Positions 1 through 64,000 of a stretch of 64,000 nucleotides of DNA are shown here, piece after piece. Below the pieces are notes generated by a model, which ran no database searches, was not told where the DNA came from, and saw only the letters and a program-made list of their open reading frames with translations. Source of the DNA: Corynebacterium simulans (lineage in GTDB: Bacteria; Actinomycetota; Actinomycetes; Mycobacteriales; Mycobacteriaceae); NCBI RefSeq assembly GCF_001586215.1, contig NZ_CP014634.1, positions 1,426,001-1,490,000 on the forward strand, read 5' to 3'. Numbering within the stretch: position 1 is the stretch's first letter; the number at the start of each line of letters is the position of its first letter. A program made the translations under genes and the position numbers.

Positions 1-219
1 ACCATGGGCCGTGCGCAGGACTGTGACTTTGTCACCGGCGATGACTTTTCTTCCGGTCATCACGCGCGCCTGTTCCGCCGCGGCAGCGAGTGGTTTGTGG
101 AAGACCTGGAATCCCGCAACGGCACCTTCGTGGGTGGCGTTCGCATCGATCAGCCGGAGCGAGTTGGCGTTGGCACCGACATCAAACTTGGCCGCACGAC
201 CGTGAGGTTGATGGCATGA
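1..219 (+). CDS. fhaB: FHA-domain protein FhaB, C-terminal end (partial)
   Basis: This is the 3' end of a gene whose start lies outside the window. The 73 visible residues are the second half of a forkhead-associated phosphothreonine-binding domain: the GRAQDCDF strand, the SSGHHARL recognition loop (canonical S.xHA.l), the SRNGTFV loop and a closing KLGRTTVRL strand. FHA domains bind phosphothreonine made by Ser/Thr kinases such as PknA/PknB. Its stop overlaps the pstP start as ATGA, so the two are translationally coupled. Naming it FhaB rests on its place at the head of the pstP-rodA-pbpA-pknA-pknB cluster, as in other Corynebacteriales. Confidence 0.9.
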   Translation, partial: TMGRAQDCDFVTGDDFSSGHHARLFRRGSEWFVEDLESRNGTFVGGVRIDQPERVGVGTDIKLGRTTVRLMA

Positions 220-1559
220 CTTTAAGCCTTAAATTCACCGCGATCACAGATCGCGGTCTAGTACGCCAAAACAACGAGGACAGCGCCCACGCTGGTCCCC
301 ATCTTTTGTTATTGGCAGACGGAATGGGCGGCCACGCCGCCGGCGAGGTGGCCTCCCAGCTCATGGTTGAGCACTTGGAGCACCTCGACCAAGACCCCGA
401 AGACAATGACATGCTCGCGCTGCTGGGCGCCGCGGCAGAAGATGCAAACGCGTCCATTTCCGCACACGTCGAGCAGCATCCAGAGACCGAGGGCATGGGC
501 ACCACGCTTACCGCGATGATGTTCAACGGCACCGAGTTCGGCGTATGCCACGTAGGTGACTCCCGCGGCTATCGCCTGCGCAACGGCAAGCTGACCCAGG
601 TAACGCGCGATGACACGTATGTGCAGTCTCTGGTGGATGAGGGTCGCCTCGACCCCGAGGACGTTTCCTCCCATCCGCAGAAGTCGCTGATTCTTAAGGC
701 CTATACCGGCCGCCCGGTGGATCCCACCTTGTTTATGTTGGATGCCAAGGTCGGAGACCGCCTGCTGCTGTGCTCCGATGGTCTTTCGGATCCGGTTACG
801 GCAGCCACCATCGAACTGGCACTTTCGCAAGGCACGCTTGACGACGCCGCGGTTACCCTCCGCGATCTCGCCCTGCGTTCCGGCGGCCCAGACAACGTCA
901 CCATCGTCTTGGCCGAGGTAGTCGAGGGCAAAGGCGATAGCTCGCCGGTCAAGGTCGGCGCCATCGCAGGCGTCGTACCTGAGCCGACACACCCGGATTC
1001 CTCCGCCAGCCGCGCGGCTGCGCTAACAAGGCCACGGGAGGCGTCGCCTGCGCCCCAAGAAGAGGAAGACGACACCGAGGAACCTCACAGTCCAAAGAAG
1101 AAAGTTGGTTGGAAGGTAATCGGCGCCCTCGTAGTGGTGCTCGCGCTCGTCATCGGCGGCGGATTCTGGACCAAGAACGAGATTTCTAACAACTTCTACG
1201 TCGCCACCGACGAAGAAGGGGCACTCAGCATCGAGCAAGGCGTAGATTTCTCAGTCTTTGGGCGTTCTTTGCACCACAAATACCAAAATGCGTGCGTCGA
1301 TAAAGCAAACACGCTGCGTCTCGGATCCACTCCGTGTGAGGGGGATTTCGCCCCGTTCAAGGTCACTGACCTGCCAGATTCCGAGCGCGCGGCCGTAGAT
1401 AACCTGCCTTCGGGTTCCTATGCCGAGGTACAAACCCAGCTTTCGAGCCTGTCCTCCAAGGCACTCAAGCCGTGCATCAGCACGCCGAGCAAGAAGACGG
1501 ACGAGAAGCTAGAGAAGAAAACCGCTAAACCAGGAATCACGTGCCGGGAGGTGAGCTAA
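216..1559 (+). CDS. pstP: PP2C-family Ser/Thr protein phosphatase PstP
   Basis: A 447-residue, metal-dependent PP2C phosphatase anchored in the membrane. The N-terminal ~235 residues carry the PP2C signatures: RxxNEDS, LLADGMGGHAAGE, the HVGDSRGYR strand, LLCSDGLSD and GGPDNVT, with the acidic metal ligands present. A Pro/Glu-rich linker is followed by one membrane segment at about residues 302-322 and an extracytoplasmic tail with two Cys. Family knowledge: PstP dephosphorylates PknA/PknB and their substrates. The ATG at 216 is chosen because it overlaps the fhaB stop and directly precedes the phosphatase fold. A longer reading from 90 would run through fhaB in another frame and is not credible. 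Confidence 0.95.
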   Translation: MTLSLKFTAITDRGLVRQNNEDSAHAGPHLLLLADGMGGHAAGEVASQLMVEHLEHLDQDPEDNDMLALLGAAAEDANASISAHVEQHPETEGMGTTLTAMMFNGTEFGVCHVGDSRGYRLRNGKLTQVTRDDTYVQSLVDEGRLDPEDVSSHPQKSLILKAYTGRPVDPTLFMLDAKVGDRLLLCSDGLSDPVTAATIELALSQGTLDDAAVTLRDLALRSGGPDNVTIVLAEVVEGKGDSSPVKVGAIAGVVPEPTHPDSSASRAAALTRPREASPAPQEEEDDTEEPHSPKKKVGWKVIGALVVVLALVIGGGFWTKNEISNNFYVATDEEGALSIEQGVDFSVFGRSLHHKYQNACVDKANTLRLGSTPCEGDFAPFKVTDLPDSERAAVDNLPSGSYAEVQTQLSSLSSKALKPCISTPSKKTDEKLEKKTAKPGITCREVS

Positions 1560-2912
1560 GTGAAGAAGATCTTTTCCCGCGGCACTGAGCTCGGGCTGCT
1601 GATTCTGGCGGCCGTGGTCTTTGCCATCACCACCGTCAGCCTGGAACTTTCCCAGGGCAACATCTTGACCATGGACGTCCTCTACCTCATCGGTGGATTC
1701 ATCGGCGTCTTCACCGTCGCCCACCTGGTGCTGTGCTTTTTGGCACCGCATTCGGATCAGCTCATGCTGCCGATTGTGTCTCTGCTCAACGGCACCGGCC
1801 TGGTCATGCTGGCGCGCCTCGACCTCGTCAATGATGGTGTCCTGGCGCGGCGGCAAGTGATGTGGACGATCGTCGGCCTTATCCTCTTCGTGCTGGTGCT
1901 GGTTGTATTGCGGGATCACCGCTCCCTTACCCGCTACTCCTACATCCTGGGCGCAGCCGGCCTCATCCTGCTGGCGCTGCCGCTGGTGTGGCCGCAGCCG
2001 CCGGGAGTCGAGGCGCGTATTTGGCTGTGGCTGGGTCCATTTTCTATCCAGCCTGGCGAGTTCTCGAAGATCATGCTCATCTTGTTCTTCGCCATGTTGC
2101 TTACCCAAAAGCGCTCACTGTTCACCGTTGCCGGTTACCGCTTCTTGGGCCTTTCCCTGCCGCGTCTGCGTGACCTCGCGCCGATTCTGGTGATTTGGGG
2201 AATCGCCATCGTGATCATGGGCATCTCCAATGACTTCGGCCCGGCGCTGCTGCTGTTCAGCACCGTCCTCGGCATGCTGTTTATGGCAACTGGCCGTGTC
2301 AGCTGGCTGCTCATTGGCCTGCTCTTGGTAGGCGTTGGTGGTTTTGGCATCTACCAGATCTCTTCGAAGATTCAAACGCGCTTTTCCAACTTCCTGGACC
2401 CGCTGGGCAACTACGACAACGGCGGTTACCAGCTTTCCCAGGCACTGTTCGGCATGTCCTCCGGCGGCATCTCCGGAACCGGCTTGGGCCAAGGCCACCC
2501 AGAGATCGTCCCAGTGGCGCACTCCGACTTCATCCTCGCCGGCATCGGTGAGGAGTTCGGCCTCATTGGCCTAGCCGCCGTGCTGGTCATGTTTGGCATG
2601 CTGGCTTCTCGCGGTTTCAATACCGCGCTGAAGTCCCGTGATTCCTACGGCAAGCTGGTTGCATCCGGTTTGTCGCTGACCCTGGCAGTCCAGGTCTTCG
2701 TGGTCACTGGCGGTATTTCCGCCATGCTGCCGATGACCGGCCTGACCACCCCATTTATGTCGGCTGGCGGTTCCTCGCTGATGGCTAACTACATGCTTCT
2801 GGCAATCCTGCTGCGCATCTCTAACGCGGCTCGTCGCCCAGCGCGTGAGACCAGCAGCAATGCGCCTACCGATACTTCCATGTTCCCCGCCGTACAGGAG
2901 GCAACCCGATGA
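1560..2912 (+). CDS. rodA: SEDS-family peptidoglycan glycosyltransferase (RodA/FtsW)
   Basis: A 450-residue polytopic membrane protein of the SEDS family, which polymerises lipid II glycan strands with a partner class B PBP. About ten hydrophobic segments are visible. Family motifs include the periplasmic loop with NYDNGGYQLSQALFG and the late motif FVVTGG(I)...LPMTGLTTPFMSAGGSS. The GTG start lies immediately after the pstP stop TAA, and the stop overlaps the pbpA start. Pairing with pbpA downstream supports a RodA-PbpA elongation pair rather than the divisome FtsW, which normally sits in the dcw cluster. Confidence 0.93.
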   Translation: MKKIFSRGTELGLLILAAVVFAITTVSLELSQGNILTMDVLYLIGGFIGVFTVAHLVLCFLAPHSDQLMLPIVSLLNGTGLVMLARLDLVNDGVLARRQVMWTIVGLILFVLVLVVLRDHRSLTRYSYILGAAGLILLALPLVWPQPPGVEARIWLWLGPFSIQPGEFSKIMLILFFAMLLTQKRSLFTVAGYRFLGLSLPRLRDLAPILVIWGIAIVIMGISNDFGPALLLFSTVLGMLFMATGRVSWLLIGLLLVGVGGFGIYQISSKIQTRFSNFLDPLGNYDNGGYQLSQALFGMSSGGISGTGLGQGHPEIVPVAHSDFILAGIGEEFGLIGLAAVLVMFGMLASRGFNTALKSRDSYGKLVASGLSLTLAVQVFVVTGGISAMLPMTGLTTPFMSAGGSSLMANYMLLAILLRISNAARRPARETSSNAPTDTSMFPAVQEATR

Positions 2913-4336
2913 ATAAGTCGATCCGCCTCGTCTCTCTCTTTGCCATCCTCTTGACCGCAGTGTTGCTCGTAAACCTCACCGTGGTGCAGGCATTTTCAGA
3001 GGACAAGTACGCACATAACCCGAAGAACATGCGCGGTTTCTACGCCATGCAGACCACCCCGCGTGGCCAGATCTTCGCCGGCGATACGGTGCTGGCTAAG
3101 TCCACCGAGGATTCCGAGGGCAAGTACTCGCGTTCCTACCCCACCGACTCGCCGGCCTTTTCCAACATCACCGGCTACCTTTCCACCCAGTTCGGTGCTT
3201 CCCAGTTGGAGGCTTCCCAGAATGAGATCCTCAACGGCACCGACGATTCCCTCCTCACCCAGAACTGGCTTGACACCATTTCCGGCAAGGAAAAGGTAGG
3301 TGCCAACGTCGAGGTCACCATCGATCCTGCGCTGCAGCAGGCCGCCTATGATCAGCTGGTTGGCCCGGGTTACAACGGCGCGGCGGTGGCCATCCAGCCT
3401 TCCTCTGGCAAGATCCTGGCCATGGCTTCCTCGCCGAGCTACAACACCAATGATCTCCTCGGTGAAAACGCCGACGAGACCTGGAGCGCGCTGCAAGAGC
3501 AGAAGGGCACCCCGCTGCTCAACCACGCCACGCAGGAAACCCTGCCTCCTGGTTCCATCTTCAAGATCATCACCACGGCCGCCGGCCTCAACAATGGTTT
3601 CAACCCCGGCTCCTCGCTGACGGGTGCTAATTCCATCGTGCTGCCGGATTCCGTGACGGAGCTGACCAACTACGGAAACCAGATGTGTGGCGGCTCCCAG
3701 TCCGTTACCTTGCAGACTGCCTTCGCCCTTTCCTGCAACACCGCCTTTGTGGAGATGTCTGAATCCATCGGCGCTGATGAGTTGCGCAAGTACGCCGAGG
3801 CTTTCGGCGTGGGCGAAAAATATGATCTCGGGGTCAACAGTGCTGCCGGCAATTTGGGCGAGCTTGCCGACGGCGCGCAGGTTGCCCAGTCCGCCATCGG
3901 TCAGCGAGACGTGACCATGTCTGCACTGCAGGCGGCCATTATGGCTGGCACCGTTGCCAACAAGGGCAAGCGCATGGAGCCCTACCTCATCAACCGCATC
4001 ACTGATGCGCAGATGAATGAGATCCGCGCGACCAAACCCCGCCAAGCCGAGCAAGCGGTAACGGAGGATGTTGCGAACACGATCAAGGAATTGATGTACG
4101 GCTCGGAGCACTCGACCTTCGGCTACGATGGCAACTCCTTTGCTTCCAAGACCGGCACCGCAGAGCACGGCGATGGCCTGGCTCCACACGTGTGGTACGT
4201 CGCGTTCGATCCGGACCGCGACATTGCCGTCGCCGTCGTGGTCAAAGACGGTGGCAATCTCGGCGAGTCTGCCACCGGCGGCCAGGTTTCTGCCCCTATC
4301 GGACGCGCCATCCTGCGCGCATATGGAGGACAGTAA
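2909..4336 (+). CDS. pbpA: Class B penicillin-binding protein PbpA
   Basis: A 475-residue membrane-anchored D,D-transpeptidase that cross-links peptidoglycan, presumably with the upstream RodA. It has one N-terminal transmembrane anchor (about residues 7-29), a dimerisation-type domain, then the transpeptidase fold. The catalytic motifs are all present: S216-x-x-K (PPGSIFK), SCN at 275-277 and KTGTAE starting at 414. The ATG overlaps the rodA stop by four bases. It is short compared with PBP2-type proteins, as is normal for actinobacterial PbpA. Confidence 0.94.
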   Translation: MNKSIRLVSLFAILLTAVLLVNLTVVQAFSEDKYAHNPKNMRGFYAMQTTPRGQIFAGDTVLAKSTEDSEGKYSRSYPTDSPAFSNITGYLSTQFGASQLEASQNEILNGTDDSLLTQNWLDTISGKEKVGANVEVTIDPALQQAAYDQLVGPGYNGAAVAIQPSSGKILAMASSPSYNTNDLLGENADETWSALQEQKGTPLLNHATQETLPPGSIFKIITTAAGLNNGFNPGSSLTGANSIVLPDSVTELTNYGNQMCGGSQSVTLQTAFALSCNTAFVEMSESIGADELRKYAEAFGVGEKYDLGVNSAAGNLGELADGAQVAQSAIGQRDVTMSALQAAIMAGTVANKGKRMEPYLINRITDAQMNEIRATKPRQAEQAVTEDVANTIKELMYGSEHSTFGYDGNSFASKTGTAEHGDGLAPHVWYVAFDPDRDIAVAVVVKDGGNLGESATGGQVSAPIGRAILRAYGGQ

Positions 4337-4338
4337 AA

Positions 4339-5772
4339 GTGAGCAACTCAGATAATAAAGAGCATCTCCAAGCCCTCATCGGCGATGACTACCAGCTGCA
4401 GTGGATCATCGGCCACGGCGGCATGTCCACGGTGTGGCTGGCTGACGACGTCCGCGGTGACCGCGAGGTAGCAATCAAGGTACTGCGCCCTGAGTTTTCC
4501 GACAACACCGAGTTCCTCAGCCGTTTCCGCAACGAGGCTCAGTCGGCAGAGTCGATTACCTCTGAAAACGTGGTGGCCACCTATGACTACCGCGAGCTCG
4601 AGGACAACGGCCGTACCTTCTGCTTCATGGCGCTCGAGTACGTCCGCGGCGAGTCCCTCGCCGATCTTCTAGCCCGCGAGGGCGCCCTGCCGGAGACCCT
4701 CGCGCTCGATGTCATGGAGCAGGCAGCGCATGGCCTCGCCGTGATCCACCGCATGGGTTTGGTGCACCGCGATATCAAGCCCGGCAACCTGATGATCACC
4801 CAGAACGGGCGGGTCAAGATCACCGACTTTGGCATCGCCAAGGCAGCAGCTGCGGTTCCTCTCACGCGCACCGGCATGGTGGTCGGCACTGCGCAGTATG
4901 TCTCCCCAGAGCAGGCACAGGGTCTCGATGTCACGCCGGCTTCCGATGTCTATTCCTTGGGCGTCGTGGGCTACGAGATGCTCGCCGGCAAGCGCCCGTT
5001 TAGCGGCGATTCCTCGGTGTCCGTCGCGCTCGCGCACATCAGCCAGGCGCCGGAGCCACTCTCGACGTCGATTAGCGCCCCTGCTCGTGAGCTCATCGGG
5101 ATTTCTCTGCGCAAGGATCCCACCACCCGTTTTGCGGACGGCAACGAGTTCACCAACGCCGTCGCCGCAGTGCGCAACGGCCAACGCCCGCCACAGCCTA
5201 AGTCGGGGGCATTGGCACCAATGGCGGCCGAGCCTTCCCCTTCCGCATCCACGGAGATGCTCGCCAGCGTGGCCAACCCCAAAACCGCCACCCCGGAGCG
5301 CGCCCCAGTCAAGGACACCCCACACCCCGTGCCAAAGGAGAAAAAGAAGAGCTCTGGATTTGGTGTAGGCCTTCTTATTGCTGCCGCATTGGCCGCCTTG
5401 GCAGCATTGGGATTCTTCGCGGCAAACTTCTTCAAAGGCGCAGGCGAGTCCACGGAGCCCACCACTCCGCCGGAATCCATCGTGGTTACGGAGTACCGCG
5501 ATCCCGTAACAACCGAGGTCGTTACCCCCGAAGAAACCACGGAAGATACCCCTGAGCAGGTCACTGTCACCACCACGCACTCGGTTGAGGAGGAGACACC
5601 TACGCAGGAGAAAACCACCCAGACCCAGCCGGTTCATACCCCCAGGCAGCAGGAAATCCCTACTACTGTCCCGCAGGAGACCGAAGTCAATGAAACGCCA
5701 ACGTCTCCAACCGCAGTAGACTCGCTGCCTGATAACCCCCAAGAAAATCTACTACCCCAGGATGGTGCCTAG
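4339..5772 (+). CDS. pknA: Serine/threonine protein kinase PknA
   Basis: A 477-residue receptor-type Hanks kinase. The N-terminal ~275 residues form a complete kinase domain: P-loop GHGGMST, ATP-binding Lys47 (AIK), HRD with Asp145 (VHRDIKPGN), DFG at 163-165, and a Thr-containing activation loop before SPEQA. A Pro/Ala-rich juxtamembrane linker, one transmembrane helix at about 338-363 and a Thr/Glu/Pro-rich extracellular tail follow, with no PASTA repeats. The GTG at 4339, two bases after the pbpA stop, is used; the frame is open further upstream but only as a shadow of pbpA. It regulates division and envelope proteins together with PknB. Confidence 0.95.
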   Translation: MSNSDNKEHLQALIGDDYQLQWIIGHGGMSTVWLADDVRGDREVAIKVLRPEFSDNTEFLSRFRNEAQSAESITSENVVATYDYRELEDNGRTFCFMALEYVRGESLADLLAREGALPETLALDVMEQAAHGLAVIHRMGLVHRDIKPGNLMITQNGRVKITDFGIAKAAAAVPLTRTGMVVGTAQYVSPEQAQGLDVTPASDVYSLGVVGYEMLAGKRPFSGDSSVSVALAHISQAPEPLSTSISAPARELIGISLRKDPTTRFADGNEFTNAVAAVRNGQRPPQPKSGALAPMAAEPSPSASTEMLASVANPKTATPERAPVKDTPHPVPKEKKKSSGFGVGLLIAAALAALAALGFFAANFFKGAGESTEPTTPPESIVVTEYRDPVTTEVVTPEETTEDTPEQVTVTTTHSVEEETPTQEKTTQTQPVHTPRQQEIPTTVPQETEVNETPTSPTAVDSLPDNPQENLLPQDGA

Positions 5773-5775
5773 AAC

Positions 5776-7716
5776 ATGGTCAATGACCGCTACCACCTTC
5801 GCCAGGTCATCGGATCTGGCGGCATGTCTGAGGTTTATGACGCCGAAGACACGGTTCTGGGGCGCGCGGTTGCTGTCAAGATGCTGCGCCCCGAAATGGC
5901 GCGTGACATTAATTTCCGTGAGCGCTTCCGCCGCGAGGCTCAAAACTCCGGCAAACTGAATCATCCCAACATCGTCTCCGTTTTCGATACCGGTGAAAAG
6001 ACCGTCGATGGCATTACGATCCCCTACATCGTGATGGAGCTGGTCAACGGCCGCACTCTGCGCGATATCGTCCGCGAAGACGGCCCACTTCCAGCCCAGG
6101 AGGCAGCGCAGCTGCTGGCACCCGTGGCGAATGCGCTGCAGGCTTCCCACGAAGCCGGCATCATCCACCGCGACATCAAGCCCGCCAACATCATGCTCAC
6201 CAACACCGGCCAAGTGAAGGTGATGGACTTCGGCATCGCGCGTGCGCTCGATGATTCCACCTCCGCCATGACACAAACCTCTGCGGTCATCGGCACCGCT
6301 CAGTACCTGTCTCCTGAGCAGGCCCGTGGCAACCCAGCGGATGCACGCTCCGATGTCTACGCATTGGGCTGCGTGATGTACGAGGCCGTCACCGGCCGCA
6401 CCCCTTTCGAGGGCGAGACCCCGTTCGCGGTGGCGTACCAGCATGTTCAAGAAGAGCCGGTTCCGCCTTCGCAGTACATCGACACGACGCACCTGACTAA
6501 TACCCAGCGCCTCAACATCGATGCGGTCATTCTGACTGCCATGGCCAAGCACCCGGCGGATCGGTACCAATCCGCCTGGGAGATGAGCGAAGACCTGCAG
6601 CGCATGGCCAATGGCCAGCTCACTGAAGCTGCGCGCGGCCACGTTAGCGAGGAAGAGCAAGCGACTTCGATGGTCTCTCCCGTTGTGGGTGCACATCGCG
6701 CTCCTGTGCAATCCACTCGCCCGGAAGAGGAAGAAGAGGGCGGCAATGGCTTGAAGTGGCTCGCGCTTTTCTTGGCGGGCCTGTTGGTTGCCATCATGGG
6801 CTACTTTGCTTGGGACTTCTGGAATGCCTCGCGCGAGGAAGATCGTGCTGCTCAGCAGCAAGAGGAGGCGACCGCCCGCGCCAATATGGTCGTTGTTCCC
6901 GAGGTAGAAAAGCGCCCACGCAACGAGGTCGTCGCCGAACTCGAGAAGATGGGCCTGCTGGTTACCGTCAACGAAGAAGCTAACCCGGATATTAAGCGTG
7001 GCCAGGCAATCCGCGTGAACCCTGCGCCGGGTTCGGAGCTGCAGAAGGGTTCCTCGATTACGTTGACTGTTTCCTCCGGTGACGAGATCACCGATGTGCC
7101 GGATCTCTCCGGTATGACCTTGGAAGAGGCGGGCAAGGCGCTTAGCGACGCCGGGCTTTCCCTCAACGAGCAGGTCGAAGAGAAAAACGACGATGCTCCT
7201 GCCGGCCAGATCATTTCTCAGAATCCCGCCGGCGGCTCGCAGCTGTCTAAGGGCTCAAAGGTCAAGGTCACCGTGTCCAAGGGCAAGGAGGAGGCCAAGG
7301 TCCCTGACGTAACCGGTATGCCACAAGACCGCGCTGTCAGCATGCTGGAGTCGGTGGGCTTTGAGGTAAACGTCAACGTCGTGGACTCTCAGGAGCCGGC
7401 GGATCGAGTTTTGTCCGTAAGCAACCAGGGCAGCAAGCTGGCCAAGGGTGAGACCGTCACGATTGAGGTCTCCAATGGCATGCTCATCACGGCACCGAAC
7501 CTGTTGCACAAGACGCCTTCTGAGGCTGAATCCGCGCTGCGCTCTGCCGGCTGGCAGGGTAGCGTGCGCACCGGCCCCGTTGTTCCTACCGGTGCACTGG
7601 TGGATAACGGCCGCGTGGGCTGGGCTTCTGTGAATGCGGGCGATGCCATTCGCAAGAACGCAACCGTGGAGCTCCGCGTCTGGGAGTTCACCGCCACAGA
7701 GCTGCTCCCGCGCTAG
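5776..7716 (+). CDS. pknB: PASTA-domain serine/threonine protein kinase PknB
   Basis: A 646-residue muropeptide-sensing kinase. The kinase domain (about 1-275) has GSGGMSEV, Lys35, HRDIKPAN with Asp133, DFG at 151-153 and an activation loop with several Thr (MTQTSAVIGTAQ). A transmembrane helix lies at about 327-350. Four PASTA repeats follow, each opening with a VP.v/aPnL-type motif (starting near VVPEVEKR, DVPDLSGM, KVPDVTGM and TAPNLLHK); the fourth is the most divergent. It starts three bases after the pknA stop. Known substrates of the family include CwlM and MurJ, homologues of which are both in this window. Confidence 0.97.
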   Translation: MVNDRYHLRQVIGSGGMSEVYDAEDTVLGRAVAVKMLRPEMARDINFRERFRREAQNSGKLNHPNIVSVFDTGEKTVDGITIPYIVMELVNGRTLRDIVREDGPLPAQEAAQLLAPVANALQASHEAGIIHRDIKPANIMLTNTGQVKVMDFGIARALDDSTSAMTQTSAVIGTAQYLSPEQARGNPADARSDVYALGCVMYEAVTGRTPFEGETPFAVAYQHVQEEPVPPSQYIDTTHLTNTQRLNIDAVILTAMAKHPADRYQSAWEMSEDLQRMANGQLTEAARGHVSEEEQATSMVSPVVGAHRAPVQSTRPEEEEEGGNGLKWLALFLAGLLVAIMGYFAWDFWNASREEDRAAQQQEEATARANMVVVPEVEKRPRNEVVAELEKMGLLVTVNEEANPDIKRGQAIRVNPAPGSELQKGSSITLTVSSGDEITDVPDLSGMTLEEAGKALSDAGLSLNEQVEEKNDDAPAGQIISQNPAGGSQLSKGSKVKVTVSKGKEEAKVPDVTGMPQDRAVSMLESVGFEVNVNVVDSQEPADRVLSVSNQGSKLAKGETVTIEVSNGMLITAPNLLHKTPSEAESALRSAGWQGSVRTGPVVPTGALVDNGRVGWASVNAGDAIRKNATVELRVWEFTATELLPR

Positions 7717-7717
7717 T

Positions 7718-7738
7718 AGCAGGCGAATTTCGCCTGCT
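7718..7738 (+). terminator. Stem-loop after pknB
   Basis: A perfect 21-base inverted repeat (AGCAGGCGA-att-TCGCCTGCT) begins two bases after the pknB stop. No T-run follows, so it may be a weak terminator or an mRNA-stabilising hairpin at the end of the fhaB-pknB operon. crgA begins 48 bases beyond it. Confidence 0.6.
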
Positions 7739-7786
7739 AAAGTAACCGTTAAAAAGAATGCCTAAAGAAAAGTTGAAGGTTTAGCA

Positions 7787-8059
7787 ATGCCAAAGTCAAA
7801 GATCACCCAGAGCTCGGGCGTTCCGCAGTCCTCTAGCTCTGCGACCAACCGCACTCCGGTCAAGATCAATTCCGAGGGCACGCCAAAGTGGTACATCGCC
7901 ATCATGCTGGGCCTGATGATCATCGGCCTGCTGTGGCTCGTGGTCAACTACTTGGCCGGCGAGTCCATCCCATTCATGCAGGAACTGGGCCCATGGAATT
8001 ACGGCATCGGTTTCGGCTTAGCCATCATCGGCCTGCTCATGACGATGGGCTGGCGCTAA
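7787..8059 (+). CDS. crgA: Cell-division protein CrgA
   Basis: A 90-residue membrane protein matching CrgA in size and architecture: a short basic/Ser-rich cytoplasmic N terminus starting MPKSKI, two transmembrane helices (about 34-55 and 72-89) and the inter-helix loop with the GPWNYGIGF motif. CrgA is an actinobacterial division regulator that interacts with FtsZ and PBPs at the septum. Its position just downstream of pknB is the conserved arrangement in Corynebacteriales. It is separated from pknB by a hairpin and probably has its own promoter. Confidence 0.95.
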
Positions 8060-8075
8060 ACTTCATCCCCAGACC

Positions 8076-9164
8076 ATGAACTCTACGAGGTTCTACCTTT
8101 TCGCCGGCGTCGGCTTCATCATCGCCGTGATGCTGACCGTCGCCATCGATCCTTCTGTCCTCACCCCCGGCGCGCTGTTGCTAGCGGCCCTCGGCGTGGC
8201 ACTTACCCCGCTCGGTATGAACCACCCGCTGTGGGCGGCTGCGGCTTATAGCGCGCTTTTTGGTATTTGCACATGGCATACTGAATGGCGCTCGTTCTTA
8301 TTAGTCGCATGGAGCGCAGTCATCGTTGGGCTAATTTCCTACCGACGCCCATGGACTCACGCCGTTATCCCAGGACTGGTGCTGGTACTTCTTTCCATTA
8401 TCGATCCTGCACAGGGCATCTGCACCTCGCTCGACCTCTTTAGCTTTGTTCTGGTGTCCGCGATCAATTTGCTGGGTATCATTTTCGGCGTTTGGCTAAA
8501 AAAGGCGCGCCAACGCAGGCTCGCCGCTGAGCAGAGGAACCAGGAATACCGACACGCGCTGATGACCACGCTGCATGATTCCGTGGCAACGACGTTAACC
8601 TCGGTGGTCATGCGCTCAGAAACACTCGGCCTTCTAGAAACCAACCCGAAGGTGGCTGAGAACTCCACAGCCATCGCGGATGACGCGCGCAAGGCAATGG
8701 GTGAGGTCCGCGATCTGCTGCGCCTTATGAAAAACGAGGACCTTCCAACGTTAAAGAAAGCACGCTCGACCATCGCAGAAGAACTGGAAGAGATGCAGAG
8801 CTTCCTGAGAAGCCATGGTTTCGAATGCACTGTGAAAGGAAAGCTCGGGAAATTGGCGCGTTCCATGGCTTTGCCCAACGATCTGCATCTGGTCTTTTCA
8901 GAACTTAGCGCCAACTTGATCAAATACGCCGAAGCAGGTTCCGAAATCACCATCCGACTACGACGCAATTACCGCGGTCTCGATATAGAAGTCCATTCAC
9001 TCATCGCTGAAGCCCAGGCAGATCAACATATGACGACTAGACTGGGTCTTTCAGAAATCGAAAAAAGAGTTGCTGCAGCAAACGGCACTTTCAGCAGCGG
9101 CCCCCACAATGGTAAGTGGATAAGTGCGCTTTATATCCCAATTTCCAACATGGTGCGCAGATAA
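8076..9164 (+). CDS. Membrane sensor histidine kinase, NarL/HisKA_3 type
   Basis: A 362-residue sensor kinase. The first ~150 residues form about five transmembrane helices with very short loops and no obvious extracytoplasmic sensor domain. A basic linker (KKARQRR) leads into a DHp helix with the HisKA_3-type H-box LHDSVATTL, His167 being the predicted phosphoacceptor. The C-terminal ATPase has an N-box-like ELSANLIKYAE and a G-box TRLGLSEI. It starts 16 bases after crgA but is clearly a separate unit, followed by an exported peptide gene and a LuxR-type regulator (9479). The ligand is unknown. A multi-helix sensor next to a secreted peptide suggests envelope or peptide sensing, which is inference. 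Confidence 0.88.
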   Translation: MNSTRFYLFAGVGFIIAVMLTVAIDPSVLTPGALLLAALGVALTPLGMNHPLWAAAAYSALFGICTWHTEWRSFLLVAWSAVIVGLISYRRPWTHAVIPGLVLVLLSIIDPAQGICTSLDLFSFVLVSAINLLGIIFGVWLKKARQRRLAAEQRNQEYRHALMTTLHDSVATTLTSVVMRSETLGLLETNPKVAENSTAIADDARKAMGEVRDLLRLMKNEDLPTLKKARSTIAEELEEMQSFLRSHGFECTVKGKLGKLARSMALPNDLHLVFSELSANLIKYAEAGSEITIRLRRNYRGLDIEVHSLIAEAQADQHMTTRLGLSEIEKRVAAANGTFSSGPHNGKWISALYIPISNMVRR

Positions 9165-9226
9165 ACTTACCTTGTAGTAGGCTAAGGCCTATCGTCTTTA
9201 TTTCTCGCCCCAATAGGAGTATCTAC

Positions 9227-9472
9227 ATGCGTCTTCGTTCTGCTGCCGCCGCTGCCGGCGCCGTACTGTGCCTTACCAGCACCCCATTTGCTAGCGCTGC
9301 TTCTTCCTTCGGTTTTTCCAGTGCCGCTGAGTCTGCTACTCAGACTGAGACCGCCAACGAGACCGCCTACACCGGCGGATTTACCTACTACACCTCTCAG
9401 GCGGAAGACTTTGCAAACGCTTTGCGTTGCTCCACCAGCCCGCAGCGTTGGTGGTGTGGTCGTAGCCACTAA
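9227..9472 (+). CDS. Small exported peptide between kinase and regulator, unknown function
   Basis: An 81-residue ORF with a typical Sec signal peptide: MRLRS, an Ala-rich hydrophobic core, then ASA at about residue 25. The mature part is Ser/Thr/Glu-rich, then TGGFTYYTSQAEDFANAL, and ends with two Cys that bracket an eight-residue loop (CSTSPQRWWC) just before the C terminus. The ATG at 9227 has a good ribosome-binding site (AATAGGAGT), very similar to the one before the secreted gene at 11310. A longer reading from 9116 overlaps the kinase gene and lacks these features. I do not recognise a family. Its place between kinase and regulator suggests a signal peptide or accessory sensor, unproven. 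Confidence 0.75.
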   Translation: MRLRSAAAAAGAVLCLTSTPFASAASSFGFSSAAESATQTETANETAYTGGFTYYTSQAEDFANALRCSTSPQRWWCGRSH

Positions 9473-9478
9473 GCCTCG

Positions 9479-10129
9479 ATGTCCATTAGAGTCTTTCTCG
9501 TTGATGATGACCCGCTGGTCCGCTCGTCACTGCGGCTTTATTTCGAAACCACCGATGACATCTCGGTGGTAGCTGAGGCAGCTAACGGCGCAGAATGCCT
9601 CTCGATGCTGGACAACGTTGATGCCGACATCGTCTTGGCAGATATTCACATGCCCACGATGGACGGCATCACTTTGCTGCGCAAAATCAAGGAAAGGCCC
9701 TACCCGCCAGTTTTCTTGGCGGTGACATCCTTTGATTCGGATGACACCATGCTCAAGATTCTGCAAGAGGGCGGCGCTGGCTACATCCTGAAAAACCAAA
9801 GACCGCAATCCATCATCGATGCAGTGCACGAGGCCATCCACGGCGGCACCGTCGTTGCACCCGTAGCGATGCACCGCCTGGTGGGATACATCGGGGATGC
9901 GCCCCGTAAGGACCCAGTCGCCACCGCCATCGAGACGCATCACCTCAGCACTAACGAGATCAACGTGCTCAAACTGCTGCTACAGGGCAATTCGAATTCC
10001 GAGATCGCAGCAGCGCTGGAAATCTCAGAATCTTCGGTGAAAAAGCACGTCTCCAGCCTCATCGTCACCTTTAACGCAAGCACCCGCCTAAATCTTGTAA
10101 CCAAGATTTTAGGCGGGGCAGGTAGCTAG
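9479..10129 (+). CDS. LuxR/NarL-family response regulator
   Basis: A 216-residue response regulator. The receiver domain (about 1-120) has the acidic pocket VDDDP, the phosphoacceptor Asp55 (LADIHMP), the conserved Thr/Ser (AVTS) and Lys (YILKNQ). After a linker, the LuxR-type helix-turn-helix (LSTNEINVLKLLLQGNSNSEIAAALEIS.SSVKKHVSSL) occupies about 155-210. It starts six bases after the exported-peptide gene and is almost certainly co-transcribed. It is the cognate partner of the HisKA_3 kinase at 8076. Plausible targets are the peptide gene itself and the convergent secreted-protein operon. Confidence 0.92.
   Translation: MSIRVFLVDDDPLVRSSLRLYFETTDDISVVAEAANGAECLSMLDNVDADIVLADIHMPTMDGITLLRKIKERPYPPVFLAVTSFDSDDTMLKILQEGGAGYILKNQRPQSIIDAVHEAIHGGTVVAPVAMHRLVGYIGDAPRKDPVATAIETHHLSTNEINVLKLLLQGNSNSEIAAALEISESSVKKHVSSLIVTFNASTRLNLVTKILGGAGS
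10083..10117 (+). other. Strong hairpin inside the 3' end of the response-regulator gene
   Basis: CCCGCCTAAA-TCTTG pairs with CAAGA-t-TTTAGGCGGG across a TAAC loop. This gives about 15 base pairs with one bulge, lying in the last codons of the regulator gene. No T-run follows. It sits at the convergent end facing the secreted operon and may protect the transcript end or block antisense transcription. Confidence 0.6.
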
Positions 10130-10150
10130 GCACTGAGGCTAGAACACGTC

Positions 10151-10729
10151 TTAATACACCGGGGCGTCGTCAATGCGTAGCTCCGAATAGCGTGAGTACG
10201 GTGCGCTGACAAAGTACGGCGCGCCCTTTTCTACCCACTGCTGATCCTCGGAACAACGCACATCCTGCGAATCCGCGTCGAGCATCATAAAGCCCCACAC
10301 GAGCTTGCCTTGCTGATTAGCTTCCAAATCGTAGGGGCCAATCTTTTGCCCGAGGCTCCAATGGATCTGGTGGACGAAGTTAAAGCCAAATGCGTTCGAC
10401 ATGTACTTTTCAATGTCGCCGATTGGCTTCACCGAAACGCTGACCTCAGTGGTCTGCGTACGCTTATCAGTCACGGTGTGGCTAACTGGAACAGTGTAGT
10501 CGTTGCGATTAGCCACGCTGGCAGCGTCAGTCTGCTTAAACCACATGCGCTCCGCCGTGACATAGGTGCCCTGTGCGCCCGGTGTTGCACAGTGCGTGCC
10601 CGGCTTGTAGTCATCGTTCCAGCGCTGCGGCAGGCGGTAGGAAGCCGCGCCGTCGACAGCCTGCGCAGCCGGAGTGGCCGCACTTACTGCCACCAGCAAT
10701 GCTGCGGCGATGCGTGCAAACTTGCGCAC
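10151..10729 (-). CDS. Exported protein, paralogue A of a three-gene family
   Basis: A 192-residue secreted protein with a clear signal peptide (MRKFARIAAALLVAVSAATPAAQA). The GTG start is chosen for the GGGAGG ribosome-binding site six bases upstream. It shares spaced motifs with its two upstream neighbours: an early Cys followed by a turn (HCATPG), alternating polar/hydrophobic strands rich in Thr/Val (TTEVSVSV), GQKIGPYDL, and a late Cys in a V-R-C-x-x-D-Q-x-W motif. The pattern suggests an all-beta domain closed by one disulphide. It is the last gene of a C-B-A operon and converges on the two-component system. No known family is recognised. Confidence 0.82.
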   Translation of the reverse strand: MRKFARIAAALLVAVSAATPAAQAVDGAASYRLPQRWNDDYKPGTHCATPGAQGTYVTAERMWFKQTDAASVANRNDYTVPVSHTVTDKRTQTTEVSVSVKPIGDIEKYMSNAFGFNFVHQIHWSLGQKIGPYDLEANQQGKLVWGFMMLDADSQDVRCSEDQQWVEKGAPYFVSAPYSRYSELRIDDAPVY

Positions 10730-10740
10730 AGTTGCCTCCC

Positions 10741-11310
10741 CTAGTTGAACTTCATGTTGTCGCGAGTAGAAACCTCAACGTGGCGCTCTGCTGGCAGAGA
10801 CGCGGTGAAGGTCTCGCCGGTGCCCTGCCAGGTTCCGTCCTGGCCGCACACGGTCTTCTCACCTTCAAAGTCGGAGACAACCCAGCCCGCGCGCATGACG
10901 GCGGTCTTGCCAGGTGCAACGTTGTACGGACCGACGGTCTCGCCTACCTCGTAGGTCTGGGAATCGGTGTAGCCAGCGTTGAACTTGATGTTGACCAGCT
11001 TCAGGATGTCGAAGTCAACGCCTACGGAAACGTTCCAGGTCTTGGTCTTGGTCTCCTTGATGGCGCGGGTCAATGGCAGCGGCTCAGCATTGTAGTTGGA
11101 GACAGTCCAGGTGCCTGCGGAACCATCAAAGTAGGTGCGGACAATCTCAACGGTCTGGCCGGTATCGCCCGGGTTGACGCACTTTTCACCGATGGTGGTC
11201 GGGTTAGCAGCGCCGTGGTTAACGGCAGGCAGTGCCATTGCTGGTGCAGCGGCGATGGAAGTTGCAGCAATTGCGGATGCTGCCAGGGCGAGAGTGCGGT
11301 TAAAGCGCAT
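10741..11310 (-). CDS. Exported protein, paralogue B of a three-gene family
   Basis: A 189-residue secreted protein: signal peptide to about residue 27 (ending PAMA), then a domain with KCVNPGDTG, a Thr/Lys strand (KETKTKTWNVSVGVDFD), GETVGPYNVAPGKTAVMRAG and TVCGQDGTW. These line up with paralogues A and C. The ATG has an AATAGGAGTA ribosome-binding site nearly identical to that of the exported peptide at 9227. It is followed 11 bases later by paralogue A. The alternating strand pattern loosely recalls beta-pore or aerolysin-like folds, but no signature of those families is present and I make no such claim. Confidence 0.85.
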   Translation of the reverse strand: MRFNRTLALAASAIAATSIAAAPAMALPAVNHGAANPTTIGEKCVNPGDTGQTVEIVRTYFDGSAGTWTVSNYNAEPLPLTRAIKETKTKTWNVSVGVDFDILKLVNIKFNAGYTDSQTYEVGETVGPYNVAPGKTAVMRAGWVVSDFEGEKTVCGQDGTWQGTGETFTASLPAERHVEVSTRDNMKFN

Positions 11311-11365
11311 GATGTACTCCTATTTAGTGAGAAAGAAAGTGGGGTTGGTAGGCGGTGTCGTGGTG

Positions 11366-12652
11366 TTAATAAGCGGTCTGGGTCGCAACTGGTAGGTCAC
11401 GCCACTCATCTGGGGTGACGTCAACCTTGCGGGTCGAGCCATCCTTGCCAGTGACGGTGGCCTCCGCCCAGAATCCGGCCGGCGCGGAGGCCTGCTTGAA
11501 GTCGTGAACGAGGCTGTATTTACCATCGCGGCCACAGTGCAGCTCGCTGTAGTTCACGCGCATCATGGTGGTGCCGTATTCGATGCGCGCGCGCTCACCT
11601 GGCTTAAGGTCGAGCGGCGCCAGCGCGGTACCCACCGGCATGTAGGCACGCTGTGCGGCACCGATGGAGCCGAGCCAGCCCTCCGGCAGGCGGCCTTTAT
11701 TGCCCAGCCAGTTCATCTGGCCGTTGTACTGCGCGCCCACCAGGTGGTCGGTGATGCCACGATAGGTGTAATCAGCCTCAGTCCAGTTCATGAAGTCCTG
11801 GGAAAAGCCCGGCTTTCGGAAAGTAGGAGCTACGCCCTCAATGGTGTTCGGGTACCACTGCATATCGCCAGCGGTGCACTCTTCGCCTTCGCTCGGCCAA
11901 TTCTCGCGCTGCAGGTCGGTCGTAGGGTTGACCACATAGTCCTGCTTTTCATCGGCAATCTTCTCCAGGCTTGGGCCGGAGACGGCATTGTAGCCACCGT
12001 CAACAACCTTGCTGTTCGCACCCGGCGCGCGGGAAGGAATCTCAAGCGCTTGGTCATCAACGGTACCGTCGGCGTGGATTACGGTTGCCCAGGCATAACG
12101 CTCGGCCGGTGCGGTACCACGGATGACATTTGCACCCTGGATATTGGTATAGATGCCATCCTTGCAGTCCACAAACATGGAAATGAAGTCTTTTTCCACG
12201 GTGCCGTATTCCACGCGGAAGGAATCGCCAGGCGCAAGCTTGATCGGCCCGATGGTTTCCCCCTCTATCCAGCCGTTGGACAGAGTCAGACCGATGTCTG
12301 CCTTTGCGGTGGTGTTCCAGTTGGAAGGCCACTTGGCGGCAGAGTTTGCTTCGATCTCGTGATTAGTCCCGGATTCGACGGTGGCGGTGTACGGAACCGT
12401 CTGCTTGGTGGTGTTGGTGAACTGGATGGTGCCATCCGAAAGGTAACGGCGGCCAGTTTCACCAAAGTGCCAATCTGGATAGCCCGCTGCAGTAGCTTCT
12501 GTTGGGCTGCACTCCTGGTAGAGATTCTCAATCGGATAGCCCTGTGGCATGGCGGGGATCTCTGCGTGTGCCGCAGCAGGGGCAACGAGGCTTGCCGCAG
12601 ACAGTGCGGCGGCTGCTACGTAGTAGCTGAGACGGAGGCGGGGAATGCGCAT
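11366..12652 (-). CDS. Exported two-domain protein, paralogue C
   Basis: A 428-residue secreted protein with a signal peptide (cleavage near AAAHA, about residue 30). It contains two tandem copies of the domain seen once in paralogues A and B. The first has ECSPTEA, GETIGPIKLAPGDSFRVEYGT and FVDCKDGIY; the second has ECTAGDM, APLDLKPGERARIEYGT and ELHCGRDGKY. The copies are separated by a Ser/Asn-rich linker at about 205-250. The ATG has an AAAGGAA ribosome-binding site. It is the first gene of the operon and follows a long regulatory-looking leader region. Function unknown; internal duplication is evident. Confidence 0.85.
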   Translation of the reverse strand: MRIPRLRLSYYVAAAALSAASLVAPAAAHAEIPAMPQGYPIENLYQECSPTEATAAGYPDWHFGETGRRYLSDGTIQFTNTTKQTVPYTATVESGTNHEIEANSAAKWPSNWNTTAKADIGLTLSNGWIEGETIGPIKLAPGDSFRVEYGTVEKDFISMFVDCKDGIYTNIQGANVIRGTAPAERYAWATVIHADGTVDDQALEIPSRAPGANSKVVDGGYNAVSGPSLEKIADEKQDYVVNPTTDLQRENWPSEGEECTAGDMQWYPNTIEGVAPTFRKPGFSQDFMNWTEADYTYRGITDHLVGAQYNGQMNWLGNKGRLPEGWLGSIGAAQRAYMPVGTALAPLDLKPGERARIEYGTTMMRVNYSELHCGRDGKYSLVHDFKQASAPAGFWAEATVTGKDGSTRKVDVTPDEWRDLPVATQTAY

Positions 12653-13168
12653 CGCTACGTTTCCTTTTATTCACTATTTTTTGAAGTTTGAGGTTCACAG
12701 CAGCGCGGTCTCTCCCTCCACGCGCTGTGAACTACTCACATGACGCTAATCGGCCACCATCGCATCCTTCAATACCTCAGATACTTTCGGATAATTGCCA
12801 CTTGAGCTTGCATTTTCCAGAATTTTCCCAGCTATTTTTGACTCCGCGCGCAGCCAAAATTGTCCTTTCGTACACACCCGCTTCTGCCCCCTTCCCGAGT
12901 TGCCAACAAGATGGGAGGAAAGTTATCCACAGGCTGGGGATAACTCTGTGAAAATCAAATTCCCCAGCTTTCTTCCACAGCCTGTGGATAACTGTTTTCA
13001 CCCACTTCCACAAGGGCTAAATTACAAGAATGTAAGTCTTCTTGCCTGCGTGATCAGGCAAAACTCCGGCCATGCGTTCGAGAAATTACAAAAATGTAGT
13101 TATCCACATTGTGGATAACTACTGTGGAATTCTTTCGCACAAGCGTTTTGGTGAATAACTCGCCGGAG
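12653..13168. other. 516-base gene-free region with a DnaA-box cluster
   Basis: No credible gene is seen here; a + frame at 12688-12951 has no ribosome-binding site or family features. The right half holds four perfect 9-mer DnaA boxes: TTATCCACA at 12923-12931 and 13100-13108, and its complement at 12983-12991 and 13110-13118. Near matches are at 12935-12943 (TGGGGATAA), 13150-13158 (GGTGAATAA) and 13169-13177 (TTATCCCCA). The last two perfect boxes face each other one base apart. Two copies of an AAATTACA-(4)-TGTA element (13019-13035, 13083-13098) and one TGATCA (13051) also occur. The left end is the leader of paralogue C. Confidence 0.85.
12693..12731 (-). promoter_or_regulatory. Inverted repeat upstream of the secreted-protein operon
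   Basis: GTTCACAGC and its reverse complement GCTGTGAAC enclose 21 bases about 40-80 bases upstream of the start of paralogue C. It could be an operator, for example for the neighbouring LuxR-type regulator, or a 5'-leader hairpin. Confidence 0.5.
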
Positions 13169-13825
13169 TTATCCCCAAAACCCTGCTTGAAGGCCTAAAA
13201 AGAAACTTAAAGCCAAGAAAACCGTGAAAATTCCCGTCCATCGCACTCCCCGACGGCTGTTAAAAACAAAAAATGCGAGAATCACGCCTGTGAACAAACC
13301 GCCCAAATGACCCCATAGGGATACGCCGGACATCAAAAACGTGTAAGCCACGTTGGCCGCTACAAGAACAATGGGTGCCCGCAGATCCATACCGCGAGAG
13401 TTGTAGAGCCCTACCAGCAAAGCCAGCAGTGCATATATAGCTCCCGAGGCCCCCACCGTCGGTGTTTGATAATCCATCCCCAGCACGGCCGCTGAGGCGC
13501 CCAGCAAAGAGAGCAGATATACACAGGCATACAACACTCCGCCTAAGGCCTGTTCGATTTCGCGGCCTACGAGCAAAAGCAGAAACATGTTCACCGCTAG
13601 GTGTCCGAGATCGATATGCATAAACCCGGCACTTAGCGCCGTCAACGGCGCAGCCTCAAAGTCCGGGCCCCACAGCGTCCAGTCATAGGCCAGCGAAGAG
13701 CCGTAGTAGGACGCAGTAAGCGAATGCGACTGGATGGCGGTAACTGTCCAAACCAGCGTGCACAGGGCGATGACCCCGGCGGTGACCGGCGCTTGTTTTA
13801 GGTAGTTGCGCAATGTCTTTTCCAT
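13169..13825 (-). CDS. Rhomboid-family intramembrane serine protease
   Basis: A 218-residue polytopic membrane protein. Rhomboid signatures are present: an HIDLGHLAVNM motif in the second or third helix (HxxxHxxxN-like), the catalytic serine in GASGAIY, and the catalytic histidine in the WGHLGG helix. Six or seven hydrophobic segments are visible. It lies between the DnaA-box region and ppiA on the same strand. The family cleaves membrane-anchored substrates within the bilayer; the substrate here is unknown. The stop codon overlaps a variant DnaA box. Confidence 0.92.
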   Translation of the reverse strand: MEKTLRNYLKQAPVTAGVIALCTLVWTVTAIQSHSLTASYYGSSLAYDWTLWGPDFEAAPLTALSAGFMHIDLGHLAVNMFLLLLVGREIEQALGGVLYACVYLLSLLGASAAVLGMDYQTPTVGASGAIYALLALLVGLYNSRGMDLRAPIVLVAANVAYTFLMSGVSLWGHLGGLFTGVILAFFVFNSRRGVRWTGIFTVFLALSFFLGLQAGFWG

Positions 13826-13846
13826 ATTTTCCCAAAAAACTTCAAT

Positions 13847-13883
13847 GAGCCCACCGCCACTTTTAATAAGTGGTGGTGGGCTC
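13847..13883 (-). terminator. Intrinsic terminator after ppiA
   Basis: GAGCCCACCgCCACTT and AAGTGGtGGTGGGCTC form a 16-base-pair stem with one mismatch around a TTAAT loop. On the minus strand it is followed by ATTGAAGTTTTTT. It separates ppiA from the rhomboid gene. Confidence 0.85.
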
Positions 13884-13898
13884 AGTTGTTAAGAGCTC

Positions 13899-14420
13899 TT
13901 AGGCGATCTCGATGGACTCGATGATGACGTCCTCACGTGGGCGGTCCATGCGGTCCGTATCAACCTTGGCGATCTTGGACACGACTTCCTGGGATGCCGG
14001 GTCGGTGACCTCACCAAAGATGGTGTGGTGGTTGTTCAGGTGCGGGGTCGCAGCCACGGTGATGAAGAACTGGGAGCCGTTGGTGCCTGGGCCAGCATTT
14101 GCCATAGCCAGCAGGAATGGACGGTCGAACTGCAGCTCTGGGTGGAACTCATCCTGGAACTGGTAGCCAGGGCCGCCACGGCCGGTGCCGGTTGGATCGC
14201 CACCCTGGATCATGAAGTTATCAATGATGCGGTGGAAAATTGCGCCATCGTAGAACGGTCCGGACTGCTCGCCCTTTGCGTTCTGGGTGGAGTAGTCCTT
14301 CTCGCCCTTTGCCAGGCCGATGAAGTTCTCCACGGTTACCGGTGCATGGTTACCGAACAGGTCGATAACGATATCACCGTGATTGGTGTGCATCGTTGCA
14401 GTTGCGGTCTTCTGAGTCAT
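13899..14420 (-). CDS. ppiA: Peptidyl-prolyl cis-trans isomerase, cyclophilin type
   Basis: A 173-residue cytoplasmic cyclophilin without a signal peptide. The family core is obvious: IFHRIIDNFMIQGGDPTGTGRGGPGY, FRP-type FDRPFLLAMANAGPGTNGSQFFIT with the catalytic region, and HHTIFGEV. The ATG at 14420 (MTQKTATATMHTNHGD) is preferred over an in-frame ATG 39 bases upstream because the latter adds a non-conserved basic stretch. A ppiA gene a short distance from gyrA is the conserved layout in corynebacteria. It accelerates prolyl isomerisation in protein folding. Confidence 0.94.
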   Translation of the reverse strand: MTQKTATATMHTNHGDIVIDLFGNHAPVTVENFIGLAKGEKDYSTQNAKGEQSGPFYDGAIFHRIIDNFMIQGGDPTGTGRGGPGYQFQDEFHPELQFDRPFLLAMANAGPGTNGSQFFITVAATPHLNNHHTIFGEVTDPASQEVVSKIAKVDTDRMDRPREDVIIESIEIA

Positions 14421-14485
14421 GCCGACCATTGTATGGAATTTCTGGCTCGCGCGCCGCAAATGACATAACGCCCTAAGCGATCACT

Positions 14486-15136
14486 ATGCTTAAGTCCATG
14501 ATTCGCGCCGTGCTCTTCGACCTCGATGACACTTTGATGGACCATACCTCCGCTATGCGCGAAGGTCTCGACGAATGGTGCCGCGAGCTAGGGCTTCCCA
14601 CTGGCCAACATGAACGCTTTGCCGCCATCGAGCGCAAGTGGTTCGCCGCCTATGAGCGCGGCGAGGTCACCCATCATGGCCAGCGCATCGCCCGCTGCCG
14701 CGAGTTTCTAGAAAAAGACCTTTCGGAGCACGACGCATTGCAGGCCTATTCGGGTTATCTTGCCGCCTACCAGCGCAATTGGCGCGCTTTTGCCGACGCC
14801 CTGCCCGCCCTGCAGCGAGCCCTGCAAGCAGGTCTTCGCGTTGGCGTCCTCACCAACGGCGCCCGCGAGATGCAGGAGGCAAAGCTGCGGGCCGGCAAGT
14901 TAGATCTGCCAGAGGTGCGTCTCATCGCCACGGTGGATCTGGGAATCCCCAAACCGCAGGCCACCGCCTACCTGGCAGGCTGCCAGGTGGTGGGTTCTAC
15001 TCCCGCGGAAACGCTGATGGTGGGTGACTCGCTGGCTAACGACGTCGAGGGCGCCCGCGCCGCCGGGCTGCAAGCGGTGCACCTGCGTCGCGACGGCTCG
15101 GGCGATATTTCTGGCCTAGACCAATTGGGGTTCTAG
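14486..15136 (+). CDS. HAD-superfamily hydrolase
   Basis: A 216-residue HAD hydrolase of the phosphatase/haloacid dehalogenase type. Motif I is FDLDDTL (nucleophile and general acid Asp), motif II GVLTNG, motif III the Lys in IPKP, and motif IV MVGDSLANDVEGARAAG. A helical cap lies between motifs I and II. It is divergent from ppiA, sharing a 65-base intergenic. Its last 21 bases overlap the metE end in convergent orientation. The start could also be the ATG four codons in (14498). Substrate unknown. Confidence 0.88.
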   Translation: MLKSMIRAVLFDLDDTLMDHTSAMREGLDEWCRELGLPTGQHERFAAIERKWFAAYERGEVTHHGQRIARCREFLEKDLSEHDALQAYSGYLAAYQRNWRAFADALPALQRALQAGLRVGVLTNGAREMQEAKLRAGKLDLPEVRLIATVDLGIPKPQATAYLAGCQVVGSTPAETLMVGDSLANDVEGARAAGLQAVHLRRDGSGDISGLDQLGF

Positions 15137-17389
15137 CGCGGAGGCCAGCACTTCCTCGCGTGCCAAGACGAGATTGCGCAAAGCCGCTTCCGTCTCGGCA
15201 TAGCCGCGGGTCTTAAGACCGCAGTCTGGGTTAATCCACAGCCGCTCCGCCGGCACGTGGCGTAGTGCTGCCCGGATGAGCTCGGCCATCTCCGCCACCG
15301 AAGGCACGCGCGGCGAGTGGATGTCATAGATGCCAGGGCCGATCTCCGAGTGGAACTTCTCATCGATGTCTTGCAGCAGCTCCATGCGTGAGCGCGCCGC
15401 CTCGATGGAGGTGACATCGGCATCGAGGCCTGCCACCGCATCAATGATCTGCCCGAACTCGGAGTAACACAGGTGCGTATGAATCTGGGTGGTCGGTTGC
15501 GCCTCGAGGGCAACCAAACGGAAGGCACGTACTGCCCAATCAAGGTAAGCCTGGCGTTCTTCTTGACGCAGCGGCAGCAGCTCCCGCAGTGCGGGCTCGT
15601 CGATCTGGATGATGCTGATGCCGGCGTCTTCGAGGTCACGCACCTCGTCAGCCAGCGCCACGCCCAACTGGTCCGCGGAGACTGATTGATGCACGTCATC
15701 GCGGGTAAAGGACCACGCGAGGATGGTCACCGGGCCGGTTAGCATTCCCTTGACATGCTTTGCAGAAAGCGACTGCGCGTACTTGGCCCACTCCACCGTC
15801 ATCGGCTGCGGGCGGGAGATGTCACCGACAACGATTGGCGGACGAGTACAGCGCGAGCCATAAGACTGCACCCAGCCATTTTCGGTGACCACGAAGCCGT
15901 CGAGCAGCTCCGCGAAGTACTGCACCATGTCATTGCGCTCCGGCTCGCCGTGCACGAGTACGTCCAGCCCTAGGCGTTCTTGCAGGTCGATGACCTGCGC
16001 GACCTCCTTGCGCAGCGCCTTTTCATAATCGGCGTCGGAAAGCTCGCCCTTGCGGTGCGCGGCGCGCGCGGCACGAATCTCCTGGGTCTGTGGGAAGGAA
16101 CCGATCGTGGTGGTCGGAAGCTGCGGCAGGCCCAGGGACTTCTGCTCCTCGACGCGCTCGGCAAACAGCGGCTGACGCTGGACCTGCCCTTCCGGCAGCC
16201 CTGCCGTGCGCTTGGCGACGTCCCGGTTATGCGTGCGCGCCGATTCCGCCCGGGTACGCACCGCGCGATCGGCCTGGGCATAAGCCTCTGGGGCGTCGAG
16301 CGGGCCGGCGAAAAGGGCCACGACCTCGCGTACCTTTTCATCAGCGAAGGAGAACCACGTCGCGACGTCAACTGGCAATGTGGTTTCGGCAGCGACGGTA
16401 TGCGGAACGTGCTGCAAAGATACCGAGGTAGTAACCGAGGCGCCCGGAAGCTGCTCCAGCTTGGCACGCAGATCGCGCAGGTTCGCCGCCCACACATTGC
16501 GGCCATCAACCAGGCCCGCGCTCACGTGCACCGGCAACTGCGCTACGCGCTCCAAATAATCCGGTTCCAGCGCCAGGGTTCCCACGCTCAAGTCCACCTG
16601 GACTGCTTCCGGGCGTAGCTTCGCAATCGCGTCCAATCCCCTGCGGGCTGCGCCATAAGGCGTGGTCAAGTAGATCTGTGGGCGTTTCGCAGTGCCGAGG
16701 ATGCGTTCGTAGGCCTGAATAAGGGCGTCGGCAAGCGTAGCGTCATCTGCTGACTGCAGATCAGCCACCAGCGCTGGCTCGTTGAGCTGAATCCACTCCA
16801 CGCCCGCCGCATGCAGGTACCCAAGCACCTCGATATAGGAATCCACCAGCTTGCCCAGATGCTCGAGAGGCTGGGTGTGGGAACCTTCCGCCGGCTTGGA
16901 CAGCGCAAGCAGCGTCACAGGCCCCACCAGCACTGGGCGCACCTTGTGGCCTGCTTGCCGGGCTTCCTCCACCAGCTTCAACACGCGCTGCGGACGCGCC
17001 TTAAACTCCTGCTCGTCAGCAATTTCTGGGACGATGTAGTGATAGTTGGTGTCAAACCACTTGGTCATCTCCAGTGGTGCTGCCTGTGCATTTCCGCGCG
17101 CTAGACGGAACTCATCGGCAAGGGTTTCACCCTCGACTGCACCCACCGTCAGCGCGGTTTCGAGGACGTGATCGTAATAGGCCACGTCCGCCGGGATGGC
17201 ATAATCCTCGCTCAAGCCGAGGTCGTGCAGGCGGGCATAGGTATCAAGACGCAACGAGTGCGTGGCCGATTCGAAGGTCTCCTCATTGATCTTGTCGGCC
17301 CAGAAGGCCTCAAGTGCACGCTTTAGCTCGCGGTTCGCGCCGACGCGCGGATAGCCTTCGATGGTTGTGTGAGGAAATGGTGCGTTCAT
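15116..17389 (-). CDS. metE: Cobalamin-independent methionine synthase MetE
   Basis: A 757-residue 5-methyltetrahydropteroyltriglutamate-homocysteine methyltransferase, the usual family length. It makes methionine by direct methyl transfer to homocysteine without B12. The C-terminal barrel has the zinc ligands in HTHLCYSEF and DCGLKTRGY and the conserved [12 protein letters not shown] segment; the N-terminal duplicated barrel is intact. Its ATG overlaps the metF stop as ATGA, so metF and metE form an operon in which MetF supplies the methyl donor. The operon is probably controlled by the two McbR-like sites upstream of metF. Confidence 0.97.
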
Positions 17390-18309
17390 CGATTTACTCC
17401 GATTCTGCTCAGTAGGTCGTGGGTGATGGCTGAGTTGTTATGCGTATATATATGGAGGCCCTCCGCGCCCGCGCGCAGAACGCCGCGCGCGAGTTCGGCC
17501 GTGAGCTCCATACCGATTTCTTGTTCTTCTTCTGGGGTTTTCGCTGCCGCGAGCGCTGCCCGCACTTTTGGCGGGACGTCGAGCCCGGACAGCCCCGCCA
17601 TTCGCTCAAGGCGGGCCACGCTGGTCATCGGCATGATTCCTGGGATAAGCGGGATGCGCACGCCGGCGAGCCGGGCGCGTTGATAGAAGCGCGCATAGTC
17701 TTCTGGGTCGAAGAAGAGCTGCGTTATGGCGAAGTTCGCGCCCAAGCGCTGTTTGGCCAGCAAGACATCGATGTCCTCATCAGCATTGGCTGATTCCGCA
17801 TGGCCATTGGGATAGCACGCCACGCCGACGGCCAGGTTGCCTGCGGCGAAACGTGCCGCTTGCGCTGCTTCCCGACGCCGAATGAGACGGATCAGCTCAT
17901 CAGCATGCTGCAGGTAGCCCACGGGCATGCCGTCTTCCGGAAGATCCCCGCGCAGTGCGAGGAATCCGCGGACGCCAGAATCGACGAGTACATCGACCCA
18001 CTCGCTAAGTTCCTCCGGGCTACCGGCAGTGCAAGCAAGATGCGCCAGGGGACGCATCGAGGTAGTGCGCGAAATCTGCTCAATGAACGCGGCCGTGCCA
18101 CGCAACCATCCGGAGCGCTGCGAGCTGGTTACTGCAATGTAATCAGGGTGATAGCTCTGCAACACTGCAAGCAGTTCAGATGTCTTGCTCGCATCAGCGT
18201 CGTTGCGCGGCGGAATCACTTCGAAGGAAAGCGCGGTGCGTTGACGCACCCGAGCCGTCCATTCACTGATTTGGTCTAAAGGAGCAGAGGCCGAGAGTCG
18301 CGGAGTCAT
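17386..18309 (-). CDS. metF: Methylenetetrahydrofolate reductase MetF
   Basis: A 307-residue flavin-dependent reductase converting 5,10-methylene- to 5-methyltetrahydrofolate. Family features are the FEVIPPRND opening (catalytic Glu), HLACTAGSPEEL, GFLALRGDLPED and FAITQLFFDPEDYARF. The ATG at 18309 is chosen because an AAGGAGG ribosome-binding site sits five bases upstream; the GTG two codons earlier would fall within that site. First gene of the metF-metE operon. The leader carries two TAGAC-(6)-GTxCA elements matching the methionine/cysteine repressor McbR of corynebacteria. Confidence 0.95.
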   Translation of the reverse strand: MTPRLSASAPLDQISEWTARVRQRTALSFEVIPPRNDADASKTSELLAVLQSYHPDYIAVTSSQRSGWLRGTAAFIEQISRTTSMRPLAHLACTAGSPEELSEWVDVLVDSGVRGFLALRGDLPEDGMPVGYLQHADELIRLIRRREAAQAARFAAGNLAVGVACYPNGHAESANADEDIDVLLAKQRLGANFAITQLFFDPEDYARFYQRARLAGVRIPLIPGIMPMTSVARLERMAGLSGLDVPPKVRAALAAAKTPEEEQEIGMELTAELARGVLRAGAEGLHIYTHNNSAITHDLLSRIGVNR

Positions 18310-18352
18310 GTCCACCTCCTTCGCTGGTCACTTCGATTTCGTTGAGATGAAA

Positions 18353-18368
18353 TGTACCAAGCGGTCTA
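18353..18368 (-). promoter_or_regulatory. McbR-like operator 1 upstream of metF
   Basis: On the metF strand this reads TAGACCGCTTGGTACA, that is TAGAC-N6-GTxxA. It matches the corynebacterial McbR consensus TAGAC-N6-GTCTA fully in one half and partly in the other. It lies 44 bases upstream of the metF start codon. Confidence 0.6.
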
Positions 18369-18461
18369 TTAAGAAAGGAGGGCTAAATTTTAGGTACCAT
18401 CTTTAAAACGGTTCTGCCTGCGGGGTTAACGTTTATTAGCGCGAATAAAAATCGCCCAAAA

Positions 18462-18477
18462 TGAACCAAGCTGTCTA
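18462..18477 (-). promoter_or_regulatory. McbR-like operator 2 upstream of metF
   Basis: On the metF strand this reads TAGACAGCTTGGTTCA. It differs from operator 1 at only two positions, and the left halves lie 109 bases apart. The conservation of even the six spacer bases points to a real binding site. It lies between metF and the divergent SGNH gene, so it could serve either. Confidence 0.6.
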
Positions 18478-18618
18478 CCTAGAAGGCGTGGCGGCGGGGG
18501 TAACTGGCCTGAAAAAGCAGTAAAATCAAGGCCAATTCCCAATGTCAGACTTGTCTATACCACCTCTCTTAAACAAGTTGCGACCAGCTCCAAACGCAAA
18601 CGACATCGAGGCTCTCTC

Positions 18619-19494
18619 TTGAAAAAACATAAGATTTTGACCAAGCTCTCTGCTGTCTGCGCTGCAGTAGTAACCACCGCAGCTCTTGGAACGGCAGCCG
18701 CATCGGCTCAGCAATCTGAGACGGTCCTCTTCGGCGACTCCATTTTTGCCAACCCCACCTTCGATCAAATCGGCTCCCCCATTGCCGAGCTGTCTAGCGC
18801 CATGAAGATCGGCAGCGACCCAGGCGCTCCGAGCCCACAGGGTTGCCCGCAGGGCGCATCCAACGTTGGCCGCGAGCTCGGCCGCGCCTCGGGCCAGCGC
18901 GTCATCAACTACGCTTGCTCCGGCGCTACCGCTGCTGGCTCCACGCCGCGTTCGGACTTTGTCCAGCAGGTAGGCCACGCAGTGGATACCCACACCCTCA
19001 ACCCGGGCACGCGCAACGTGCTGATCCAGTTCGGCTTCAATGACGTCGTCAACACGAACTTCATCCTTGACCCGAACCGCACGGCTTATAAGAACGCGAT
19101 GCGCAATCAGATAAACCGCATCCGCGCTGCCGCCCCAAACGCCAAGATCACCCTGGTGGGCTACCCAGCCTTCTCTGCGGCAAACGGCTCCATTTGCCCA
19201 ATCCGCATCAAGGAGAACCCAGGCCTAGGCGCTAACCTCTCCGCACTGGGCAGCGTACGCACCATCGAAGACAACGTTAACCATGCGATGTTCCAGGCCG
19301 CCCAGGAAAACCATGTGGACTACTTTGACCTACGTTCGGCCACCATCGACCACAATATGTGTGCGCCGACCGGCATGCGCTGGATGGGAGGCGTCTACGA
19401 GTTTGCGGAGCCGCATAATTTCTTCAACCACCTGACCCACTCCGGCAACGTTGGCGTGGCGCGCATCCTTTCGGATCGCGTCCTCGCACGCTAG
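18619..19494 (+). CDS. Secreted SGNH/GDSL-family esterase
   Basis: A 291-residue exported hydrolase. A signal peptide (MKKHKILTKLSAVCAAVVTTAALGT.., cleavage near ASAQ) is followed by block I with the catalytic Ser (LFGDSIFAN), block II Gly in YACSGATAAG, block III Asn in FGFNDVV, and a C-terminal His in a HNFFNHLTHSGN segment. Four Cys in the mature part suggest disulphides. The TTG start is supported by a GAGG ribosome-binding site seven bases upstream. Such proteins in corynebacteria are lipid or mycolate esterases; the substrate is not determined here. Confidence 0.88.
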   Translation: MKKHKILTKLSAVCAAVVTTAALGTAAASAQQSETVLFGDSIFANPTFDQIGSPIAELSSAMKIGSDPGAPSPQGCPQGASNVGRELGRASGQRVINYACSGATAAGSTPRSDFVQQVGHAVDTHTLNPGTRNVLIQFGFNDVVNTNFILDPNRTAYKNAMRNQINRIRAAAPNAKITLVGYPAFSAANGSICPIRIKENPGLGANLSALGSVRTIEDNVNHAMFQAAQENHVDYFDLRSATIDHNMCAPTGMRWMGGVYEFAEPHNFFNHLTHSGNVGVARILSDRVLAR

Positions 19495-19520
19495 GAAATC
19501 CACATAAGGATTAAACGCTA

Positions 19521-19549
19521 TAGTGGCGGGGCCCTCGCGCCGTCACTAC
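19521..19549 (+). terminator. Possible stem-loop after the esterase gene
   Basis: TAGTG-GCGG... and ...CCGtCACTA form an imperfect stem shortly after the esterase stop. No strong T-run follows, so termination is uncertain. Confidence 0.35.
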
Positions 19550-19593
19550 GCTGGGGTGAAGCGCACCATAAACTAATTTAAGGAGCATCTGGG

Positions 19594-20403
19594 ATGAACC
19601 CCACCGCAATTTCCGCCTCCATCGGTCTAGCGAACAATCTATGGAGCCGTTTCAAGGATTACCGCGAGGAAAAAGAACTCGAAGCTTATGCCGCCCTTGA
19701 AGGCGCCGCCGCACGTGCGGAAAGCCGCAGCAAGGATCTCTTCCCAGAGGCACGCCGCAACGCCGGTGCTGTAACCCAGGCTGCCCACGAGCGTCTCGAG
19801 CGCACCATCGCTGAGCTCAAGGAGCGCGGCCAGGAAGCTGGCAAGCAGGCATCTGAACGCTTCGAAGAGGCTCGCGAGGATGCCAAGAAGGCGCAGAAGA
19901 AGACCAAGAAGCAGGCAAAGAAGCAATCCAAGGCTGTACGTAAGGCCGCAAAAAAGGCGCAGAAGCAGAGCGCAAAGAAGCTGAATAAGGCAAAGAAGGT
20001 CAACTTCCGTAAGGAAGACAAGGGCTCCAAGTTCTGGCCATTCGCTCTTATTCTGACTCTTGTCTCCGCAGTTGCCGGCGGCGCTTACTACTTCTTCAAG
20101 ATCCGCAAGGAAGCTCCTTCCGAGGTTCCACCTCGCGTTGAGGACTTCGGTGGCGGCGCAAACGCAGCGGCTGAGGGCTCCACCTTGGTCTACACTTCCA
20201 CCTCCGAGCAGGACCTCAAGAAGGATTCCGACCTCGCTGAAGAGGGCGTCGTCGAGCGCGATGAGGAGCTGCTGGGCTCCATCGATGAGCAGCTGGCAAA
20301 GCACAAGGAAGAAGCTGCGGCCGCTGAGGCCGATACCTCCCGCATCACCGATGACCGCGAGGACGAGGGCAAGCACCGCCTGCAGACTGACGAGCAGGAG
20401 TAG
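19594..20403 (+). CDS. Lys/Ala-rich coiled-coil membrane protein, unknown function
   Basis: A 269-residue protein of three parts. Residues 1-145 are a long, highly charged helical region ending in a block of KK/KQ/KA repeats (about 90-140). A single transmembrane helix (FWPFALILTLVSAVAGGAYYFF) lies at about 149-170. The tail of about 100 residues is acidic and low-complexity. The Lys-rich, histone-H1-like block would be cytoplasmic if the tail is outside. An AAGGAG ribosome-binding site supports the ATG. I do not recognise a named family. The basic block could bind nucleic acid or acidic lipids (inference only). Confidence 0.8.
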   Translation: MNPTAISASIGLANNLWSRFKDYREEKELEAYAALEGAAARAESRSKDLFPEARRNAGAVTQAAHERLERTIAELKERGQEAGKQASERFEEAREDAKKAQKKTKKQAKKQSKAVRKAAKKAQKQSAKKLNKAKKVNFRKEDKGSKFWPFALILTLVSAVAGGAYYFFKIRKEAPSEVPPRVEDFGGGANAAAEGSTLVYTSTSEQDLKKDSDLAEEGVVERDEELLGSIDEQLAKHKEEAAAAEADTSRITDDREDEGKHRLQTDEQE

Positions 20404-20410
20404 TAATATC

Positions 20411-20426
20411 CCCCGAGCAAGGGGGT
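20411..20426 (+). terminator. Short GC hairpin after the coiled-coil gene
   Basis: CCCCC-gagcaa-GGGGG lies eight bases after the stop codon at 20403. The following T content is low, so it is a weak terminator candidate. Confidence 0.4.
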
Positions 20427-20519
20427 AGCGCTCAAGTTGTCTTGATCTCAATTCTTTGATTAAGAGACCTAGAGCTGATTGAATTCTTGAGTATTTCGAA
20501 CCTATCTCAAGGAGAGTAA

Positions 20520-20723
20520 ATGAGCTTCGAGTCTCTCATTGTCAAGCTCAAGAGCGGAGCGACCTACTACTTCCCAGCCGGCTCCGTCAGCGGGGATCCT
20601 TCACATCGTGTTGACAATCTCCGCTTTGCAATTGAGAACGGCACTATCTTCCGTTCTGTTGATGACAACGGTATCGACCGCGAGTTCTCTGGATACGACG
20701 TATCGAATTACCACCTTGCATAA
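20520..20723 (+). CDS. Small conserved-looking hypothetical protein
   Basis: A 67-residue ORF with an excellent ribosome-binding site (AAGGAGAG, five bases before the ATG) and a strong terminator just downstream. The protein is hydrophilic, with predicted beta strands (SLIVKLKSGATYYFPAG) and an acidic middle. It has no signal peptide or membrane segment. It stands alone between the coiled-coil protein and the ABC transporter. No function can be assigned. Confidence 0.7.
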   Translation: MSFESLIVKLKSGATYYFPAGSVSGDPSHRVDNLRFAIENGTIFRSVDDNGIDREFSGYDVSNYHLA

Positions 20724-20747
20724 AACCTGCAGAGCATAAAACCTGCT

Positions 20748-20797
20748 AAGGCTGCCTTTCTTTCCGGATAATCCGAGCAAAGGAAGGCAGCCTTTTC
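20748..20797 (+). terminator. Intrinsic terminator before the ABC operon
   Basis: AAGGCTGCCTTTCTTT pairs with AAAGGAAGGCAGCCTT, allowing one bulge, and is followed by TTTCTT. It closes the small-ORF transcript and isolates the ABC operon. Confidence 0.85.
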
Positions 20798-20814
20798 TTA
20801 TAGGATAAGCAGCT

Positions 20815-22389
20815 ATGACTGTCTATCCTCGCATGAAAACCTGGTCTTGGTACCTGCCAAGCCAGCCACCCGCCGGGGAGACCTCTCTCACCGAAACCAC
20901 CAATTGGTCTAAACCCCGCAGCGCAACCCGGCGCCTGCTCTTTGCGCAGCCGGTGGGCGTGGCCGGCATTCTCATCTCCGCCGCCATCAACGCGCCATTG
21001 GGCGCGCTTGTCTCCGTGGTTATTGGCCAAGCCACGCAATACGCATTCAGCGCCCCTTCCTGGCGCACACTCGCCATTCCAGTGGCGTTGACCGCACTGC
21101 TGCTTTTCATCGTCTATCTCGCCGAGGCCACCGCGGATGCCTTCACCGATCTCAGCCAGGCCCGCACCACGCATACGCTGCGGCTCGGGCTGCTGGAGAA
21201 GCTGCTCCGCTCTTCTACCTCCGGACTTAACCCAGGCCGCCTGCTCAACACGATGGACGAGGATTCCCATTACATCGGCCAGCTCAAGCAGGTGCTCAAC
21301 TTTCCGCTGACCATGGTGGGCTATCTGCTGGGCGCGATTTTCAGCCTAGCGCCGATCTCGTCCGTGGTTTCCATCGTGCTTTTGATAGGTGCCGTCGTCA
21401 CCGCGGCGGTATCTTGGGCCACCGCAAAACCGTTGACGAGAGTGGCGGCAGCCCGCCGCCACAAGGAAAACACGGCGCTTTCGCTCGCAACGGACTACGC
21501 GCAGGGCTCCCGCGTTATTAAAGGTCTAGGCGCTAACGAGGTGGCCAAGCAACGCTTTGGCACCGCTGCACACACCGCCCTCGACGCAATGCTGCGCGAG
21601 CTAAGGCTTAGCGTCTGGTTGAACTGGTTGCGCCAGATGGTACCTACCGCATTTACCATCGGTCTGCTCGCATGGACCTCATGGCAGATGTACCTGGGCA
21701 ATATTTCCCCAGGTGGGATGATGAGTATCACGATGCTCGCCCCACCGGCGCTCAACGTCCTTGGGATCGCGCTGGGCCATCTCACCGAGGCGTGGGCGCG
21801 GGCCCAGGCCTCCGTGGAGCGCATCGGTGAGTTGCTGGAGGACCTGGATAAAAGGGACGTCGCAAAGCACGGCGATGCGCTTTCCTTAAGCCCTGGCTTG
21901 CAGGTCTGGGTACCGGGGACCACCAAAGGGCGCGCGCTTGTCGACGCCACCATGTCCCGCCTTTCTGCCCACGGCGCCCTGTGCCCGCCGCACCGGATTT
22001 CCGTGCTGGAGGGAACGCTGGCCGATAACATCAATCCGCTCGGCAACATCCCGGCATCGCAGGTTCGCGCGGCGCTTGAGGCCGCGGCCTGCGAGGACAT
22101 TGTCACTCGTCTCGGTGGCTTCGATGACAATGGCGCCTTGCCGGATGCTCCCATTGGGGAGGCTGGACTGAACCTATCGGGCGGTCAACGCCAACGCGTT
22201 GCGCTTGCCCGCGCGCTTGCCGCGGACCCAGAAATCTTGGTGCTTGATAACCCCACTACGGGCTTGGATTCGCTAACACTCGCGACGGTAGCTGAGCGCG
22301 TGGCGTGCTTGCGCAAGGACCAGATCACCGTCGTAATCAGCGGCGCGTCGACGTGGGCGGCTAACGCGAAGGAGGTGCTAGAACTATGA
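20815..22389 (+). CDS. ABC exporter half-transporter with degenerate ATP site (subunit 1)
   Basis: A 524-residue fused membrane/ATPase half transporter. About six membrane helices occupy residues 45-310. The nucleotide-binding domain is unusual. The Walker A position reads PGTTKGRAL (near 367-376) instead of GxxGxGKS/T, and the stretch from there to the Q-loop region is some 20 residues shorter than usual. The Walker B catalytic Glu is Asn479 (LVLDNPT). The signature LSGGQRQR at about 455 is perfect. It can therefore hardly hydrolyse ATP itself, but can supply a signature motif to subunit 2, whose ATG overlaps its stop. Substrate unknown. Confidence 0.88.
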
Positions 22390-24167
22390 GTAAACCCGCA
22401 GCAGATGCCCTAGCTCCTGCCTCCGCCCGTGAGTCCTGGCAGTTCCTTCGCACGCTGCCTTCCGCACCGTCGAAGGCGAAGCTGGCGCTGGTATTCGGCA
22501 TCTTCACTCTGACCATCCTGATGATGAACCTGGGCTCGCAGGTACTCGGCCGCCTCGTGGATATCATCCAGGGTGGCGAAGTCCCTGTGATTGGCTCTGG
22601 GCGCAAGGCGATGATTGCTGCACTATGGATCATCGCAGCCTGCCTCCTCGTTGAGGTCAGCGGCCGGGCGCTCGGCGGCTATCTCATCAACGCCCGCACG
22701 CGCCGACTGGCTGTGGATCTGCGTACCGCAGCTCTCGACTCGGTGCTGCGCGCTCCCGTGCCGCGCGTGATGGAGCTGGGAACCGGCAACGTGATCACGC
22801 GCTTGTCTAAGGACATCGACACCGTGGTCACGGCAGTGGCCATGATGGGTGAGCGCCTTGCCGTCACCATCTTCATTCTGCCGCTTACTTTCCTAACCAT
22901 GGCTTTCATCCACCCGGCTTACCTTTTGCTGTGCATGCTCGCAGCCGCCGTGATGTATCCGTTTATCAAGGGAACGATTCGCGATATCCCCGCCGTGGCC
23001 AATGCCGTCTCCACCGTAGAGGCCCGCCGCAACAACGTCTTGCTCGATACCATTCGCGCATTGGAGACCCTCCGGATTTTCCGCCTCGACGGCTGGGCCA
23101 CGCGCCGCATGGAGAACTATTCTTGGAATACCGTGCAGGCCTGGGGCGATAAGGTGCCGCTTATCAACCGCATCATCGGCCAAGGCAGCATTGCTTTCGG
23201 TGTGCTGCTCCTCGGTTCACTCTCCATGTCAGTGCCCATGGTGGCCTGGGGTTGGCTCACACAAGGCCAGGCCACGGCCGCGGTCTTGCTGGTCATGCGC
23301 CTAGAGATGCACGTTTTCAACATCTTGTTCTTCGCTGGGGAAATTCAGCATTCGGCAACTTCCTTGGGCCGCGCTGTAGCGCTGGCTCTGCTGGGCGCTG
23401 ACGTGCCAACCAAGGAAGTAGCGCCGCTTGGGCAAGCCCCCGCGGTGCATATCGACGCCGTGAGCTACTCCTACCCCGGCGGCGCCAAGGTCTTAGACGG
23501 CATTAGCCTCACACTGACGGCCGGCACCACGACCGCGCTGGTGGGCACCTCAGGTGCAGGCAAATCCACCTTGGCCGCACTGGTGGCCGGGCTGCAATAC
23601 CCCACTGCGGGCAGCATCCGCCTTGACAACGTCGACACCGCAACAGTGCCCAATACCTGGGTGACCGAGCACGTCGCGCTGATTACGCAGGAAGTCCACC
23701 TCTTCTCCGGCACGCTGCGCGAGGATCTTCTGCTCGCGCGACCTACTGCCAGCGACGCAGAGCTATGGGCAGCCCTACACGAGGTCGGCTTGAAGGAAGG
23801 TTCACGCTGGCTTCCCGACGGTCTCGATACCCGCATCGGCGCCGGCAACGAAGAGATGGGCGCCGAAGCCGCCCAGCAGATCTCGCTGGCGCGCATGGTG
23901 CTGCGCCAGCCGCCGGTGCTCATCATGGATGAGGCCACCTCAGAGGCCGGCTCTGAACACGCCGCCGTGCTTGAGGAAGCCGCCCGGGCCGTCACCCGCG
24001 GGCACACCTGCCTAGTGGTGGCGCACCGCTTGGACCAGGCTCGTGAGGCGGACCGCATCATCGTGATGGAGCAAGGAGAAATCGTCGAAGACGGCGACCA
24101 CGCCTCCCTCATGGCGCTCGGCGGCCGCTATGCCAAGGCTTATGCGCAATGGGAGCACGGCCACTAG
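22386..24167 (+). CDS. ABC exporter half-transporter with intact Walker motifs (subunit 2)
   Basis: A 593-residue half transporter: six membrane helices in residues 30-325, then an ATPase domain with an intact Walker A (GTSGAGKST, near 387) and Walker B with catalytic Glu516 (LIMDEATS). The signature, however, is degenerate (MGAEAAQQ in place of LSGGQ, near 492). It complements subunit 1 exactly, giving one canonical and one degenerate ATP site. The ATGA overlap with subunit 1 couples their translation. Family knowledge: such asymmetric heterodimers export drugs, lipids or peptides. No substrate-binding protein gene is nearby, consistent with export. Confidence 0.92.
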
Positions 24168-24177
24168 GCTGGCCACC

Positions 24178-24672
24178 ATGCCTGATTTCGAACTGCGCCA
24201 TCTCACCGAAGCAGACCGTACTTACTTGGCACGACTAAACTTCCTCACTGACACTTTCGGCGATGAGCACAAAGAACTCACCCCGCAATTCGAGGCCGAC
24301 TTTGATTACTATCTGCGCGGCTGGAATCCTTCTCGCGGCGGGTTCATTGCTTGGTCAGGAGCCATTCCGGCCGGTGGAGTCTGGCTGAACTGGGGAACTA
24401 AGGATCGCCATGGGTACGGCCACGTCGCCGAAGGAATCCCTGAGTTCGCACTCGCCGTCGAGCCGCGCTTCCGCGGCCAGGGCGTGGGTACACTGCTTCT
24501 CGACGCCGCCACCAACCTCGCCCGCGAGAAAGGAGCCCCTGGTGTCTCCCTCTCGGTAGCGATAGCAAACGAACGCGCCCATCGCCTCTACCTGCACTTA
24601 GGCTTCGAGCCCGTCGATGAGGCGGAAGGCCACATTGTGTTGGTGAAACGCTTCAAGCCGACGCAAAGCTGA
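24178..24672 (+). CDS. GNAT-family N-acetyltransferase
   Basis: A 164-residue acetyltransferase. The acetyl-CoA-binding motif A is clear (EFALAVEPRFRGQGVGTLLLDAAT), followed by a typical motif B region ending in AHRLYLHLGFEPVD. The ATG at 24178 is preferred over an upstream in-frame ATG inside the ABC gene because it begins the conserved ELRHLTEADR strand. It starts ten bases after the ABC subunit 2 stop and is probably co-transcribed. The acceptor substrate is not known. Confidence 0.88.
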   Translation: MPDFELRHLTEADRTYLARLNFLTDTFGDEHKELTPQFEADFDYYLRGWNPSRGGFIAWSGAIPAGGVWLNWGTKDRHGYGHVAEGIPEFALAVEPRFRGQGVGTLLLDAATNLAREKGAPGVSLSVAIANERAHRLYLHLGFEPVDEAEGHIVLVKRFKPTQS

Positions 24673-24803
24673 TCGCGCTGCTTCCTCCCCTTCTCTCCTT
24701 CATTTCTCCTCTCTTCGAGGGTGGTCCCTTTGCTTGGCTCCCTTTGTGGGGGATGCAGAAGCGAGTCTCGGAAGCGGCGGGCCGAGGGCAACGCAGGAAC
24801 GAC

Positions 24804-24833
24804 GAAACCCGGCACCGAATGGTGCCGGGTTTC
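24804..24833 (-). terminator. Hairpin terminator next to tRNA-Ala copy 1
   Basis: GAAACCCGGCACC-gaat-GGTGCCGGGTTTC is a perfect 13-base-pair stem. It lies just downstream of the minus-strand tRNA-Ala and also faces the + strand GNAT gene, so it may work in both directions. A near copy is at 28460-28489. Confidence 0.85.
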
Positions 24834-24840
24834 TGGGCTG

Positions 24841-24913
24841 TGGAGCATAGGAGAATCGAACTCCTGACCTTCTGCTTGCAAAGCAGATGCTCTACCAATT
24901 GAGCTAATGCCCC
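24841..24913 (-). tRNA. tRNA-Ala (anticodon TGC), copy 1
   Basis: On the minus strand, GGGGCAT...ATGCTCC forms the acceptor stem, TTAGCTCAATTGGTAGAGCA the D arm, TCTGC-TTTGCAA-GCAGA the anticodon arm (anticodon TGC) and GGAGTTCGATTCTCC the T arm. The length is 73 bases without an encoded CCA. The sequence is identical to the copy at 28497-28569. Confidence 0.97.
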
Positions 24914-25089
24914 AGTGCGTTTAATGCTACCCCAGGGGTATCGCAGAAAGAAAATCGCTGGCCCGGCCGGGAGTCCCATCAGTCGCAGTAGTTAACTCTT
25001 TTCACTCTGGTTGCGTGTCACTACGGTTTTTAGAAACGGCGGTGACCATAATCTAGGAACAGAAACACCCTCGTTAGAAAGGCTTTTGC

Positions 25090-25938
25090 ATGCGCCGCCT
25101 CGCTGCCGCTACCGCTGCACTCTTACTTACCGCCGCACTTCCAGTCTCAGCCCACGCAGCGCCGGCATCGCCCTTCCCGGTCCCCAACTTGCCGCAGATG
25201 CAGCTGCCGAACCTCCAGCAAGAAGCCGAGAAACTCAATAACGACTTCCTAAACTCCTTGCCACCAGAGCTCGGTTCTTCGAAACCTGCGCCGCAAAAGC
25301 GCACCCCAAGCCCAGCACCTGCACCGACGCAAAAGTCTGACTGCTCCAACTGCGTCGCCATCACCTACGACGACGGCCCCAGCACCCTAACCAACCAGCT
25401 GCTCGACACCTTGCGCGAAAAACACGCACACGCCAGCTTCATGGTGCTCGCCCCTAACGCCACAGCCCACCCAGAGCTGCTGCGCCGCATGCAGGCAGAG
25501 GGGCATACCATCGGCAACCACACCAACACGCACCGCGAACTGAACAAGCTCGCCGCCGGCGACATAGACGGGGAAATCAAGGCGGGTGCCGGCGCCATCA
25601 AGGCAGCAACCGGCCAGAGCCCTCGTTGGCTACGCCCACCGTACGGCGCCACAAACGGCACTGTCGACGCCGCGGCCAAAGCCAACGGCCAAGCCGAGGC
25701 CATGTGGTCCGTGGACACGCTGGACTGGAAGGACCGCAACTCCGAGCACGTATGCAGCGCTGCAGTCAGCGGCGCGCAGCCGGGCGGCATCATCCTCATG
25801 CACGATATCCACGCCACCACGGTTAATGCTGCCAGCTGCGTCATCGACGGCCTGCGCGCCAAGGGCCTCGAGCCGGTCAGCCTCGATACCCTTGTCCCCA
25901 ACCCACAGCCGGGCAAGCAGTACTACTCTCGGGGCTAA
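25090..25938 (+). CDS. Secreted polysaccharide deacetylase (NodB domain)
   Basis: A 282-residue exported carbohydrate esterase of family 4. A signal peptide (MRRLAAATAALLLTAALPVSAHA) and a Pro-rich linker precede the NodB domain at about residue 95. All catalytic motifs are present: TYDDGPS (base and metal Asp), HTNTH (metal His pair), RPPYG, DTLDW and LMHDIH. It is expected to remove N-acetyl groups from peptidoglycan or another polysaccharide, which can protect against lysozyme. It lies between the two tRNA-Ala copies, and its stop overlaps the next start (TAATG). Confidence 0.92.
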   Translation: MRRLAAATAALLLTAALPVSAHAAPASPFPVPNLPQMQLPNLQQEAEKLNNDFLNSLPPELGSSKPAPQKRTPSPAPAPTQKSDCSNCVAITYDDGPSTLTNQLLDTLREKHAHASFMVLAPNATAHPELLRRMQAEGHTIGNHTNTHRELNKLAAGDIDGEIKAGAGAIKAATGQSPRWLRPPYGATNGTVDAAAKANGQAEAMWSVDTLDWKDRNSEHVCSAAVSGAQPGGIILMHDIHATTVNAASCVIDGLRAKGLEPVSLDTLVPNPQPGKQYYSRG

Positions 25939-26486
25939 TGATTGATTTCTCGGCCCCCGCAGATGTCGTTGCGCCCCAACTCTTGGGGGCAACTCTCACC
26001 TTCAACGGCGTCAGCATCCGCCTGACGGAAGTCGAGGCCTACCTCGGCGCCAAAGACCCCGCCGCGCACACGTACAACGGCCCAACCCCGCGCAACGCCA
26101 CGATGTTCGGCCCGCCCGGGCGCCTTTACGTCTATGCCTCCTATGGCATCCACCGCAACGGCAACATCGTGTGCGCCCCGGAGGGCACGGGCCAAGGATG
26201 TCTGCTACGCGGAGGCGAGGTCACCGAAGGTACCGAGCTCGCTTTCCGACGCCGCGGCACCACCGACTTCCATAACCTCGCCCGTGGGCCGGGAAACCTC
26301 GGAAAAGCACTGGGATTCACGCTGGAAGATAACGGCACGCCAATTCAACTCACCGAGCGTGAGCAAGAGCCGGAGTGGGTCTGCGGGCCGCGAATTGGCA
26401 TCAGCAAGAATAAACAAGCGCCATTGCGCTTTTGGATTCCTTTCGACAAGACCGTCTCGGCGCGCAGAGGCCTGCCGCCGAGCTAA
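25938..26486 (+). CDS. DNA-3-methyladenine glycosylase, AAG/MPG type
   Basis: A 182-residue base-excision repair glycosylase. AAG-family hallmarks are LLGATLTFNGVSIRLTEVEAYLG (active-site Glu in TEVEAY), DPAAHTYNGPTPRNATMFGPPGRLYVYASYGIH, the RGGEV segment and LARGPGNLGKALG. It removes alkylated purines. The ATG overlaps the deacetylase stop as TAATG, an unexpected pairing of a secreted enzyme with a DNA-repair enzyme. It converges on the MarR gene six bases downstream. Confidence 0.93.
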   Translation: MIDFSAPADVVAPQLLGATLTFNGVSIRLTEVEAYLGAKDPAAHTYNGPTPRNATMFGPPGRLYVYASYGIHRNGNIVCAPEGTGQGCLLRGGEVTEGTELAFRRRGTTDFHNLARGPGNLGKALGFTLEDNGTPIQLTEREQEPEWVCGPRIGISKNKQAPLRFWIPFDKTVSARRGLPPS

Positions 26487-26492
26487 TAAGGC

Positions 26493-26978
26493 CTAGTAAC
26501 GCCCGCCGTAGCGTTCATCGCTCTCGATGGCCGCGAGGATGCGATCGTTGATCTGGTTGAGCTGGCGCACCTGCGTGCGAGTGAGGTTGTCCATCACGGA
26601 ACGACGCGCCTGGGCGGCGTGCCCAGGCGCGGTGGCGACAACCTTGTCCCAGCCGGCGTCGGTAAGCTGCGCCAGCGTGGTGCGGCCATCATTCGGATCT
26701 GGACGGCGCGTAACCCAACCTTGCTTCTCCAAGCGCGTGACCACCTGGCTAAGCCGTGAGAGCGAGCCGTTCGCCGTGTACGCAAGGTCGCGCATGCGCA
26801 TCTCACGGTTCTCCGACTCAGAAAGACGAGACAGAACGGTGTACTCGAAGAAGCTCAAGCCGGCGTCGTCACGCAGCTGGGCATCCAGAATGTTGGTTAA
26901 GCGGATGGTGACTCCCATGAGGGATACAAAGGAAGCGAGTTCCTCCTCATCGAGCCACTTCTTATCCTTCTCGGTCAT
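26493..26978 (-). CDS. MarR-family transcriptional regulator
   Basis: A 161-residue winged-helix regulator. The MarR pattern is clear: an N-terminal dimerisation helix, FFEYTVLSRLSESENREMRMRDLA, the recognition helix LSRLSQVVTRLEKQGWVTRRPDPNDGRTTLAQLTDAG (the DxR wing), and a C-terminal dimerisation helix. It would repress target genes until a ligand binds. No target is obvious: it is convergent with the glycosylase gene and lies just downstream of a sucD fragment. Confidence 0.93.
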   Translation of the reverse strand: MTEKDKKWLDEEELASFVSLMGVTIRLTNILDAQLRDDAGLSFFEYTVLSRLSESENREMRMRDLAYTANGSLSRLSQVVTRLEKQGWVTRRPDPNDGRTTLAQLTDAGWDKVVATAPGHAAQARRSVMDNLTRTQVRQLNQINDRILAAIESDERYGGRY

Positions 26979-27020
26979 GAAATTAATTCTAGCAATGAAG
27001 CTTTATTTGTTAAGCATCTG

Positions 27021-27305
27021 CTAGGCAGATTTCAGCGCTTCCCGGAGAAGCTGCGCCGCCTGGCTCGGAGTCTTGCCGACCTTCACGCCGGCCTCCTCAA
27101 GCGCCGCCATCTTGCCCTCTGCGGTTCCGGATCCTCCAGAGACAATCGCTCCTGCGTGCCCCATGGTTTTGCCCTCCGGCGCGGTAAATCCAGCAATGTA
27201 GGCCACCACCGGTTTGGTCACGTGCTCCTTGATGTAGCGTGCGGCATGTTCTTCGGCATCGCCGCCGATCTCGCCGATCATGATGATGGCCTCGTAGAAA
27301 GAAAC
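27021..27305 (-). pseudogene. sucD 3' fragment (succinyl-CoA synthetase alpha subunit)
   Basis: The reading frame encodes only the last ~90 residues of a SucD-type protein ([12 protein letters not shown], the catalytic-domain end with [20 protein letters not shown], and a [13 protein letters not shown] terminus). Full-length SucD is about 290 residues. Homology stops abruptly at about 27300, where an in-frame stop (27306-27308) appears. No ribosome-binding site precedes the internal Met at 27281, so this is a remnant. The break marks a recombination junction within the tRNA-Ala-bracketed segment. Confidence 0.85.
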
Positions 27306-27309
27306 TTAA

Positions 27310-27486
27310 GTACTACCACCCGCGCAGTTTTTTACCGCCAGCACACGTATCTTGCGCGAGACCACGCTGCAAAAATACGCCCGGACTGGACTTTTCGGAC
27401 ACGAAGCGGCCAAGATTAGACGCCAGATCCTCGACCAGGCCGAGCCGTTTAACGCCGCCCACATCACCAACTGGGGACGACCTTGA
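27310..27486 (+). pseudogene. Possible coding remnant with no start codon
   Basis: An open + frame directly abutting the sucD breakpoint encodes 58 residues and ends TRILRETTLQKYA...FNAAHITNWGRP before TGA. It has no ATG or GTG at a sensible place and no ribosome-binding site. It has a protein-like amino-acid pattern, so it may be the 3' end of a gene cut off when the segment was assembled. I do not recognise the family. It may also be chance. Confidence 0.3.
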
Positions 27487-27539
27487 AAGCCCACCGTCAC
27501 GCGCGGCTAACGCACACGAGTCCACCGGCCGATAAAAAC

Positions 27540-27574
27540 GCCCAGTACGCGTGTGTATCATGCGCGTGCTGGGC
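27540..27574 (-). terminator. Intrinsic terminator of hicAB
   Basis: On the minus strand GCCCAGcACGCG... and ...CGCGTaCTGGGC form a 12-base-pair stem with one mismatch, followed by GTTTTTATC. It lies 31 bases after the hicB stop. Confidence 0.85.
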
Positions 27575-27604
27575 AACTTTCGCTGTCAGTGTAATGTCCT
27601 CCTT

Positions 27605-27985
27605 TTAGGATGCTGCGAGCTTTTGGGCGCGCTGGTAAGACACGCCGAGGACTGTTCCCATATCTCGTACGGTCATTCCAGCGTTTCTCATTGCAACAGC
27701 GAGGTCATGAGTGCTTGCCTGTGCCGCAGCGGCCAGTCGTGCCGCTTCTTCGCGTTCTTTTTCGGCGCGAGCTTTCATTTCCGCAAGGTCCGGTGGAAGA
27801 ACGACATCAACAATAATGTTGAGTTCGTCTGGGTCTAGACCTGCCTGGTAGGCCAGTGCTTCGCGCATCTCGTCGGCAGCATTAGCCAGCCGCTTAGTTT
27901 GGGACACTGCCCCTAGTTCGGCGCATTCGAGCACCCATACTCCGCTGGTTCCGCGTTCTGCGGTTACTGTGTATGTCGTGGTCAT
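27605..27985 (-). CDS. hicB: HicB-family antitoxin
   Basis: A 126-residue antitoxin of the actinobacterial HicB type. An N-terminal partial RNase-H-like fold (TAERGTSGVWVLECAELGAVSQTKRLANAADEMREALAYQAGL) is followed by a charged helix and a C-terminal helix-turn-helix (AMRNAGMTVRDMGTVLGVSYQRAQKL). It neutralises HicA and is expected to bind the hicA promoter. The ATG shares a base with the hicA stop (TAATG). A GTG three codons upstream is an alternative start. Its operator is probably the inverted repeat at 28226-28242. Confidence 0.88.
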   Translation of the reverse strand: MTTTYTVTAERGTSGVWVLECAELGAVSQTKRLANAADEMREALAYQAGLDPDELNIIVDVVLPPDLAEMKARAEKEREEAARLAAAAQASTHDLAVAMRNAGMTVRDMGTVLGVSYQRAQKLAAS

Positions 27986-28194
27986 TACCTCCACCAGCCT
28001 TTCCCTAATTCTTGGGCGTATTGGTCGAAAAACTTCTTGACTGTCACATCGTCAATCTCACGGTGCCTACCTAAGGTTCGGGTTGTGCTGCCTACCCGAT
28101 AAGCGTCATGGCGCGATAGGGCGATTTCCTCAAATTCAAGACCACGCCGCTTAGCTTCCGCTTTCAATTTCTTGATGACGGCGTTTCGCTTCAT
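27985..28194 (-). CDS. hicA: HicA-family mRNA interferase toxin
   Basis: A 69-residue toxin. It fits the actinobacterial HicA subfamily: a basic N-terminal helix (VIKKLKAEAKRRGLEFE), the His-containing strand LSRHDAYRVGSTTRTLGRHREI, and the characteristic ending FFDQYAQELGKGWWR. HicA cleaves mRNA through a catalytic His. The toxin precedes the antitoxin, the usual hicAB order. The start codon follows the -10 element so closely that the transcript is predicted to be leaderless. It lies in the cargo between the two tRNA-Ala genes. Confidence 0.88.
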   Translation of the reverse strand: MKRNAVIKKLKAEAKRRGLEFEEIALSRHDAYRVGSTTRTLGRHREIDDVTVKKFFDQYAQELGKGWWR

Positions 28195-28366
28195 AACGGT
28201 AGTCTACCGACAGGAGACTAAACAAGTCAACCATGGGTTGACAGCCAAACTTCGCTGTTGCGTTCGCAACGTTGAGGACTCCGCTCACCACGTTAAGGAT
28301 TCCAACTCCTGAGGTGGCGGGGTCTTTTTTCTTGCGACCGGGCGTTTCCAATGAGTGTCTACCCAT
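28151..28366 (-). CDS. Short ORF of uncertain status upstream of hicA (possible truncated gene)
   Basis: A 71-residue frame starting MGRHSLETPGRKKKD, with a reasonable GAGGTGA ribosome-binding site. Basic MGRHS openings are, from memory, common among corynebacterial envelope proteins. The following stretch (VGILNVVSGVLNVANATAKFG) is only weakly hydrophobic, and the frame then runs through the hicA promoter and into hicA. Most likely it is the 5' end of a disrupted gene whose remainder was replaced by hicAB. It may not be expressed. Confidence 0.35.
   Translation of the reverse strand: MGRHSLETPGRKKKDPATSGVGILNVVSGVLNVANATAKFGCQPMVDLFSLLSVDYRYEAKRRHQEIESGS
28201..28242 (-). promoter_or_regulatory. 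hicA promoter with overlapping operator
   Basis: On the minus strand a -35 TTGACT (28230-28225) and a -10 TAGACT (28206-28201) are spaced by 18 bases. Only six bases (ACCGTT) separate the -10 from the hicA ATG. A 17-base inverted repeat GTCAACCATGGGTTGAC (28226-28242) covers the -35 and is a likely HicB operator. Confidence 0.7.
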
Positions 28367-28459
28367 TAGTCACCTCGGGCAAAGTAGCAGAAGGGCATGC
28401 GGACGAAATTTTGCTACTTAGCCCCGTGTCAGGAACGGTGCACGCCCCGAAGCAACAAA

Positions 28460-28489
28460 GGAACCCGACACCATTACGGTGCCGGGTTC
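28460..28489 (-). terminator. Hairpin terminator next to tRNA-Ala copy 2
   Basis: GAACCCGaCACC-attac-GGTGcCGGGTTC is a 12-base-pair stem with one mismatch. It lies just downstream of the minus-strand tRNA-Ala. It is a near duplicate of the hairpin at 24804-24833, at the same distance from its tRNA. Confidence 0.8.
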
Positions 28490-28496
28490 CGGGCTG

Positions 28497-28569
28497 TGGA
28501 GCATAGGAGAATCGAACTCCTGACCTTCTGCTTGCAAAGCAGATGCTCTACCAATTGAGCTAATGCCCC
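28497..28569 (-). tRNA. tRNA-Ala (anticodon TGC), copy 2
   Basis: Identical over 73 bases to the tRNA-Ala at 24841-24913, with the same cloverleaf and TGC anticodon. It is followed on the plus strand by tRNA-Ile 12 bases away. The Ile-Ala pair is the arrangement expected near gyrA in corynebacteria, so this is probably the ancestral copy. Confidence 0.97.
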
Positions 28570-28581
28570 ATTGTTCCGTGG

Positions 28582-28655
28582 TGGGCCTAGCAAGAATCGA
28601 ACTTGCGACCTCATCGTTATCAGCGATGCGCTCTAACCGACTGAGCTATAGGCCC
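28582..28655 (-). tRNA. tRNA-Ile (anticodon GAT)
   Basis: On the minus strand GGGCCTA...TAGGCCC forms the acceptor stem, TAGCTCAGTCGGTTAGAGC the D arm, GCATCG-CTGATAA-CGATG the anticodon arm (anticodon GAT) and GCAAGTTCGATTCTTGC the T arm. The length is 74 bases. It is transcribed upstream of tRNA-Ala copy 2. Confidence 0.96.
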
Positions 28656-28750
28656 CTGTGCGGAACGAGATGTAACTTTACATACCGATCCGGCAAATAC
28701 ACAAATCGCCAGCGCAGCCAAGGTTTTAGCAGGTTGTTTAAAAAGCGAAA

Positions 28751-28797
28751 CCGGCACCGTCTCTTAAGAATTTGAACCTAAAAGACGATGCCGGTTC
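28751..28797 (-). terminator. Terminator after the gyrA-DUF3566 transcript
   Basis: ACCGGCAcCGTCT and AGACGaTGCCGGT form a 13-base-pair stem with one mismatch around an AT-rich loop. On the minus strand it is followed by TTCGCTTTTT. It separates DUF3566 from the tRNA genes. Confidence 0.8.
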
Positions 28798-28821
28798 GAT
28801 GTGGGCTAGCAGGCTCGGGCT

Positions 28822-29166
28822 TTAGCCATGACCAGACTGGATACCCAGCTTGAAACCACCGAAGACGTCCACGATGGCGTTATAAAGTACCGCGAGCAGC
28901 GGCGCTAGCAGCATGTTGAACACCGCCACGATTGCGCCGAAGAGAGCAGAGATAGACAAGACCACACCGAAGGTCACTTCGAAGGCGCCGCCCACTCCGC
29001 CGACTAGGCTGTTGAGGGAATCCCAGATTCCCGCCTGATCGAGGCCGAAGTAAAGCAGGCACACAGCAAGCAGCCATGCGATAAGCCCGACGAGGGACAT
29101 CGCCAAGCCCACGCGGAAGGCCGAAATCGGTGAGATCCGCGTAAGGGTTACGTCTCGTCTTGCCAT
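28822..29166 (-). CDS. DUF3566-family membrane protein
   Basis: A 114-residue membrane protein found immediately downstream of gyrA in Actinobacteria. The DUF3566 pattern is visible: an ARRDVTLTRISPISAFRVGL opening, a first membrane helix, a loop with a D-x-x-G-x-W-D-S-L-N-S-L motif and a longer second hydrophobic region (FGVVLSISALFGAIVAVFNMLLAPLLAVLYNAI). It starts three bases after gyrA and is in its operon. Its function is unknown. Confidence 0.93.
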   Translation of the reverse strand: MARRDVTLTRISPISAFRVGLAMSLVGLIAWLLAVCLLYFGLDQAGIWDSLNSLVGGVGGAFEVTFGVVLSISALFGAIVAVFNMLLAPLLAVLYNAIVDVFGGFKLGIQSGHG

Positions 29167-29169
29167 GGA

Positions 29170-31734
29170 TTACTCCTCGCTATCTGCTGCGTTCTTGGAA
29201 TCCGCAACCTTGAGGTGTTCCTGCTGAACGTCCTCAACGGATTTCTCGCCCTTGGCCACAGCCTGAGCGTCTTCCTCACCATCGTCCTCAACGTTGCGGT
29301 CGATTGCAAGCAATTCGACGTCGTCGGAGAGGTTGACCAGGCGCACGCCCATGGTGGCGCGGGAGGAAGGACGAATCTGGCCTACCTCGGTGCGGATGAC
29401 GCCCCCAGCGGAGGTGATAGCGAAGATCTCGTCTTCCTCATCGACGGAGATAGCGCCGATGAGCTTGCCGCGCTTCGGGGTGTACTTGAAGGTCATAACG
29501 CCCAAGCCACCGCGGCCCTGTGGCGTGTACTCCTCGATAGCGGTGCGCTTGCCGTAGCCGCCGGAGGTGGCAACCAGCAGGTACTCGCCATCGTGAACCA
29601 CGGACATGGACAAAAGCTGGTCATCGTCGCGGAAGCGCATGCCCTTCACACCGGCGGTAGCACGGCCCATCGGGCGCAGCTGGTCGTCGTCAGCGGTGAA
29701 GCGGATGGCCTGGCCCTGCTCAGAGGTCAGCAGGATGTCATCGCCTTCGTCGACGAGGGACGCGCCGATGAGCGCATCACCCTCGTTGAGGTTGATGGCG
29801 ATTAGACCGGCAGAACGTGCGGACTCGTAATCGGTGAGGCGGGACTTTTTGACGCGGCCCTGCTTGGTGGCCAAGACGAGGTAAGGAGCGTCCTCGTAGG
29901 ACTGAATCTGAATGACCTGTGCGATCTTCTCCTCCGGCTGGAACTCCAGCAGGTTAGCCACGTGCTGACCACGTGCGGTACGGCCTGCCTCCGGCAGCTC
30001 ATAAGCCTTGAGGCGGTAAACACGGCCAAAGTTGGTGAAGAAGAGGATCCAGTCGTGTGTGGAACAGACAAAGAAGTTCTTGACGATGTCGTCCTGCTTG
30101 AGTTCCGCACCGCGCACGCCCTTGCCGCCGCGCTTCTGCGCCTTGTAGGCATCAACCTTGGTGCGCTTTGCGTAGCCAGTGGAGGTGATCGTGACGACCA
30201 CGTTCTCGCGGGCGATAAGATCCTCGTCGGTGACGTCGCCAGAAGCGGCCACGATCTGGGTACGGCGCTCATCGCCGTACTTTTCAACGATCTCAGCGAG
30301 CTCGTCGTGGACAATCTGACGCTGGCGTTCCTCGCGGGCGAGGATGTCCTTGAGGTCAGCAATGATCTCTTCGATCTCAGCCAACTCGTCAATGATCTTC
30401 TGGCGCTCCAGGGCTGCCAGCTTACGCAGCTGCATCGCGAGGATGGCGTCTGCCTGTACATCATCGACGTCGAGAAGCTCCTTCAACCCTTCTCGCGCTT
30501 CGTCGACCGTTGGGGAACGGCGGATAAGCGCGATGACCTCGTCGAGCATATCGAGGGCCTTGACCAAACCACGCAGGATGTGGGCGCGCTTTTCGGCCTC
30601 ATCCAGGCGGTACTGGGTACGGCGAACGATGACCTCGATCTGGTGCGCAACGTAGTAGCGCAGCATCTGGTCCAGGCGCAGGGTGCGCGGCACGCCATCG
30701 ACGATGGAGAGCATATTGGCGCCGAAGGAGGTCTGCAGCTGGGAGTGCTTGTAGAGGTTGTTGAGCACGACGCGAGCGACGGCATCGCGCTTCAGGGTGA
30801 CCACGATGCGCATGCCAACTCGGTCGGAGGACTCGTCCTCAATCTTGGAGATACCGGCGATCTTGCCATTGGCCACGGACTCCGCGATGTTGGAGATCAT
30901 GTTATCCGGGTTAACCTGGTACGGCAGCTCGGTAATGACGATGGTCTGGCGGGAGCCAGACTCCTCGATGGAGGTCACACCGCGCATACGGATAGAGCCG
31001 CGGCCGGTGGTGTAAGCATCCTTGATGCCCTGGTCACCAACGATGAGGCCGGCGGTTGGGAAGTCCGGACCCTTCACGCGTTCCATGCAGGCTGCCAGCG
31101 CCTCTTCGTCGGAAGCCTCTGGGTTATCCAGCAGCCAGAAGATAGCCTCAGCCAGCTCGTTGAGGTTGTGCGGCGGGATGTTCGTGGCCATGCCGACGGC
31201 GATACCGCCGGAGCCGTTCATCAGCAGGTTCGGAACGCGGGAAGGCAGGATGTCCGGTTCCTGGGTCTTACCGTCGTAGTTCGGGGAGAAATCAACGGTG
31301 TTTTCGCGAATGTCACGGACCATCTCCATGGCCAGCGGGGTCATGCGGCACTCGGTGTAACGCATTGCCGCTGGGCCGTCGTTGCCGCGGGAACCGAAGT
31401 TACCCTGGCCGTCGACCAGCGGGTAGCGCATGTTCCAGGACTGCGCCAAGCGCACCAACGTGTCATAGATTGCGGAGTCACCGTGCGGGTGGAATTGACC
31501 CATGGTGTCCGAGACCGGGCGAGCGGACTTCACGTAGCCGCGCTCGGGGCGGTAGCCGGAGTCGAACATCGCGTACAGGATGCGGCGGTGCACCGGCTTC
31601 AGGCCGTCGCGTACCTCTGGCAGAGCACGGCCGACGATGACGGACATGGCGTAGTCGATGTAACTCGACTCCATCTCCTCGTTGATATCAATCGGTTGAA
31701 TACGATCAAAGAGATCGTCATTTTGGTCACTCAT
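29170..31734 (-). CDS. gyrA: DNA gyrase subunit A
   Basis: An 854-residue type II topoisomerase subunit that breaks and rejoins DNA. The winged-helix/tower domain carries the quinolone-resistance region ([24 protein letters not shown]) and the catalytic Tyr126 (AMRYTECRM). The C-terminal beta-pinwheel contains the GyrA box RGGKGVRG needed for DNA wrapping. An acidic tail ends the protein. In the quinolone region the Ser/Ala positions read [10 protein letters not shown], the usual corynebacterial form. It is separated from gyrB by five + strand genes. Confidence 0.98.
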
Positions 31735-31812
31735 AACGGCAAATTCTACCCTCTGCGCCCCTCTCCCGCCGTCTGCGCCGCGCTAGTGATACCGCGGTGA
31801 TACCATCGGGCC

Positions 31813-32025
31813 ATGGCTATGACTCTTCGTCTTACAGCGGAACAGGATCATGCGCTGACCCTCCTGGCCTCCGCGCAAGGCACCTCCAAGCACGAGGCGG
31901 TGGTGCGTGCAGTTGTGGCGGCTGCGGCGCGCACGCTTTCCGACGCCGCGGTCCAAGACGCCGCACGCCAGCTCCTGCCCGGCCGCGCCGAGCTCGAGGC
32001 AGAAATCCGCAGGGCTCGCCCATGA
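31813..32025 (+). CDS. CopG/RHH-type small regulator (antitoxin-like)
   Basis: A 70-residue protein with a ribbon-helix-helix pattern: a short strand TLRLTAEQD, helix HALTLLASAQ, turn GTSKHEAVVRAVV and a second helix, then an Ala/Arg-rich tail. Its stop overlaps the next start as ATGA. Such proteins are DNA-binding antitoxins that autoregulate a toxin pair. The partner downstream resembles Doc but lacks its motif. The pair lies in the + strand insert between gyrB and gyrA. Confidence 0.72.
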   Translation: MAMTLRLTAEQDHALTLLASAQGTSKHEAVVRAVVAAAARTLSDAAVQDAARQLLPGRAELEAEIRRARP

Positions 32026-32291
32026 CTGCAGAGCAGCTCCTTCTCATCGCGCGCGAATTCTGCGCGCAACACAAAACCACGGTGACTAACTTTGGCGCTT
32101 TAGTTGCCGCCGCGAGCGTCTCAAATGCCCAAATTGATGGCATCCCCGTCCACGCAAACCGGCAGCAAGCAGCTCATGCGATGCAGCAGATATTGGTGGC
32201 TTATCCAGCCCTTAATAAGCACAACCGCGCCTTCGCAGCACTTAGCGCCCGAGTATTCATGGAGACGGAATCACGTCTTAGCCTGCGCTGA
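32022..32291 (+). CDS. Doc/Fic-like protein with degenerate motif
   Basis: An 89-residue protein translationally coupled to the RHH gene. The helical pattern LLLIAREF..VTNFGALVAAASV...AHAMQQILVAYPALNKHNRAFAALSARVFMET resembles death-on-curing (Doc) kinases. Where Doc has H-x-F-x-[D/A]-x-N-K-R, this reads YPALNKHNRA at residues 61-70, so the catalytic His and Phe are missing. It is also shorter than Doc (about 125). It is either an inactive relic or a repurposed protein. Family assignment is by eye from spacing and helix pattern. Confidence 0.6.
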   Translation: MTAEQLLLIAREFCAQHKTTVTNFGALVAAASVSNAQIDGIPVHANRQQAAHAMQQILVAYPALNKHNRAFAALSARVFMETESRLSLR

Positions 32292-32417
32292 CCTATCCTT
32301 TGTTGCCCGAGTTATGTAAGTTATAGCTGGTAACACTTAACTATTCCCTCGAATATCCGCGCGGCTTGGCCTTGAGGAATGACTGAAGCGTCAATGCAAC
32401 GCGTAGGAAAGGAAGAC

Positions 32418-32774
32418 ATGTCTCTGAAGAAAGCCATCGCTGCGGGCGTAGTAGCAGTATCCCTAAGCACCGCTGTCACCCCAGCCGCAACCGCCGCCTC
32501 CAGCACCCCTGAGACCACCAACACCTGGGAAAACCAGGTCAATCCTAATTTCAAGCAAGGCAAGGAAACTTCCTCTCTCACCGGCTCTTCCCCACTCGAT
32601 TTGGGCATCATCATCGGCGGTTCCGTCGCTGGCGCCGCGCTTATTTTCAAGCTGGTGACCGATTTCGCTCCGGCACTTCTTACCCAGGGCGTCCCGAACC
32701 TCGACCTCGAGCGTCTTGCTCGTGACAATGGCTTAACCCAACTTGCAGATCAGATTGCTGCTCTGAAGGGCTAA
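32418..32774 (+). CDS. Small exported/membrane-associated protein, unknown function
   Basis: A 118-residue protein with a signal peptide (MSLKKAIAAGVVAVSLSTAVTPAATA, cleavage near residue 27), a Ser/Thr/Asn-rich segment, one hydrophobic helix (LGIIIGGSVAGAALIFKLVTDF) and an amphipathic C terminus. The ATG at 32418 is chosen for the AAAGGAA site and the clean signal peptide; an ATG 13 codons upstream is in frame but less likely. No family is recognised. It precedes another unassigned gene on the same strand. Confidence 0.72.
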   Translation: MSLKKAIAAGVVAVSLSTAVTPAATAASSTPETTNTWENQVNPNFKQGKETSSLTGSSPLDLGIIIGGSVAGAALIFKLVTDFAPALLTQGVPNLDLERLARDNGLTQLADQIAALKG

Positions 32775-32807
32775 TTGCCGCATTCGGGTTTCAGTAAGAT
32801 TACTGCC

Positions 32808-33245
32808 ATGTCTAATCTTTCCCAGCTCCTGGAAGAGCCAACCCGCACCAGCGTTGTCACCGCGCTTGTTTCCTTGGTCGATAACACTGTCTCCGAACAA
32901 TCCGGCATCACCGGCATGGCCATCAAGGGCGCGGTGGCCGCGGCGAAGAAGGTCGACGCCGACATCGTCTCAAAAGGGATCAACCGCGCCCTGCCGGATC
33001 TCCTCGGCGAGATGGAATCCTACTGGCAGGAGTTCGAGACCTCCCCGCAGGAGGATTTCGGCACCTACCTGGCCGGAAACGACAAAGAGGTGGCAGATTC
33101 CATCTTGGGTGTGGCTGATCGTAATGCAGACCAGGTAAATAATCCGGCGCTGGTGAAGACCTATAACTCCCTACGCAGCAAGATCGCCAAAATTATTGAG
33201 CCCCAGATTCCGGAGCTCGCGCGCATTTTGCAAAAGCATATGTAA
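32808..33245 (+). CDS. Conserved-looking cytoplasmic protein, unknown function
   Basis: A 145-residue protein starting MSNLSQLLEEPTRTSVV, largely alpha-helical, without signal peptide or membrane segment. A helix-rich N-terminal half with GITGMAIKGAVAAAKKVDADIVSKGI is followed by an acidic middle part and a C-terminal helical part. The ATG at 32808 begins the regular part; the frame is open upstream to 32775 without a better start. I recall similar short proteins in corynebacteria but cannot name a function. Confidence 0.7.
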   Translation: MSNLSQLLEEPTRTSVVTALVSLVDNTVSEQSGITGMAIKGAVAAAKKVDADIVSKGINRALPDLLGEMESYWQEFETSPQEDFGTYLAGNDKEVADSILGVADRNADQVNNPALVKTYNSLRSKIAKIIEPQIPELARILQKHM

Positions 33246-33277
33246 CCCCATATGTAAGAAGGTGTAGTCTGGCGCGC

Positions 33278-33964
33278 ATGACTTCAAGCAATAACTATTC
33301 TGAATTCATCCGCAGCCGCCACTCCGCCCGCGCCTACCTGCCAGAACCAGTTCCGGCAGAGGTTATTAAGCAGGTGCTTATCGACGCCCAGTCTGCACCG
33401 TCTAATTCCAATACGCAGCCATGGGACGTGCACGTGGTTAGCGGTGAGAAGCTCCGCGAGCTTTCTGATGCGCTCATCTCCGAGTTCAATGAAAACGGCA
33501 TCAACCCGGATTTCACCTTGGACTACGGCGAGGGCGTGCACCCTTCCCGTTCCATTGAGCTGGCAAAGAAAATGTACGGCATCCTAGGAATCGCCCGTGA
33601 GGATAAGGAGGGCCGCACCGAGTTCGTGCGCGAAAACCTCCGCTTCTTTGGCGCCCCGCACGCAGCACTTCTTTATATCCCACCAATGGGCGATCGCATT
33701 CGTGCTGCCTTCGATCAGGGCACTTATGCAGAAAACTTCTTGCTTTCCCTGCGTGCCCACGGTTATTACGGAACCCCTTTGGGCATGATTTCGCTCATGG
33801 CGCCGACCACCCGCGAGTTCCTCGGCATTGATGAGGAGCAGAAGATGGTCGTCGCCATCGCCTTCGGTAAGGCGGACGAAGACAGCCCCGTGTTCAACGT
33901 AGAGCCGGGCCGCGCCGATCTTTCTGAGACGGTCACCCTGCACGGCATCGATTTGGACATCTAA
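33278..33964 (+). CDS. Nitroreductase-family flavoprotein
   Basis: A 228-residue FMN-dependent oxidoreductase. Nitroreductase features are the opening IRSRHSARAYLPEPVP (FMN phosphate binding by RxSxR), SAPSNSNTQPWDVHVVSG, the mid-protein AFDQGTYAENFLLSLRAHGYYGTPLG, and a C-terminal AIAFGKADEDSPVF. It reduces nitro or quinone compounds with NAD(P)H; the physiological substrate is unknown. Last gene of the + strand insert, it converges on gyrB. Confidence 0.92.
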   Translation: MTSSNNYSEFIRSRHSARAYLPEPVPAEVIKQVLIDAQSAPSNSNTQPWDVHVVSGEKLRELSDALISEFNENGINPDFTLDYGEGVHPSRSIELAKKMYGILGIAREDKEGRTEFVRENLRFFGAPHAALLYIPPMGDRIRAAFDQGTYAENFLLSLRAHGYYGTPLGMISLMAPTTREFLGIDEEQKMVVAIAFGKADEDSPVFNVEPGRADLSETVTLHGIDLDI

Positions 33965-33983
33965 GGCCAAATTACAGAAAGCG

Positions 33984-34026
33984 CCCTGCTCTCCCATTCG
34001 AGGAAGTGCAGGGCGCAAGTTTTTTC
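33984..34026 (+). terminator. Terminator between nitroreductase and gyrB
   Basis: GCGCCCTGC and GCAGGGCGC form a perfect 9-base-pair stem around an 18-base loop, followed by AAGTTTTTT on the plus strand. Confidence 0.85.
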
Positions 34027-34049
34027 TGGCTCGTGTAAAGCCTTTGGCT

Positions 34050-36125
<2,076 letters not shown>

Positions 36126-36247
36126 CTATAGCAAAATCTAAGACTTTAGCTATTCTACACGGTGTCCCCCTACTAGAGAGCACTCCACACCAGTGAGAGG
36201 GCGGAATTTAGCCCGATTTTTCGATCCAGATTTTTATCCCGAAGCGG

Positions 36248-36769
36248 TTATCCGTAGGTATCTTGCGAGCCTTGCGGTTTCACCCACTGCCGGCCCTGAT
36301 AATTGCGGTGTTGCTTAGGGCCTTGAATACGCAGTTCAACGATGACGTCGGGGCCAAGGCGGTCGGCGATCTTGCGCAAGATCTGGCGTTGCAGATAGCG
36401 CAGCTCCGTAGCCCACACAGAGGCATCGCAAGAAATATAGACGACCTTATCCTTAATGCGCTCGGGCTTCGTGTGTGCGGCGATGCGCTCGCCCACCAGG
36501 TTGGTCCAATTGCCCATGACCCAACCATCAGCCAGCTCGTTTTCCCACCCGCGGCTCACAATCTCCTTGTTCAGCGTGGCACCGAGGCTAGGGATATCCA
36601 GGCTGCGGCGCTGCCGCCTACCATCGGGGCCGGTGGGCCTGCCCACGCGGTATTTCTTCGCCGGTGCATCGTGACTGATCTTCATCTTCGGCGCTGGCTT
36701 ATCCAATTTGGGAGCATTCTTGGAATTTGAACGCACACGCTCAAAGAAATCCTGAATAGGATCAGTCAT
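36248..36769 (-). CDS. dciA: DUF721/DciA-family replicative helicase loader
   Basis: A 173-residue basic protein between recF and gyrB. The DUF721 core lies in the second half ([61 protein letters not shown]), after a disordered basic N terminus. DciA is the ancestral loader and activator of the DnaB helicase in most bacteria that lack DnaC/DnaI. The start overlaps the recF end by eight bases. Well supported by family and position. Confidence 0.9.
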
Positions 36770-37928
36770 CTTCGCGCACCTTTGTAATTTCAGAAATTCG
36801 CCCCTCTTGAGTATCCCGAACGGAGACTTCGTAGCGAACGATCGGTTCTAGGTTGCCGGGCAGGTCCTCATCCATGGCGGCGGTGATCAGCACTTGCTCA
36901 GCTTCCATGGCTAGGTGCACAAGCTTCTCCCGGCGCTTAGCATCGAGTTCGGCGAAAACATCGTCGAGGATCAAAATTGGATCGGTGCCTTCCTCGCGCA
37001 AGAGGTTGAACTCGGCAAGGCGCAATGAAATGGCATATGACCAGGTCTCGCCGTGACTTGCAAAGCCTTTTGCCGGCTGCGTTCCGAGGTTGAGCACGAG
37101 ATCATCGCGGTGCGGGCCCACCAGGGAGATGCCACGCTCGATCTCGCGCTGCCGCTTAGCGGCAAGCTCGGTGAGCATCACGGCTTCCAGTACGTCGCGG
37201 TCAGAGACGTCGATCGTAGATTTGTACTCGATGTGGGCTGGCCGCGATTCCGGGGCCAGGCCTGAATAGGCGGATGGGATCAGCTCGCTTAAGGCGTCGA
37301 CAAGCGCGAGGCGTGCCTGAATCACCTGCGCGCCTAGATGTGCGAGCTGGGCGTCCCAAACATCCAACGTGGCCAAAGCCGAGGCACCATCGGCGTCATC
37401 GTAGCCGCGGCGCAGGCTTGACGACGCCGACTTTAAAAGCGCATTGCGCTGCTTTAAGACCTTGTCATAATCCGCCTTTACCCCAGCTAAGCGCGGGGTA
37501 CGCGAGGCGATGATGTCATCCATGTAGGTGCGCCGCTCAGCCGGCTCACCACGCACGAGCGCGAGATCCTCAGGCGAGAACAACACGCTTTTGACTACAC
37601 CCAATAACTCGCGCGGGCTTTTCAGCCGCGTGCGATTGATCTGGGCTTGGTTAGCCGCGTGCGGTTTGATGAGCAGATGCGCGGTAAGCTCGCGGCCCTG
37701 ATTGACGGCAGTGGTGGAGATTCTGGCATTAGCGGCACTTTGACGTACCAACGGCGCGTCGTGGCTAACACGGTGCGAGGACAGGTGGGCCACGTACCCG
37801 ATCGCCTCGACGATGTTGGTCTTGCCAAAACCGTTGCGTCCGACGAACAAAGTGATCCCCGGGCCGAGCTCAATATGTAGCTCAAGCCACGAGCGAAAAT
37901 CCCGGACGTCGAGTTCGCGTATGAACAT
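36762..37928 (-). CDS. recF: DNA replication and repair protein RecF
   Basis: A 388-residue SMC-like ATPase that helps load RecA at gapped DNA. It has Walker A (GRNGFGKTN), the RecF signature [11 protein letters not shown], and Walker B ([12 protein letters not shown]). The length is typical for actinobacteria. Its ATG shares a base with the dnaN stop (TAATG), so it is coupled to dnaN. The downstream end overlaps dciA. Confidence 0.97.
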
Positions 37929-39109
37929 TAACCTGGCAGACGGACCGGCATCAGAAGGTAGGTGAAGTTGGTCTCCGGGGTTGGGAAGACTCCATCCTCA
38001 TCTGCCATCGGCATCTCCTCTGGCTCCGGAATCATAATTGCTGGGCGGGAAGGCTCAGTGAAGCCGAAGACCACGCGGTCAGTATGGACCACGGCCAGGC
38101 CATCCTTGAGGTAGCCCGGGTTAAAGGCGATGGTGAATTCATCGCGGCCGGTAAATGCACAAGGCAAAGTCTCGTCTGCCTTACCGGAATCCGCGCCAGC
38201 TGCCAGGGTGACCTGACCTTCAGAAAAGTCCATGCGGATCTGGGCGTTGCGATCAGTCAGCAGGGAAACGCGGCGGATGGCTTCCTGCAGCGGAGCAACC
38301 TCGATGCTGGCCATTGCGGTATGCGTCTTTGGCAGCAGCGGAGAGACGTTTGGGAAGTCTGCATCCAGCATGCGGGTGGTGGTCTCGCGGTTATCCGCGT
38401 GCAGACCAAACAGGCCCTCTGCGCCAATGTTTTCGCCGGTGCCTACCGCGATCTCCACTGGGATGTTGAGGTGAGTATCAAGGGAGCGGCCGGTGTCTTG
38501 CAAGGTTTTCGCAGGAACCAGCAGCTTTGCCTTTACGTCAGGGGATACCGGATCCCACTCGAAAGTGCGCATGGCCAGGCGGAAACGGTCGGTAGCAGTC
38601 ATTTCGACGTGGGAACCGTTGATTTCCATATGCACGCCGGTCAGCATCGGCAGAGTGTCATCCTTGCCGGCAGCGGATGCGACCTGGCTGATGGCCTCAA
38701 CGAAAAGCTGTGGGTTGATGGTGCCGGTGACCTCCGGCAGAACCGGCAGCTGCGGGTAATCATCGAGTGGAATGATAGGCAGCTCGAAGCGGGAAGAACC
38801 GCAGGTGAGCAGGACCTTGGAATCCTGCTGGGTCATCTCGACTTCCTTGTTCGGAAGGGTGGCAACGATGTCTGCGAGCAGCTTACCGGCGACGGCGATG
38901 CGGCCTGGTTCGTCGATCATTGCCGCGATGCGTACGCGAGTAGAAACTTCGTAGTCGAAGCCGGTGAATTCCAAACCATTGTCATCGGCGGTGATAAGCA
39001 TCGCGCGAAGAACAGGCTGCGTCACCTTGGAAGGCAGACTACGGGCTACCCAAGCAACTGCGTTGGCCAGATCATCTTTGGCAACACGAAATGACACAGA
39101 TTGGTCCAT
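37928..39109 (-). CDS. dnaN: DNA polymerase III beta sliding clamp
   Basis: A 393-residue processivity clamp with three repeats of the clamp fold. Recognisable parts are the opening [35 protein letters not shown], and the C-terminal MPVRLPG with PEPEEMPMA just before. It encircles DNA and tethers DNA polymerase III. It is separated from dnaA by 545 bases that include a dnaA terminator, so it is transcribed from its own promoter in the DnaA-box region. Confidence 0.98.
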
Positions 39110-39654
39110 GGTCTCGATGAGCTCCTTGCTGGGTTCTAGCTGGGTTGATTTTTGTAAGTAACAAAAGCTGTTTCCAACTTACCGCATAGGCGCCGTGCGA
39201 CAGACTTTTGTAATTTACTCGCGGCCTGGCGCCTCGGGCCGAGGCGAGGGCGAGAATTACACACATCCCCTTTTTACTTAAGGGATCAGGAAAAATAGTT
39301 AGTAGTAGTAATAACCGTTGTGAGATCTGTGGATAACGCCCTAAAAGGCAAGGTGACGGGCCCGATCCGCGCTGTGATCGTGGTTGTGGGATCAGTGTGA
39401 TCAAATTACATAAATTGTGAGTAACCGGAGGGGTGCCGGTTTTATCCACAATCTATCCCCAGGATTGTGGAATTTGATCACAGCATTGATCACAAGCTCC
39501 TGATCAGGGCGAATGCTTTGTGAAAAACAAAAATGTGTCGAAGATCTATGAATTACAACAATGAAATTACACAGATGTGAATAACGCTGTGGATAAAAAT
39601 AACCCGCCACCTAAGTGCAGGTGGCGGGTTATATTTCTAGCTGCAGAAAGCGTT
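39110..39654. other. dnaA-dnaN intergenic region with DnaA boxes (part of oriC)
   Basis: No gene is present in these 545 bases. Perfect DnaA boxes lie at 39328-39336 (minus), 39442-39450 (plus) and 39588-39596 (minus); variants at 39453-39461 and 39576-39584. AATTACA recurs at 39255, 39404, 39551 and 39565, and in reverse at 39209-39215. TGATCA palindromes lie at 39398, 39475, 39487 and 39501. The region must also hold the dnaN promoter. In related genera the dnaA-dnaN gap is a functional origin element. Confidence 0.85.
39601..39630 (-). terminator. dnaA transcription terminator
   Basis: AACCCGCCACCT-aagtgc-AGGTGGCGGGTT is a perfect 12-base-pair hairpin 25 bases after the dnaA stop. On the minus strand it is followed by ATTTTTAT. 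Confidence 0.9.
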
Positions 39655-41199
39655 TTAAGAACGGCTGTGGTTCTTGATCCTTTGCGTCAGCGCCTGGATC
39701 TCATCGTAGGTATTGCGGTTTTCTGTCATTTCCTTACGGATCTTGCGATCGGCATAAATGACAGTCGTATGATCCTTGCCTCCGAACTGATCACCAATCT
39801 TCGGCAAGGAAAGCTCAGTCAGCTCGCGGCAGAGATACATAGCCAACTGGCGGGCATGAGCGACGGCGCGCTTCTTGCCCGCACCACGCAGGGTCTCGAC
39901 GTCGATGTCGAAGAACTCTGCTGTTACTTCCATGATCGCGGTTGCCGTAATTTCACGTCCCGCTGCATCGGGCGCGAGATCGTGCAATGCGATCTCCGCC
40001 ATCTCTAAGCTGATCGGTTCGTTAACCAAAGAGGAATAAGCAGAAACGCGAATCAGCGCGCCTTCAAGCTCGCGAATAGAAGACTCGAAGCGCGAAGCGA
40101 TGAGCTCTAGAACAGATCGATCTACTTCGGTGCCGTCCGCAGCTGCCTTCTTCATCAAGATGGCTATGCGGGTCTCGAGATCTGGCGGCTGAATATCCGT
40201 GATCAAACCACCTTCGAAGCGAGTGCGCAGGCGATCCTCCAAGGTGGTCAGCTGCTTCGGCGGACGGTCAGAAGATAAAATGATTTGCTTATTGGCTTGA
40301 TGCAGTGCATTAAAGGTATGGAAGAACTCCTCCTGAGTCGATTCCTTACCCTCCAAGAACTGAATGTCATCAACCATCAAGATGTCCAGATTGCGATAAC
40401 GCCGCTTGAAGGACTCCTGGCGGTCATCGCGCAAAGAATTGATGTAGTCGTTAGTAAATTCCTCGGAAGAAACGTACTTCACGCGCAGACCCGGATGCAG
40501 AACCTGCGCGTAGTTGCCCGCGGCGTGCAACAGGTGGGTTTTGCCTAGGCCGGAGCCGCCCCAAATAAACAGTGGGTTATAAGCACGCGCTGGATTTTCC
40601 GCTACGGCCACCGCCGCGCCGTTGGCAAAGCGGTTGGAGGAACCGATAACGAAGTTTTCAAACGTGTGCTTTGGGTTCAGCGACTCTTCCCTATTGGGAT
40701 CGTGCGCCGGCTGCTCACGCGGAATGCGGGCATCTGCATTGTGCTGGGGCTGGTATTGCTGCTGTTGCTGGTTGTAATGATCAGCCAGTTCATCCAAGCT
40801 CGCCGGGGCATGGCTGGTCTGCCAAGCCTGCTGTGGCGGCTGGTACTGCTGCGGTGACGGCGCCTGCGGTGCTTGAGCCGGGGCGTCGTTAAGCGGTGCT
40901 TCTTCTTCCACCGGATTGGCCAGAGTTACAGCAAGCGTGCAAGGCCTGCCCAGGTGCCGGGTAAGGGCACGCGAGATGTGTGAGCCGAGATCGGTTTCGA
41001 TGACTGCCTTGGCCTTTTCATTGTGTGCTGCCAGTAGTGCGTAGCCATCCATCATCATGATGGGTCGCGCGAGCTGCAGATACAGTCGCTGCGTGTGGTT
41101 GAAGTTGGGTACCTCTGAGTTGGGTTTCTCAGATTGGGCGAGCAGATCTTCCACTACTGCTCGCCAGTTGGCGTTAAGTACCGCTTGTTGATCAGTCAA
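39655..41199 (-). CDS. dnaA: Chromosomal replication initiator DnaA
   Basis: A 514-residue AAA+ initiator. Domain I (about 1-90) binds helicase. Domain II is a long Gln/Pro-rich linker with Q-tracts (about 105-170). Domain III has Walker A (GGSGLGKTH), Walker B ([12 protein letters not shown]) and the sensor regions. Domain IV has the DnaA-box-reading helix with [15 protein letters not shown]. It opens oriC by binding TTATCCACA boxes, which flank the gene on both sides. DnaA boxes in the upstream region suggest autoregulation. Confidence 0.98.
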
Positions 41200-41816
41200 C
41201 GCGCCTACCTTGTGCGGCCTTCCCAGAAGAAGGCCCTAGTTCGGACGGAGAAAAATTTACAGTGAATTTCACGGACGTATCCACATCGAAAATTGCGGCA
41301 CGACCTTGATCTCCACAGAGTTATCCACAGATGTGGAACAAATGTTTATCCACAGCCTAGTCGATGGCTGTGGATAACTATCAATCGGGTACTTTAGGCT
41401 ATTTACCTGCTGGAATACAAAAAGTCTAAAGCTGAGATTTAGAGTTATTCACACCTTGTGGACGGCTGTGGAATTCGATTCTTTAGTTTTACCGCCGAGT
41501 TAGCGGGGCTGTCTAACGCTTTTCGGCGCTTGCATGGCGTGAACCTAAAATGCAAGCCGCCGTATGTGCTCTGACCCCGCAAAGTAGCCTTTTAGCTGCA
41601 GATAAAAACATCTTTGTAATTTTGGGTACACCCGGGTGTCGATTTGTTCAAGGCTGCATTCGTCACGTAATCTGTCATGGTCTATCGCAACAGAAGACGT
41701 TGCGCGTGAGTGTGAACCCACTCCCAAGGGTTGCTAACTACTCACATATCCATTCATCAGTGGAGCTGGGGGAATGACTTTCCCTGGGCTCCGCGCACAA
41801 CTTCAAGGAGATAATC
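41200..41816. other. dnaA-rpmH intergenic region with DnaA boxes (oriC candidate)
   Basis: No gene is present in these 617 bases, and transcription diverges here (dnaA on minus, rpmH on plus). Perfect DnaA boxes are at 41321-41329 (plus), 41346-41354 (plus) and 41369-41377 (minus). Variants are at 41277-41285 (GTATCCACA) and 41445-41453 (TTATTCACA). A-T-rich stretches follow at 41400-41460 and 41590-41630. Gene orientation flips here, as expected at an origin, so this and the dnaA-dnaN gap together are the best oriC candidate. Confidence 0.88.
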
Positions 41817-41960
41817 GTGGCAAAGGGTAAGCGTACCTTCCAGCCCAACAACCGTCGTCGCGCTCGTAAGCACGGCTTCCGCACCCGCATGAGCACCCGT
41901 GCAGGTCGCGCTATCGTCGCAGCTCGTCGTAAGAAGGGCCGCGCAAAGCTGTCGGCATAA
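41817..41960 (+). CDS. rpmH: 50S ribosomal protein L34
   Basis: A 47-residue, strongly basic ribosomal protein starting with [23 protein letters not shown], ending [10 protein letters not shown]. The sequence matches L34 ([13 protein letters not shown].HGFR.RMsTraGr.i...RR.KGR..L). An AAGGAG ribosome-binding site precedes the GTG. It is the first gene of the rpmH-rnpA-yidD-yidC-rsmG cluster on the right replichore. Confidence 0.97.
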
Positions 41961-41962
41961 TC

Positions 41963-42322
41963 GTGCTTCCAGCCCAGCATAAGCTCACTTCGCCAGCGGA
42001 ATTCCGCAGGACGATCAAGGGCGGCAAGCGGGCCGGTACACGTACGGTTGTTGTGCACTTTCGTAACAACGCCAGCCAAGACACCAAATTCGATATTGCG
42101 GCCGCCGGCCCAAGGTTCGGATTGGTTGTTTCAAAAGCCGTCGGGAATGCAGTGGTTCGCCACCGCACCTCCCGGCGGCTTCGGCATGTGTGCAGGTCCC
42201 TCTTTCCGGATCTTCCACCGACCGCAGATCTGGTTATCCGCGCGCTTCCCGCAAGCGCCACAGCGAGCAGTGAGCAATTAGAAAAAGACATCCGCAAGGC
42301 TCTGCGTAAATGCGGTATGTAA
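41963..42322 (+). CDS. rnpA: Ribonuclease P protein component
   Basis: A 119-residue basic RNase P protein that assists the catalytic RNA in 5' maturation of tRNA. Family features: [18 protein letters not shown] opening, [25 protein letters not shown] (the RNR-like motif, here HRTSRRLR) and the C-terminal DLVIRALPA strand. The GTG start lies two bases after the rpmH stop. Its end overlaps the yidD start by 13 bases. Confidence 0.95.
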
Positions 42323-42585
42323 ATTCTTCCGGTGCCGAAATCCCGGAAGCTAAGGGTGCGGCAAAACCGATGGTAAAAGCGGTGCGCTTCTACCAAAAGT
42401 ATTTCTCACCCCTTAAGATGGTTTCCACCTGTCGTTTTGAACCGACTTGCAGTGCCTACGCCCTCGAAGCACTCTCCGTTCACGGAGCTATCAAAGGCGC
42501 CGGCATGGCCATCGCTAGGGTTTGCAAATGCGGCCCTTGGCATCCGGGCGGGTTTGATCCCGTACCCGGCACGAACAACAACTGA
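42310..42585 (+). CDS. yidD: Membrane protein insertion efficiency factor YidD
   Basis: A 91-residue YidD protein. The family pattern is complete: [56 protein letters not shown], with the three conserved Cys. It overlaps rnpA and precedes yidC, its functional partner in inserting membrane proteins. A short N-terminal extension precedes the core, so a Met at residue 21 is an alternative start. Confidence 0.95.
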
Positions 42586-42594
42586 GGACTATCC

Positions 42595-43581
42595 TTGCTT
42601 AATATCATCTATTGGCCGATCTCGGCCGTCTTGTGGTTCTGGCACTGGCTTTTGAGCTTCGTGATGGATCCTTCTTTGGGAATCACGTGGATTCTCTCGA
42701 TTGTCCTGCTGACGTGGACGCTCAAGGCCATCATGGTCAAGCCGACCATCACTCAGCTGCGCTCATCCCGCAAGATGCAGGAGATCCAGCCGCAAATCCA
42801 AGAGCTGCGTACCAAGTACGCGAATGACCAAACCAAGGCTGCGCAAGAGATGCAGCGCATCTACAAGGAATCTGGCGTTCGCCCGATGGCAGGCTGCCTG
42901 CCGATCTTCGCTCAGATCCCAATGTTTATTGGTCTGTTCCATGTTCTGCGCGCCTTCGACCGCACCATTCACACTGCGGGTGGCTTCGGTCACCCAGCTG
43001 ATGAGCCAATGTCGGTGGAGGCTAACGCGAACACTGCGAACTACATCTTCAAGCCGGAATTGGTGCAGCAGTTCCTAGACGCCAAGATCTTTGGCGTTCC
43101 GCTGATTACCAACTTGCGCGTGAACTCGCCGATTCTGGATCAGCAGGGCATCACGACGTCGCAGGCAGCGGTCATCATCGTTCCGTTGATTGCCATCATT
43201 GCGGTTTTGACCCACTTCAATGCCCGTATGTCGCTCAACCGCCAGGAGGCACGCCGTGCTTCCGGTAAGACTCCGACCCCGCAAGGCCAGAACGCTGAGA
43301 TGATGCAGCAGCAGATGGCAATCATGAACAAGATGATGCTGTGGGTCATGCCAGGCATGCTGGTCTTCTCCGGTGCTATTTGGCCTATTGGCTTGCTGTT
43401 CTACATGTTGGCCAACACCGTCTGGACCTTCTTCCAGACTCGCATCGTGTACAAGAAGATGGATGAGGAAGAGGAGCGAGAGGCAGCCGCCAAGGCAGAA
43501 CTCAAGCGCACTTCCGCACCGAAGCCAGGTGTGCGCAAGAAGGACAACCGCACCAAGAAACAGCGCAAAAACAACAACTAA
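42595..43581 (+). CDS. yidC: Membrane protein insertase YidC
   Basis: A 328-residue Oxa1/YidC insertase without the large periplasmic domain of Gram-negative forms. It has five hydrophobic segments. The substrate groove segment (WILSIVLLTWTLKAIMVKPT, with the conserved positive residue), the cytoplasmic coiled coil (QIQELRTKYANDQTKAAQEMQRIYKESGVRPMAGCLP) and the basic C-terminal tail are visible. The start is TTG nine bases after the yidD stop. Confidence 0.95.
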   Translation: MLNIIYWPISAVLWFWHWLLSFVMDPSLGITWILSIVLLTWTLKAIMVKPTITQLRSSRKMQEIQPQIQELRTKYANDQTKAAQEMQRIYKESGVRPMAGCLPIFAQIPMFIGLFHVLRAFDRTIHTAGGFGHPADEPMSVEANANTANYIFKPELVQQFLDAKIFGVPLITNLRVNSPILDQQGITTSQAAVIIVPLIAIIAVLTHFNARMSLNRQEARRASGKTPTPQGQNAEMMQQQMAIMNKMMLWVMPGMLVFSGAIWPIGLLFYMLANTVWTFFQTRIVYKKMDEEEEREAAAKAELKRTSAPKPGVRKKDNRTKKQRKNNN

Positions 43582-43596
43582 AAACAGGAGTTTCTA

Positions 43597-44205
43597 GTGT
43601 CCGATTTGGACCCGTCTGAAGTATTTGGCTCCCGCCTGCCACTCGCGCAGGCTTACCACGATTCGCTCGCTACAGACGGGTCCATTCGTGGTTTTATAGG
43701 CCCGCGCGAAGTCCCGCGCCTGTGGGAGCGCCATCTTCTCAACTGTGCCGTGATCGGCGATGTCATGCCGGAAGGCGCCCGCGTAATCGACGTCGGCAGT
43801 GGCGCAGGCCTCCCAGGCATCCCGCTGGCCATTGCGCGCCCAGATCTTGATATCACTCTGATCGAGCCGCTCCTAAAGCGCTCTAATTACCTGTCTGAGG
43901 TCAAGGAGCTGCTGGACCTAGATAACGTCACCGTCATCCGCGGCCGCGCCGAAGAAGGCCCAGTGAAAAAGGCCGTGAAGGGTGCAGACATTGTGACCTC
44001 TCGCGCCGTCGCGCCCTTGGGCAAGCTTGCCAAGTGGTCGCTGCCATTGGTCAAGGTGGGCGGCGAGATGATCGCTTTGAAGGGTGAGTCCGTGCATGAG
44101 GAGCTGGAGCGCGACGCAGCTGAGCTAAAGCGTGCTGGCGCAGGTAAAGCCGAGGTCATCACCATCAAGGGCACGACTATCATCCGTGTCCCCCGCGTGA
44201 ACTAG
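43597..44205 (+). CDS. rsmG: 16S rRNA (guanine-N7)-methyltransferase RsmG
   Basis: A 202-residue SAM-dependent methyltransferase (GidB) modifying G527 of 16S rRNA. The RsmG opening [37 protein letters not shown] is followed by the SAM motif [21 protein letters not shown] and the [19 protein letters not shown] segment. The GTG start has an ACAGGAG site. Loss of RsmG commonly gives low-level streptomycin resistance. It is followed by parA. Confidence 0.96.
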
Positions 44206-44215
44206 AGTAGACGGC

Positions 44216-45064
44216 ATGACTAATCCACGTCTTATCACCATCGCGAACCAGAAAGGCGGCGTCGGCAAGACCACGTCGGCTGTCAATCTAGCCGCGGCGC
44301 TTGCTGAGGCCGGCAAAAAAGTGTTGGTGATCGACCTGGACCCGCAGGGCAATGCCTCAACTGCGGTGGGCGCTGCTCATACCTCAGGCACTGATTCGAG
44401 CTACGAGGTCTTGCTGGGAGACCGCACTGCGGAGCAAGCAATGCAGCCGTCTCCTTCTAGCACCAATCTCTTCTGTATTCCCGCCACCATTGATCTGGCT
44501 GGCGCGGAGATCGAAATGGTCTCGCTGGTACGCCGTGAGTTTCGCCTTTATGACGCACTCCATAACGGCTTCCTTGAAGAGCACGGCTTCGAGTACGTCT
44601 TCATTGATTGCCCGCCTTCGCTGGGCCTTTTGACCATTAATGCCATGACCTGTGCCGAAGAGGTCATCATTCCTATCCAGTGCGAGTACTACGCACTGGA
44701 GGGCGTGGGCCAGCTGCTTGGCAACATCTCCATGATTCGTGAGCACCTCAACGAGGAACTACATATTTCCGCCGTTTTGCTCACCATGTATGACGCCCGC
44801 ACCAAATTGGCAGAGCAAGTTGCCCATGAAGTGTGCGAACAATTCGGCGCCGTAGTTCTTGGTAATGTAATTCCGCGTTCGGTGCGCGTGTCTGAGGCGC
44901 CGGGTTACGGCAAGACTGTTATCTCCTATGATCCTTCTTCCACCGGTGCTAGGGCTTATTCGGCGGCGGCCCGCGAGCTCGATTCGCGCGGTGACTACCG
45001 CCCGCACCCCACCACTGGCGCCATCGGCGTTAGCCCAGAGATTTTCGCTGAATTGGAAGGATAA
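44216..45064 (+). CDS. parA: Chromosome partitioning ATPase ParA
   Basis: A 282-residue ParA/Soj ATPase. It has the deviant Walker A ([19 protein letters not shown]), Walker A' ([15 protein letters not shown]) and Walker B ([16 protein letters not shown]). It forms a DNA-bound gradient that moves ParB-parS complexes, and in corynebacteria interacts with the polar scaffold. It is followed eight bases later by parB. A consensus parS site lies at 63933 in this window. Confidence 0.97.
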
Positions 45065-45072
45065 GTTTTAGC

Positions 45073-46083
45073 ATGACGGAACAAAAGCAAGGTGGCCTCG
45101 GCAAGGGTCTTGCAGCACTTATCCCTTCTGGCCCCGATGCCCCATCCCGCAAGCCGCGCCTTGGTAACGATGCAGCAGATATCATCCTTGGCGCTGCTAC
45201 CGGCGGTCCAACTGGTGATAAGCCCCGCGTGAAGGGCGCGCCAACCATTCCACAGGGCGCTAATAAGAAGCGTCAGGCAAAGCCTTCCGTGATCGGCGCT
45301 ACCTACCGTGAGATCGCGGTCGGTGACATCATCCCTAACCCAAAGCAGCCGCGTACCGTCTTCGACGAAGAAGGCCTCGCAGAACTCGTTCACTCCATCA
45401 AGGAGTTCGGCCTGCTCCAGCCGGTCGTCGTGCGCCCGGCAGATGAGGGCGGCTTTGAGCTCATCATGGGTGAACGTCGTTGGCGTGCTTCCTCCAAGGC
45501 GGGGCTTGCCACCATTCCGGCCATCGTCCGCGATACCAAGGATGACAACCTCCTGCGCGATGCCTTGCTGGAGAACATCCACCGCGTGCAGCTTAATCCA
45601 TTGGAAGAGGCACACGCCTACCAGCAGTTGCTGGAGGAATTCGGCGTCACCCAGAACGAGCTGGCTGACCGCCTCGGCCGTTCCCGCCCGCAGGTGACCA
45701 ACATGATTCGCCTACTCAAGCTCCCGGTGAACGTGCAAAAGCGCGTCGCTGCTGGCACCTTATCCGGCGGCCATGCGCGTGCCCTGCTGGGCCTGCCCGA
45801 TGCTGAGGCCATGGAGCTCATCGCCAACCGCATCATCGCAGAAGGCCTGTCCGTCCGTGCCACCGAGGAAGCGGTTACGCTGTACAAGAGGGGCGATAAG
45901 CCACAGGAGAAGAAGCCTGCTGCCCCGCAGCCACAGTACTTCACCGATTCCGCAGAGCGCCTGTCTGACCGCTTCGACACCAAGGTCACCGTCACCATGG
46001 GCAAGCGCAAGGGCAAGATGGTCGTCGAATTTGGCGATCAGGAAGATTTCGAGCGCATCCTTGGTCTCATCGAGGGCAAGTAA
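45073..46083 (+). CDS. parB: Chromosome partitioning CTPase/DNA-binding protein ParB
   Basis: A 336-residue ParB. After a basic N terminus ([12 protein letters not shown]) come the ParB/Srx CTPase motifs ([41 protein letters not shown]), the helix-turn-helix ([24 protein letters not shown]) and a C-terminal dimerisation domain. It loads at parS and spreads as a CTP-dependent clamp. Its stop overlaps the start of the next gene. Confidence 0.97.
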
Positions 46084-46658
46084 TGCTCGTCGAGTCAGTC
46101 AAGGAAGGGGTAGAAATCAACCCCTTGGCGGCTCGTTCCATCTTTTGGGAGCTTGATACTGAGGTAACTGATCCCGCCTTCGAGAAAGAGGCGTGGATTT
46201 CCGCTGTGCTCCTAAGCGCCGGCGACTGTGGCCTAACGGTGGGCAACGAGGCTACGGTCTTCTTCTGCCCCGCTGATTATGCCCCTGGGGCGTCCAAGCT
46301 GCCTACCGCTCCCGTGAGCCAGGACGCAGCTTTGCTGTCCTCATTGTTTGTGAAATCCCATCGCGCGGCACGTGGCTTGGAAGCGGTGCTTCTCGACGCC
46401 GCGATTATGAACCTTTCCTCGCGTGAGTTCAGCGCGGTAGAAGCCTTTGGCTACCGCGACGCAAAAGAGGCAGAGTTTCTATTACGCGAAAAACCCGCCT
46501 TCATCGGGCTTCTGTCAGTAGAAACCTTAGAATCGGCGGGTTTTATGGTGGTCCAAGACCACCCCGTTACTCCACGGCTGCGCCTGGATCTCCCACCAGC
46601 CTTCGACCTACTCTCGGCCGCTGCGGTAGAAGATCTGCTAGCAAAAGCTTTGGCTTAA
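46083..46658 (+). CDS. GNAT-like protein downstream of parB, unknown function
   Basis: A 191-residue protein whose ATG begins at the last base of the parB stop (TAATG). The order of segments resembles a GNAT fold: EAWISAVLLSAGDCGLTVGNEATVFFCPADYAPGA, AALLSSLFVKSHRAARGLEAVLLDAAIMNL, then YRDAKEAEFLLREKPAFIGLLSVETLESAGFMVVQDHP. The acetyl-CoA P-loop is not canonical (HRAARGLEAVLLD), so activity is unsure. Coupling to parB is notable. It converges on the cwlM-like gene with a four-base overlap. Confidence 0.75.
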   Translation: MLVESVKEGVEINPLAARSIFWELDTEVTDPAFEKEAWISAVLLSAGDCGLTVGNEATVFFCPADYAPGASKLPTAPVSQDAALLSSLFVKSHRAARGLEAVLLDAAIMNLSSREFSAVEAFGYRDAKEAEFLLREKPAFIGLLSVETLESAGFMVVQDHPVTPRLRLDLPPAFDLLSAAAVEDLLAKALA

Positions 46659-47836
46659 GCCTCCTCGGCGCGCAGCAGCTCCGAGAACTTATAGGTGCCG
46701 GTGACAGCATCGTCATCATCGAGCAGGTAGAGGCGCTTTACAGAAACCACGATTGCTTCTGCAATATCATCGCGCTTGGCCGACGTAGTAAGCACTTCTA
46801 CGTCACCAGGGTTGGTGAGATAGCCCAAGACAACCTGGACTACTGGCATCTGCGTCAGACGCAAAAGATCCCAGGTGCGGCCGTGGTTCCAGCAGTTCTG
46901 CAGTGGCGTGCGAGCCACGATCTCGCGCTGGATGAAACCAGAAAGAGTCTCACCAATGAGCGAGGAGCTGCCGATCTCCGAACCAAAGTAGAAGGTGGCA
47001 ATGCCATTGGCCTTCTCGTTTGGATAGCGGTCACAAGCCAAAGAGATAACCAGATCGGCGTCGAAGGCGTTTGCCAGATCCGCACGGTCCTTGACAGAAG
47101 GATTATCGGTACGTGGACGCGAGATGATGGTTTCCATGCCCGCTGCAATCATGCGTCCGGCCACGCGCTCTGCCAAGTCCCACAGAAGCTCTTCTTCGGT
47201 GACGTCACCAAAGCGGCCCTTGACCTTGATGCCCTTCTCGGCACCGCCTAAGGCAGGGTCGATGACCACGCGCTTGCCTGCAAGCTGTGGGCCGGCGTTG
47301 CGGACACGCTCGCGCTCTTGGATGTTGTGTGCGGAACCGCCGGTGATGCGGCGGCCCAGCAGATTAAGAGCGTTGATCGTGGTCGGACCACACACACCGT
47401 CTTTCTGGAGACCGCTGTTGAGCTGGTATTCCATGAGTGCGGCGTGAGTATCGGGACCGAAGTGGCCATCCACTCGGTTCTGGTAGAAACCGAGTTCTTG
47501 AAGTTGCTGCTGAAGTTGTGCGACATCGTCGCCAACTAAAACGTTGCCCGGCTCGTACGTGAGTACGCGCGCGCCCAAGCTATAAGAAGCCTGGCGCAGC
47601 TCACGAAGGGTAAGGTCATCGATTACGCCGGTGGGCACAATGCCGCGGGACTGCTGAAAGGCCTTGATGACCTCAGAGAGTTCGGCGTCGAATACTTTTT
47701 CCGTCTCGGAATACTTTTGTTGCTTCCAATCGGACAGTGCGCCCCGGTAATCCTTCATGAGGCCGAGACGGGCGAGGGTTGCACGTGCTTCGGCGACGCG
47801 GACACTTTGGTCACCGACCTGCAAAACGCGATTCAC
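46655..47836 (-). CDS. cwlM: CwlM-like N-acetylmuramoyl-L-alanine amidase homologue (predicted pseudoenzyme)
   Basis: A 393-residue protein with two peptidoglycan-binding helical repeats (about 1-75 and 95-160) and an Amidase_3 fold (about 187-375). The zinc site is lost: the GHGG His is Leu196 (DPALGG), the SIH His is Ala267 (SLACDR) and the catalytic Glu position reads Val336 (VVLGYLTN). Only the Glu in TEEELLW remains. No signal peptide is present. In mycobacteria, cytoplasmic CwlM is a PknB substrate that activates MurA; this fits that role rather than cell-wall cleavage. The GTG at 47836 has an AAGGGG site. Confidence 0.88.
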   Translation of the reverse strand: MNRVLQVGDQSVRVAEARATLARLGLMKDYRGALSDWKQQKYSETEKVFDAELSEVIKAFQQSRGIVPTGVIDDLTLRELRQASYSLGARVLTYEPGNVLVGDDVAQLQQQLQELGFYQNRVDGHFGPDTHAALMEYQLNSGLQKDGVCGPTTINALNLLGRRITGGSAHNIQERERVRNAGPQLAGKRVVIDPALGGAEKGIKVKGRFGDVTEEELLWDLAERVAGRMIAAGMETIISRPRTDNPSVKDRADLANAFDADLVISLACDRYPNEKANGIATFYFGSEIGSSSLIGETLSGFIQREIVARTPLQNCWNHGRTWDLLRLTQMPVVQVVLGYLTNPGDVEVLTTSAKRDDIAEAIVVSVKRLYLLDDDDAVTGTYKFSELLRAEEA

Positions 47837-47898
47837 ACCTACCCCTTTTCTCGTGTTAAAACTGTGCGCCCTGTGACGCATGTGAATAAGGCTACCAG

Positions 47899-48228
47899 TT
47901 AGAGCTGCTTTTGAATTTGTGCCACGATGTCCGGCTTGGAACGCAGGCCGACAAATTCGTCGACCTTCTCGCCGTTGCGGAAAATCAGCACAGAAGGAAT
48001 CGACATGATCTGGAACATGCCGCCCAGAGTGCGCTCCTCGTCGACATTAACCTTTACGACGGAAACATCCTCGCCCAACTCGCTGGCGACCTCATCCAAA
48101 ATTGGGGAAAGCTTCTTGCATGGACCACACCATTCAGCCCAGAAGTCCACGACGACAGGCTTGGATGCCGAAGCCTCAACGACGTCAGTACGGAAGGTAT
48201 CCGTGGTTACGCTTTTTACGTTGCTCAT
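47899..48228 (-). CDS. trxA: Thioredoxin
   Basis: A 109-residue cytoplasmic thioredoxin with the redox motif WAEWCGPCKKLSP, the cis-Pro in SIPSVLIF and the usual FRNGEKVDEFVG ending. It reduces protein disulphides using electrons from TrxB, whose gene ends five bases upstream. Co-transcription with trxB and proximity to sigM match the corynebacterial thiol-stress module. It is followed by the divergently functioning but co-directional cwlM-like gene. Confidence 0.96.
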   Translation of the reverse strand: MSNVKSVTTDTFRTDVVEASASKPVVVDFWAEWCGPCKKLSPILDEVASELGEDVSVVKVNVDEERTLGGMFQIMSIPSVLIFRNGEKVDEFVGLRSKPDIVAQIQKQL

Positions 48229-48233
48229 GATTA

Positions 48234-49160
48234 TTAAACGCTTTCTGCGAGGAAGTGTTCCGCATCGATTGCTGCGCGGCAGCCGGAGCCTGCCGCGGTA
48301 ATAGCCTGCTGGTAATGGTCATCAACCAAGTCGCCGCAGGCGAAGACGCCCGGCAGGTTGGTCTTGGTGGAAGGCTGCTCAACGACGACGTAGCCGCCCT
48401 CGTTGAGCTCAACCTGGCCTTCCAGGAAGGCGGAGCGTGGATCGTGGCCGATGGCAACGAACATCGCGGTGACGTCCAGTGTGGAGACCTCACCGGTGAT
48501 GGCGTCCTTGATCTCCAGGCCGGCAACCTTGCCCTCGCCCTCGAGAACGCGCTCTACGGTCTTGTTGGTAGCCCACTTGATCTGTGGATTGGCCTTTGCG
48601 CGCTCCAGCATGATCTTGGAAGCTCGGAAGTTCTCGGAGCGGTGAATGATGGTTACGGTCTCTGCGAACTTGGTGAGGAAGGTTGCCTCTTCCATTGCAG
48701 AGTCACCACCGCCAACGACGGCGATGTTGTGGCCCTTGAAGAAGAAGCCGTCACAGGTAGCGCAGGCAGAAACGCCGCGGCCAGCTAGCTCGGCCTCACC
48801 CGGGATGCCCAGGTAACGCGGTGCTGCGCCGGTGGCAAGAATGACGGTTCGAGCTTCGAAGACCTCGTCTCCAACGTGCAGCTTCTTGATATTCCCTGCC
48901 AGCTCGACAGAGTCAACAACTTCCATGCGCAGGTCCGCGCCGAAGCGGATGGCCTGGGAACGCATTTCTTCCATGAGCTCTGGGCCCATGATGCCTTTCT
49001 GGAAGCCTGGGTAGTTCTCCACCTCGGTGGTGTTCATGAGTTCGCCGCCGTACTCGAAGCCCTCGAAGACGATCGGCTTCAGTTCAGCGCGTGCGGCGTA
49101 AAGCGCCGCGGTGTAACCGGCAGGGCCGGAGCCTACGATGGCGACATCGTGGACGGTCAT
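48234..49160 (-). CDS. trxB: Thioredoxin reductase
   Basis: A 308-residue FAD/NADPH disulphide reductase. It has the FAD motif [18 protein letters not shown], the redox-active CATCDGF, the NADPH motif [15 protein letters not shown] and the C-terminal [24 protein letters not shown]. The ATG at 49160 is chosen for its AAGGGAG site and because it begins the Rossmann strand; an in-frame extension upstream adds 19 non-conserved residues. It is probably expressed under SigM control with trxA. Confidence 0.96.
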
Positions 49161-49302
49161 TAAAAACTCCCTTGCAATGTTTTGCTGGATTAACCCCACA
49201 AATCCTACCCGCGCCATGGTTAAATTCGGGTATCAGAAACGGGGTTGATGCTTAAACGTGACCTGTCCTGCAACGCTAAATATCGCAGGCTTATTTCCTT
49301 AT

Positions 49303-49842
49303 TTAGGCCATGGCCTTGCGTAACACGCTACGTGCGCGGGCTCTACGGGATTTGATAGTACCTGGCGCTACTCCCTGCGCTGCGGCGACTTCGGCGATGC
49401 CATAGCCTTCAATGTCGGTCCAATACAGGGCGTCGCGCTGGTCTTGGCGCAGCAGCTCTAGGGCTTCGCGGACTGCCAGTTTGTCATCCAAGAACTCGTT
49501 CGGGTTATGCGCAAGCAGATGGTTGCGGTCATCATCGATGAAGTCCACATCGAGAGAAGAATTTTGCTGGTTGGAGCGATGCTTAACGTAGTCATAACCA
49601 CAATTCATGACCAGTCGATGCAGCCAAGTAGAAAGCGCTGACTTGCGCCGGTACTTGTGCAGATTGCAGCTGGCGCGAAGCAGGGCTTCCTGGACGACGT
49701 CCTGCGCATCGGTGTCGTTGTGCGTATAACGGCGCGCCACAGTTGTAAGGCGGGCGCGGTGCCTTTCTACTATGACGGAAAAGGCTTTGTTATCCCCCTC
49801 GATGAAAGCCTCAACCAATTCATGATCACTGCGTTCAGACAT
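49303..49842 (-). CDS. sigM: ECF-type RNA polymerase sigma factor SigM
   Basis: A 179-residue ECF sigma factor. Region 2 (HRARLTTVARRYTHNDTDAQDVVQEALLRASCNLHKYR..SALSTWLHRLVMNCGYDYVKHR) and region 4 (LLRQDQRDALYWTDIEGYGIAEVAAAQGVAPGTIKSRRARARSVL) are complete. Its place beside trxB-trxA-cwlM is that of corynebacterial SigM, which controls disulphide-stress genes. No anti-sigma gene follows, unlike mycobacterial sigM-rsmA. The upstream region has an inverted repeat of GGGGAATCTA. Confidence 0.92.
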   Translation of the reverse strand: MSERSDHELVEAFIEGDNKAFSVIVERHRARLTTVARRYTHNDTDAQDVVQEALLRASCNLHKYRRKSALSTWLHRLVMNCGYDYVKHRSNQQNSSLDVDFIDDDRNHLLAHNPNEFLDDKLAVREALELLRQDQRDALYWTDIEGYGIAEVAAAQGVAPGTIKSRRARARSVLRKAMA

Positions 49843-49843
49843 G

Positions 49844-49898
49844 TAGATTCCCCCCGGATCAACAAGTATGTGAACCTGTTTTAACCGAGGGGAATCTA
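49844..49898. promoter_or_regulatory. Inverted repeat upstream of sigM
   Basis: TAGATTCCCC (49844-49853) and GGGGAATCTA (49889-49898) are perfect 10-base arms 35 bases apart, filling the sigM-pepN gap. GGGAAT is the -35 type known for SigM promoters in corynebacteria, so the repeat may carry autoregulatory elements. Confidence 0.45.
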
Positions 49899-49923
49899 GT
49901 CGCGCTAGCGAACTGTGTCTTTC

Positions 49924-52407
49924 CTATTGACCACTTTTGACCCGCAGCGTGCGGCGCAAGTGATCCTGGCATTCGAGCAGCACGCGGCGCAGGGCACGTG
50001 GACGCTCAATGCGCAGGAACTCGTCCGTCGCGGCGTCTGCCATAGGCAGCTCTGGGTAGAGCCCACGGACGAGACGGTTCGCGATTTCGATCGGATGCTC
50101 CTGCCAGATCTTGTCCAAGACCGTGAAGAACTCTTCGGCGAAAGGCTCGGTGAGCTGCTTCGAACGTGGCGCGTTGAAAGCGGCAAGCAGGGAATCGACC
50201 TCGGCATTCGAGTAAGCGCCAGGTCGCAGGACCATATCAAAGACCTCGCGCTTGTCCCCTGGGAAGGAACGGGATACGCCGAGGTACGCCGCTGCACCGG
50301 TCAGCGTGTTATCGCGCTGCTTTTCTTCTTCCAGCTCCTCCTTCGTCACTGCCTCACGGGCTGCGAGCGCACGCAGCGCGGCCCAGCGAATATCGGGATC
50401 CGTGGCGTCGTCAAGCACTGCACGCAGGCGCTCGTTGGTGTCCTCCGGGCTGTCACCGAGCGCCGCGATGGCCGCGCGCGTGAGCAGCAGGTGGGTATCG
50501 GTACCTTTTTCTGCGTCCTGCAGCAGCTGCCAAATGTGGTTGGCAAAGTCGGGTGATTCCGGCAGATAATGGTTAACGGCGTACTGCGCATTGTTCAGGG
50601 CCGTGGCCAGCAGTGACGGTGACTCCCCTACTGCGTGCCGCAGTACGGTGTCGACGTAGTTTTGAGCCGGCCATTCGCCATCGCGCGTGAGGTTCCACAG
50701 GGAGGTCCAGATGACGGCGCGGGAAAGCTCATCCTCAATCGCAGAGAGCTTGTCTTGGATGGTGGCAAGCGAGGTTTCGTCGAAGCGCACCTTGGCATAG
50801 GTGTGGTCGCCATCGTTAAGCAGCAGCAATGCGGGTGCTGCCAGGCCAGAGGCGGCATCGACAATGGTGCGCGGGCCGGCGACATCGACGTCGAGGACCG
50901 CGTACTTGTTGAGATCGGCGTCGAAAAGCGCGGCGTTGAGGCGGTGCGGGCGTGTTTCATCCTCGGCCTCGGCGAGCACGGCCAACTCCGTGATTTTTTC
51001 TCCTTCTACGTGCAGCTGCGGGGTCAGGGTGTCTGGACCCCAGGTCTTGAGCCATGCCGCAGACCACGCGTCGAGATCGCGCTCGGTGTGGTTTTTCAGC
51101 GCGTCCAGGAGATCGTCGAAGGTCGCAGCGCCGAAAGCATGGGCCTGGAAGTAGTCCTGCGCGCCCGCATAGAAGTTCTCACGGCCGACGTAGTGCACCA
51201 ATTGCTTGAGTACGGAAGCGCCCTTGGCATAGGTGATGCCGTCGAAGTTTTGGCGCGCGGCATCCACGTCCGGGATATCGGCCTTGATGGGGTGCGTGGT
51301 GGGCAGCTGATCCTGCAGGTAGGCCCAGTTCTTGCGCTGGCCTGCGAAGTTCGCCCACGCCTCGGTGTACTCGGTGGCCTCGACGGAGGAATCCGCGCCC
51401 ATGAACTCCGCGAATGACTCTTTGAGCCAGAGATCATCCCACCACTTCGGTGTCACGAGATCGCCGAACCACATGTGCGACATCTCGTGCAGGATCGTGT
51501 TGGTGCGGCCCGCATGCTGGGCACGGGTGGCCTGGGAGCGGAAGAGGTAGGTCTCGGTGAAGGTCACCAGGCCCGGGTTCTCCATCGCACCCAGGTTGTA
51601 CTCCGGCACAAAGATGGAATCGTACTTGCCCCACGGATACGGGAACTTGTACGCCTGGTGGAAGAAATCCATGCCTTGTGCAGTGATTTCTAGGATCTCA
51701 TCGTCGAGGTACTGTTCCATCGACGCACGTGCGAAGGCGCGCAGCTGCGCGCTTAGGGTGCCATCCGGCGCGTTCCAAGTGCGCTGCTTGGACACGTAGG
51801 GCCCTGCGGCAAAGGAGGTCAGGTAGGTAGAAAGCAGCGGAGTGGATGCGAAGGTGACGCTCACGGAATCGCCGGACTCGCTGCGGTTTTCCTCCGGCTG
51901 GTTCGAAAGCAGCTGCCAGCCTGTTGGGCCGCTCAACGTTACCGTGAAATTCGCCTTGAGATCCGGCTGATCGAAGCATGGGAAGATGCGGCGGGCGTCG
52001 GAAGGCTCAAGGTGCGAGTAAAGGTAGGTATTCCCATCGGCCTGATCCTGCATGCGGTGCAGGCCCTGACCGGTGCGCGAATAGCGTGAGGAGCCCGTGA
52101 TCTCCACGCTGATCTCCTCGCCTACCGGAAGATCGCGCAGGTAGATGCGCCCACCATCAAAGGTATTTTCCACCTCCGTGCCGTTTAGCCGCACGGAACG
52201 GACCTTATCGCCCAAGTAATCCACGAAGGTCTCAGGTGCGTTAGTCGTAAAGGTGATGCGGGAAGTTACCTCAAATGTCTCCGCCGAGGTAGGCGCGCTG
52301 TTGACATCAAGGTGCAAGTGATAAGCGGAAATCTGCAGCGCCGCACTGCGGGCCTGCGCTTCAGCCTGTGTGAGGTTCGCGGTTTTGCGGGAGGTCGTGT
52401 TAGCCAT
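49924..52407 (-). CDS. pepN: Aminopeptidase N (M1 family)
   Basis: An 827-residue zinc metallopeptidase removing N-terminal residues from peptides. The M1 signatures are intact: the exopeptidase motif GAMENPG and the zinc motif HEMSHMWFGDLVTPKWWDDLWLKESFAEF (HExxH-18-E). A C-terminal ERAP1-like helical domain follows. The ATG at 52407 (MANTTSRKTANLTQ) is used; an upstream extension of 61 residues is low-complexity and unlike the family. Cytoplasmic, no signal peptide. Confidence 0.95.
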   Translation of the reverse strand: MANTTSRKTANLTQAEAQARSAALQISAYHLHLDVNSAPTSAETFEVTSRITFTTNAPETFVDYLGDKVRSVRLNGTEVENTFDGGRIYLRDLPVGEEISVEITGSSRYSRTGQGLHRMQDQADGNTYLYSHLEPSDARRIFPCFDQPDLKANFTVTLSGPTGWQLLSNQPEENRSESGDSVSVTFASTPLLSTYLTSFAAGPYVSKQRTWNAPDGTLSAQLRAFARASMEQYLDDEILEITAQGMDFFHQAYKFPYPWGKYDSIFVPEYNLGAMENPGLVTFTETYLFRSQATRAQHAGRTNTILHEMSHMWFGDLVTPKWWDDLWLKESFAEFMGADSSVEATEYTEAWANFAGQRKNWAYLQDQLPTTHPIKADIPDVDAARQNFDGITYAKGASVLKQLVHYVGRENFYAGAQDYFQAHAFGAATFDDLLDALKNHTERDLDAWSAAWLKTWGPDTLTPQLHVEGEKITELAVLAEAEDETRPHRLNAALFDADLNKYAVLDVDVAGPRTIVDAASGLAAPALLLLNDGDHTYAKVRFDETSLATIQDKLSAIEDELSRAVIWTSLWNLTRDGEWPAQNYVDTVLRHAVGESPSLLATALNNAQYAVNHYLPESPDFANHIWQLLQDAEKGTDTHLLLTRAAIAALGDSPEDTNERLRAVLDDATDPDIRWAALRALAAREAVTKEELEEEKQRDNTLTGAAAYLGVSRSFPGDKREVFDMVLRPGAYSNAEVDSLLAAFNAPRSKQLTEPFAEEFFTVLDKIWQEHPIEIANRLVRGLYPELPMADAATDEFLRIERPRALRRVLLECQDHLRRTLRVKSGQ

Positions 52408-52595
52408 GTCGCTTATTTTAGGGATTGCCGTGCCCCGCGACTCCGTTTTTATCTGCTTGGTCTGATTGTTTCGGTTTGGCGGGTGCAAGGACCTTGTGGG
52501 CGCATGACTAAACCCCAACATCGACCGCACTTTGGGCGCGCTATCGGTGATGGGGTTTATGGCTGGTAGCCGGGCCAAATCTGGCCGCAAATTTT

Positions 52596-53123
52596 TTACT
52601 GCTTGATGGCGGAGATCTCGAGCTCGATCTTGATCTCCTCGGAGACCAGCACGCCGCCGGTCTTCAGCGGTGCGTTGAAGTCGATGCCGAAGTCGGTGCG
52701 GTTGATCTTGGTGGCTGCCTCGAAGCCGAAGCGGGTGTTGCCGAATGGATCCTCTGCCAGGCCCTCTGCCTCGACGTTCAGGGTGACCGGCTTGGTGGTG
52801 CCCTTGATGGTGAGGTCACCTGTAACGGTGCCGTTGCCAGTCTCGTCAACGTCAAAGGAGGTAGCGCTAAAGGTCAGCTCTGGGTACTGCTCGACGCTGA
52901 AGAAGTCATCGCCCCTAACGTGTGCGTCGCGGTCCTCGTTGCCGGTGTTGATGGAAGCGGCCTTGATGGTGGCCTCCGCCTTGGAATCGGCGATGTTCTC
53001 AGCGACGGTGATGGTGCCCTCGAACTCGTCGAACTTGCCGCGGGTCTTGGTGACCATTGCGTGGCGAGCTACGAAGCCGATGGTGGAGTGTGCTGGGTCG
53101 ATTGCGTAAGTGCCTGCGAACAT
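52596..53123 (-). CDS. YceI-family lipid/isoprenoid-binding protein
   Basis: A 175-residue YceI lipocalin-like beta-barrel protein. Typical features are YAIDPAHSTIGFVARHAMVTKTRGKF, the DxxVxAxSINTGNEDRDAHVRGDDFFSVEQYPELTFSAT stretch and GDLTIKGTTKPVTL. There is no signal peptide, so the protein is predicted to be cytoplasmic. The ATG has a strong AGGAGG site. The family binds polyprenoid chains; its role here is unknown. It has its own promoter with an overlapping inverted repeat. Confidence 0.93.
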   Translation of the reverse strand: MFAGTYAIDPAHSTIGFVARHAMVTKTRGKFDEFEGTITVAENIADSKAEATIKAASINTGNEDRDAHVRGDDFFSVEQYPELTFSATSFDVDETGNGTVTGDLTIKGTTKPVTLNVEAEGLAEDPFGNTRFGFEAATKINRTDFGIDFNAPLKTGGVLVSEEIKIELEISAIKQ

Positions 53124-53168
53124 GGTGTCCTCCTAAAAAGTTTCGCTTTTGTTGATGTGACAACATTG

Positions 53169-53220
53169 ATTCTAGTTGCCGTCTTGAAATAGTCAACGCT
53201 TTAAGTAAAACTACTATTTC
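53169..53220 (-). promoter_or_regulatory. yceI promoter with overlapping inverted repeat
   Basis: On the minus strand a -35 TTGACT (53196-53191) and a -10 TAGAAT (53174-53169) are separated by 16 bases. An inverted repeat GAAATAGT/ACTATTTC (53186-53193 and 53213-53220) overlaps the -35, suggesting a repressor site. Confidence 0.6.
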
Positions 53221-53231
53221 CAAAAACAAAC

Positions 53232-53259
53232 GCCATCATGCCTAAGCAGGCATGATGGC
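53232..53259 (-). terminator. Terminator after murJ
   Basis: GCCATCATGCC-taagca-GGCATGATGGC is a perfect 11-base-pair hairpin 22 bases after the murJ stop. It sits upstream of the yceI promoter and can isolate the two genes. Confidence 0.75.
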
Positions 53260-53280
53260 GCTATTTAGAAGTGAATAAAA

Positions 53281-56200
53281 TTATGGCAATCCAACGACTT
53301 GCATCTCTGAGACGGCCGTCTTGCCGTCAAACATGATGAGCACGCCGTCGAAGCCCTCCTGGACCTTCTCTAATTCGATGTCCTGCTTGGAAGAGCTCAG
53401 CTTACCTTCGGCCAGCTCGGTGCCCTCTGGGTCCTTTGGATCGAAGTCGGCCATGTCGACGCCATAAACCGTGAACTTATTTCCCGTGGCGCCGTAGTGG
53501 CTCAGCTGCAGCACGTGCAACTGCGTTTTCTTCTCAAGGGTGACCAGCGCGCCTTCTTCCACGTTGACGCGGTCAGCTGTCTTGCCATCAATGAGCGCCT
53601 TCTGCGGCTTATTATCCGGAACCGTGAAGGCTTCCTTTTCCTTCAGCAACACGGGCGGCGTATTCGGGAAGCTCGTTACCGAAGTCGAAGGCTTCGACAC
53701 TGGCGAGTCATCGCCCACCAGGGACATGATCCACGCCGTCAGCGCCGCCATCAACACCACGAAGACCGTGGCAAAGACGCCCAGCACAATCGCGCCCGAT
53801 CCCGAGTAGCCGCGGCCGCCGAAGCCTGGGATGGCCTCTGGTTGTTCAACCTTTTCTTCCGGAACGTCGAGCTTGTGGACCTCAGGTGCTTCGCCCTCGC
53901 CTTCGAGCTCCGCGTCCTCCTTGGCGAACTCCTCAAGCTTCTGCGCGCGCTCGGCCAGTCCGTCTTCGGAATCGGCAATTTCTTGCAGTTCGCTGGAACC
54001 CGCGGCCTCGGTCAACAACGTGATCGTGGAGTTGATTCCATCGAGGTCGGTTTCTTCCGTGTTACGCTCCAGCACAGCGGGGAAAGCCAGCTTTGCGACG
54101 CCGTCGGTACCGATCTGCACGCGGCTGCGGTTGTCCAGACCCAACACCAAGCCGTTTTCGTGGGCCGTAGCGATATCAGCAACCAGCGGAGCCAGAGCAC
54201 GTGCGACGGCCTTTGGATCCAGGTTGTGGTCTTCTGCAACCGTCTTCAACGGCGTGCCCTCAATCCAGTCAGCCACTACGAGGCAGCCCTGACGATAGGA
54301 CAGGATCTTGATGTTTGATGCAATCGCCGAAAGATGAAGCTCGCTGAGCTTGCGGGTATTGCGGGAGATCTCAGCCGAGCGGCGGGCAGCTACCGCCGGG
54401 GTGGCCGGTGCCAGCGGAGCCTCACCAGTGGTGTCCACGAAAGTCAGGGAGACGAGCCTGCCAGAGGACTGTTCGCGGGCCTTCCAGAAGCGGGCACCGG
54501 GGACGGAGCCGTAGTCTTTCAACAAGCGGAAGCGGCCATCAGAGACCGGAGCGCCCGGCACCAGGCTCGGGCCGCGGACAATGCCAGCAGACATCGGTGG
54601 CGGAACCGGCGAGGAGTTGAATGCGTCTGCCGTGTAGACCGGCTGAATCTCTCGCACCTCCGGTTCTTCGATCTCGATAGCTTCGGCGTGCTCGATCTTG
54701 ATGATCTTCGACATGCCCGGAATGCGCTGCAGCTGGCGGCCCAAGTTGATGACTTCTGGCAGTCCGGAGCGCGAAAGCACGATGCCGGCCACGACCACGA
54801 ATACAACGCCCAGGAAGGCTACTTCGAGCAAGTAGACGATGGAAGGAATGCTGTCCGGCAAGACTAGGTTGAAGCACCAGTGGAGGGCGATTGCTGCGAG
54901 CAAGCCAATGCCACCGGCCAGGGTGGACCAGATGACGGTGGTGCGCAGTTCGCGGCCGCCCAGGCTGCCCAGCTTGCGCTTAAGCAGGAAGCCGCCGATG
55001 ACCGCACCGGAGAGGAAGCCGAAGCCGTTCGCAGTACCCAGCAGGATTACTACGCGGTCGGTGGAATCAGCGACCATCGGAGCAAGCAGGGTCAGCGCGA
55101 TCTTGGTGGCCGTAATGCCGGCGATGATGAAGGTCGGCGTCCAGGTTTCCTCACGGGCGTAGAAGACGCGCAGGTGCAACAGTACGAGCGCATAAGGAAT
55201 GAGCGTGAACGCGGAGAAGCTAATAGTCAGGCCGAGCTGCTCTGCGCTCGATGCGCCATAAGCGCCGTATTGGAACAGCGCGCGGGCGATTGGAATACCG
55301 AAGCCGGTCATGAAGATGACGATCGGAATAAGAGCGATAAGCGTCAGCTTCGAACCCAGCGTGAGATCGCGAACCACGGCTTCGACATCGCCGTCTGCTG
55401 CGTTGCGCGAAAGTCGCGGCATGATGGCGGTCAGCAGCGTGACGCCGATGACGCCATAAGGCACCTGCAGCATTAGCCATGCGTTCTGATAGACCAACAT
55501 CGCGCCGCGGTCGGCGTAGGAAGCTACCTGGGAAGTGACAATGTAGCCGGCCTGGGAAATGGCAACGTAGACAATAATCGCCAACGCCATTCCGCCGAAC
55601 TGCTTGATGCGGTGATCGATTCCCCACTTCGGGCGCAGATCGATCTTGGCCTTAACCAGATAGGGAACCAAGATGAGGCACTGGACTACCACGCCCAACG
55701 TGGTGCCCAAGCCAAGCAAGATGACGTGCTTATCTGTCACGGGGGAAGCTGCCGTCGGATCCAGCTCACCCGGCAGCAAGCGGTACATCAACAGCACTGT
55801 AATGGAAATGACGTTGTTGATAACCGGTGCCCAAGCGCCCGGCCCGAATACATTCTTCGTATTCAGGATCGCCTGGAAGAGCGCGAATAGACCATAGAAG
55901 AGGATCTGTGGAAGCAACAGATACGCCATCGATGTGGCCTGGAAGGCATTAACTTTACTGTCTTCCGGGACCATCAATCTGGTAATCAGTGGCGCGAAAA
56001 CGATCGACAAAATCGTCACCACCGCAAGTATCGACATCGCCAGGGTAAACAGCCTTCTCACGAAGGTTCTGCCGTTATCCGAATCTTCCTTTTCGGCACG
56101 AACCAAAACTGGAACCACCAAAGAAGTCAGCACGGCGCCCAGGACAATCTCAGTAATGAGGTTAGGGATCTGGTTTGCCGTACCGAAGGCAGTTCCGACT

Positions 56201-56457
56201 ACTTCGCCGAGGGTTGCGCCAATGAGCATCTGACGTAGGAAGCCAGTGATGCGCGAAAATAGCGTGGCAATCGCCATGGTGCCTGTCGCGCGGACAATCG
56301 AGCTATTGGAGTCTGTCTCCTGCTCGTGGTGAGAGCCACGCAGTGTCGACTTGTCTTCTTCTGGAACGACCTGGACGGGTTCGATCCGTTTCTCCGGGAC
56401 AGGTGCCGGTGGCGTCGGCGTCACGATGCGACGGCGGGAGCCATATTCATTAGTCAT
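53281..56457 (-). CDS. murJ: Lipid II flippase MurJ with pseudokinase and extracellular domain
   Basis: A 1058-residue protein of three parts. Residues ~45-570 form the MviN/MurJ flippase with about 14 membrane helices (ARATGTMAIATLFSRITGFLRQMLIG opening). A cytoplasmic pseudokinase at about 640-850 follows (FRLLKDYGSVPGARFWKAREQSSGRLVSLTFVDT) without HRD or DFG motifs. One more membrane helix (IVLGVFATVFVVLMAALTAWIM) leads to an extracellular beta domain. In mycobacteria the phosphorylated pseudokinase recruits FhaA after PknB action. It is transcribed from upstream with the DUF6049 and NUDIX genes. Confidence 0.95.
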   Translation of the reverse strand: MTNEYGSRRRIVTPTPPAPVPEKRIEPVQVVPEEDKSTLRGSHHEQETDSNSSIVRATGTMAIATLFSRITGFLRQMLIGATLGEVVGTAFGTANQIPNLITEIVLGAVLTSLVVPVLVRAEKEDSDNGRTFVRRLFTLAMSILAVVTILSIVFAPLITRLMVPEDSKVNAFQATSMAYLLLPQILFYGLFALFQAILNTKNVFGPGAWAPVINNVISITVLLMYRLLPGELDPTAASPVTDKHVILLGLGTTLGVVVQCLILVPYLVKAKIDLRPKWGIDHRIKQFGGMALAIIVYVAISQAGYIVTSQVASYADRGAMLVYQNAWLMLQVPYGVIGVTLLTAIMPRLSRNAADGDVEAVVRDLTLGSKLTLIALIPIVIFMTGFGIPIARALFQYGAYGASSAEQLGLTISFSAFTLIPYALVLLHLRVFYAREETWTPTFIIAGITATKIALTLLAPMVADSTDRVVILLGTANGFGFLSGAVIGGFLLKRKLGSLGGRELRTTVIWSTLAGGIGLLAAIALHWCFNLVLPDSIPSIVYLLEVAFLGVVFVVVAGIVLSRSGLPEVINLGRQLQRIPGMSKIIKIEHAEAIEIEEPEVREIQPVYTADAFNSSPVPPPMSAGIVRGPSLVPGAPVSDGRFRLLKDYGSVPGARFWKAREQSSGRLVSLTFVDTTGEAPLAPATPAVAARRSAEISRNTRKLSELHLSAIASNIKILSYRQGCLVVADWIEGTPLKTVAEDHNLDPKAVARALAPLVADIATAHENGLVLGLDNRSRVQIGTDGVAKLAFPAVLERNTEETDLDGINSTITLLTEAAGSSELQEIADSEDGLAERAQKLEEFAKEDAELEGEGEAPEVHKLDVPEEKVEQPEAIPGFGGRGYSGSGAIVLGVFATVFVVLMAALTAWIMSLVGDDSPVSKPSTSVTSFPNTPPVLLKEKEAFTVPDNKPQKALIDGKTADRVNVEEGALVTLEKKTQLHVLQLSHYGATGNKFTVYGVDMADFDPKDPEGTELAEGKLSSSKQDIELEKVQEGFDGVLIMFDGKTAVSEMQVVGLP

Positions 56458-56469
56458 AAAAGGAACTAA

Positions 56470-58476
56470 CTATCTCTTTTTCGAACTTTTCTTTTCTCTA
56501 CGGCCCAGCCGGAAGAGCAGGGTTAAAATGAGAGCAAGAGCGGCAATGGTGCCGACTCCGTACACGCTTACGATACCGGCACGAGTCTGAACAGCGATAT
56601 TTATCGGCTCGGAGATGGTCTGCTGGTTAGGCGTGGCCAACCACAAGCTGATGTCTGTTCGGTCGACGTCCGGCATATCTGCGGTCATGGTTACCGTAAT
56701 GGAACCCTTTGCTGGGATGCGCACGCGCGACGGAGTGTTGAGCGATGCGTCGTCGGACTCATAGATAAGCGAGGCGTCGACAGGCAGCGGCAGTCCATTT
56801 TCCGCCACGATGAGCAGCGGCGATGAATCCGAGACGCGGGTATAGACGTTGCCCGGTGGGATCAGCGACACCGAAGAACGCAGAGTGCGCAGCATCTCAG
56901 ATTGCTTGGACAGGCGGTAATCAAAGTCCCGGGTCAGCGCCAACAGCAGGTCGCGGCGCAGCGGCAGCGTAAACCCATAGCGCGTCATTGCAATCGCCGG
57001 GTCGTTGACCATGATGTTGGTCAGCTCATCCGTATAACGCGCCTGCTGCTCCACGCGCACGATATCCGTGTCGCTGTAGGCATTTTCATCTTCATAAGGC
57101 GAGCCCAACGGGCGTTCAGTCTCCTCCAACGGCAGCTGCGTCACTGGGCGCGGCTGCACCTTGTCATGCTCGATGAGCCGCGCCGCGGTCTCGAGCACCT
57201 TCTGGCCTTTTTCCGGGCTCAGGTTATTGGGCAGCTTGGCCACCACATCTTCTTCAGTTGCCGCAATGCTTAGCGATGCCGCGCTGCTCAGCGCCTCAGC
57301 CAGCGCAGAGTTCTCTGCCTCATCGTGGCGCAGATACGGGTTACCGTAGCCCGCCTTCGGATCCAGAAGCGCTCCCAGCGAGGCGTCGAAAGTTGCAGCT
57401 TTACCAGACCAGCCGGTGTTATCGGCCACCAGAGCCGGGCGTGAAAACTCCTGGGTGACATACCCGGCGTCGGGAAGCAGCAGCGTCGACGTCGGCTTGC
57501 CCAGCAGATCATCGAAGTGGCGGTCGATCGCCTCATGAGTCAAGAACTGATTATTAATGTGGGCCACCGCATTGATATCGGTGTTGCCCCACGGCAGCGC
57601 CATTGTGCAATCGATCTGCTTGAGGCGCTCAATCCACGCCCTCGCATCCGCGGAACCGCTGCCCTTCTCGCCGCGCTCCTCGGATTCATCCCTAAACCAA
57701 GAGTCGCGCAGGCGTTTTGGACGCTCCGCAATTGAAGGACGCGTGGAATTGACCGTATAACCATCGGCCATGCGGTCCACCGTATCCACCAGCGCAGGAT
57801 CCAAAGCCACGCAGCCCGCGCCCTTTAAATCATGATCCAGGTAGGAGTCCAGCAACTTATCCAGCCGGCCGCCCTCACGCAGCTCCCCGGCCAGACGATC
57901 ATCGCTCAAGATGAGGGACTCTCCCCCGGTCTCACCAGGCACGATGTTTATGTCCGCGGTGATCGGGTAGATCAGCGTCAGGGCGTGACGATTTTCCACC
58001 TGCGCATTGAAATCAAAGATCATGCGCTCCTCGGCAAAGCTATTGGCCTGCCCATTCTGGGTACCCGTCAGCGTGAAAAGCAGCGGGTAATTGCCCGGCT
58101 CCGTCATTGCGAGCGTGGGCTCCTGCCCCAAAGAAAGCGGCGCTTTGATCGTCACTTCCTTGGTATCCCCTGGGGCAAGGCTGCCTGCGCTTGTCGACGC
58201 CCCGTAGTACGGGTAGGTGCCCGCCGCCAGCTCTTCCTGGGCCTGCGCAGTGGTCGAAATGGCATCGCTGCGCCGACTCGTAATCTGCAGATCCTCGATC
58301 TCTTCTTCCGTCGGATTATGGATCCGGAAGGTCGCGGACATGACGCCGTCTTCGGTTGACTCGGTGAGCATGTCGAAGTCGAGCGTGCCCGACGACGTGG
58401 TCTGCGTGGTCTGCGCCTGCGCAGGAATCGGGGCAGCCAATGCTCCCGCGAGGATCAGTGCTGCCAGCCGCTTCAC
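56470..58476 (-). CDS. Large secreted/membrane protein, DUF6049 family
   Basis: A 668-residue protein with an N-terminal signal peptide ([21 protein letters not shown]), a long extracytoplasmic region with beta-rich domains and a conserved central part ([30 protein letters not shown]), and one C-terminal membrane helix ([21 protein letters not shown]) followed by a basic tail. It is the equivalent of the conserved actinobacterial gene next to murJ (Rv3909-like). It overlaps the NUDIX gene by four bases and lies 12 bases upstream of murJ. The exact role is unknown; the context suggests envelope assembly. Confidence 0.88.
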
Positions 58477-59057
58477 CGTGGGGTCGCCTTTCCTGCGGCG
58501 GCTTCCTTTCGGGCCAGATCCGGCAGCAGATCGTGCGCGATGCGCGCCAGCTTGCGTTCATCGGCATAAGCCAGGTGCTCGATGAGCTCCGAGACCGGGA
58601 TCCAGGAGACCTCGGTGACTTCTGGGTCCTCGTCGTTCAAGACGCCGTCGACGAAGCGCAGCAGGTGGTGATGCACCGTCTTGTGGATGCGCACGCCCTC
58701 AGAGACGAACCAGTAATCAATCATTCCAAGATCCGCGAAGACCTTGCCGTGAATACCCGTTTCTTCCCAGACCTCACGCTCAGCGGTGACGTTTTTGTCC
58801 TCACCGTTTTCCACGTGCCCTTTCGGCATGGACCACAGCAGGCGGCCGCGGCGGTCGAGGCGCCCGATGAGCGCTACATAGATACGGGACAGATCTACCT
58901 GGTCCCCATCGACGGCTTCGGCGAGTCCGGACACGACAAGTCCGCCTGCGGAAGTCTCGTCACGCGTGGTCATGTGCGTGGCGGAGCTGCGCTGGGGGCG
59001 TCTTTCCGGACGGCGGCGGCGACGCCGTCTGCCGGAACCTTGTTCGTGCTTAGTCAT
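58473..59057 (-). CDS. NUDIX hydrolase
   Basis: A 194-residue NUDIX enzyme. The Nudix box is intact: [23 protein letters not shown], matching GX5EX7REUXEEXGU. The N terminus is an Arg-rich stretch (residues 9-30). It probably hydrolyses a nucleoside diphosphate derivative or, as suggested for homologues next to cca and murJ in actinobacteria, diadenosine polyphosphates. The ATG at 59057 is used; it diverges from cca with only 28 bases between starts. Confidence 0.92.
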
Positions 59058-59085
59058 CCTGGTTAATCGTAGTAGACTCACATCC

Positions 59086-60489
59086 GTGAATTTTCAGGAC
59101 ACTCAGCTAAACGGCGTTGAAAAGACTCTAGCCTCGCTCAGTGGCCTCGCAGAGCAATTTCGTGCTCGCGGAAACCGGCTCTATCTAGTCGGCGGCTCTG
59201 TGCGTGACGCGTTGTTGTCGCGCCTCGGCCACGATCTTGACTTCACCACGGATGCGCGTCCCGAGGTGGTCCAGGAGATTTTGGAAGGCTGGGCCGAAAA
59301 GGTCTGGGATACCGGCATCGACTTCGGCACTGTATCGGCCGTCTATAAAGGCCAGCAGATCGAGATCACCACTTTCCGCTCCGATTCCTATGATGGGGAT
59401 TCCCGTAACCCCGAGGTAGTCTTCGGCGACACCCTCGAAGGTGATCTGGTCCGCCGCGACTTCAAGGTCAACGCCATGGCCATCGAGCTTAAGGAAGATG
59501 GGTTTGAGTTCCACGACCCGATGGGTGGCCTAAGCGATCTGCAAAACAAGATCCTCGATACTCCTGATAAACCGGAGATCTCTTTCCACGATGACCCGCT
59601 GCGGATGCTGCGTGCTGCGCGCTTTGCCTCGCAGCTGGAATTCCAGGTGGCAGATCGCGTCAAGGCCGCGATGGAAGAAATGGCTGGCGAGATCCGCCGT
59701 ATCACCGTCGAGCGCGTGCAGGTCGAGCTGGATAAGCTGATCCTGGGCAAGCGCCCGGAAACGGGCATTGACCTGCTCGTTGATACCGGAATCCTAGATC
59801 ATGTTTTCCCCGAGATTCCGGCGTTGCGTATGGCGCCCGATGAGCATGCACAGCACAAGGACGTCTATGTCCACTCGCTGACCGTGCTGCGGCAGGCCAT
59901 CGATCAGGAGGAAGAGCCGGACCTTATCCTGCGCTGGGCAGCCTTGCTTCACGACGTCGGCAAGCCCGATACCCGCGATACCACCAACGGCAAGGTGACC
60001 TTCCATCACCACGAGGTCGTCGGCGCGAAGCTGGTGCGCAAGCGCCTGCGCAAGTTGAAGTACCCCAAGGCCACCGTCGAGGCCATCGGCCAGCTGGTCT
60101 ACCTGCACATGCGCTTCCATGGCTTTGGTGAAGGCCAATGGACCGACTCTGCCGTGCGCCGCTACGTCACCGACGCGGGCGATCTCCTTCCTCGACTGCA
60201 CAAGATCGTGCGCGCCGATTGCACCACCCGCAACGAAAAGAAGGCTCGCCGCCTGCAGCGCACTTACGATCACTTGGAAGAACGCATCGCGGAGATCGCT
60301 AAGAAGGAAGATCTGGCCAAGGTGCGTCCGGATCTCGACGGCAACGAGATCATGGAGATCCTCGGCCTGCAGCCCGGGCCGGAGGTTGGCCAAGCTTGGT
60401 CTTATCTTAAGGAATTGCGCTTGGAGGAAGGCCCGCTGGGGCGCGAGGTTGCTATTGCAAAGCTGCGTCAGTGGTGGGAGTCTAGGTAA
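59086..60489 (+). CDS. cca: CCA tRNA nucleotidyltransferase
   Basis: A 467-residue class II nucleotidyltransferase that adds or repairs the 3' CCA of tRNAs. The catalytic head has [13 protein letters not shown] and DLDFTT. The RNA-binding segments follow ([28 protein letters not shown]) and a C-terminal HD domain carries LHDVGKPDT. The tRNAs in this window lack an encoded CCA, consistent with need for this enzyme. The GTG at 59086 is preferred since the family starts about ten residues before the helix preceding GGSVRD. Confidence 0.96.
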
Positions 60490-60492
60490 GTA

Positions 60493-61089
60493 ATGTATGC
60501 CGATAGACTTTTCAACGCCCTAGAGCGCAACGAGCCCGCCCCCGGCCAGCTTTTGATCGCTGCACCGGGCATGCTTTCTCCTGAATTCGCTCGCTCGGTG
60601 ATCTTGGTGATCGAGCACAACGACGTGATGACCTTCGGCGTCGATCTGACCAAGCGCTCCGAAGTGGCCGTGTTCAACGTGCTTCCTGAGTGGCTGCCCC
60701 TCGTGGCTAAGCCGCAGGCGCTCTACATCGGTGGCCCGATGAATCAGCAATCCGTCATAGCGCTTGGCATGACTAAGCAGGGCGTGCGCATCGAGCAGGA
60801 GCCACAGCTCAATAAGCTTGCCCCGCGCCTGGTGCACGTGGATCTGCGTGCTGAGCCCGAGGAGATCGCTGAGCTTGTCGCCGGCGCGCGTTTCTTCGCC
60901 GGCTATGCGGAGTGGGGCCCTGGCCAATTATCGGAAGAAATTGATCGCGGCGACTGGTACGTTGCTCCGGCGCTTGCGCAAGACGTGCTCACTCCCGGTG
61001 CCGCTGACCTGTGGGGCGATGTTATGAAGCGTCAGCCTATGCCGTTGCCTTTGTATTCCACATACCCAGCGAATATTAATGACAACTAA
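60493..61089 (+). CDS. yqgE: YqgE/AlgH-family protein (DUF179)
   Basis: A 198-residue YqgE/AlgH protein. Family features: APGQLLIAAPGMLSPEFARSVILVIEHN, the GGPMNQQSVIALG region (usual GGPV) and the conserved ARFFAGYAEWGPGQLSEEI. It has no membrane segment. The biochemical function is unproven in the family. It starts three bases after the cca stop, so the two are likely co-transcribed. Confidence 0.94.
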   Translation: MYADRLFNALERNEPAPGQLLIAAPGMLSPEFARSVILVIEHNDVMTFGVDLTKRSEVAVFNVLPEWLPLVAKPQALYIGGPMNQQSVIALGMTKQGVRIEQEPQLNKLAPRLVHVDLRAEPEEIAELVAGARFFAGYAEWGPGQLSEEIDRGDWYVAPALAQDVLTPGAADLWGDVMKRQPMPLPLYSTYPANINDN

Positions 61090-61106
61090 TGATCTAGTAT
61101 TTGCGC

Positions 61107-61811
61107 ATGCGTGAGGAGATTCTTAAAGGTCTGAAAGATACTGCGCCGGTAGCCTTAGGACTCGTACCGCTTGGACTCGCGTTCGGAATCCTGATTGTGC
61201 AAACCGGCTACGACTGGTGGTGGGCGCCCATCTTTTCCACCGTTATTTATGCGGGTTCGATGGAGTTCCTCGCCATCAATATGGTTACGGCAGGCACCAG
61301 TGCAATTGCCTCGTTGGTCACTGGTTTCATGGTTAACTTCCGCCATATTTTCTACGGGCTTACATTCCCACGAGATAACATCCACGGCCGTCTGGGCCGC
61401 GCTTATGCCACTTATGCGCTAACCGACGAGGCCTATGCCATCGTTTCCTCCAAGCCTAAGGATGAGGAAGTTAGCGGCCCACGCATCCTTACTATTCAGG
61501 GTCTGATTCAGTCCTCCTGGGTGTGCAGCGGAATCGTCGGCGCTCTTGCTGGCCAGGTTATCCCCGCGGATATCAAGGGCCTCGAATTCGCCCTCGTGGC
61601 GCTCTTCGTTGTCCTGACCATGGATGCCTTCCAAAACAACAAGGATTACTCTCTGCCGCTTTCCGCAGCAGTGTGTGGCATTCTTTCCGCGGTGCTGTTT
61701 CCGGGGCAGGTTCTCATGGTCGCACTGGCAGCCTATTTCTTGCTGCTGTTGATGCGTCACTTCTCTCCACGTCTTGATACCGCAATGATTTTGCGAAGGG
61801 GTGAGCGTTAA
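61107..61811 (+). CDS. azlC: Branched-chain amino acid exporter subunit AzlC
   Basis: A 234-residue AzlC/YgaZ-type membrane protein with about six helices. The family opening is seen (LGLVPLGLAFGILI), followed by FSTVIYAGSMEFLAINM and the conserved NFRHIFYGL. With AzlD it exports branched-chain amino acids; the corynebacterial pair BrnFE exports Ile, Leu, Val and Met. The ATG at 61107 is used, with a TTG two codons upstream as an alternative. Its stop overlaps the azlD start. Confidence 0.92.
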   Translation: MREEILKGLKDTAPVALGLVPLGLAFGILIVQTGYDWWWAPIFSTVIYAGSMEFLAINMVTAGTSAIASLVTGFMVNFRHIFYGLTFPRDNIHGRLGRAYATYALTDEAYAIVSSKPKDEEVSGPRILTIQGLIQSSWVCSGIVGALAGQVIPADIKGLEFALVALFVVLTMDAFQNNKDYSLPLSAAVCGILSAVLFPGQVLMVALAAYFLLLLMRHFSPRLDTAMILRRGER

Positions 61812-62143
61812 TGCCAGCTGGCGTAAGTCTGTCCATGGTAGCGGCGGTGTTGCTGCCAATCTGCGTTGTTACTCTGCTGTTGCGTGAGCTGCCCTTTTCC
61901 TTCATCAAGGCGCTGAAAGGCAGCCAGTTCATCGGCCTGCTCGGCATGACGATGCCGGTGGGCGTTATGACCGTCCTGGTGGTTTATACCGTCTATGGAC
62001 AAAAAGAAGCGCCCGGCGGAATCCTCGCCGCCTTGATTGGTGTGGTGATTACTGCCGGGCTGCACTGGTGGCGAAAGAGCTCCGCTTTCTCGATCTTCGG
62101 CGGGACTGTCGCCTATGTGCTTTTAGTTAACTTCGTCTTCTAA
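61811..62143 (+). CDS. azlD: Branched-chain amino acid exporter subunit AzlD
   Basis: A 110-residue AzlD/BrnE-like protein with about four hydrophobic helices (VAAVLLPICVVTLLLRELPF, FIGLLGMTMPVGVMTVLVVYTVYG and two more). Typical size for the small subunit. The ATG shares one base with the azlC stop (TAATG), so the two are coupled. BrnFE-type exporters are usually controlled by an Lrp regulator, which is not adjacent here. Confidence 0.92.
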   Translation: MPAGVSLSMVAAVLLPICVVTLLLRELPFSFIKALKGSQFIGLLGMTMPVGVMTVLVVYTVYGQKEAPGGILAALIGVVITAGLHWWRKSSAFSIFGGTVAYVLLVNFVF

Positions 62144-62163
62144 CGCTTCTACCTCGAAGCGTC

Positions 62164-62475
62164 TTATAGATCTCCGTAGAGCGCCAAAGCCTCGGTCCAC
62201 AGTGCCGTGAAATCCTCTTCGGAGACATGCTCCGCGCTGATATTCGGGTAATTGTCGTAGGTGTTTGGATGCGGCACCGTGGATTGCGGGATGTCGGCGT
62301 TTCCCACCGATTTATTTGGGGTGGCGGCGCCTGCCACGGCGTCGTTTGGCGCGAGCGCAATCATGCGCAGCATGGTGCAGGTCTCGGCGTCTACTTCTTC
62401 CATTTCCGCTACGTGAATGGCGGAACCGACGCCCGGGACCTCCATGGTAGTGCGGATGTACATCAGGGTGCTCAT
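62164..62475 (-). CDS. Small conserved-looking hypothetical protein
   Basis: A 103-residue cytoplasmic protein: an N-terminal beta strand (MYIRTTMEVPGVG), an acidic part with EMEEVDAETCTMLRMIALAPND, then Asn/Pro-rich residues and a C-terminal helix. No membrane segment or known motif. It overlaps the upstream transporter gene by four bases, so it is translated from the same transcript. Function unknown. Confidence 0.7.
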   Translation of the reverse strand: MSTLMYIRTTMEVPGVGSAIHVAEMEEVDAETCTMLRMIALAPNDAVAGAATPNKSVGNADIPQSTVPHPNTYDNYPNISAEHVSEEDFTALWTEALALYGDL

Positions 62476-63431
62476 GACTGCCCAGCATACCGGGCGGCCA
62501 GCCAGGAGCAGATCATTAGCTGAACCTGGTGGTAAATCATCAGCGGCAGGATTAAAAGCCCCAATGAGGTCCCACCCGCCGCGAAGATAACTGACGCCAT
62601 GGGCAGCCCGGTGGCGAGAGACTTCTTGGAACCACAGAATTCGATGGCGATGACGTCCTCGCGCCCGAACCCGATGTGGGAGCTAATGATGCGCGTTAGC
62701 CACAGCATGAAGGCCACCATAGCGATGGAAAGCGCCACGAGGGACACCAGCTCCCAGATCTTGATTGAGCCCCAGATGCCGTCGACCACTCCCTTGGAGA
62801 AGGCGCCATAAACCACCATCGCGATCGAACCACGGTCGACGATCTTTGTGCCTTTGTTAGCGGCAAAGTCCTTTACCCAGCGACGCGTGAGTTGACCTAA
62901 AACGAAAGGTGCAAGCAGAAGCAGACTGATCTCCAGGAAGACTCCCCCGTCTACCGATATGCCATCTCCCGCGCCCATCAGCGCCATGACTAACAAAGGA
63001 GTTAGGACGACTCCGACTAGGTTTGAGGCCGAGGCAGACACGATGGCTCCCGCGACATTTCCTTTCGCCACCGAGGTAAAGGCCACCGAGGATTGCACTG
63101 TTGATGGCACCAGCGTTAGGAACAGGATTCCCAGATACATGTCCTGTGAAATGAATGCCGTAAGTGGGCGAAGTGCTAATCCCAGCAACGGATAGGCCAC
63201 GAAAGTAAAAGCCAAGATCGTTAAATGTAAGCGCCAATTTTTCAGCCCTGCCAGTGCTTCCGCAGTAGAAAGACGAGCACCGTAGAGGAAGAACAGCAGC
63301 GCAATAGCGATGTTCGTTAACGAGTCGAAGACTGCGGCAAATTCTCCTCTGGCCGGGAAAATAATAGCGACTATTACCGCGGAGACGATGAGCAAGATGA
63401 GCGGATCTATCTTCTTGAGGCGCGAAGTCAT
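62472..63431 (-). CDS. Bile acid:sodium symporter-like transporter
   Basis: A 319-residue membrane protein of the SBF/RCH1-like family with about ten helices. Features: LLFFLYGARLSTAEAL, VPSTVQSSVAFTSVAKGNVAGAIVSASASNLVG (crossover motif) and the C-terminal FCGSKKSLATGLPMASVIF, all typical of SBF-like proteins. The ATG at 63431 is chosen; TTG at 63437 is possible. The substrate is unknown. It is divergent from the flavin oxidoreductase remnant. Confidence 0.9.
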   Translation of the reverse strand: MTSRLKKIDPLILLIVSAVIVAIIFPARGEFAAVFDSLTNIAIALLFFLYGARLSTAEALAGLKNWRLHLTILAFTFVAYPLLGLALRPLTAFISQDMYLGILFLTLVPSTVQSSVAFTSVAKGNVAGAIVSASASNLVGVVLTPLLVMALMGAGDGISVDGGVFLEISLLLLAPFVLGQLTRRWVKDFAANKGTKIVDRGSIAMVVYGAFSKGVVDGIWGSIKIWELVSLVALSIAMVAFMLWLTRIISSHIGFGREDVIAIEFCGSKKSLATGLPMASVIFAAGGTSLGLLILPLMIYHQVQLMICSWLAARYAGQS

Positions 63432-63459
63432 GAGCAAATCTTATCGGTAGCATGTGAGC

Positions 63460-63892
63460 ATGACTAAGCTATTTACTCCGCTGACCTTGCGCGGCGTCGA
63501 GTTTCCCAACCGCGTGTGGATGCCGCCGATTGGATCTTTGATCGTCCAGCTTGGAATGTCGAGGAGACCGTCAGCCTTGCCGTGCAGCTGCGTGAACGTG
63601 GGGTCGACCTGATTGACGTATCTACCGGCGGCAACGCGCATGCCGATATTCCGGTTGGACCTGAATATCAGGTGGACTATGCCACTAAGGTCCGTGAAGC
63701 GGGCCTGCCGGTTTCGGCGGTTGGCCTCATTACTGAGCCGCAGCACGCCGAAGAAATTCTTGCTGCCGATCGAGCCGATGTCATTGAGGTTGGCCGTGCC
63801 GCATTAAAGGACCCCCTATTGGCCGCGACGCGCTGCCGAAGAACTCGGTTCACCGTTGGAGGCGCTCCCCTCCTATAGCCGCGCTCGGTGAT
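63460..63892 (+). pseudogene. Decayed NADH:flavin oxidoreductase (Old Yellow Enzyme family)
   Basis: The first ~20 codons (MTKLFTPLTLRGVEFPNRVW) match the opening of YqjM-type enzymes. At about 63518 the frame shifts and jumps to the C-terminal third (DWIFDRPAWNVEETVSLAVQL, DLIDVSTGGNAHADIPVGPEYQVDYA, AVGLITEPQHAEEIL, VIEVGRAALKDP), so about 200 internal residues are missing. A second shift at a C run near 63815 is needed to read the natural ending (PYWPRRAAEELG.., stop at 63890-63892). The gene cannot make a functional enzyme. Confidence 0.88.
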
Positions 63893-63926
63893 TGCGTCTT
63901 AGTGTTTCGGCGTTATTAAGCAAAAG

Positions 63927-63954
63927 AGCGAGTGTTTCACGTGAAACACTCGCT
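63927..63954. terminator. Perfect 28-base palindrome: parS embedded in a terminator hairpin
   Basis: The 28 bases are a perfect palindrome whose core is parS. On the plus strand a GTTTTT run follows; on the minus strand CTTTTGC follows. It can act as a bidirectional terminator between the oxidoreductase remnant and the convergent gene at the right edge. Confidence 0.8.
63933..63948. promoter_or_regulatory. parS: parS centromere site
   Basis: TGTTTCACGTGAAACA matches the bacterial parS consensus exactly. ParB (encoded at 45073-46083) is expected to load here. It lies about 22.5 kb from the dnaA-rpmH region, within the usual origin-proximal zone. It is the only consensus copy I saw in the window. 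Confidence 0.93.
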
Positions 63955-63964
63955 GTTTTTGGTG

Positions 63965-64000
63965 TTAAGCCGAGACGTTCTTAACCTTGTCGCCTTCGGT
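63965..64000 (-). CDS. C-terminal end of a gene running off the right edge
   Basis: On the minus strand the frame TEGDKVKNVSA ends in TAA, abutting the parS/terminator hairpin. Only 11 codons are visible, so the product cannot be named. The existence of the gene is inferred from the open frame and from the terminator placed directly after it. Confidence 0.45.
   Translation of the reverse strand, partial: TEGDKVKNVSA

Follow-up and report, generated by a model that had tools for sequence, protein, structure and literature searches.

Why does a stretch of the Corynebacterium simulans chromosome ~27 kb from oriC carry more perfect DnaA boxes than either flank of dnaA? We examined this question in 64,000 nucleotides of contiguous DNA, hereafter the window, in which the cluster occupies positions 12923-13177, at a distance of 26.5-28 kb from the dnaA gene (28 kb in the initial annotation). 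The cluster consists of four perfect and two one-mismatch DnaA boxes; the four perfect boxes stand as first annotated, and the three near matches reported with them come down to two at one mismatch. As also noted there, the two flanks of dnaA bear three perfect boxes each, those on the rpmH side lying within 57 bp, and a single base separates the facing boxes at 13100-13108 and 13110-13118. In the window, 10 perfect boxes were observed versus 0.13 expected, a number reached by none of 100 shuffles. The 2.74-Mb genome holds 36 perfect boxes, compared with 13 matches to a reversed control pattern, and the cluster is its sole place with four perfect boxes within 200 bp. The features of the window are the following.

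12923 (+), 12983 (-), 13100 (+) and 13110 (-): perfect boxes, TTATCCACA, by sequence match
12935 (-) and 13169 (+): one-mismatch boxes, TTATCCCCA, by sequence match
13169-13177 (+): the latter of these weak TTATCCCCA boxes, overlapping the rhomboid stop codon and matched at the corresponding position in 20 of the alignment's 24 rows (counted by eye)
13100-13118: module A, the facing pair TTATCCACA-T-TGTGGATAA, two strong boxes at offset 10, from sequence and alignment
12971-12991: module B, a strong box at 12983-12991 (-) facing a weak box at 12971-12979 (+), offset 12
12923-12943: module C, a strong box at 12923-12931 (+) facing a weak TTATCCCCA box at 12935-12943 (-), offset 12
13083-13098 (-): TACATTTTTGTAATTT, the conserved ACA-N4-TGT-N-ATT motif adjoining module A, which resembles an MtrA direct repeat
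13019-13034 (-): TACATTCTTGTAATTT, a second copy of this motif, by alignment present in this species and degenerate in locus L003
13084-13128 (-): composite core, profile match, E 1.1e-7
13169-13825 (-): rhomboid protease gene, the upstream neighbour (Pfam Rhomboid, 4e-23)
13899-14459 (-): ppiA, cyclophilin gene, start codon uncertain (Pfam Pro_isomerase, 6e-49)
7787-8056 (+): crgA (tblastn, 2e-36, with the L021 homolog, itself matching Pfam CrgA at 2e-33)
39110-39654: oriC, between dnaA and dnaN, with three perfect boxes and the DnaA-trio TAGTAGTAGTAATAA at 39300

The initial annotation had proposed conservation in relatives as a check, and the boxes proved to be conserved. A rhomboid search matched 137 of the 151 Corynebacterium genomes drawn; the analysis covered 136 loci and left out G103, which lies at a contig edge and was later read as L240. 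Between -100 and +800 of the rhomboid stop, the box TTRTCCACA occurs at least three times in 89 of the 136 loci, once or twice in 9 and not at all in 38. In contrast, 5' control stretches of similar length, mostly coding DNA, contain one box in 9 loci and none in 127. These genus windows hold 438 boxes, whereas 20 dinucleotide shuffles average 1.8 and bring no locus to three. Aligned over 24 rows, the boxes form islands of identity while the sequence around them drifts. Allowing at most one mismatch, 88 of the 151 genomes contain the facing pair TTRTCCACA-N-TGTGGATAA, and none contains its reversed control. Among the matches listed, 87 of the 88 positive genomes have one such site and G086 has two. 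The pair lies within -100 to +1700 of the rhomboid stop in 84 of 136 loci; elsewhere, it was seen in G008, which has no rhomboid, 3.6 kb further on in G097, and on a different contig from the rhomboid in G024 and G125. Taken together, the cluster is almost certainly a selected DnaA-box element.

The element is not universal. Six of the 38 box-free loci have boxes further on (L034/G097, L045, L083, L085, L087 and L092), so that about 32 of 136 seem to be without it, and in those genomes the element would seem to be dispensable. Most loci from L102 to L137, whose rhomboid is distant, are box-free at this place, an apparent loss, with L103, L106, L107, L109, L130 and L132 as exceptions. L063 (G118:C13:70200-75800) carries fifteen perfect boxes in ~500 bp behind the rhomboid, an expanded element.

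The boxes are arranged by rule. Across 45 genomes, A+, A-, B+ and C- are strong and B- and C+ weaker, A+ and A- being nearly invariant. The ordered A-B-C triple was found in 45 of 136 loci versus none in the reversed control and three shuffled controls, the latter plain shuffles, as the dinucleotide shuffles cover the genus windows only. In these 45 loci, the B-C spacing is 37 bp (1), 47-48 (30), 57-59 (8) or 67-69 (6), and the A-B spacing 124-128 bp (30), 133-138 (11) or 147-149 (4); rhomboid-less G008 has spacings of 137 and 58. At a period of 10.5 bp, the B-C distances are strongly phased (Rayleigh R 0.90, p 0.0006, over 9 distinct values) and the A-B distances more weakly (R 0.55, p 0.03, distinct values). 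The B-C class changed at least seven times on a rhomboid tree in which 16 of 42 inner branches are well supported, compared with a minimum of three for four classes. We interpret this pattern as selection that favours a single helical face.

The element is not bound to its neighbour genes. In many relatives, its convergent neighbour is crgA, which in this window lies 4.9 kb away; the secreted-protein operon named as the flanking context in the initial annotation is indeed there, but as part of a 4.6-kb stretch that parts the element from crgA. Between crgA and the element (8076-12652), we noted two two-component-system-like genes, judged from their translations, and three secreted proteins, for which Pfam gave no match. 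The element is likewise kept where other genes part it from the rhomboid or crgA. Among rhomboid-less Corynebacterium genomes, 12 of 14 were checked via ppiA and 10 of the 12 keep boxes behind it; G046 and G148 have none there. Nine genomes that bear a rhomboid and lack the element (G010, G015, G030, G053, G065, G076, G106, G127 and G147) also have no boxes behind ppiA.

Beyond the genus, we analysed 89 loci, comprising the best-scoring 30 of 186 matching class genomes, 20 hand-picked (mostly complete) and 39 named ones, a set that takes in our own genome and a few non-actinobacteria. Boxes lie within -30 to +700 of the rhomboid stop in 38 of the 89 versus none of 89 control stretches; the 51 box-free loci outside the genus include many with the rhomboid at a different place. 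An upstream ppiA is associated with boxes (29/47 versus 9/42, Fisher p 2e-4). Boxes follow ppiA in 26 of 28 mycobacteria (g2) and crgA in 26 of 29 Streptomyces-like loci (g23; one of 30 gave no crgA), with controls at 0; both labels are our own assignments, made partly by gene order. Mycobacteria mostly have one perfect box plus weak ones and would therefore have little titrating power, and Streptomyces-like loci mostly have three to four boxes with a different spacing. In S. coelicolor, DnaA-box clusters were reportedly named H69, H24 and D78 by Smulczyk-Krawczyszyn in 2006. We take ppiA-rhomboid-crgA to lie on cosmid H69, and H69 may be the Streptomyces form of the element, that is, the cluster of 2006 may be its ortholog.

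Position is also shared. By hand count over the 23 class genomes that have a box and carry rhomboid and dnaA on the same contig, the rhomboid lies 11-60 kb from dnaA, on the same strand and on the dnaN side, in 20; larger distances occur in G257 (73 kb), G288 (103 kb) and G311 (176 kb). In dnaA-numbered Corynebacterium genomes, it lies for example at 13 kb (G149), 26 kb (G006), 35 kb (G014) and 44 kb (G143), but at 136-140 kb in G110 and G093.

When loci were aligned on the box, a core of ~50 bp common to several families emerged: TTATCCACA, 12-13 bp, a second box in direct orientation, ~10 bp, a facing TGTGG/TGGGG box and then ACA-N4-TGT-N-ATT. A profile built from 13 cores, at a threshold of E<1e-3, matched 31 of 31 mycobacteria outside the training set and 82 of 133 Corynebacterium loci, and gave 0 in the reversed control. 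It matched 11 of 43 class loci, 7 of 37 named non-Corynebacterium loci, 6 of 30 Streptomyces-like loci and none of three E. coli DARS/datA stretches; the core is present in 36 of 41 named Corynebacterium-type loci, among which C. tuberculostearicum, C. minutissimum, C. aurimucosum, C. flavescens and C. macginleyi were recognised from their facing pair. In a 400-kb stretch of G110, the element is the sole match at E<1e-3. Certain other loci carry the core inverted with respect to the rhomboid. The sequences are best explained by an element inherited at one place, in the order ppiA-rhomboid, element, crgA and mostly tens of kb from dnaA towards dnaN, through much of the class Actinomycetes.

At up to two mismatches, the genome has three matches to TACATTYTTGTAATTT, two of them inside the element and the third upstream of dnaA (window position 41607); the third is the motif AACATCTTTGTAATTT at 41607-41622. 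TACA-N4-TGTAAT was found in 41 of 89 box-bearing loci, with 45 copies in 80 kb of element windows versus 0 in 356 kb of surroundings. This motif admits two readings, a palindrome or a direct repeat of the MtrA type with an 11-bp period. The published C. glutamicum MtrA consensus, (A/G)TAACAATttn(A/G)TAACAAT, is such a repeat with the same period (excerpt of PMC3353115), and the published consensus was taken from excerpts of PMC6265350 and PMC13189361 as well. RTNAY-N6-RTNAY is present in 31/33 mycobacterial, 15/26 other-genus and 22/85 Corynebacterium core matches, and ACA-N4-TGT in 33/33, 22/26 and 78/85, respectively. As excerpted, the consensus seems to fit mycobacteria well and Corynebacterium only in part, so that MtrA as the partner protein on this site is our guess. 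In mycobacterial oriC, DnaA boxes are interspersed with MtrA boxes according to an excerpt of PMC4285127, an arrangement that the element would share if its motif is an MtrA site; the element differs in having neither a TAA/TAG run nor a skew turn.

What, then, would such an element do? We infer that it binds DnaA, and consider it probable, by analogy, that it is a cis-acting control locus that works in the manner of datA, lowering free or active DnaA after initiation. The negative sign would follow from position and from likeness to known systems. In E. coli, datA is a box cluster with spacing rules and shares the offset-12 facing pair with the element (excerpt of PMC4585315), and differs from it in needing IHF, around whose site its essential boxes are spaced, in its distance and in its gene context. 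DnaA titration near the E. coli origin is described in an excerpt of PMC12371093. The origin-proximal clusters of S. coelicolor, in the excerpts of PMC5742627 and PMC4585315, are reported to repress untimely initiation; like the element they lie close to the origin, and Streptomyces-like loci differ from it in box number and spacing as noted above. The Bacillus subtilis DBC (Okumura 2012), clusters near oriC with a negative role, resembles the element as described in the excerpt of PMC5742627. Among the matches listed, the literature excerpts on the locus describe no conservation outside Streptomyces, no core and no phasing, and give no coordinates for the Streptomyces clusters; nor did those matches include DnaA-binding or phenotype data for the element, a Corynebacterium DnaA ChIP study, a paper on a DnaA-box cluster in the genus, or anything relevant on crgA, ppiA or rhomboid with DnaA boxes.

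A conserved, ordered and helically phased locus near oriC fits the DnaA-control part of the initial datA/DARS proposal best; DARS membership proper was not supported by geometry. Against DnaA control as such, the full A-B-C triple is present in only a third of the 136 loci. Were the element DARS-like, it would promote ADP release from DnaA and raise active DnaA before initiation. What marks the DARS core is a set of opposed boxes on which DnaA molecules meet head to head (excerpt of PMC8682772). Opposed boxes are common to E. coli DARS1 and DARS2, to which the three facing pairs here may be compared, and pairs at the DARS offset of 14 exist in two genomes (G031 and G109). However, the K-12 DARS1 and DARS2 cores have the geometry 0/14/26, as opposed to 0/10 and 0/12 in the element, so we rejected membership; DARS2 also depends on IHF/Fis. 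Moreover, an origin-proximal place would suit a negative element better, and we regard DARS-like action as unlikely.

Alternatively, a complex of DnaA, with or without MtrA, could fold, tether or position the origin region and leave the DnaA level alone. Helical phasing, a location beside the origin and the near-constant single facing-pair site per genome among the matches listed would all suit such an architectural or segregation role. Yet no link to parS was found, the window having just one parS-like site at up to three mismatches, at 63933, and we consider this role rather improbable. That site, TGTTTCACGTGAAACA at 63933-63948, is a perfect parS-like sequence.

The suggestion of a second or bipartite origin was not upheld and is now very doubtful. 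The cluster does exceed either dnaA flank in perfect boxes, and oriC gives a weak match to the core (39596-39552, E 0.05). But the only TAA/TAG (DnaA-trio) run of the window is the one at 39300 between dnaA and dnaN, and no run of three such units lies in 12880-13200. In G110, where 137 kb separate the element from dnaA, the GC-skew minimum over 400 kb falls at +4 kb, and the skew keeps its sign across the element; it thus turns at dnaA. In our own window, a shallow minimum lies at 34 kb. On these tests, in the window and G110, we rejected a replication origin; marker-frequency work in C. glutamicum, as excerpted, places oriC at 0 kb and makes no mention of the element's locus (PMC5461407). 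The locus is an oriC-proximal DnaA-box cluster in the loose sense: several boxes in non-coding DNA, near oriC and not an origin.

Boxes were also noted at other places. The runner-up cluster away from dnaA has three boxes within 202 bp between rplI and dnaB (C1:1601686-1601887). This dnaB site (G000:C1:1601686-1601887, L221) has DnaA boxes ~134 kb upstream of dnaA, both in our own genome and in G110, and recurs in L192, L193, L196-L198, L202, L203, L208, L216 and L218, in the rplI-dnaB interval where both genes are visible. A search of 51 element-less or doubtful genomes fetched 30 facing-pair loci, 10 of them at dnaB. G110 carries at -124868, +115721 and +181263 an identical two-box pair (minus, then plus 39 bp on), perhaps a mobile repeat.

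DnaA-dependent promoter control of the neighbours, another initial suggestion, fares no better and is highly improbable. In this window, the gene on the far side encodes a secreted protein, has the same orientation and begins 270 bp from the element, and one weak promoter-like site was found (shuffle mean 0.5). The commonest position of the element is, however, between convergent 3' ends, which argues against a promoter: where the neighbour is a convergent crgA, 67 of 95 genus loci and 32 of 40 class loci have boxes in the interval between the 3' ends, with 290 (genus) and 56 (class) boxes between rhomboid and crgA versus 1 and 0 beyond. Far-side genes are diverse as well, with 37 families among 87 loci by calls that rest on a GC3 heuristic, the commonest being convergent crgA (32 loci).

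That the palindromes are intrinsic transcription terminators is scarcely credible: module B, and module A together with its run of T, look terminator-like (2 found, shuffle mean 0.8) and lie 3' of the rhomboid, but in mycobacteria the core is no long stem, and of 160 deviating cells only 2 keep pairing by two-sided change while 125 break it and 33 leave a G-T pair, a count somewhat biased by the required closeness to a DnaA box. A structured RNA was likewise rejected, as Rfam on 12500-13400 gave four sub-gathering miRNA/snoRNA matches, read as chance.

Returning to DnaA control, the strong boxes would anchor DnaA, and the weak boxes between B and C would be filled cooperatively; domain I of actinomycete DnaA dimerises according to an excerpt of PMC13270200. 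The fixed helical phase would let modules A, B and C assemble into a single ordered complex, in which a partner protein, for which MtrA is the candidate, would probably occupy the ACA-N4-TGT-N-ATT site. Copied soon after oriC, the element would double early and take up or inactivate DnaA, opposing re-initiation. More tentatively, a composite DnaA/MtrA element may predate the divergence of Corynebacterium, mycobacteria, Pseudonocardiaceae and Micrococcales-type lineages and may link envelope signalling through MtrAB to how much DnaA is present or in what state.

To our knowledge, how actinobacteria restrain DnaA after initiation is poorly understood. The element offers a single short target in non-coding DNA, found in one location across many species, and its spacing rule predicts that an ordered complex forms. 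If the composite DnaA/MtrA reading is true, the element would be an actinobacterial answer to datA and DARS, with MtrA in place of the IHF and Fis of E. coli. The locus may also be where MtrAB signalling and replication control meet.
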